Shown: one piece after another, positions 1-24,648 of the stretch | Layout: the number at the start of each line of letters is the position of its first letter | Position numbering within the stretch: the stretch's first letter is position 1 | IMG/VR virus record: IMGVR_UViG_3300046558_000145 | Coordinates: 1 to 24,648 of that record | Direction: 5' to 3' (one strand) | DNA: 24,648 nt | Origin: a virus | The notes under the pieces: generated by a model | Databases searched by the model: none | Seen by the model: only the letters and a program-made list of their open reading frames with translations | What the model was told of the DNA's origin: nothing | Made by a program: the position numbers and the translations under genes

Positions 1-2
1 CA

Positions 3-245
3 CCAAAGCATACGCGACGAAACTCCGTCAACATTGGCATCGACGGCGAACTGAAAACGTCGGCTGAATGGAGCCGAGATTCGCGATGTGAGGTGAGCGA
101 TGCAACGTTGCGCAACAGGGTTAAAGGCGGTTGGCCGCATGACTGGAAAATACTCAAACTGATCGAGGGCTACTCGAATAACGGGAAAGCCGCAGAAATT
201 GGATCGCGTCGTTCCAAACTGAAAGCACTCAAGGAGACCGCATGA
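3..245 (+). CDS. C-terminal part of a NUMOD-like DNA-binding phage protein (partial)
   Basis: An open frame runs in from the left edge and stops at TGA 243-245, overlapping the next start as ATGA. The visible 80 residues include IDGELKTSAEWSRDS, then SDATLRNRVKGGWPHDWKIL. This fits the pattern G-x-x-K-T-x-x-E-W followed by T-L-R-x-R-x-x-x-G-W. I associate that pattern with small DNA-binding modules found in phage HNH/homing endonucleases and in stand-alone phage proteins. A basic tail (SRRSKLKALKETA) follows. No HNH catalytic residues are visible, and the start lies outside the window, so nuclease activity cannot be claimed. That the frame is real is fairly likely, given the lack of stops and the coupled stop/start. 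The functional label is an inference. Confidence 0.55.
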   Translation, partial: PKHTRRNSVNIGIDGELKTSAEWSRDSRCEVSDATLRNRVKGGWPHDWKILKLIEGYSNNGKAAEIGSRRSKLKALKETA

Positions 246-460
246 ACTGGTTGTTTAAGCTTTTCAAGCGTAAGCCTCGGTATATCTATGGCCGGGTAGA
301 GCGAGAGGATGGCGCTTACCGCTCAAATGTCCGCATGGATACCAGAAGCGGGAGAGTGCAATTCATTCTCTGGAGGGCTGGCGAGCAAGGTCATTCCGAG
401 GACTATTGGCACGACATGGGCTCCGGATGGGAACGGTACTTCATCAAGGAGGCCGCATGA
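242..460 (+). CDS. Small basic phage protein of unknown function
   Basis: A 72-residue protein starting at an ATG that overlaps the preceding TGA (ATGA). An AAGGAG ribosome-binding site lies just upstream (about 230-235). Residues 1-13 are very basic and hydrophobic (MNWLFKLFKRKPR). The rest has no membrane span, Cys cluster or recognisable motif; it contains several Tyr and Trp residues (YIYGRVERED, YWHDMGSGWERYF). It ends with TGA overlapping the next ATG, so it belongs to a translationally coupled early operon. I do not recognise the family. The coupling on both sides is the main support that it is a gene. Confidence 0.7.
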   Translation: MNWLFKLFKRKPRYIYGRVEREDGAYRSNVRMDTRSGRVQFILWRAGEQGHSEDYWHDMGSGWERYFIKEAA

Positions 461-684
461 GAAAAGCCGACAACCACGCCGGGTTTGACGTCCAGCGCCT
501 GACGTCCACCGGCTGGCAGCCGATCAACAGCGCGCCCTTCGTTGACCGCGCCATGGCCGACGAGTACCGCAAATGCTGCGACCCGGCAGATGGCGAATTC
601 AGAACCTACGAGGCCCTGCACACCCGCTGCGTGCGGCCCGACCAGCGCCAGGTCTTATTCGACGAACTCAAGGAGATTGCATGA
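457..684 (+). CDS. Small phage protein of unknown function
   Basis: A 75-residue protein beginning MRKADNHAGFDV. The frame is open upstream to an ATG at 406, but the ATG at 457 is preferred. It overlaps the previous stop (ATGA) and has AAGGAGG about 5-10 bases upstream (446-452), while the upstream ATG would sit deep inside the preceding gene. Two cysteines (KCCDP) and one further Cys (TRCVRP) are present, too few for a clear zinc site. The centre, GWQPINSAPFVDRAMADEYR, looks like a small globular fold. The stop overlaps the ATG of the next gene at 681. No family is recognised. Confidence 0.72.
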   Translation: MRKADNHAGFDVQRLTSTGWQPINSAPFVDRAMADEYRKCCDPADGEFRTYEALHTRCVRPDQRQVLFDELKEIA

Positions 685-1013
685 CCTTCCCTGCAGCGGC
701 CGAGCCGCTCACGCCCCAGATCGAAGCCTACGTGCTGGCCCATCCCGCCTGCACCGCCAAGGATATTTGCGCCGCTCTCGGCGTGTGCAAGAACGCGGTC
801 AACGTCAGCCTCGGCCGCCTACGCGTGGCCGGCAAGATCAAGCGCCTGCCGCGCGGTGCCTCGCATCCGCTGCAACGCTGGGAAGCGGGCCCGGAAGCGC
901 AGGCGGTCGACTACGAGCCGCTGGCCGAAGGGGCGCCGAAGCAGGTCACGGTGCAGCAGTGGGCCGCGCCTGTGGTGGCCCCGCAACACTGGCTGTCGGC
1001 GCTGGGCCTGTAA
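681..1013 (+). CDS. Winged-helix DNA-binding protein, tandem copy 1
   Basis: A 110-residue protein. The start at 681 overlaps the previous stop (ATGA) and has AAGGAG upstream (670-675). Residues about 10-62 read as a winged helix-turn-helix: helix 1 (TPQIEAYVLAHPACTAKDI), a recognition region (LGVCKNAVNVSLGRLRVAGKI) and a basic wing (KRLPRG). The acidic, Pro-rich linker is followed by a distinctive tail, QQWAAPVVAPQHWLSALGL. The next gene encodes a shorter relative with the same AHPACT motif and the same QxW...ALGL tail, so the pair probably arose by duplication. Such proteins in phage early regions usually control transcription or replication. The exact role here is unknown. Confidence 0.78.
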   Translation: MTFPAAAEPLTPQIEAYVLAHPACTAKDICAALGVCKNAVNVSLGRLRVAGKIKRLPRGASHPLQRWEAGPEAQAVDYEPLAEGAPKQVTVQQWAAPVVAPQHWLSALGL

Positions 1014-1016
1014 GCC

Positions 1017-1334
1017 ATGGCCAACCAGCACAGCATACCCGAACCGAGCAGCCAGAAGCAGCAAATCCTGGCGTTCGTGAAAGCGCACCCGGCCTGCACC
1101 ACGCACGACCTGCGCGAAGCCGTCAGCCTCGATCTGGCGCGGATCGGCATGTACCTGACCCGCTTGCAGAACGACGGGTTGGTGACGCGCGAAAAGACGC
1201 GTGGCGTGCGCCTGATCCGCTGGACGGCGGTCGAGCCGGAGCCGGTCGACGCCGCGCCGCAGCAGACCGTCGTGCAGCGCTGGGAGCCGGCGCAGATGCC
1301 GGCGCAGTCATGGGCTGCGGCCCTTGGCTTGTGA
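1017..1334 (+). CDS. Winged-helix DNA-binding protein, tandem copy 2
   Basis: A 105-residue paralogue of the preceding gene, starting 3 bases after its stop. A Ser/Gln-rich N-terminus leads into QQILAFVKAHPACTTHDL, then a recognition region (SLDLARIGMYLTRLQNDGLV) and a basic wing (TREKTRGVRLIRW). The C-terminal tail (VVQRWEPAQMPAQSWAAALGL) repeats the QxW-x6-QxW-x2-ALGL layout of copy 1. The winged-helix cores have diverged more than the ends, which suggests that the short tail is under its own constraint, for example as a peptide that docks to a partner. The fold is predicted from pattern only, and the operator is not known. Confidence 0.78.
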   Translation: MANQHSIPEPSSQKQQILAFVKAHPACTTHDLREAVSLDLARIGMYLTRLQNDGLVTREKTRGVRLIRWTAVEPEPVDAAPQQTVVQRWEPAQMPAQSWAAALGL

Positions 1335-1344
1335 GGACCGCCGG

Positions 1345-1773
1345 ATGATCGACTTGCCCGACCTGAGCGACCCGACCTACACCCCGGTGCGGCTGCTGCA
1401 TGCCACGGCGCAGGCACTGGGCGCGGCCAACGACCACCAGCTGGCCCGGCTGCTCGAAATCAGCCCCGGCAACCTGACCCGCATCCAGAACCGCACCCAA
1501 CCCCTCGGCGCGCGGGTGATCGTGCAGATCCTCGACCGCACCGGCTGGACCATGGCGCAGCTGCGCAAGCTGGCCGGCATCGAGTTCGATGGCCCCACCG
1601 CGATGGCATTGATCCGCGATGAATTCGCGCCGCGCCGTGGCAAGCTGACCGACGCGCAAGTGCTGGAGGTCAAGCAGTCGGCCGAGCGCAACTGCGACGC
1701 CGCGCGCCGCCTGGGGGTGGACGCCACGCTGATTTGCCACATCCGCAAGGGGCGCCAGCGCAAGCATTTGTAG
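1345..1773 (+). CDS. Double helix-turn-helix early regulatory protein
   Basis: A 142-residue protein. The ATG at 1345 is chosen over an in-frame TTG at 1324 because TTG lies inside the previous gene; the sequence GAGGACCGCCGG upstream gives a weak ribosome-binding site. Residues about 15-75 form a Cro/YdaS-like HTH (NDHQLARLLEISPGNLTRIQ, then RTGWTMAQLRKLAGIEFDG). Residues about 100-140 form a second HTH (LTDAQVLEVKQSAERNCDAA, then RRLGVDATLICHIRKGRQRKHL), like the small HTH found at the ends of phage endonucleases and regulators. It is the last gene before a terminator. A cII-like or replication-region regulator is plausible but not shown. Confidence 0.72.
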   Translation: MIDLPDLSDPTYTPVRLLHATAQALGAANDHQLARLLEISPGNLTRIQNRTQPLGARVIVQILDRTGWTMAQLRKLAGIEFDGPTAMALIRDEFAPRRGKLTDAQVLEVKQSAERNCDAARRLGVDATLICHIRKGRQRKHL

Positions 1774-1798
1774 TCCCCGCGCACACGGGAACGCCCGG

Positions 1799-1819
1799 CC
1801 CGCTTCGTGCGGGTTTTTT
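1799..1819 (+). terminator. Rho-independent terminator of the early small-gene operon
   Basis: A perfect 5-bp GC stem, CCCGC (1799-1803) with GCGGG (1809-1813), has a TTCGT loop and is followed directly by six T (1814-1819). It sits 26 bases after the stop of the double-HTH gene. The base composition changes sharply to AT-rich just downstream, so it separates two transcription units. Confidence 0.85.
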
Positions 1820-1829
1820 GTTGCCTGCG

Positions 1830-1964
1830 CGTGGCGTATTGACACAGATCAAGCTATAAATGAGTATTGATTTAGACCAATCTTGTATTTGTCGAAAATC
1901 AATTTACAGCGGACAATTGATTTGTCGGGCTAGTAATCCGACACCTACAAACGACCGGCTAGAC
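1830..1964 (+). promoter_or_regulatory. AT-rich control region with operator-like inverted repeat
   Basis: This stretch is much richer in A/T than its surroundings. It has a consensus -35 hexamer TTGACA at 1839-1844, but only weak -10 matches at 17-18 bp (GAGTAT/AGTATT, about 1862-1868). TATAAA at 1855-1860 is a 5/6 match with no good -35. A perfect 9-bp inverted repeat, AAATCAATT (1896-1904) and AATTGATTT (1915-1923), is separated by 10 bp. A third related half-site, ATTGATTT, lies at 1866-1873. A second small dyad is GTCGG 1924-1928 with CCGAC 1938-1942. Position after a terminator and before the replication genes suggests a repressor-controlled early promoter; the exact start site is not determined. 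Confidence 0.5.
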
Positions 1965-2261
1965 ATGAACATTACACAAGAGCATTTTCAGGAAGTGACA
2001 GGGGAAATTCCTGTGCCGTCGTTCGGGTGTTTTCCTGCTGGCATTACTAACCAGCCTCTTCCTGAAAGTGCTTTGACCATGAATGAATTCACTGTCACCG
2101 GGCCAATAGACGGCTTGTATCACGTTGGCTACCAGTCAGCGATTTCCAATACCTTCTATTCCATCAGCGAGTTCGTCAGCAAGGAGCTCGCGCATGTCAC
2201 GGCTGACCGTATGAATGATGAACGTCGCCGCGCTGAAGCCAGGATCAATGATGGCCGGTGA
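1965..2261 (+). CDS. Small protein of unknown function preceding the replication gene
   Basis: 98 residues from ATG 1965. The frame is open back to ATG 1860, but that stretch overlaps the inverted-repeat control region and encodes an unconvincing, Cys-containing leader, so the shorter form is preferred. Neither start has a good ribosome-binding site, so the start is uncertain; ATG 2079 (MNEFTVTGPIDGLY) is a third option. The middle (TGPIDGLYHVGYQSAISNTF) looks like a small beta fold and the C-terminus is a charged helix (ADRMNDERRRAEARINDGR). Base composition is more AT-rich than the flanking genes. It overlaps the next gene by 11 bases. No family is recognised. Confidence 0.5.
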   Translation: MNITQEHFQEVTGEIPVPSFGCFPAGITNQPLPESALTMNEFTVTGPIDGLYHVGYQSAISNTFYSISEFVSKELAHVTADRMNDERRRAEARINDGR

Positions 2262-3036
2262 ATGGATCAAGTTCGAGGCTAGCACGCCGGAAAAGCCGGA
2301 AGTGTTTGCCATCACCGTGGCGATGGGCTGGGACGACCCCGACTTGGCCGTGGGCAAGCTGCTCAAGGTCTGGCGCTGGTTCGACCAGCAATCCATCAAC
2401 GGTAACGCCCCCAGCGTTACCTTGGCGTTACTCGACCGCATATCCGGCGTTAGCGGTTTCGCGCAAGCGATGTGCAATGTCGGCTGGTTGGCGCAATCGG
2501 AACTGGGATTGAGCCTGCCCAACTTCGACCGCCACAACGGCAAGACCGCCAAGGACCGCGCGCTGACCGCAAAACGGGTGGCAAAACACAAAGGTAACGC
2601 TGATGGTAACGCGAAAGGTAACGCTGCCAGCGTTAGTTTGCCGTTACCTAGAGAAGAGAAGAGAAGAGAAGAAGTAAAAACTCCCCCTATATCCCCCGAT
2701 GGGGGGAAAGTCTCCAAGGCCAAGAGCATTGGTTTCCCTGACTTCCTCAAGCGCTGCAAGGACGATGGCGAAACCCCGATCCCTGACGACCATCCGGTGT
2801 TCGCCTATGCTGCCGAGGCGCAGATTCCGCGCGACTTCCTGGCCCTGCACTGGTTCGAGTTCAAGGACCGTTACGCCGATGGCGTCAAGAAGTACAAGGA
2901 CTGGCGCAAGGTGTTTTCCAATTCGGTGCGCGGCAACTGGTTCCACCTGTGGTACGCGCCCAAGACCGGCGGCGGCTACCAGCTGACCACGGACGGCGTG
3001 CAGGCCCAGAACGTCCACGCGGAGAAACTGAAATGA
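2251..3036 (+). CDS. Phage replication initiator, lambda O-like (contains origin repeats)
   Basis: 261 residues. ATG 2251 is chosen because AGGA (2241-2244) lies 6 bases upstream; in-frame ATGs at 2215, 2218 and 2248 are alternatives. The N-terminus (MAGEWIKFEASTPEKPEVFA) and the NGNAPSVTLALLD...NFDRHNGKTAKDRALTAKRV region match my memory of a replication-protein family in phages of Gram-negatives, with an N-terminal winged-helix DNA-binding domain. Residues about 108-155 are a low-complexity linker (GNADGNAKGNAASVS, EEKRREE). The C-terminal part (KYKDWRKVFSNSVRGNWFHLWYA) is typical of helicase-loading phage initiators. The gene overlaps the DnaB-like helicase as ATGA, as expected for an initiator/helicase pair. 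The linker DNA carries repeated GGTAACGC sites, as in lambda O. Confidence 0.85.
   Translation: MAGEWIKFEASTPEKPEVFAITVAMGWDDPDLAVGKLLKVWRWFDQQSINGNAPSVTLALLDRISGVSGFAQAMCNVGWLAQSELGLSLPNFDRHNGKTAKDRALTAKRVAKHKGNADGNAKGNAASVSLPLPREEKRREEVKTPPISPDGGKVSKAKSIGFPDFLKRCKDDGETPIPDDHPVFAYAAEAQIPRDFLALHWFEFKDRYADGVKKYKDWRKVFSNSVRGNWFHLWYAPKTGGGYQLTTDGVQAQNVHAEKLK
2401..2453 (+). repeat. Origin-repeat cluster 1 (GGTAACGC/GCGTTACC)
   Basis: GGTAACGC (2401-2408) and GCGTTACC (2414-2421) form a perfect 8-bp inverted repeat with a 5-bp centre. Two more inverted-orientation copies follow: GGCGTTAC (2424-2431) and the variant GGCGTTAG (2446-2453). The cluster lies inside the initiator coding sequence. Part of it encodes a motif (GNAPSVT) that may be conserved for protein reasons. 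However, the rare-looking TTA codon in GCG-TTA-CTC fits selection on the DNA repeat. Confidence 0.65.
2593..2648 (+). repeat. Origin-repeat cluster 2 (iterons at 12-bp spacing)
   Basis: Three exact direct copies of GGTAACGC start at 2593, 2605 and 2617, a strict 12-bp period. They are followed by two inverted-orientation variants, GCGTTAG (2630-2636) and CGTTACC (2642-2648). The repeats encode the GNA-x-GNA-x-GNA linker of the initiator protein, a region with little protein constraint. Repetition is therefore more likely selected as DNA, as with the iterons inside lambda O. Confidence 0.8.
2593..2706 (+). other. Predicted phage replication origin inside the initiator gene
   Basis: Iteron cluster 2 is followed directly by a purine-only run on the + strand with GAGAA/GAAGA repeats, leading into GTAAAAA (2651-2680). 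After that come CTCCCCCTATAT and a G/C hairpin, CCCCC (2693-2697) with GGGGG (2701-2705) around a GAT loop. Iterons beside an easily melted stretch inside an O-like gene reproduce the layout of lambdoid origins, where O binds iterons and loads DnaB. This is inferred from arrangement. Confidence 0.7.
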
Positions 3037-4400
3037 CCGACCACGACGACCACAGCGTCTCGATCCGTGCCGAGCAGGCGGTCCTTGGTGCTTTGCTGGC
3101 CGACAACGACGCACTCGACCGCGTTGCCGATCTGGACGGCGCGCACTTCTACCGCCACGACCACCGCCTGATTTTCGAGGAAATCCGCGCCCAGATCGGC
3201 GCCGGCCAGCGGGTCGACGCGATCACCGTGTTCGACGGCCTGAAAGACCGGGTCGAGGACTGCCTGAAGTACCTGGCGATGCTGCGCCAGTCGGCGGTCA
3301 GCGCCATCAACATCGGGCGCCATGCCGAGATCGTGCTCGACAAGGCCGCCAAACGGGCGCTGCTGGCGCTGGCCGACGAAATGCGGGAGCTGGCATCCTC
3401 CGCACAGCCGGCGGCCGTATGCGTCGATCTGGCCGCTTCCAAGCTCGATGCGCTGGCGCAGAACAAGACCGATGCCGAGCCACAGCGAATCGACATCATG
3501 CTGGGCGACTACGCCGATGTGCTGACCCGGCGCATGAGCGGGGCCATGAAGCCGGTGCCGACCGGGTATGCCCATCTGGACGAGCAACTGGATGGGGGGC
3601 TGGAGCGCGGCACGCTGACGGTGATCGCCGGCCGCCCCGGCATGGGCAAGACCGCTGCCGGGCTGGGTATTGCGCGCAACGTTGCCAACGACGGCGCGGC
3701 CCTGTTCTTTTCGATGGAAATGTCGCGCCATCAGGTCAGCGACCGCAACGTGGCCGCCATCGGGCATGTGCCGATCAAGTGGCTGCGCAAGCCGGGCGAG
3801 AGCACGCCGCAGGACAGCGCGCACTGGGACGCGATGACGGCGGCCTTCCACAAGGCGCGCAGCATGAACCTGTTCGTGGACGACAAGACCGGCCTGAACA
3901 TGCTGGAAATCCGCGCCAAGGCGCGCAGCATCAAGCGCAAGCACGGGCTGGACCTGATCGTGGTCGACCAGCTGTCGTTCATCACCGGCGGCAAGTCCGA
4001 CAAGAGCTACGAGGCGGTCGGGGAGCACACCCGCGCCTTGGTGGCGCTGGCCAAGGAACTCGATTGTGCCGTGATCCTGTTGTGCCAGTTGAACCGGAAG
4101 TGCGAGGACCGCCCCAACAAGCGCCCGATCATGGCCGACCTCGCGGTGTCCGGCTCCATCGAACAGGACGCGGCCAACATCATCTTCCTGTACCGCGACG
4201 CCGTGTACCACCCCGAGATCACCGGCCCCGAGCGCGACATATGCGAGTGGCACGCGGTCAAGCAGCGCCAGGGCGAGCCGGGCGTGGTCGGGCTGAAATA
4301 CACTGGCTACCTGACCCGTTTCGATGACCTGCCGTATCGCTGGGCACCACGGCCGCCGGAAGAGCGGCGCAGCAGCGAACGGCGCGGGGGCTTCCAATGA
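3033..4400 (+). CDS. DnaB-family replicative helicase
   Basis: 455 residues, close to the usual DnaB length. ATG 3033 overlaps the initiator stop and has GGAG (3021-3024) upstream; the open frame further upstream is shadow. The N-terminal DnaB domain (about 1-105: SIRAEQAVLGALL, FYRHDHRLIFEEI) is followed by a linker and the RecA-like ATPase core. Walker A is GRPGMGKT at 200-207, Walker B LDLIVVDQ ends at D312, then comes the helicase motif SGSIEQDAANIIFLYRD. These motifs are those of the ring-shaped 5'-3' helicase that unwinds the fork. Encoding its own helicase next to an initiator suggests that the phage recruits this enzyme to its own origin instead of the host DnaB. The C-terminus ends in a basic, Arg-rich tail. 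Confidence 0.95.
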   Translation: MTDHDDHSVSIRAEQAVLGALLADNDALDRVADLDGAHFYRHDHRLIFEEIRAQIGAGQRVDAITVFDGLKDRVEDCLKYLAMLRQSAVSAINIGRHAEIVLDKAAKRALLALADEMRELASSAQPAAVCVDLAASKLDALAQNKTDAEPQRIDIMLGDYADVLTRRMSGAMKPVPTGYAHLDEQLDGGLERGTLTVIAGRPGMGKTAAGLGIARNVANDGAALFFSMEMSRHQVSDRNVAAIGHVPIKWLRKPGESTPQDSAHWDAMTAAFHKARSMNLFVDDKTGLNMLEIRAKARSIKRKHGLDLIVVDQLSFITGGKSDKSYEAVGEHTRALVALAKELDCAVILLCQLNRKCEDRPNKRPIMADLAVSGSIEQDAANIIFLYRDAVYHPEITGPERDICEWHAVKQRQGEPGVVGLKYTGYLTRFDDLPYRWAPRPPEERRSSERRGGFQ

Positions 4401-4546
4401 GTAACGCCCTGCTCCTGCTCGCCCTTGCCATCCTCAGCGCTGAACTAGTGCTCGACCCGGCCTTCGGGCTGGCGCTGTGCGCGCTGGGGCTGCTGCTGAT
4501 GCTGTTGTTCACCTACCCCCACAACAAGGGAGACACCCATGAATAA
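4397..4546 (+). CDS. 49-aa two-span membrane protein
   Basis: Starts at an ATG overlapping the helicase stop (ATGA) and ends overlapping the next start. Two hydrophobic segments, ALLLLALAILSAELVL and AFGLALCALGLLLMLLFTY, are joined by a short DP turn. It is therefore probably a hairpin inner-membrane protein with a short charged tail (PHNKGDTHE). Size and topology resemble tiny phage membrane proteins, including class II-like holins, but it lies in the early replication region, away from any lysis gene. The role is unknown. It is too short to stand on length, so support comes from the overlaps and the clear membrane pattern. Confidence 0.6.
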   Translation: MSNALLLLALAILSAELVLDPAFGLALCALGLLLMLLFTYPHNKGDTHE

Positions 4547-4703
4547 GCCCGAGACCAACGACGAACCGCACCAGCCCACCGCCACCGAGCAGGCCAAGAT
4601 GAGCATCCACGCCCACCGCGCCAAGCTGCTGGAGGTCAGCCGCGACTTGCTGCTGGCGGGCAGCCTGGCACGGGAAGCGGCCGAGGAAGCGGCGCAGCTA
4701 TGA
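4539..4703 (+). CDS. 54-aa helical phage protein of unknown function
   Basis: Starts 8 bases before the stop of the membrane protein, with AAGGGAG (about 4526-4532) as a good ribosome-binding site, and ends overlapping the next ATG. The first 20 residues are polar (MNKPETNDEPHQPTATEQAK). The rest is one amphipathic, Ala/Leu/Glu-rich helix (AHRAKLLEVSRDLLLAGSLA, then REAAEEAAQL). No enzyme motif is present. It could be a small binding partner of a host or phage protein. The ribosome-binding site and overlaps support it as a gene. Confidence 0.65.
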   Translation: MNKPETNDEPHQPTATEQAKMSIHAHRAKLLEVSRDLLLAGSLAREAAEEAAQL

Positions 4704-4930
4704 GCCGGGGCGCCACCTGCGGCGAGTGCCGCCACTACGCCTACCAGCAGGCCACGCACGGCCTCGCGCCCTGCCACGGCTTCGACGGCGAGCGCGGCCC
4801 GGTGGAGCCGTTCGTTCGATGGGATGGCCCGTACTGCATCGCGTTCGACCGCGCCCCGCTGGCCGAGCGGCAGGCGCGGGGCCGCTGGATGGCGCAACAA
4901 AAGACGCAACAAAGTGCAGAAAGTCGTTGA
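4700..4930 (+). CDS. Small four-cysteine (zinc-ribbon-like) protein
   Basis: 76 residues. The start overlaps the previous stop (ATGA). Cys7 and Cys10 form a CGEC knuckle; Cys25 (LAPCHGF) and Cys46 (GPYCIAFD) could complete a Zn-Cys4 site. His12 and His26 are alternatives. The last 25 residues are polar and Gln/Arg-rich. Small CxxC proteins of this kind are common in phage early regions and often bind nucleic acid or host proteins. Metal binding is inferred from spacing only. A consensus -35 hexamer overlaps its stop codon, so it ends one transcription segment. Confidence 0.7.
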   Translation: MSRGATCGECRHYAYQQATHGLAPCHGFDGERGPVEPFVRWDGPYCIAFDRAPLAERQARGRWMAQQKTQQSAESR

Positions 4931-4955
4931 CAGAGTTGCGCGATCGGAGGATAGT
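4927..4955 (+). promoter_or_regulatory. Candidate sigma70-type promoter
   Basis: TTGACA (4927-4932, 6/6 match) is followed after exactly 17 bp by GATAGT (4950-4955, 4/6 match). It lies in the first non-coding gap after a run of overlapping genes and precedes the gene at 5003. The transcript would start near 4962. Confidence 0.5.
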
Positions 4956-5002
4956 ACATTCATGGGCAGCGCAATCCGGCGCGGCGAGAACTGGAGAAGA
5001 AC

Positions 5003-5173
5003 ATGAGCAAGGCACACCAAATTCTGGCGCAGCAGGCAGCGGCATCGCAAATTCGCCGCTGGGCCGAAGGCAACGCGGTAGCGTGCGAATACATCGGCTA
5101 CCGCGCCGAATTCCTGTACTCGGATGGCAGCGTGATCTGCTACTCGGGCAGCACGCCGACCGCCTACGCCTAA
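5003..5173 (+). CDS. 56-aa phage protein of unknown function
   Basis: ATG 5003 has GGAGAAG (4993-4999) just upstream and a candidate promoter at 4927-4955. The N-terminal half is an Ala/Gln helix (HQILAQQAAASQIRRWAEG). The C-terminal half is beta-like and Tyr-rich (CEYIGYRAEFLYSDGSVICY). No family is recognised. A 14-codon frame at 4962-5006 overlaps its start as ATGA and could act as a leader peptide, but this may be chance. Confidence 0.65.
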   Translation: MSKAHQILAQQAAASQIRRWAEGNAVACEYIGYRAEFLYSDGSVICYSGSTPTAYA

Positions 5174-5184
5174 CCTCACCCCGC

Positions 5185-5200
5185 GCCCGCTACGGCGGGC
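5185..5200 (+). other. Short GC hairpin between small genes
   Basis: A perfect 6-bp stem, GCCCGC (5185-5190) with GCGGGC (5195-5200), has a TACG loop 12 bases after a stop codon. It lacks a T-run, so it is not a standard terminator. It may protect RNA or reduce read-through. Confidence 0.4.
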
Positions 5201-5213
5201 CATAGGAGCCACC

Positions 5214-5444
5214 ATGTTTGATGCGAGCTGCAAGCTGTTCATGAGCGGAGCCCACCGCTTTGGCGTGGTGCTGTCCGGCCCGAAGGTGGCGATCTTCGGC
5301 GGCGGCATCCACGAAACCCACCCGTACCCGGATACCCCGACCGGGCACCTGGCGGCCAGCATCCACTTCCGCTCGCTCAGCTTGCCACGCCTGCTGGCGA
5401 TTGCCGACGAGACGATGAAGCAGAAAGGAATAGCACATGAGTAA
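5214..5444 (+). CDS. 76-aa phage protein of unknown function
   Basis: ATG 5214 has a strong AGGAG (5204-5208) upstream. The protein has a Gly-rich core (GVVLSGPKVAIFGGGIHETH), a Pro/Thr loop (PYPDTPTGHLA) and a C-terminal helix (LPRLLAIADETMKQKGIAHE). It is not a recognised enzyme. It ends 8 bases inside the next gene, consistent with translational coupling. Confidence 0.7.
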   Translation: MFDASCKLFMSGAHRFGVVLSGPKVAIFGGGIHETHPYPDTPTGHLAASIHFRSLSLPRLLAIADETMKQKGIAHE

Positions 5445-5799
5445 CGAGAGCGACCGCGAACTGTTGGAGCTGGCGGCGAAGGTGGCGGGGTATGAGCCTG
5501 TTCGGTACCACGCGCCAGCACACGGCAGCGGCTCGTTGTCAGCCGCATGGGCTGGCCCATGGCTGGAGGTGGGGAAGCCAGAAGCGCCGCTTGGAAACTG
5601 CCGCTGGAACCCGCTGACCAACGACGGCGACGCGCTGCGGCTGGCGGTAAAGCTGGGCATCCCCTTCGAGGTTGACTACGGCGTTAAGGAAGCGATCGTG
5701 CGCGGTCGTTTCGGCATCGACATCGGCTCAGACCCGTACGCCGCCACGCGCCGCGCCATCGTGCGCGCTGCTGCCGAGATCGGAAAGGCTATGCCATGA
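5437..5799 (+). CDS. Phage accessory protein with WNPLTNDGDALRLAVKL motif
   Basis: 120 residues. The start overlaps the previous gene and has AAAGGA upstream. The N-terminal helix (RELLELAAKVAGYE) and the motif WNPLTNDGDALRLAVKLG are a pattern I recall from a widespread family of small uncharacterised proteins in phages of Proteobacteria. A beta segment (FEVDYGVKEAIVRGRFG) and a final helix (YAATRRAIVRAAAEIGKAM) complete it. No catalytic residues are known to me. The stop overlaps the next ATG (ATGA). Confidence 0.78.
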   Translation: MSNESDRELLELAAKVAGYEPVRYHAPAHGSGSLSAAWAGPWLEVGKPEAPLGNCRWNPLTNDGDALRLAVKLGIPFEVDYGVKEAIVRGRFGIDIGSDPYAATRRAIVRAAAEIGKAMP

Positions 5800-6038
5800 G
5801 CAAAATCCAAGCCGCCCGCGACCTGATCCGGCAGGGCAGGAAGCCGGCCGACGCTGCCCGCCTGAGCGGGGCCGACAAGAGCACGATCAGCCGCGACCCC
5901 GAGTGCCGCCGGCTGGTCAACCTGGCCGCCGCCGAGCGCCACGCGCTGCACGTCGAGATTGCCAAGCTGGAACAGAAGCGCGCAAAATTGGGCATCCAGA
6001 TCGACCAGCTCAAGGCCAAGGCCAAGGGAGGCGCATGA
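5796..6038 (+). CDS. Small HTH plus coiled-coil protein
   Basis: 80 residues, starting at an ATG that overlaps the previous stop. Residues 1-35 form a likely HTH (AARDLIRQGRKPADAARLSG, ADKSTISRDPECRR). Residues about 38-78 are a heptad-like, charged coiled coil (LEQKRAKLGIQIDQLKAKAK). It is probably a dimeric DNA-binding protein. Helix 2-turn-helix 3 resembles transposase/resolvase-type HTHs (G-A-D-K-S-T-I-S-R). The target is unknown. Confidence 0.72.
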   Translation: MSKIQAARDLIRQGRKPADAARLSGADKSTISRDPECRRLVNLAAAERHALHVEIAKLEQKRAKLGIQIDQLKAKAKGGA

Positions 6039-6139
6039 AAAAGAACAAGTGGCACGCCGTCTACGCATGGCTGCAAGTCTGGTTCATTCCGCTGTGGCTG
6101 ATCGGGGTGGTGCTGACCATAGTGCTGTTCGGCAAATGA
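6035..6139 (+). CDS. 34-aa single-span membrane protein
   Basis: ATG 6035 overlaps the previous stop and has AAGGGAGG (6024-6031) upstream, the best ribosome-binding site in this cluster. A basic N-terminus (MKKNKWHAVY) leads into one hydrophobic span (WFIPLWLIGVVLTIVLFG) ending in K, predicting an N-in inner-membrane peptide. The stop overlaps the next ATG. Function unknown. Confidence 0.6.
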   Translation: MKKNKWHAVYAWLQVWFIPLWLIGVVLTIVLFGK

Positions 6140-6240
6140 GCGCGCACGAATGCTCGCGCTGCGGCGGCTCCGGCCACCGACCCGCCACCTGCCCATGGCC
6201 GATTGAGCCGCCGAAAGATGTTGATCAGAAACAGAAATAA
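6136..6240 (+). CDS. 34-aa CCHC zinc-knuckle protein
   Basis: ATG 6136 overlaps the previous stop (ATGA). Residues 6-19 (CSRCGGSGHRPATC) fit C-x2-C-x4-H-x4-C exactly, the spacing of retroviral-type zinc knuckles that bind single-stranded nucleic acid. A Pro-rich, charged tail follows (PWPIEPPKDVDQKQK). A family that is only a zinc knuckle is unusual but has precedent among small phage proteins. It is the last gene before the long non-coding region. Nucleic-acid binding is inferred from the motif. Confidence 0.62.
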   Translation: MSAHECSRCGGSGHRPATCPWPIEPPKDVDQKQK

Positions 6241-6579
6241 GGGCAGAATTAACGCAGCCGCTTGACTGGCGTAACCAGTCACCATACGCATGGCGATTGA
6301 TAGCGTTCAGTTCGGGTGTAGTCCGTTCTGTAAGGCTTCTACACCAGTCGCCAGTCGTGTGGTGAATGCGCAGGCTGATGCGCCTCAAGGGACGAAGGGA
6401 CTGGACTTATCCTCCTTTTAGACCTCTCCTGTGCCGGGATCAGCACCGGCCACCACGTTGAACACTCGCCGCAGCCGGTGACACGGAAATGCCCGGCAGG
6501 CGCATAGGTTTGGGAAGCGGCTCCCTTACCCGGTATCTCCGGGGTATCAGCCGCGCCGGATGCGCCACGTAGTACCCAT
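6241..6579 (+). ncRNA. Candidate structured RNA / late leader
   Basis: No convincing gene lies between 6241 and 6652. The + strand can form GACTGG (6264-6269)/CCAGTC (6275-6280), GGTGTAG (6315-6321)/CTACACC (6339-6345), GCGCA (6368-6372)/TGCGC (6379-6383) and CACCGGC (6444-6450)/GCCGGTG (6474-6480). A three-tier nested helix follows: GGCGCAT (6499-6505)/ATGCGCC (6560-6566), GCGGCT (6517-6522)/AGCCGC (6549-6554), and TACCCGG (6527-6533)/CCGGGGTA (6539-6546, one bulge). It runs straight into a terminator. Position before the late genes recalls the lambda late leader. No clear promoter was found at its 5' end, so the RNA's start is unknown. Confidence 0.5.
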
Positions 6580-6605
6580 CGCCAGCCTCATCCGCTGGCG
6601 TTTTT
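6580..6605 (+). terminator. Strong Rho-independent terminator before the virion genes
   Basis: A perfect 7-bp stem, CGCCAGC (6580-6586) with GCTGGCG (6594-6600), has a 7-base loop and is followed by TTTTTCTTT. It closes the structured region and lies 48 bases before the first virion-type gene. Late transcripts arriving from upstream would need antitermination, or a new promoter is used. Confidence 0.88.
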
Positions 6606-6615
6606 CTTTCCACCG

Positions 6616-6624
6616 TGATACATT
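6616..6624 (+). promoter_or_regulatory. Possible extended -10 promoter for the virion genes
   Basis: TGATACATT (6616-6624) fits the extended -10 form TGnTAnnnT (TACATT is a 4/6 match). No good -35 is present. It lies between the terminator and the gene at 6653, whose ribosome-binding site is GGGGA (6643-6647). Confidence 0.3.
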
Positions 6625-6652
6625 TTGCGCAAGATCAATCACGGGGACTCCG

Positions 6653-7120
6653 ATGGCCGCTGGCACCTTCACCATGTTCGACAAGGCGTTGCTCAATGTC
6701 GTCAACGCCACCCATTTGCTGGACCCGACCAACACCTTCAAGTGGACCTTGCACACCAGCAGCTACACGCCGGGCGTCGCGACCCACGAAGTCTACGCCG
6801 ACCTGACCAACGAACTGGCCACCGCCAACGGCTATACGGCGGGCGGTGCCACCTTGGCCAACGATGCGGTGACGCTGGCGGCCGGCACGGTCAAGTTCAC
6901 CGGCGACCCCACCACCTGGACCGCGTCGGGCGGCTCGATTCCGGCCTGGCGCACCGCCGTACTGCGCGTGTCCGGCACCCTGAACGGCAAGGTCGACCCG
7001 CTGGTCGGCTACTTCCTAGGGGACAGCGCCCCGGCCGACGTCCCGGCCACCACCACCGGCAATACGCTGACGATCACGCCGAACGCGAGCGGGATCGTGG
7101 CCGCCACCCATACCCCATAA
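6653..7120 (+). CDS. Probable virion protein, beta-rich
   Basis: 155 residues. ATG 6653 is preferred to the upstream in-frame ATGs because those lie in the terminator/leader and because GGGGA precedes 6653. The protein starts MAAGTFTMFDKALLNVVNAT and continues with NTFKWTLHTSSYTPGVATHE. I recall this pattern in a family of uncharacterised phage structural-region proteins, with a beta-sandwich of Thr/Ala/Gly-rich strands. It may be a head decoration or fibre-associated protein. It heads a five-gene block with tight spacing and no enzymatic motifs. Role inferred from context. Confidence 0.75.
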   Translation: MAAGTFTMFDKALLNVVNATHLLDPTNTFKWTLHTSSYTPGVATHEVYADLTNELATANGYTAGGATLANDAVTLAAGTVKFTGDPTTWTASGGSIPAWRTAVLRVSGTLNGKVDPLVGYFLGDSAPADVPATTTGNTLTITPNASGIVAATHTP

Positions 7121-7129
7121 GGACCGCCG

Positions 7130-7429
7130 ATGGCCTACGCCGACATTTTCAACGCCGCCAACGATCCGCTGTTCCAGGGCCGCTGCCAGGTCGCCCTGTG
7201 GAGCGCCGCGCAAGACATCATGGCCGAATCGCCGCTGACCGACCACCACCAGCAACGCGCCGACTGGGCCAACGTGGTGTTGCAGGACAAGGCCACGGTG
7301 ACGCCGCGCCAGGTCGCGATGCAGGTGCTGCGCAACCCGACGATTGCGGTCAACCCCGGCGCATCCACCGACGCCGAAATCCAGTATCAGGTGAACTCGG
7401 TGATCCCGAACCTGATCGCGCTGGGGTAA
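7130..7429 (+). CDS. Small virion-region protein of unknown function
   Basis: 99 residues, 9 bases after the previous stop. It is mostly helical: MAYADIFNAANDPLFQGRCQ, RADWANVVLQDKATVTPRQV, AMQVLRNPTIAVNPGASTDA. A conserved-looking C-terminus (EIQYQVNSVIPNLIALG) follows. I recall relatives next to beta-rich virion proteins in other phages, where they are also uncharacterised. It could be a chaperone or a small structural subunit for its neighbours. Gene reality is well supported by spacing and by its position in an uninterrupted cluster. Confidence 0.75.
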   Translation: MAYADIFNAANDPLFQGRCQVALWSAAQDIMAESPLTDHHQQRADWANVVLQDKATVTPRQVAMQVLRNPTIAVNPGASTDAEIQYQVNSVIPNLIALG

Positions 7430-7432
7430 GCC

Positions 7433-7948
7433 ATGGCCGACTTTAAGACCAAATACCCGGCCACCAGCAGCGTTGCGCTGACGCTCGGCGTGGCGTCGCT
7501 GGCGTCCGACACCAACCTGCTGGCCGGGCGCGAATCGAACGCGGTCGACAACACCAGCAACCTCGACCTCGACCACTTGGTGTCCGGGGTGATCACGACC
7601 GGCACCACGCCCACGGTGAACACCACCATCGAGGTGTGGGCCTATGCCAGCTACAAGACGGCATCCGGCACGCCGACCTATCCCGACGTGTTCGACGGCA
7701 CCGACTCGAACGAGACGGTCACGAACAGCGGCATCAAGGCGTCCGCGCTGCGCTTGGTGGCCTCCATCGTCGTCACCGCAACCTCCAACGTGGCCTACCC
7801 GTTCGCGCCGGTCAGCATTGCCAGCCTGTTCGGCGCGATGCCCAAGTTTTGGGGCCTGTTCGTGGTGCACAACACCGGGGCCGCGCTGAATGCCACGGCC
7901 GGCAACCACGACTTCCAGTACGAGCGCATCCAGGCGCAGACGGTCTAA
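7433..7948 (+). CDS. Probable virion protein, beta-sandwich type
   Basis: 171 residues, starting 3 bases after the previous stop. Alternating Thr/Ser/Val strands dominate (ATSSVALTLGVASLASDTNL; TTIEVWAYASYKTASGTPTY; LRLVASIVVTATSNVAYPFA). The C-terminus (FWGLFVVHNTGAALNATAGN, then HDFQYERIQAQTV) looks like the last strands of a jelly-roll. No signal peptide is present. It belongs to the same block of probable fibre or decoration proteins. The stop is followed directly by the next ATG. Confidence 0.72.
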   Translation: MADFKTKYPATSSVALTLGVASLASDTNLLAGRESNAVDNTSNLDLDHLVSGVITTGTTPTVNTTIEVWAYASYKTASGTPTYPDVFDGTDSNETVTNSGIKASALRLVASIVVTATSNVAYPFAPVSIASLFGAMPKFWGLFVVHNTGAALNATAGNHDFQYERIQAQTV

Positions 7949-9223
7949 ATGACCCTGCCGTTCGCCGCCCGCCGCACAAGGCAGCCGCAGCAGGCGGTGC
8001 GCCTCGACTGGTCGCACCCGCTGGCCAAGAGCTTGGCGTTGGCGTGGGTGGCGTCGGCGGGCGACCTCGACCTTGTTACCGGCAAATCCGGCAGCACCGA
8101 AGGCACCCGTCCGGCCAATCAAGCGTTCGTCGGGCGGATCGGGCGCAAGTTCAGCGGTAACGGCGACATCAGCTTCGGCACCCGGCCCGACCTCAGTTTT
8201 TCCGGACTAAGTAACCAGACCCTGTTCGCGGAAGTGTTCATCCCCGACACCAGCAGCGTGTCGAACTTCATCTGCGGCCGGGTCCAAAGTAACTGGGACT
8301 ATTCGCTGTCGATCAGCTCGGCCAACCAGCAGTTCGCGTTTGGCACCGGCGGTTTGGCGGGCGGCAATGCGGTGTTGGTGCCGGCAACGTCGGTGGGTGG
8401 CGGTCTGGCCCCCTACCAAGGTCGCCCGGTCCCGCTGTGCGGCACCTACGACAAGGTCACCGCCAAGCTGTATGTCGACGGCATCCTGAAGAACAGCGCG
8501 GCGCTGACGGGCTCGTTCCCGAACGACACCGACCAGTTCGCCATCGGTTCGCGCGGCGGCGGCAACCAGGCCGGGCAGCAACTCTCGGGTGCCTACGTCA
8601 GCATCGTGCTGATCTTCAAGCGCACCTTGTCCGATGCCGAAGTGGCCAGCCTGTCAGCCAATCCATGGCAACTGTTCGCCGCGCCCCGGATGCAACTAGC
8701 GATCCCGAGCGCTTCCGGCGGCACCACGCTCGACCTGAACCCCGGCGTGGCGACCATGGCCCTGGCCGGGTTCGCCCCGACCGTCACCCAGAGCGCCAAC
8801 CAGTCAGTGGTGCCCAGCGTCGGGACATTGGCGCTGGCCGGCTTTGCCCCTACAGTGGCGCGCACGGCGAACCAGGCAATCACGCCAAACGCAGGGCAGA
8901 TCACGCTGGCCGGCTTCGCGCCGACGCTCACGCAGACCACCAACAAGGACCTGCGCCCTGGCGTGGGCGGGTTCAGCTTCACCGGCTACGCCCCCACGGT
9001 GCAGCAGGGGCCGGTCGTTGCCCCGCCCGTGGTCGCCAGCAGCACGATCATGCGCAATACGCCACAGAATGCCAGCGTGGCGCTCAGTGCCGCCACGCTC
9101 GCCGCTGCGGGCGGCACCATGGCCAGCCAGCTCAACCGCTCGACCATCCTGCGCCAGTCGGCCATCAACAATAGCAGCGTCCTGCGCGACGACGCGCTTA
9201 ACCAGACAGTGGAGTTCCTATGA
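7949..9223 (+). CDS. LamG/concanavalin-like virion protein with four 24-aa repeats
   Basis: 424 residues. Residues about 20-245 are a LamG-like jelly-roll: the strand KLYVDGILKNSAALTGSF and the closing motif FKRTLSDAEVASLSANPWQLF are typical of concanavalin-like domains in phage and secreted proteins, which usually bind glycans. Residues about 263-358 are four head-to-tail repeats of exactly 24 residues centred on LAGFAPTV. The last 60 residues are Ser/Ala/Asn-rich (STIMRNTPQNASVALSAATL; ILRQSAINNSSVLRDDALNQ). It is probably a fibre or surface-exposed decoration that touches host polysaccharide. It overlaps the next gene by 4 bases (ATGA). Confidence 0.82.
   Translation: MTLPFAARRTRQPQQAVRLDWSHPLAKSLALAWVASAGDLDLVTGKSGSTEGTRPANQAFVGRIGRKFSGNGDISFGTRPDLSFSGLSNQTLFAEVFIPDTSSVSNFICGRVQSNWDYSLSISSANQQFAFGTGGLAGGNAVLVPATSVGGGLAPYQGRPVPLCGTYDKVTAKLYVDGILKNSAALTGSFPNDTDQFAIGSRGGGNQAGQQLSGAYVSIVLIFKRTLSDAEVASLSANPWQLFAAPRMQLAIPSASGGTTLDLNPGVATMALAGFAPTVTQSANQSVVPSVGTLALAGFAPTVARTANQAITPNAGQITLAGFAPTLTQTTNKDLRPGVGGFSFTGYAPTVQQGPVVAPPVVASSTIMRNTPQNASVALSAATLAAAGGTMASQLNRSTILRQSAINNSSVLRDDALNQTVEFL
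8735..9022 (+). repeat. Four tandem 72-bp (24-aa) coding repeats
   Basis: Units start at 8735, 8807, 8879 and 8951 with identical 72-bp length. The first three share P-x-x-x-x-x-x-LAGFAPT(V/L); the fourth is more diverged (FTGYAPTV). Codons differ between units (CTGGCCGGGTTC, CTGGCCGGCTTT, CTGGCCGGCTTC), so the duplication is not very recent and the protein repeat has been kept. Confidence 0.88.
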
Positions 9224-9540
9224 ACGTCGGCGAATACGGGATTCAGTACAACCTGAACGTGAACTACAACATCAGCGCCTTCACCGCCCTGCGGCTGGAA
9301 ATCACCCGCCCGGATGCCACCGTGATCACGCGCACCCAGGCCAACATCACGGTCCCGGCGGTGCCGCTGGTCACCAGCGAGGGCACGTTCTCTGCCAACC
9401 AGTACGCACGCTACTACTTCCAGGACGGCGACCTGACCCTGCCCGGCAGCTACAGCGCGCGCCTGACCTTCACCAATACCGGGGCCACGCCGCCGCTGAA
9501 CCTGATTTCGGACGTAACCACCTTCACCGTCAACGCCTGA
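9220..9540 (+). CDS. Small beta-sandwich virion protein
   Basis: 106 residues, overlapping the LamG protein stop as ATGA. The layout is that of an Ig-like or baseplate-upper-protein-like domain: NVGEYGIQYNLNVNYNISAF, LRLEITRPDATVITRTQANI, ARYYFQDGDLTLPGSYSARL. This alternating pattern resembles N-terminal domains of phage neck or fibre attachment proteins. It may link the LamG protein to the particle. This is inferred from pattern and position only. Confidence 0.72.
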   Translation: MNVGEYGIQYNLNVNYNISAFTALRLEITRPDATVITRTQANITVPAVPLVTSEGTFSANQYARYYFQDGDLTLPGSYSARLTFTNTGATPPLNLISDVTTFTVNA

Positions 9541-9546
9541 CCAAAC

Positions 9547-9996
9547 ATGAGTCTTACCGCCAAGCAAGAGCGCTTCGTTGCCGAGTACCTGATCGACCTG
9601 AACGCCACCGCTGCTTACAAGCGCGCCGGGTACAAGGCAGACGGGCATTCCGCAGAATCGGCGGCTGCTCGTTTGTTGAGCAATGTTGAGGTAGCGCAAC
9701 AGGTCCAAGCGGCGATGGACAAGCGTTCGAACGACCTTGGCATCGACGCGCAATACGTCCTCAAGACGATCAGGGACACGATGGAGCGCTGCGCCCAGGC
9801 GGTGCCGGTGCGCGACCGCGATGGCGGGGAGACCGGCGAATACAAGTTTGACGCCTCGGCGGTGCTGAAGGGGGCCGAGCTGCTCGGCAAGCACCTGAAG
9901 ATGTTCACCGACAAGACCGAACTGTCCGGCCCGAATGGCGGCCCGGTCGACATGAACTGGAACATCAACTTCATCAAGCCGCGCGATGCAGGTTGA
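9547..9996 (+). CDS. terS: Terminase small subunit
   Basis: 149 residues. The N-terminus (LTAKQERFVAEYLIDLNATA, AYKRAGYKADGHSAESAAAR, LLSNVEVAQQV) is the Terminase_2-type HTH that recognises the packaging site, followed by an oligomerisation helix and a flexible C-terminus (TELSGPNGGPVDMNWNINFI). Small terminases set where packaging starts and regulate the large-subunit motor. Its 3' end overlaps the large terminase gene by 11 bases. The ribosome-binding site is weak, so it probably relies on coupling with the preceding gene, whose stop is 6 bases upstream. Confidence 0.92.
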   Translation: MSLTAKQERFVAEYLIDLNATAAYKRAGYKADGHSAESAAARLLSNVEVAQQVQAAMDKRSNDLGIDAQYVLKTIRDTMERCAQAVPVRDRDGGETGEYKFDASAVLKGAELLGKHLKMFTDKTELSGPNGGPVDMNWNINFIKPRDAG

Positions 9997-11257
9997 TTTC
10001 CCCGACAAGCTGCAGTTCCTGCTGACCAAGAAGGCCCGCTACAAGGGGGCCAAGGGCGGCCGGGGCAGCGCCAAGTCGTGGAGCTTTGCCCGCGCGCTGC
10101 TGATTCTGGCATCGTCGGCCAAACTGCGCATCCTGTGTACGCGCGAGGTACAGAAGTCGATCAAGCAATCGGTGCACAAGCTGCTGAAGGACCAGATCGA
10201 GGCGCTGGGGCTGGGTACGTTCTACCAGGTGCTGGAAAACGAGATTCGCGGGCGCAACGGCTCGGAGTTCTCATTCTCCGGCCTGTCGGACCAGACCGTC
10301 GACTCGATCAAGTCGTTCGAGGGCTGCGATATCGTGTGGGTCGAGGAGGCGCAGAGCGTCAGCAAGCGCAGCTGGAAGACCCTGATCCCGACGATCCGCA
10401 AGGAAGGCTCGGAAATCTGGCTCTCGTTCAACCCGGAGCTGGAGACCGACGAGACCTACGACCGCTTCATCATCAACGCCCCCGACGACGCCATCATCGT
10501 CGACATGAACTACACCGACAACCCGTGGTTCCCCGAGGTGCTGGAAAAGGAGCGCCAGCACGCCAAGCTGACCTTGCCCACCGCCGAGTACCTGAACATC
10601 TGGGAGGGCAAGTGCATGCCGGCCGTAGCCGGGGCGATCTACTACGCCGAGGTGGCCAAGGCCGAGCAGGAAAAGCGCTTGTGCAACGTGCCGTACGACC
10701 CGCTGCTCAAGGTGCACGTGGTGTTCGACCTCGGCTGGAACGACGCGATGGCAATCAGCTTGGTGCAGAAGCACGGCAGCGAACTGCGCCTGATCGAGTA
10801 CATCGAGGACAGCCACAAGACACTGGATTATTACAGCAACCTGCTGAAAGAGCGCAAATACAACTGGGGCACGCTGTACCTGCCGCACGACGGCCGCCAC
10901 AAGAACTTTCAGACCGGCAAGAGCGCGGAGGATGTGATGAAGGCGCTGGGCTGGACGGTCAAGATCACCAAGAACATGAGCGTCGAGGACGGCATCCGGC
11001 TGGCGCGGATGACCTTCGGCCGCCTGTACATCGACAAGACCAGGTGCGCACGCCTGATCCAGTGCGCCAAGCGCTACCGGCGCAGCGTCAACCAGCAGAC
11101 CCAGGAGCCGGGCGCACCGTTCCACGACGAATGGAGCCACGGTGCCGACAACCTGCGCTACGTGGCGGTGAATGCCGAGGACATGAGCAATGAGGACTGG
11201 GGCAAGTTGCCGCCCTTGCCGCAAGCGCAGCCGGACGACAGCGGCCTGTATTTCTGA
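9986..11257 (+). CDS. terL: Terminase large subunit (PBSX-type packaging ATPase/nuclease)
   Basis: 423 residues, the usual size. Walker A is GGRGSAKS at 24-31. Walker B is CDIVWVEEA at 114-122, with the catalytic Glu after the Asp/hydrophobic strand. An adenine/coupling segment (LWLSFNPE-like: IWLSFNPELETDETYDRF) follows. The RNase H-like nuclease domain has D248 (FDLGWND), D302 (YLPHDGR) and D388 (HDEWSHGADNLRY), the expected three acidic positions. The enzyme drives DNA into the procapsid and cuts the concatemer. Type resembles the PBSX family more than the P22 gp2 family, although the tail genes here are P22-like. Confidence 0.95.
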   Translation: MQVDFPDKLQFLLTKKARYKGAKGGRGSAKSWSFARALLILASSAKLRILCTREVQKSIKQSVHKLLKDQIEALGLGTFYQVLENEIRGRNGSEFSFSGLSDQTVDSIKSFEGCDIVWVEEAQSVSKRSWKTLIPTIRKEGSEIWLSFNPELETDETYDRFIINAPDDAIIVDMNYTDNPWFPEVLEKERQHAKLTLPTAEYLNIWEGKCMPAVAGAIYYAEVAKAEQEKRLCNVPYDPLLKVHVVFDLGWNDAMAISLVQKHGSELRLIEYIEDSHKTLDYYSNLLKERKYNWGTLYLPHDGRHKNFQTGKSAEDVMKALGWTVKITKNMSVEDGIRLARMTFGRLYIDKTRCARLIQCAKRYRRSVNQQTQEPGAPFHDEWSHGADNLRYVAVNAEDMSNEDWGKLPPLPQAQPDDSGLYF

Positions 11258-11344
11258 TGTTGCCAAAATAATCTATTTCTTTTATGAATTAATGCTAAAA
11301 TCCAACGTAAATTTGACCCACATCCACATGTTAGGGCGCGATTC
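11258..11344 (+). promoter_or_regulatory. AT-rich gap with candidate promoter before portal
   Basis: An 87-base gap, far more AT-rich than the flanks. TGCTAAAAT (11293-11301) is an extended -10 (TAAAAT, 5/6), giving a start near 11308. Another option is TTGCCA (11260-11265), 17 bp, TATGAA (11283-11288). AGGG at 11333-11336 is the ribosome-binding site for the GTG start. Confidence 0.5.
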
Positions 11345-13462
11345 GTGAGCGACACTCTTCCCCAGGCATCCGCGCTCGACCAGCTGCTCGAAACCCGGCT
11401 GCTGGCATGGGAGCAGGCGCACGAGCCGCAAAAGCTCAAGCTGCTCGACTGCTACGGCGACAAGCTGCGCATCCCGCGCGACACCGACACCAAGGGCACC
11501 GGCGCCGCCCGCGCCAAGACCGCTGGCGGCATCTTCGTCGGCTCGACCCGCAACAAGGTGCGCGCCGCGCGTGCCAAGATCAACGATGCCTTGTTCGGCA
11601 ACGGCAAGTTCCCGTTCGACACCAACCCGGTCAACGAGGAGTTGCGCGATTTCTCCGACACGGTCGAGGAAATCCTGACTGCCCAGCTGGAGCGGATGAA
11701 CGCCAAGGCGCTGCTGAAAAGCGGGGTCGACACGCTCGCCACCTATGGCACCGGCTTCATGTTCGGCCCGTTCGTGCGCAAGGAATGCCTGGTCGAGACC
11801 AGCGCCGACAACGCGCTCGGCTACACCGCGATCAAGGAACAGAAGTTCGAATACGACCACCCGTACTTCATGCTGGCCAATACCGCCGACGTCAGCCCCG
11901 ACCCGGAGGCGCGCAGCCTGCCCGACGGGCTGGGCCTGTTCTGGACCACCATGGAAAGCCGCCACACGGTCGAGGCGTGGAAGCAGGACAAGTCGTACAA
12001 GAACATCGACCAGGCGCTGCTGGGCGGCGGCGAGACGGGCGCCGACACCGGCTCCGACCGCCAAGGACAGTTGCGCGCCAACGTCCAGTACTGGCACAAG
12101 GGCGATCGCATCCGGGTGGCACGCTTCTTTGGCAAGGTGCCCAAGCGCACGCTGAGCGAGGCCGTGCCGATTATGGGCGAGGTCGATTCGGGCGAAATGG
12201 TGGACGCGATCATCATCATGGCAGGCGGCGTAGTGGTGAAGGCCAATGCCGCCCCGTATGGCGGCAAGAGCGCGGCGATGGCTTGCCAGTACGAGGATGA
12301 GCCGCACGAAATCTGGGGCGTGGGCGTGGCCGAGAACAACGCGCCGCACCAGAAGGTGGTGAACGCCGCGTTCCGCCTGTTCATGGAAGGCAAGGGCATG
12401 GCGCTGCTGGGGACCAAGTCGGTCGACCGCTCGGCGTTCCTGCCGGGGGAGGACTTCAAGAAGTACCCCGGCAAGGTGTACCAGATGAAGCCGAACCTGT
12501 CGCCAGAAGAGCGCCAGACCGCGATCATCGACCACAAGGAGCAGGACATTACCGGCGGCTGGCTCGACGCGATCAAGGTCAGCGAGCAGTTTTCCGACGA
12601 CGACACCGGCATCACCAAGTACACCCAGGGCGACGACAGCAGCAACCTGAACAAGACCGCGACCGGCATTTCGATGATCATGTCGGCCTCGTCGCTGCCA
12701 CTGAAGGAAGTGATCCAGAACATCGATGAGAACTGGATCGAGCCGATGATCGAGCGCCTGATCGACTGGAACCTCAAGTATCTGGAGGTGGACACCGTCG
12801 AGAAGCTGCACGGCAAGAAAACGGCCGAACTGTGGGGCCGCATCAAGCAGTTCGGCAAGTCGTCGTTCATGGAATGGCAAGCCACCGGCACCAGTTCCTT
12901 CATGCAGAAGGAAGTGCTGACCAGCAAGCTGCGCGCGTTTGCCGAGTTCGCCATGAGCAACCCGGCCACCGCGCCGCTGGTCGATGCCCGCGAATTGCTC
13001 GAACAGACTTGGGACGTGATGGAGATCGGCAAGGAATCTCCGATCCTCAAGGAAGAGGGCAGCGAACAGATTCCGCCGCAGGTCCGGCAGCAAATGCAGC
13101 AGACCGAGCAGCACGCGCAGGAGATGGAAAAGGCGCTGCACGACTTGGGCCAGCAATTCAACGAACTGCATGCCAAGGCCGAAGAGAACGCCGAGAACCG
13201 CCGCATCGAAGCCTACAAGGCCCACACCGAGCGCCTGAAGGTGATCGCGCAGTACATGACGCCGGAAATGATCGCCCAGGTGGCCAACGAGGTCGGCTTC
13301 GACATCGGCGCCGACGCCATCGCGCAGCAGCAGGAAGCGAACGCCGCTGCGGAAATGACACCGGAAGCTGCCGAGCCGCAAGCGGAAGCGATGGCTCCCG
13401 CAGGCCAGCCCGAGTCGCTGGAAGCGCTTGCACCGGCCGAGCCGATGGAGCCGCAGGCGTGA
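11345..13462 (+). CDS. Portal protein (podovirus type)
   Basis: 705 residues from a GTG start; no in-frame ATG fits better. The long portal body includes GSTRNKVRAARAKINDALFG near residues 65-85, a stretch with LATYGTGFMFGPFVRKE, and EIWGVGVAENNAPHQKVVNA near 320. The region DDDTGITKYTQGDDSSNLNK followed by TATGISMIMSASSLPLKEV is a hallmark of large portal proteins of tailed phages. The C-terminal 150 residues are coiled-coil/Gln-rich (QQMQQTEQHAQEMEKALHDL) and then Ala/Pro/Glu-rich (the barrel or crown region). It forms the dodecameric DNA channel at the capsid vertex. It overlaps the next gene as GTGA. Confidence 0.93.
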   Translation: MSDTLPQASALDQLLETRLLAWEQAHEPQKLKLLDCYGDKLRIPRDTDTKGTGAARAKTAGGIFVGSTRNKVRAARAKINDALFGNGKFPFDTNPVNEELRDFSDTVEEILTAQLERMNAKALLKSGVDTLATYGTGFMFGPFVRKECLVETSADNALGYTAIKEQKFEYDHPYFMLANTADVSPDPEARSLPDGLGLFWTTMESRHTVEAWKQDKSYKNIDQALLGGGETGADTGSDRQGQLRANVQYWHKGDRIRVARFFGKVPKRTLSEAVPIMGEVDSGEMVDAIIIMAGGVVVKANAAPYGGKSAAMACQYEDEPHEIWGVGVAENNAPHQKVVNAAFRLFMEGKGMALLGTKSVDRSAFLPGEDFKKYPGKVYQMKPNLSPEERQTAIIDHKEQDITGGWLDAIKVSEQFSDDDTGITKYTQGDDSSNLNKTATGISMIMSASSLPLKEVIQNIDENWIEPMIERLIDWNLKYLEVDTVEKLHGKKTAELWGRIKQFGKSSFMEWQATGTSSFMQKEVLTSKLRAFAEFAMSNPATAPLVDARELLEQTWDVMEIGKESPILKEEGSEQIPPQVRQQMQQTEQHAQEMEKALHDLGQQFNELHAKAEENAENRRIEAYKAHTERLKVIAQYMTPEMIAQVANEVGFDIGADAIAQQQEANAAAEMTPEAAEPQAEAMAPAGQPESLEALAPAEPMEPQA

Positions 13463-13701
13463 GCGAGCGCCTGAACCAGCTCGACCTGGCGCTGGCTGCC
13501 GCGCCGGTCTGGCCGCGCTTTGCCGCCGAGATCGCGCGCCGGGTCGATGAATTGACGCTGAAACTGATTGGCGAGAACAACGAACAGACGCGCGGCGCGA
13601 TCAAGGAACTGCGCTGCCTGATTGATTTACCGGCCGCGCTGCAAGCCGAGCGCGACCACCTAGCCGCAGCATTATCCGAGCCATCGGACGCTGCACAGTA
13701 A
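13459..13701 (+). CDS. 80-aa protein between portal and scaffold
   Basis: Begins at a GTG that overlaps the portal stop (GTGA); the frame is open far upstream but only as a shadow of the portal gene. The sequence is helical and amphipathic (LNQLDLALAAAPVWPRFAAE, IARRVDELTLKLIGENNEQT, RGAIKELRCLIDLPAALQAE). It resembles small uncharacterised proteins that follow portal genes. It might assist procapsid assembly, but there is no motif evidence. Coupled start and position support it as a gene. Confidence 0.68.
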   Translation: MSERLNQLDLALAAAPVWPRFAAEIARRVDELTLKLIGENNEQTRGAIKELRCLIDLPAALQAERDHLAAALSEPSDAAQ

Positions 13702-13747
13702 CCCCGGACTACCGCCCTATCGGACGGCCCATGTAGGAGAGTAACAA

Positions 13748-14536
13748 ATGTCGGAATTATCACCGGAGGAATACCAGAAGCAGTACTACGCAGCAGCGGC
13801 AGAACTGGAAGCGGCGGCAGCGGGCAAGCCCGTTACCACTACCGAGCCGGTCAAGGAAGAACCTGCGAAGCAGGAAGACGCCAAGACCGAACCAGCAGCC
13901 AAGGCTGAAGCAACGACGGACAGCACGAACGATGCCCCGGCCGAAACGCTCGCAGAAATGCGTGCCCGGCTGGAGAAAGCCGAAAAAGCGCTCAAGGACA
14001 CCCAAGCATGGGGCACCAAGAACGCGCAGCGGCTGGCGGAAATCGAGCGTGAGCGGGCGCAGCAGCAGCGCGAAGCGAGCAAGCCGGCCATTCTGGCAGA
14101 ACAGCCGGAACTGGAGCAGGCGATCCGCTACGTGGCAGGCGACCCGGCACCGCAGCAGGCGGCAGCAGCGGCGCACCAGAACTGGATGCAGACCATCGAA
14201 GCGGCCCATCCGGGCATCTTCGCGGCCGATGCAGACCCGGAACTGGTGGAGGCGCTGGTGGCCAAGCGCGATGCGGCCGGCGATGCGTGGAGCGATCCAC
14301 TGGTGGCAATCCGTGACATTACGGCAGAAAAACTGGCCCATGCAGAGCGCCAGATTGGCAAGCGGTTTGCCATCGAAAGCGCGAAACAGGCCGAAAAGAA
14401 CGCGATGAGCGTCCCGGCGGCAGGGGGAGGCGCGGCACGCACCGCACCCGACCCGGCCAAAGACGAAGTGAATCGCATCAAGAACATGTCCCCAGCCGAG
14501 TTCGCAAAAGAGCGGGCGCGGGTGCTGGGGTACTAA
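13748..14536 (+). CDS. Capsid scaffolding protein
   Basis: 262 residues, with GGAG upstream. An N-terminal helix (SPEEYQKQYYAAAAELEAAA) leads to a long Ala/Glu/Lys/Thr/Pro-rich disordered part (about 28-70), then a coiled coil (AEMRARLEKAEKALKDTQAW, GTKNAQRLAEIERERAQQQR). A helical domain (MQTIEAAHPGIFAADADPEL) follows. The C-terminus is basic and helical (NRIKNMSPAEFAKERARVLG), the typical capsid-binding end of scaffolding proteins. It lies immediately before the major capsid gene, as expected. Assigned from composition, domain order and synteny. Confidence 0.85.
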   Translation: MSELSPEEYQKQYYAAAAELEAAAAGKPVTTTEPVKEEPAKQEDAKTEPAAKAEATTDSTNDAPAETLAEMRARLEKAEKALKDTQAWGTKNAQRLAEIERERAQQQREASKPAILAEQPELEQAIRYVAGDPAPQQAAAAAHQNWMQTIEAAHPGIFAADADPELVEALVAKRDAAGDAWSDPLVAIRDITAEKLAHAERQIGKRFAIESAKQAEKNAMSVPAAGGGAARTAPDPAKDEVNRIKNMSPAEFAKERARVLGY

Positions 14537-14554
14537 CCCGATAGGAGCAACATC

Positions 14555-15541
14555 ATGGCACAAACCGGCCTCGCACAAGTCCCACCAGGCGTCGCAGCCT
14601 TTTACGACCGCAACCTGCTCGAACGCGCGCAGCCAGCGGATGTCCACGGCCGCTTCGGCCAGAAACGCCCGATTGCCCAGCGCAACGGCAACCAGATCAA
14701 ATTCCGCCGTTACTCGCAACTGGCGGTGGCCACCACGCCGCTGACCGAAGGCGTGACCCCGACCGGCTCGCAACTGGCGGTCACCGACATCACTGCTACC
14801 CTGGCGCAGTACGGCGACTTCATCCAGTTGTCCGATATGGTCTCGATGACCAACCAGGACCCGGTGGTCACCGAAGCCACCGATGTGCTGGGCGACCAGG
14901 CTGGCACCACCATCGACCAGATCCGCCGGGACGTGCTGGTCGCAGGAACCAACGTGGCCTACGCCGGCGCGGCCTCCACCCGCGCCGGGCTGGTCACCAA
15001 GATCGCTGCCGCCGATCTGGACAAGGCGATCCGCTTCCTGAAGAACCAGAACGCCAAGTTCATCAAGACCATGATCGGCTCGTCCGATGGCGTCGGCACC
15101 GGCGCGGTGCGCAAGGCCTACATCGCGCTGGTGCACCCGGACGTCGAGTACGACCTGGAGCAGATCACCGGCTATCGCGCGGTGTCGGACTACGGCTCGC
15201 AGGAAGGCGTGATCGAGGATGAGATCGGCGCGTACAAGAACATCCGTTTCGTCACCTCGACCAACTGCAAAGTGTTCGCCGACGCCACCACGGTGCTGAC
15301 CGCCGGCTTCAAGGGCGTCACCAAGAATGACGTGTACGCCACGCTGATCTTCGCCGACAACGCCTACGGCGTCTGCCCGCTGTCTGGTCAGGCGATGAAC
15401 ACCTACGTCAAGGCGCTCGGTTCGGCCGGCACCGCTGACCCGCTGGAGCAGCGCTCGACGGTGGGATGGAAAGCGACCACCACCACGCAGATTCTGAACC
15501 AGGCGTGGATGATTCGCATCGAGACCCTGGCAACGGCGTAA
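14555..15541 (+). CDS. Major capsid protein, N4-gp56 family
   Basis: 328 residues; AGGAG (14543-14547) precedes the ATG. The family pattern is clear: GRFGQKRPIAQRNGNQIKFR, RYSQLAVATTPLTEGVTPTG, TDITATLAQYGDFIQLSDMV, and DQAGTTIDQIRRDVLVAGTN. The P-domain-like middle contains KAYIALVHPDVEYDLEQITG and the C-terminus SGQAMNTYVKALGSAGTADP followed by STVGWKATTTTQILNQAWM. It has the HK97-type fold in this family and builds the icosahedral shell. It is followed at 12 bases by a strong terminator, suggesting that abundant capsid transcripts end here. Confidence 0.95.
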   Translation: MAQTGLAQVPPGVAAFYDRNLLERAQPADVHGRFGQKRPIAQRNGNQIKFRRYSQLAVATTPLTEGVTPTGSQLAVTDITATLAQYGDFIQLSDMVSMTNQDPVVTEATDVLGDQAGTTIDQIRRDVLVAGTNVAYAGAASTRAGLVTKIAAADLDKAIRFLKNQNAKFIKTMIGSSDGVGTGAVRKAYIALVHPDVEYDLEQITGYRAVSDYGSQEGVIEDEIGAYKNIRFVTSTNCKVFADATTVLTAGFKGVTKNDVYATLIFADNAYGVCPLSGQAMNTYVKALGSAGTADPLEQRSTVGWKATTTTQILNQAWMIRIETLATA

Positions 15542-15552
15542 TGCCAGCCAAG

Positions 15553-15581
15553 CAGGCCCGGTTCGCGCCGGGCCTGTTTTT
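15553..15581 (+). terminator. Rho-independent terminator after the major capsid gene
   Basis: A perfect 9-bp stem, CAGGCCCGG (15553-15561) with CCGGGCCTG (15568-15576), has a TTCGCG loop and is followed by TTTTT (15577-15581). It is the strongest hairpin-T element seen in the window. Only 17 bases separate it from the next gene, so downstream tail genes are read by leak-through or antitermination. Confidence 0.93.
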
Positions 15582-15598
15582 AACGTGGAGAACAAAAG

Positions 15599-15820
15599 AT
15601 GGCCAAATCCGAACTCAAGCAATACAAGATCACCTTTCACGGGGAAGGTGGCGATATCGAGATCGCGCACAACTACAAGCTGAACCTGTACAAGCGCAAC
15701 GTCGAAACCACCATCGACGAACACTACCTGTCCGTGCTGAAGGACGCCGTGGTCAAGACCGTGGTCGACGGCAAGCCGGTATCGATCCCGATGTACAACT
15801 ATACCGTCGAGCCGATCTAA
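15599..15820 (+). CDS. Small protein of the capsid/connector region
   Basis: 73 residues; GGAG (15587-15590) is the ribosome-binding site. Beta-rich with many Lys/Tyr residues (ELKQYKITFHGEGGDIEIAH, NYKLNLYKRNVETTIDEHYL, KPVSIPMYNYTVEPI). Genes of this size lie after N4-gp56-type capsids in other phages as I recall them. It could be a head-completion or decoration protein, but no function is established. The stop is directly followed by the ATG of the next gene. Confidence 0.72.
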   Translation: MAKSELKQYKITFHGEGGDIEIAHNYKLNLYKRNVETTIDEHYLSVLKDAVVKTVVDGKPVSIPMYNYTVEPI

Positions 15821-16477
15821 ATGACCACCGCCTGGACGCTGCCCACGACCGATATCCTGACCGACGCGCTGGAACTGATCGGCCAGCTCGGCGCAGGACA
15901 GACCGCGTCGGCGGAGGATTACGACGTCTGCAACCGGGCGCTGCAAAACATCCTCAAGGAACTGCCGCTGCACGGCTACACCTGGCCGAAGATCACCGCC
16001 CCGCGCGCCGCGCTGGCGTGGTCGGCGCTGCTACCGGGACAGGTATCGCTGCCGGCCGACTACTACGGGTCGCCGGTGGTCACGTTCGCGCAGGCCTCAA
16101 GCGATATCGCCCTGCACATCATCAGCAAGGCCGCGTACGAGGCAATTCCGCAGCAGTCCGCGACCGCGACCTATCCAACGCACCTGTACATCGCTCCGAA
16201 CAACATCGGCTATCTGTGGCCGGTGCCAACCGTCGATCCCGGCCTGTCGATCACCTACCAGGCGATTGCCAGCGACGCCGAGCTGGACATGACGCCGGAC
16301 GTGGCGCAGACCTGGATCGGCGGGCTGGGCTTGTGGGTCGCGTATGAAATCTGCCCGAAATTCGGGGTCGACCTGGCCACCCGCGCCGACATCGAGAAGC
16401 GCTTCCTGATGCGGCGCGCGCTGATGCTGAAAAACGCGGCCGAAACCGCGCCGATCTGCTTCGGGGTGGCCGAGTAA
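15821..16477 (+). CDS. P22 gp4-like tail adaptor / head-completion protein
   Basis: 218 residues, starting at the base after the previous stop. The N-terminal helices (TDILTDALELIGQLGAGQTA, SAEDYDVCNRALQNILKELP) and the middle (LPADYYGSPVVTFAQASSDI, YPTHLYIAPNNIGYLWPVPT) are those of the gp4-like adaptor that docks under the portal in P22-type phages. A long C-terminal helix (KRFLMRRALMLKNAAETAPI) completes it. It has one base of overlap with the gp10-like gene. P22 gp4 also has reported lysozyme activity; no such active site is claimed here. Confidence 0.83.
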   Translation: MTTAWTLPTTDILTDALELIGQLGAGQTASAEDYDVCNRALQNILKELPLHGYTWPKITAPRAALAWSALLPGQVSLPADYYGSPVVTFAQASSDIALHIISKAAYEAIPQQSATATYPTHLYIAPNNIGYLWPVPTVDPGLSITYQAIASDAELDMTPDVAQTWIGGLGLWVAYEICPKFGVDLATRADIEKRFLMRRALMLKNAAETAPICFGVAE

Positions 16478-17892
16478 TGGCGCGCATTTCGCTGCTGTCG
16501 GCGTCCTACAGCGCGCGCAGCCTGATTGCGTCGGCGCAGCGCTGCGTGAACCTGTACCCGGAAGCGAATCCGCCCGATGCGGCCGCCCCGACCACGTTCT
16601 ATAGCACCCCTGGCCGCACGCTGTGGAGCACGCTCCCCGGTGCCGGCGGCGTGCGCTGCCTGTACGAAGCCTCGAATGGCGACCTGTACGGCGTGCGCGG
16701 TGCCGAACTGTACCGCTACGACGGCGCGGCGTGGATACTGACCGCTGCGCTGGTGTCCTCGACTGGCCCGGTCTACGCGGCTGACAACGGCATCGATGCG
16801 GTGTTCACCGACGGCACGCTGACCGCGCCCACGGTGAAGCTGGCCACGCATGTGGTCGGGTACATGGCCGGGCCGGGCTGGTATGGGTCCGATTTCGTCG
16901 ACTTCCTGAACGGCTTTTTCATCTTCAACCGCCCCGGCACCCAGCAGTTCTACATTTCGGGCGCGCTCGACACCACGCTCGACGCGCTCGACTTCGCCTC
17001 GGCCGAGTCGGTGCCCGACAACTTGGTGCGCCACCTCAAGGACCACAACGACTTGATCTTGTTCGGCGCGAAGTCGACCGAAGTGTTCAGCTTTGGCGGC
17101 GCGGCCGACTTCCCGCTGGAGCGGATTTCCGGTGCCACCATGGAAGTGGGCTGTGCGGCCAAGCATTCGCCGTGCCGGATGGACAACAGCGTGTTCTGGC
17201 TCGGGGCCGACGAGCGCGGCGACGCGATGGTGTGGAAGATGCAGGGCTACCAGCCGCAGCGGATCAGCACCCACGCGCTGGAAGGCGAAATGCGGGCCTA
17301 TGCGCGGATCGACGACGCGCAGGGCTTCTCGTACCAGATGGACGGCCATTCGTGGTATCAGCTGACCTTTCCCAGCGAGGGGAAAACGTGGGTGTATGAC
17401 GCCGCCACCGCCCAGTGGCACGAACGCGCCTGGCGGACCCCGGCCAACCAACTCACCCGCGTGCGCGACAACTGCCACGTGTTCCACCAGCGCCAGCACT
17501 TGGTGGGCGACTGGGAGAACGGCAACGTGTACCGGCTCGACCTCGACGCCTACACCGACGACGGCCAGCCGATCCCGCGCATCAAGGCGTTCCAGCATAT
17601 GACCGCCGACGGCGCGCGCCAGTGCTTCGACAAGCTGACCTTGGACATGGAAGCCGGGATCAGCCCGACCGGCACCGATGCGCAAATTTACCTGCGCTGG
17701 TCCGACGACGGCGGCAAGACGTGGAGCAACATGCTGACCACCTCGCTCGGCACCACCGGGCGCTACAAGCACAAGCCGACCTTCAACCGGCTCGGCATGG
17801 GGCGCGACCGGGTGTTCGAGGTATCCACCACGGCCAACGCCAAGATCGTGCTGCAAGGCGCGTTCCTCGATGCGCGGCGGGGCACCTCATGA
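16477..17892 (+). CDS. P22 gp10-like DNA-stabilisation tail protein
   Basis: 471 residues, the length of P22 gp10. It starts SLLSASYSARSLIASAQRCV followed by NLYPEANPPDA, the family's characteristic N-terminus. TTFYSTPGRTLWSTLPGAGG and repeated beta-propeller-like strands follow (DLYGVRGAELYRYDGAAW; SVFWLGADERGDAMVWKMQG; WVYDAATAQWHERAW; NGNVYRLDLDAYTDDGQPI). The C-terminal domain (AQIYLRWSDDGGKTWSNML) resembles a beta-sandwich. gp10 forms the hub that plugs the channel after packaging. Overlaps its neighbours on both sides. Confidence 0.9.
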   Translation: MARISLLSASYSARSLIASAQRCVNLYPEANPPDAAAPTTFYSTPGRTLWSTLPGAGGVRCLYEASNGDLYGVRGAELYRYDGAAWILTAALVSSTGPVYAADNGIDAVFTDGTLTAPTVKLATHVVGYMAGPGWYGSDFVDFLNGFFIFNRPGTQQFYISGALDTTLDALDFASAESVPDNLVRHLKDHNDLILFGAKSTEVFSFGGAADFPLERISGATMEVGCAAKHSPCRMDNSVFWLGADERGDAMVWKMQGYQPQRISTHALEGEMRAYARIDDAQGFSYQMDGHSWYQLTFPSEGKTWVYDAATAQWHERAWRTPANQLTRVRDNCHVFHQRQHLVGDWENGNVYRLDLDAYTDDGQPIPRIKAFQHMTADGARQCFDKLTLDMEAGISPTGTDAQIYLRWSDDGGKTWSNMLTTSLGTTGRYKHKPTFNRLGMGRDRVFEVSTTANAKIVLQGAFLDARRGTS

Positions 17893-18320
17893 GCGTGGTC
17901 AAGCTCGACATCTCAGGCCTGCTGGCGCTCGGCTTCGACCGGGTGCAGGCCGACGCGCTGCTGCATCTGCTGCGCCAGATCGGCGCCGAGACCGGCGGCG
18001 TCACGCTGCCCGAGCTTGCCGGGATGACGGCGATTGACGCGGACACGAACGCGTCGCCTGCCGCACTGGCCGAGCTGCGCAAGGAGGTCGAGACGCTCAA
18101 GATCGTGATCGACAACCGCGCCGTGGAAGCCGAGAACGCCAAGCGCATCGATCAGCTAGCCGCACAAGTGGAACTGCTCGCCGCTGGCGCACACGTGGCC
18201 GAACTGGAAAAGCAGGTCGCGCAACTGACGGCGCAGATCGAGGCAATCGCCGCCAATGCGCAACTGGCAGAACTGGCCAAGCAGGTGCAATCGGTCGAAC
18301 TGGCGCAGGTATTCCAATAA
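17889..18320 (+). CDS. Coiled-coil protein after the tail hub
   Basis: 143 residues. ATG 17889 overlaps the gp10-like stop (ATGA); the longer open frame upstream is shadow. The N-terminal 45 residues are globular (KLDISGLLALGFDRVQADAL). Residues about 60-140 are a long Ala/Leu heptad coiled coil (ELRKEVETLKIVIDNRAVEA, RIDQLAAQVELLAAGAHVAE, LEKQVAQLTAQIEAIAANAQ). It probably forms a trimeric or dimeric rod, perhaps a tail needle or a fibre connector analogous in position to P22 gp26. There is no sequence proof of that. Confidence 0.7.
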   Translation: MSVVKLDISGLLALGFDRVQADALLHLLRQIGAETGGVTLPELAGMTAIDADTNASPAALAELRKEVETLKIVIDNRAVEAENAKRIDQLAAQVELLAAGAHVAELEKQVAQLTAQIEAIAANAQLAELAKQVQSVELAQVFQ

Positions 18321-18333
18321 CCAAGGACACACA

Positions 18334-18654
18334 ATGGCAATTTCCACTTACATCAACGACGGCGCCACCCTGACCGCCACGCTCGACCCGCAAGGCACGG
18401 TGGTCGCGGCCAATACCGTGCGCATCATCAAGAGCGCCACCCTGGTCAATACCACCGGAGCGCCGGTCGCATGCACGGTGTCGTTCGTGGATGCGGCGGC
18501 CGGCGTGCATCCGAAGATCAGCGCGCGGTCGCTGGCGGCGGGCGAGTCGTACAACTGCCCCGAGCTGATCGGCAAGGGGCTGAAGGCGGGCGGCGTGGTC
18601 AAGGCTTCCGGGCTGGGCGTGGCGTTCGACTACACCGCGACGGACATCGTCTGA
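18334..18654 (+). CDS. Small beta-sandwich virion-region protein
   Basis: 106 residues; AAGGA (18323-18327) precedes ATG 18334. Strands alternate: TYINDGATLTATLDPQGTVV, NTVRIIKSATLVNTTGAPVA, CTVSFVDAAAGVHPKISARS. It ends GVAFDYTATDIV. The pattern fits a compact immunoglobulin-like or jelly-roll fold, as in decoration or tail accessory proteins. It has a one-base overlap with the next gene. No named family recognised. Confidence 0.7.
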   Translation: MAISTYINDGATLTATLDPQGTVVAANTVRIIKSATLVNTTGAPVACTVSFVDAAAGVHPKISARSLAAGESYNCPELIGKGLKAGGVVKASGLGVAFDYTATDIV

Positions 18655-19130
18655 TGCAGCTCGTTGCCGCCCCCGCTCTGACGCCGCAGCAAGTGGCGGC
18701 GTTCCGCGCCGAGCTGTCGGCCTTGCCGCAGGTTGAGCCGCTGACCGACCACTATTTCATCCCGCAGGACGACGGCAGCTTCCTGTATTGCCGCCGGGTG
18801 GCGCGCGCCAAGGATGTCGCCACCTTGGGGCGGGTCCACAAGCAGGAGCATTTCTACATCGTCGCCTCCGGCTGTATCGGCATCCGGGGCGAGCACCAGA
18901 CCGTGATCCACCATGCGGGCGACGTGATCGTGTCGAAACCGGGCACCCAGCGGCTGGTGGTGGCGCTGGAGGACGCGGTGACGATCACCATGCACCGGGT
19001 GGCGAGCATGGACTTGGCGGCGGTCGAGCGCGAACTGTGCGAGGACGACGCCGCATCGAATTACGGCCCCAGCAACAAGGTCAAGCCGGGAGTGCTGACA
19101 TACAGCACGTTTGAAAGGATCGGATCATGA
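18654..19130 (+). CDS. Cupin-fold phage protein
   Basis: 158 residues. ATG 18654 overlaps the last base of the previous stop. The middle, about 55-115, reads as a double-stranded beta-helix: RVHKQEHFYIVASGCIGIRG, then EHQTVIHHAGDVIVSKPGTQ, then RLVVALEDAVTITMHRV. The H-x-x-E-H-F element followed by H-H-x-G-D is a cupin layout (metal-ligand-like His/Glu positions). Cupins range from enzymes to binding domains. In this virion cassette a structural or glycan-related role is as likely as catalysis. Overlaps the ejection gene as ATGA. Confidence 0.72.
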   Translation: MQLVAAPALTPQQVAAFRAELSALPQVEPLTDHYFIPQDDGSFLYCRRVARAKDVATLGRVHKQEHFYIVASGCIGIRGEHQTVIHHAGDVIVSKPGTQRLVVALEDAVTITMHRVASMDLAAVERELCEDDAASNYGPSNKVKPGVLTYSTFERIGS

Positions 19131-19900
19131 CTTTCTGGGTAGCAGGGGCGGCCATTGGCGGGGCGGTGCTGAACGGCGCGATTTCGAGCCACAACACCAA
19201 CAAGGCCATCGATGCGCAGATGGACGCGACACGCGAGTCCAACGCAGCGAATTTGCAGGCGCAGCGCGAGGCGCAGGAGTTCCAGCAGAAGCAGCTGGAC
19301 CAGGCGCGCGCCGATAATGCGCCATGGCGTGAACAGGGAGTCACCGCGCTCAACAAGCTGGCCGGGATGCGCGACTTCAGCGGGGCCGACCTCACCTCCG
19401 AGCCGGGCTACCAGTTCGGGCTGTCGGAGGGCATGAAGGGGCTGACCAATTCGGCGGCGGCGCGCGGCGGCCTGCTGTCCGGGGCCGCGCTGAAGGCGTC
19501 GACCCGCTACGCGCAGGACTACGCCGGCACAAAGTTTGGCGATGCGTTCGGGCGCGACGCGATCAACAAGAACCGGCTGGCCACCTTGGCCGGGATCGGG
19601 CAGACCGCAGCGGGCACCATGACGCAGGCGGGCTTGCAGACCGGTGCCAACGTTGGCACCGGTCTGCTGGCGACCGGTGCCCGGATCGGCGACAACGCGC
19701 TCGGGGCGGGGAATGCGCGGGCCTCCGGCTATCTCGCACAAGGCAACGCGCTGACCAGCGCGCTGAACCAAGGTGCCAGCGCGTGGAATCAGTACAACCG
19801 GCCGATTGCGACCGGTGGTAACGGCCTGAGCTACGGCAACCAGTTCAGCGGCGGCAATGACGGCTGGACCCTGCCCTCCGGCGAAAGCCTCGGCACCTGA
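19127..19900 (+). CDS. P22 gp7-like DNA-ejection (internal virion) protein
   Basis: 257 residues, coupled to the cupin gene. The hydrophobic N-terminus (MTFWVAGAAIGGAVLNGAIS) is followed by a Gln-rich coil (NAANLQAQREAQEFQQKQLD, QARADNAPWREQGV). A Gly/Ala-rich part follows (GYQFGLSEGMKGLTNSAAAR, GGLLSGAALKASTRYAQDYA). This is the classical layout of P22 gp7-like ejection proteins: PWREQGVTAL..L, then PGYQFGL.EG, then GGL.SG..LKA. They leave the particle with the DNA and cross the envelope. Family assignment is confident. Confidence 0.87.
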   Translation: MTFWVAGAAIGGAVLNGAISSHNTNKAIDAQMDATRESNAANLQAQREAQEFQQKQLDQARADNAPWREQGVTALNKLAGMRDFSGADLTSEPGYQFGLSEGMKGLTNSAAARGGLLSGAALKASTRYAQDYAGTKFGDAFGRDAINKNRLATLAGIGQTAAGTMTQAGLQTGANVGTGLLATGARIGDNALGAGNARASGYLAQGNALTSALNQGASAWNQYNRPIATGGNGLSYGNQFSGGNDGWTLPSGESLGT

Positions 19901-19911
19901 AAGGACGAACC

Positions 19912-21144
19912 ATGCCACTGGATACCAGTATCTACCAAAACCTGCTGCGCCCGCCCAAATCGGTGCAGGAGTACGACAACGAAGCACAGACCGCGCAACT
20001 GAACCGGCTGGCGCTGCAAACGGAGCAGCGCAAGGCCGACGAGTACGCGCGCAACATCGCGGGCGAGAGTGCGCTGTCAAACGCCTTGGCCGCCGGCGGC
20101 GACGTCCAGAACGCGCTGGCCAGCAAGGGCTTCGGGTCCAAGGCGCTGGCGTATGCCAAGCAGCAGCAGGAACTGGCCAAGGCCGGGGCCGACGTCGAGC
20201 ACATCGGTGCCCAGACCGGCAAGCTGAAAAGCGAAACGGCCAAGCTCGACTTCGAGCAGCGCGAAGCCAAGCGCCACAAGGCGATCACCGACATTGCCGC
20301 CTTCACCACCCCGCAGGAGGCGCTGGCCAGCCTGAACGCGCACGAGGCGGCGGGCGACCTGGCACCGGAAGCGGCGGCGGCGGTGCGCGCCACGATCCCG
20401 CAGAACCCGGCCGAGTTCCCGAAATGGCAGATCGGCATGCTGCAACGGATCATGGGCGCCAAGGACGTGATGGAGTACAAGGCTCCCAGCGCGAACACGG
20501 TGGCGACCAATGAACGAGCGGCCTCCGAAGGCAAGCTGAACCGCGCGCAGGCCGAGCGCCACTTCAACACGACGCAGGACAACGGCAAGGGCCAGGTGGT
20601 GCAGACCGACAACGGCCCGGTGCTGGTGAATACCCGTACCGGCACCGCGCAAGCCATCAACGGCCCGGACGGCCAGCCCTTGACCGGGGTGACCAAGCCC
20701 CTGAACGACAGCCAGAGCAAGGCGCTGCTGTTCGGCACCCGCATGCAGGAGGCCCACAAGATCCTCGACAGCCTGGCGAAGAACGACAAGGTGACCACCT
20801 CGACGCCGTACTCGCGCGCGCCGCTGATCGGCGGGGTGGTCACCGCCTTGTCGAGCGAGAGCCAGCAGATGCTGGATCAGGCCAAACGCGACTTCATCAA
20901 CGCCGTACTGCGCCGCGAATCGGGGGCGGCGATCTCGCCGGGCGAATTCGACAACGCCGAGCGGCAGTATTTCCCGCAGATCGGCGAGGGCGACAAGGTC
21001 GCCGCGCAGAAGGCCAAGAACCGGCAGCTGGCGATCAGCGGCATGCTGGCCGAAGTGCCGGCGAAGCAGCGCGCCTCGATCACCCCGGCAGCAGCGGCGA
21101 CAGCCACGCCCCTCCCAGCTGGCTGGTCGGTCAAGGAGAAATAA
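19912..21144 (+). CDS. Internal virion / DNA-ejection protein
   Basis: 410 residues; AAAGGACG upstream. The protein is mostly helical and Gln/Ala-rich (YDNEAQTAQLNRLALQTEQR). A distinctive C-terminal motif, INAVLRRESGAAISPGEFDN followed by AERQYFPQIGEGDKV, is one I recall from internal virion proteins of podoviruses of Proteobacteria. There is no catalytic transglycosylase motif. It probably forms part of the channel ejected into the periplasm. It overlaps the next gene by one base (TAATG). Confidence 0.83.
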   Translation: MPLDTSIYQNLLRPPKSVQEYDNEAQTAQLNRLALQTEQRKADEYARNIAGESALSNALAAGGDVQNALASKGFGSKALAYAKQQQELAKAGADVEHIGAQTGKLKSETAKLDFEQREAKRHKAITDIAAFTTPQEALASLNAHEAAGDLAPEAAAAVRATIPQNPAEFPKWQIGMLQRIMGAKDVMEYKAPSANTVATNERAASEGKLNRAQAERHFNTTQDNGKGQVVQTDNGPVLVNTRTGTAQAINGPDGQPLTGVTKPLNDSQSKALLFGTRMQEAHKILDSLAKNDKVTTSTPYSRAPLIGGVVTALSSESQQMLDQAKRDFINAVLRRESGAAISPGEFDNAERQYFPQIGEGDKVAAQKAKNRQLAISGMLAEVPAKQRASITPAAAATATPLPAGWSVKEK

Positions 21145-22814
21145 TGCCGCGCTTCGAATTCACCTCGCCGGACGGCAAGACCTACGTGGTCGAAGGGCCG
21201 GAAGGCGCTACCAAGGAGCAGGCGTTCCACATGCTCCAGACGCAGGCCGCTGCGCCCGCCAAGCAGGCCACGCCCGCCCAGCCGCGCGCATGGGCCGACG
21301 TCCCGCTGGATGCGCTGAAGAACGCCCCGGCCTCGGCCAGCCACTTCCTCGGCGGCATCTACCAGGCGGTGCGCCACCCGCTCGACACGGCCGGCAACGT
21401 GCTCGACCTCGGGGCCGGTGCCTTGCGCAACGCCCTGCCGACGTCGGTGTCGTCCGCGATTGACAAGCTCGACACGCAGCAGGGCGCGGCCAACCAGCGC
21501 CGCATGTCGGCCAAGGCGGACGCGGTCGGCCAGTTCTTCAAGGACCGTTACGGCTCGGCCGAAGGGCTGAAGACCACGCTGGCCACCGACCCGGTCGGCG
21601 CGGCGGCCGATGCGTCGGCGGTGCTGACCGGCGGGGCCGGACTGGCCCGGCTGGGCGGGCGGGTGACGGGGGCGGCGGCGCTGACCAACACCGGCGACGC
21701 GCTGGCCACGGCCGCCAAGTACACCAACCCGCTGGGCGCGGTCGGCTATGCAGCCAAGAAGGCGGCCCCGGTGGTCGGCAATGCGCTGGCGGCGGCCATC
21801 GGCGGACTCGGCACCCAGACCGGGGCCGAGTCGATCAAGCAGGCGTTCAAGTCCGGCAAGGAAGGCGGCGCGGCGGCGCAGGCGCTGGCCGACAACATGC
21901 GCGGCAACGTGCCGATGACCGACGTGCTGGATGCGGCCAAGGCGAATCTGGAGCAGATGGGGCGCGCCAAGAGCGCCGCCTACCGCGAGGGCATGGCGCA
22001 GGTGTCGGGCGACCAGACGGTGCTGGACTTCGCCGGAATCGACCAGGCGCTGGCCGACGCCGCCAAGGTGGGCACCTTCAAGGGGCAGGCCAAGAACGCC
22101 AAGGCGGTCCAGGTGCAGCAGGCGATTGCCAAGGCGGTGCAGGAATGGAAGGCGCTCGACCCGGCTGAATTCCACACGCCGGAAGGACTGGACGCGCTCA
22201 AGCAGAAGATCGGCGGCATTGTCGAGGAAATCCCGTTCGAGCAGAAAACCGCCGGGCTGGTCGGCAAGAAAATCTACAACGCGGTCAAGGACGAGATCAC
22301 CCGGCAGGCCCCGGTGTATGCCGACACCATGAAAGCGTACAGCGACGCCACCGAGCAAATCCGCGAGATCGAGCGCACCCTGTCGCTGGGCAAGAAGGCG
22401 GCGGTCGACACCGCGATGCGCAAACTGCAATCGCTGACCCGCAACAACGTCAACACCAACTATGGCAACCGGCTGGCGCTGGCGCAGGAACTGGAGCAGC
22501 AAGGCGGGAATGCGCTGATGCCGGCGCTGTCCGGCCAGGCGCTGTCGAGCTGGACCCCACGCGGCCTCGGTGGCGCGGTGGCGGGCGGCACCGCGATGGG
22601 CGGTTATGCGCTGGGCGGGGCACCGCTGGCGGCGGGCGTGCTGGCGCTGAAATCGCCCCGCCTGATGGGCGAAGCGGCGCTGGCGGCGGGCAAGGGCGCG
22701 GCGGCCAGCGGCCAGGCTGCGCAGGGGGTGCAGAACGCGCTGGCCCGGTTCAACCTGACCGCGCCGGAACTGGCGAATGCGCTGTACCAGGCCGGCCGCT
22801 TACCTCAGCAGTAA
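21144..22814 (+). CDS. Large internal virion / DNA-ejection protein
   Basis: 556 residues. The N-terminus (FEFTSPDGKTYVVEGPEGAT, KEQAFHMLQTQ) is a short beta-alpha module found in phage internal virion proteins. It is followed by HFLGGIYQAVRHPLDTAGNV and a Gly/Ala-rich region of zipper-like helices (GGAGLARLGGRVTGAAALTN; AAAIGGLGTQTGAESI). A long helical domain follows, and then a glycine-rich, membrane-compatible C-terminus (GGAVAGGTAMGGYALGGAPL, AAGVLALKSPRLMGEAALAA). This composition suits a protein that inserts into the envelope during ejection. It is the last of three ejection genes and lies before the tailspike. Confidence 0.82.
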   Translation: MPRFEFTSPDGKTYVVEGPEGATKEQAFHMLQTQAAAPAKQATPAQPRAWADVPLDALKNAPASASHFLGGIYQAVRHPLDTAGNVLDLGAGALRNALPTSVSSAIDKLDTQQGAANQRRMSAKADAVGQFFKDRYGSAEGLKTTLATDPVGAAADASAVLTGGAGLARLGGRVTGAAALTNTGDALATAAKYTNPLGAVGYAAKKAAPVVGNALAAAIGGLGTQTGAESIKQAFKSGKEGGAAAQALADNMRGNVPMTDVLDAAKANLEQMGRAKSAAYREGMAQVSGDQTVLDFAGIDQALADAAKVGTFKGQAKNAKAVQVQQAIAKAVQEWKALDPAEFHTPEGLDALKQKIGGIVEEIPFEQKTAGLVGKKIYNAVKDEITRQAPVYADTMKAYSDATEQIREIERTLSLGKKAAVDTAMRKLQSLTRNNVNTNYGNRLALAQELEQQGGNALMPALSGQALSSWTPRGLGGAVAGGTAMGGYALGGAPLAAGVLALKSPRLMGEAALAAGKGAAASGQAAQGVQNALARFNLTAPELANALYQAGRLPQQ

Positions 22815-22879
22815 CCGCATTCCTCGGCCACGCCCTTGAGCACCAGATACAGGCAAAACAGGAAGACGGCAGCATCCAT
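22805..22879 (-). CDS. Possible 24-aa antisense membrane micro-protein
   Basis: On the - strand, ATG at 22879 is preceded by GGAG six bases upstream and gives MDAAVFLFCLYLVLKGVAEE followed by CGYC, ending at TGA (22805-22807). The first 15 residues form one hydrophobic segment; three Cys are present. It lies in the only gap between the ejection genes and the tailspike, and its end overlaps the preceding gene by 10 bases on the other strand. Its length is too short to exclude chance. Confidence 0.4.
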   Translation of the reverse strand: MDAAVFLFCLYLVLKGVAEECGYC

Positions 22880-22896
22880 GGGGTTCTCCGTGGTCG

Positions 22897-22925
22897 TTGA
22901 TTTACAGGAATGATTCAAAGATAAC
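22897..22925 (+). promoter_or_regulatory. Candidate promoter for the tailspike gene
   Basis: TTGATT (22897-22902) is followed after 17 bp by GATAAC (22920-22925), each a 4/6 match. TAGAAT (22929-22934) is a second -10-like site. The surrounding 60 bases are AT-rich compared with the coding DNA. Position just upstream of the tailspike fits independent expression. Confidence 0.42.
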
Positions 22926-22958
22926 ACATAGAATAGCCACCATACCAGATAGGACGCC

Positions 22959-24648
22959 ATGACCACCACCTTGATGCCCGCGCCGCGCCAGCGCTTCTAC
23001 GACAACAACGGCCGCCCGCTGGCCAACGGCCTGCTGTACACCTACGCGGCCGGCACCAGCACCCCCAAGGATGCGTACACCGACGCGGCCGGGCTGGTGC
23101 CGCACGACAACCCGATCCGGCTGGACGCGCACGGCGAAGCCACCGTGTACTGGTCCGGCAACTACAAGATCGACCTGAAGAACGAGCACGGCGTCCAGAT
23201 CACCGGCTACCCGGTCGACAACTTCAACACCGACCCGGCCGGTTTGTGGAGCATCTTCACGACGCTGCTCACGTCTGCCGGAGCCGCGCTGATTGGCTTC
23301 ATCCAGGCCGGCGCGGGCGCAGTGCTACGCACGGTGCAGGCCAAGTTGCGCGAGTCGGTCAGCGTCTCGGACTATTTTTCCGATGGCGAGCCCAACGAAA
23401 CCGCCGCCCTGCAACGTGCCTTGACGGCGGCGGCTCTGCTCGGGCGCGGCGTCTACATTGACAAGCCATGCACGATTGCGTCGACTGTCAGCGTGCCCAG
23501 CGGCAGCTACGTGTGGTCGGACAGCCCGCTCAACGTCATCACCGGGGCCGGTACCCATGGCATCTTCACGCTCGCTTACCCCTCGACCGGGACCGTGTTC
23601 GACGGCCTGACCATTGACGGCAACAAGACCAGCGGCACGGCCGATGTGGTTACGCTGATCTATGCGGCCGGCAGCACGGTCACGCCCACCAACAAGAGCA
23701 AGCGCTTGGTGGTACGCAACTGCACCCTGCGCAATGGCAGCGCCGGAGTCGCGTTCGAAAACGCGCTCGAATGCAGCGTGCATGACGTCCATATTTCAGC
23801 CATGTACCGGCACACCGTGGGGCCGTATGCCGGATCGTATGGCTATGGGGTGGTCTACAACGGCTGCCAGAATTCGAAAATCCATGACTTCACCATTGGC
23901 ACCGAAGCCGCGCCAATTCAACGCCACGGCATCTACCTGCCGGTGTTCCGCGATGCCGACGTGGCGCCGACCGTGCTCAATTTCGCCAGCAGCATCCAGA
24001 TTGACAACGGCCGGATTTCTGTGCAGTACGACCCGGCGAACGAGCCATTCTCCTCCTGTATCGAGTCGTGGAATTACTTTGACATCTCGATTACCAATTG
24101 CCAGCTTGTTGGCGGGGTGCGCGGCGTCAACTCCGCGCCCGACTACATGAACGGCAGTCGGGTGCAAATTAACGGGTGCCTGATAAAGGACAATGAAATC
24201 TGCATCCGCAACGGCCGTACCGATAAGGGAGCCGCGCCGGGAACGTACTATTTCGACGAGTACCAGATCGGCACCAATACCTTGCTGCCGCTGACCAGCG
24301 TGGCCTCGCATCAGGCCGTGTTCTTGCAGGGTGTTAAGAAAATCATTTTCAACGACAACTACGCACGGGGTTCCGGCTCGTCGTCGTTTGCGTTCGGTTA
24401 CTACGATGTCACCTTCAACAACATCGAGGCCGAATTCATCGAAGCCAGCAACAACGTGATCGTGGGCTTCGCACAGGGCTTCTACTTGGCCAACGTGCGC
24501 AAGTTCACTGACAACAGCGCCTTCGAGCTGTTCACCGGCCTGCCGCTGCCGTATGTGCGGGTGGCGAATATCGGCTCATCCGAGATGGCCCCGAAGCTGT
24601 CGCCGTTCACCTCGCTGTATGCCTACAACACGGTCGACTTCGTCGGGG
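22959..24648 (+). CDS. Tailspike / tail fibre with head-binding and beta-helix domains (partial)
   Basis: The frame is open from ATG 22959 (AGGA 4 bases upstream) to the window edge, 563 codons with no stop, so the C-terminus is missing. Residues about 8-95 form a P22-style head-binding domain (RQRFYDNNGRPLANGLLYTY, AAGTSTPKDAYTDAAGL, LDAHGEATVYWSGNYKIDL). A hydrophobic connector follows (WSIFTTLLTSAGAALIGFIQ). From about residue 128 (LRTVQAKLRESVSVSDYF, then DGEPNETAALQRAL) the pattern is that of right-handed beta-helix spikes and pectate-lyase-type depolymerases. Asn/Gly-rich rungs continue (VRNCTLRNGSAGVAFENALE). It should bind, and may cleave, host surface polysaccharide. The catalytic site is not identifiable here. 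Confidence 0.88.
   Translation, partial: MTTTLMPAPRQRFYDNNGRPLANGLLYTYAAGTSTPKDAYTDAAGLVPHDNPIRLDAHGEATVYWSGNYKIDLKNEHGVQITGYPVDNFNTDPAGLWSIFTTLLTSAGAALIGFIQAGAGAVLRTVQAKLRESVSVSDYFSDGEPNETAALQRALTAAALLGRGVYIDKPCTIASTVSVPSGSYVWSDSPLNVITGAGTHGIFTLAYPSTGTVFDGLTIDGNKTSGTADVVTLIYAAGSTVTPTNKSKRLVVRNCTLRNGSAGVAFENALECSVHDVHISAMYRHTVGPYAGSYGYGVVYNGCQNSKIHDFTIGTEAAPIQRHGIYLPVFRDADVAPTVLNFASSIQIDNGRISVQYDPANEPFSSCIESWNYFDISITNCQLVGGVRGVNSAPDYMNGSRVQINGCLIKDNEICIRNGRTDKGAAPGTYYFDEYQIGTNTLLPLTSVASHQAVFLQGVKKIIFNDNYARGSGSSSFAFGYYDVTFNNIEAEFIEASNNVIVGFAQGFYLANVRKFTDNSAFELFTGLPLPYVRVANIGSSEMAPKLSPFTSLYAYNTVDFVG

Follow-up and report, generated by a model that had tools for sequence, protein, structure and literature searches.

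A probable phage replication origin of phased iterons and a purine tract within the gene of its own initiator

The window, by which we mean the whole 24.6-kb stretch of viral DNA analysed here, carries a gene for a phrog_2509 protein and, directly 3′ of it with a 4-bp overlap, a gene for a DnaB-family replicative helicase (Table 1). The Pfam match of the latter bears out the DnaB-type helicase that an earlier note, made from the sequence alone, had placed next door. The initiator starts with MAG[DE]WIKF, as do its homologues, and the phrog_2509 profile match (residues 1–151) covers the N-terminal domain, taken as residues 1–115. In an AlphaFold2 model this domain is ordered and helical, with a two-strand hairpin at 81–88. 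It is followed by a disordered linker, of low confidence around residues 110–155, and by an ordered C-terminal domain. No family was found for the window protein in Pfam, and a search of solved structures with the family sequence profile gave no match. Foldseek run on the AlphaFold2 model retrieved winged-helix regulators only, with a best E value of 0.15; since these matches are weak, DNA binding by the N-terminal domain is plausible, not demonstrated. Further 5′ in the window, two adjacent small genes (681–1013 and 1017–1334) gave weak MarR-like winged-helix matches and are possibly tandem paralogues.

Table 1. Genes and sequence features at the initiator locus (window coordinates)
Feature	Coordinates	Strand	Details
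Initiator gene	2251..3036	+	phrog_2509 replication initiation protein, 261 aa; PHROG match E 1.2e-62
DnaB-family replicative helicase gene	3033..4400	+	PF03796, E 6.8e-69
Iteron cluster 1	2401..2455		cores 2403(+), 2415(-), 2426(-), 2448(-); spacing 12, 11, 22 bp
Iteron cluster 2	2593..2648		cores 2595(+), 2607(+), 2619(+), 2631(-), 2642(-); spacing 12, 12, 12, 11 bp
GGTAACGC copies, perfect inverted repeat	2401-2408, 2414-2421	+, -	within cluster 1
GGTAACGC copies, direct at 12 bp	2593-2600, 2605-2612, 2617-2624	+, +, +	within cluster 2
(AGAGA)n purine tract CCTAGAGAAGAGAAGAGAAGAGAAG	2647-2671 (purine run to 2674)	+	directly follows last iteron; putative unwinding element
Easiest-melting 40-bp stretch of the gene	2644..2683		nearest-neighbour profile; 0.3rd percentile of window
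C5-N5-C5-N3-G6 element	2683..2706		can form C5/G5 hairpin

Counting both strands, the window has five copies of the octamer GGTAACGC, all of them inside the initiator gene in a stretch of 224 bp (2401–2624). The number expected in the window was 0.56 ± 0.69, and none of 100 shuffles reached five. The full record, which may be a fragment, holds these five copies and no others. The perfect inverted repeat and the three direct copies at 12-bp spacing described in the earlier note are exact. Its two repeat clusters are there as well, but the copies in them were undercounted: nine copies of a 5-bp core, TAACG, are found in 2403–2646, spaced 11, 12 or 22 bp within the two clusters. A 34-nt block, 82% identical, is common to both clusters at a distance of 216 bp. 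Cluster 1 codes for NGNAPSVTLALL..GVS within the N-terminal domain, a segment that comprises the strand at 52–54 and its surroundings in the AlphaFold2 model. Cluster 2 codes for GNADGNAKGNAASVSLPLP and, together with the purine tract, encodes the linker; residues 119–125 and 127–129, in the part encoded by cluster 2, have a pLDDT below 50.

We compared the gene with synonymous-codon shuffles, which preserve both the protein and the codon counts. The window gene contains 10 cores against 2.2 ± 1.3 in the shuffles (0/500 as high), and its commonest octamer occurs five times against a null maximum averaging 2.5 (0/150 as high). Homologues were gathered from viral contigs and genomes, giving a set of 48 non-redundant genes (<85% identical) that was not selected for the purine tract. 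These 48 genes hold 384 cores, compared to 119.7 ± 9.1 in their shuffled versions (148 at most among 500), with a core density of 10.2/kb inside the gene and 0.85/kb in flanking DNA. Enrichment was weak in a few homologues (L066, P 0.13; L070, P 0.30; L063, P 0.10). The core word occurs in either orientation and in more than one reading frame; it is read as xNx (xNA/xNG, GNA) in 164 cases, as xV[TS] (SVT) in 123, as ALP/ALL in 70 and as VT in 21. As one DNA word is read as several peptides, the constraint is on the DNA and not on the peptide.

Codon choice pointed the same way as the excess over the shuffles. Inside the motifs, Gly was encoded by GGT in 96% of cases (20% elsewhere), Val by GTT in 81% (26% elsewhere) and the Ser of SV by AGC in 96% (30% elsewhere). 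The Leu of ALP was TTA in 35/35 cases, compared to 10% elsewhere, and its Pro was CCT in 35/35, compared to 18% elsewhere. At the same linker peptide, where freely changing synonymous codons had been named in the earlier note as an argument against its reading, the codons were near-fixed. The proposal that the repetition is selected as DNA is thus upheld both by the codon shuffles and by the fixed codons of the homologues: iterons and purine tract are selected at the DNA level.

Neighbouring cores are generally separated by 12 bp (forward–reverse, 90; forward–forward, 58) or 11 bp (reverse–reverse, 51), and also by 22 bp (16) and 33 bp (15). Since 11 and 22 bp are not multiples of 3, the peptide switches from SVT to ALP to preserve the DNA phase. 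The order of the cores is nearly always forward then reverse, with 171 such pairs against 20 in the opposite order among 85 genes. The word, first thought to be specific to this phage's initiator, proved to be common to nearly all phrog_2509 relatives of the window's subtype. We also observed that in L036, L042, L075 and L081 extra repeats lengthen the part of the N-terminal domain encoded by cluster 1, so that protein length there seems to track DNA copy number.

Beyond the iterons, the purine run (2650–2674) and the C-run/GAT/G-run after it, both already reported, are present, the latter as C5-GAT-G6 (2693–2706); an A-rich spacer separates the tract from the larger C5-N5-C5-N3-G6 element. 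In an exact scan of viral contigs, at least 119 stretches contained the 25-bp tract letter for letter, compared to one match for a reversed control. That single control match (L217:340–440) carries an array of TTCGAACA-like repeats followed by CTAGAAGAGAAGAG, which suggests that the layout of iterons and purine tract may extend to further words. Among the at least 119 tract matches, 116 give an ORF in which 50 or more codons precede the tract, and the tract peptide in these 116 ORFs is PREEKRREE in 111 and LEKRREEK in 5. (AGAGA)n reads Arg/Glu/Lys in every frame; this frame shift was therefore not used as proof of DNA-level selection and was set aside as an argument on its own, codon choice being the stronger evidence. 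In the 48-gene set, the Arg of PREEK was AGA in 26/26 cases, compared to 15% elsewhere, and the tract Glu codons were GAA in 33/33 and GAG in 32/33. Most of the scanned representatives of the tract-bearing ORFs have their matches in PHROG families annotated as replication initiation or O-like, while tract-bearing L143 matches only PHROG families of unknown function. Those characterised so far look like replication initiators.

Conservation ends sharply on both sides of the tract, and the last core lies at one fixed distance from it in 65 of the 81 tract loci that have a core. GC content is about 0.37 at the tract. The easiest-melting 40 bp of the gene, which overlap the tract in the window, start between −25 and +40 of it in 42/45 homologues, where chance would give 9%. 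From this position we infer that the tract may serve as the unwinding element. Among the sequences compared, it is the most conserved element of all, common to initiators that use different iterons. A search of open-access papers for the tract motif (EEKRREE, or GAGAAGAGAAGAGAAG with phage and replication) found none.

A C5-N(3-5)-C5-N-G5 element lies shortly 3′ of the tract in homologues too, alongside different C-terminal domains. A C5 run paired with a second run of C4 or more was found in 14/40 genes, the window included, and C5 runs are in excess (46, compared to 26.8 ± 4.5 in codon shuffles). The C5-G6 hairpin was rejected as a strong structure, as judged by a single-stranded DNA fold of −6.7 kcal/mol (z −1.4).

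De novo counts against codon shuffles gave other words for other subfamilies, namely GCGGAC (epsilon15-like), CGTAACG/CGTTACG, GAAACGCC, GCGTCACA and CGTCAC. These lie beside the same tract at dominant spacings of 10–13 bp, about one helical turn, to which the CGTAACG class adds steps of 5 and 7 bp. The DNA replication protein of Salmonella phage epsilon15 also belongs to phrog_2509 (E 5e-92), and its gene has the same purine tract and a similar one-turn iteron grid. It differs from the window in its DnaT-like C-terminal domain (PF17948) and in its word: in epsilon15, as in L010, GTCCGC/GCGGAC stand at the positions of the window's GTAACGC/GCGTTAC, up to the same tract. Across the gathered sequences, the same layout is found in more than 100 related phages, with a word that varies by subfamily and a tract that is nearly letter-for-letter constant. 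Eight tract-bearing genes with unlike N-terminal parts (L126, L130, L131, L134, L143, L151, L170 and L195) have essentially none of the tested words, showing that the link between tract and iterons is not universal.

Single-linkage clustering of the tract proteins merged nearly all of them via the charged tail, and classes were instead taken from the N-terminal parts. On a tree of these parts, from which iteron-coding columns had been removed and which has few columns and many unresolved forks, the iteron word changes 9 times, compared to 22.2 for shuffled labels (0/200 as low). As judged by this tree, the iteron word is inherited together with the N-terminal domain. The window and L010 have C-terminal domains that are 70% identical and N-terminal domains that are 39% identical; their iteron words differ, and the DnaB proteins encoded after them have very similar starts. 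The gene 3′ of the initiator varies across the family. By these comparisons, the C-terminal domain and the helicase are inherited separately from the N-terminal domain and the iterons, as one would predict for a protein that reads the iterons with its N-terminal part and recruits the helicase with its C-terminal part. The two YdaU proteins, whose C-terminal parts are related, look like another exchange at the linker: that of E. coli K-12 (L213:5120–5977) has a DUF1376 N-terminal domain and is without a TAACG array, and that of phage Rac (L214:1228–2016) has a phrog_2509 N-terminal domain and TAACG iterons.

Taken together, these results make it highly probable that the phage has its replication origin here, inside the gene that codes for its initiator, and that this origin resembles ori-lambda in its working. 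The N-terminal domain of the 2251–3036 protein would bind the TAACG-core iterons, which form two clusters some 200 bp from each other, with copies spaced by about one helical turn. The row of iterons points at the (AGAGA)n tract, with the last copy abutting it, and the tract and its A-rich spacer are the part that melts most easily. The C-terminal domain would then deliver the DnaB-type helicase, the product of the next gene, to the exposed strand. Iteron binding, unwinding at the tract, helicase loading and a start of replication at this locus are predicted from the sequence. GC skew, an earlier proposal for a check, has no turning point near 2.4 kb and is uninformative at the scale of the window.

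The label ‘lambda-type’, given to this origin at first, holds as an analogy. In the lambda sequence, too, iterons inside the initiator gene lie beside an easily melted purine-rich run, which is followed by an inverted repeat; the asymmetric AT/purine-rich tract beside the iterons has its counterpart at 2647–2683 of the window. The N-terminal part of lambda O reads the iterons and its C-terminal part recruits the helicase, and by analogy the window protein would likewise have a DNA-binding N-terminal and a helicase-recruiting C-terminal half. The label does not hold for the protein or for the grid. BLASTP of the window initiator against lambda O gave no detectable similarity (best E 8.4), and PF04492, which lambda O matches, is absent from the window protein; the two are not detectably related. 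In lambda and Stx phages, the middle of gene O contains four to six iterons together with an AT-rich tract (PMC3349717, PMC7466680). The four iterons of lambda are 18 bp long and stand about 20–24 bp apart in a single block, and its AT-rich tract measures 38 bp, whereas the window has a 5- to 8-bp word every 11–12 bp, a grid of one turn and not of about two, in two clusters of which one lies within the N-terminal domain. The helicase partner also differs, being of the DnaB family in the window and a P-type loader in lambda.

For the tract, iteron plasmids offer a comparison. At RK2 oriV (TrfA) and in F (RepE), initiators bind one strand of a repeated unwinding element, and the exact iteron spacing matters (PMC4081077). 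The likeness lies in the exact distance between the iterons and an unwinding element (putative in the window) that contains repeats, four 13-mers in the case of RK2, and such strand binding offers a sensible model of how the (AGAGA)n tract may work. As for in-gene origins beyond the lambda-like ones, searches of an open-access library turned up no description recognised as a match.

The (AGAGA)n tract might further be a portable origin element of a large and diverse set of phage initiators, that is, a fixed melting or strand-loading sequence with a common recogniser, each subfamily joining to it a helically spaced iteron word of its own. We put this forward tentatively, at somewhat less than even chances. 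If true, origins in uncharacterised phages would be recognisable from sequence alone. Alternatively, the tract could be, instead of an unwinding element, a recombination joint, a brief stretch of common DNA where N-terminal/iteron modules and C-terminal/helicase modules swap between phages. It does separate a conserved N-terminal half from C-terminal halves and downstream genes that are very diverse, and the window and L010 display such an exchange. However, hitchhiking would give a decay of conservation and not the sharp ends seen on both sides of the tract, and the fixed distance to the last iteron and the local melting minimum also argue against a joint. We consider this explanation unlikely, the roles of joint and origin not being mutually exclusive.

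The origin itself has to be weighed against a function of the repeats as operators, through which the initiator or another phage regulator would control transcription of the replication genes, with replication starting elsewhere. Autoregulation by initiators is common in iteron plasmids, and binding-site arrays 5′ of the helicase gene could be a roadblock. But both clusters are inside coding sequence, the array keeps a fixed spacing from a melting-prone tract, and the iteron word and the N-terminal domain of a replication initiator change together, which leaves operators very improbable. We give equally sparing credence, or slightly less, to a role of the tract or the C5-C5-G5 element as RNA, be it mRNA structure, pausing at tandem AGA codons or a primer RNA. 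Tandem AGA codons are indeed present in the tract, which is always sense in the gene, and C5 runs exceed those of the shuffles; yet the sense orientation is forced by coding, the tract adjoins the iterons, and the hairpin is not unusually stable. Finally, an ordinary protein-level repeat, in which the GNA linker, of low complexity, and the charged linker REEKR would be selected as peptides, would suit a linker that is disordered and charged like many others, but is refuted by the codon tests, the near-absolute codon choice, the use of one word in several frames and on both strands and the 11-bp spacings leaving it a negligible probability.

An origin inside the initiator gene is textbook for lambda. 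Such an in-gene origin appears here as a recurrent and modular architecture, in a large family whose sequences show no detectable relationship with lambda O. Its members form a natural series in which the same tract and a similar grid are combined with at least five iteron words that change with the N-terminal domain, while C-terminal domains change with the helicase or loader. This makes testable how the N-terminal part reads iteron specificity, what role the tract plays and whether the halves of the initiator are exchangeable. The locus also shows clearly how the same bases can serve both as coding and as cis-acting DNA, with one DNA word giving four peptides, and the tract may be a search key for origins in metagenomic phages.
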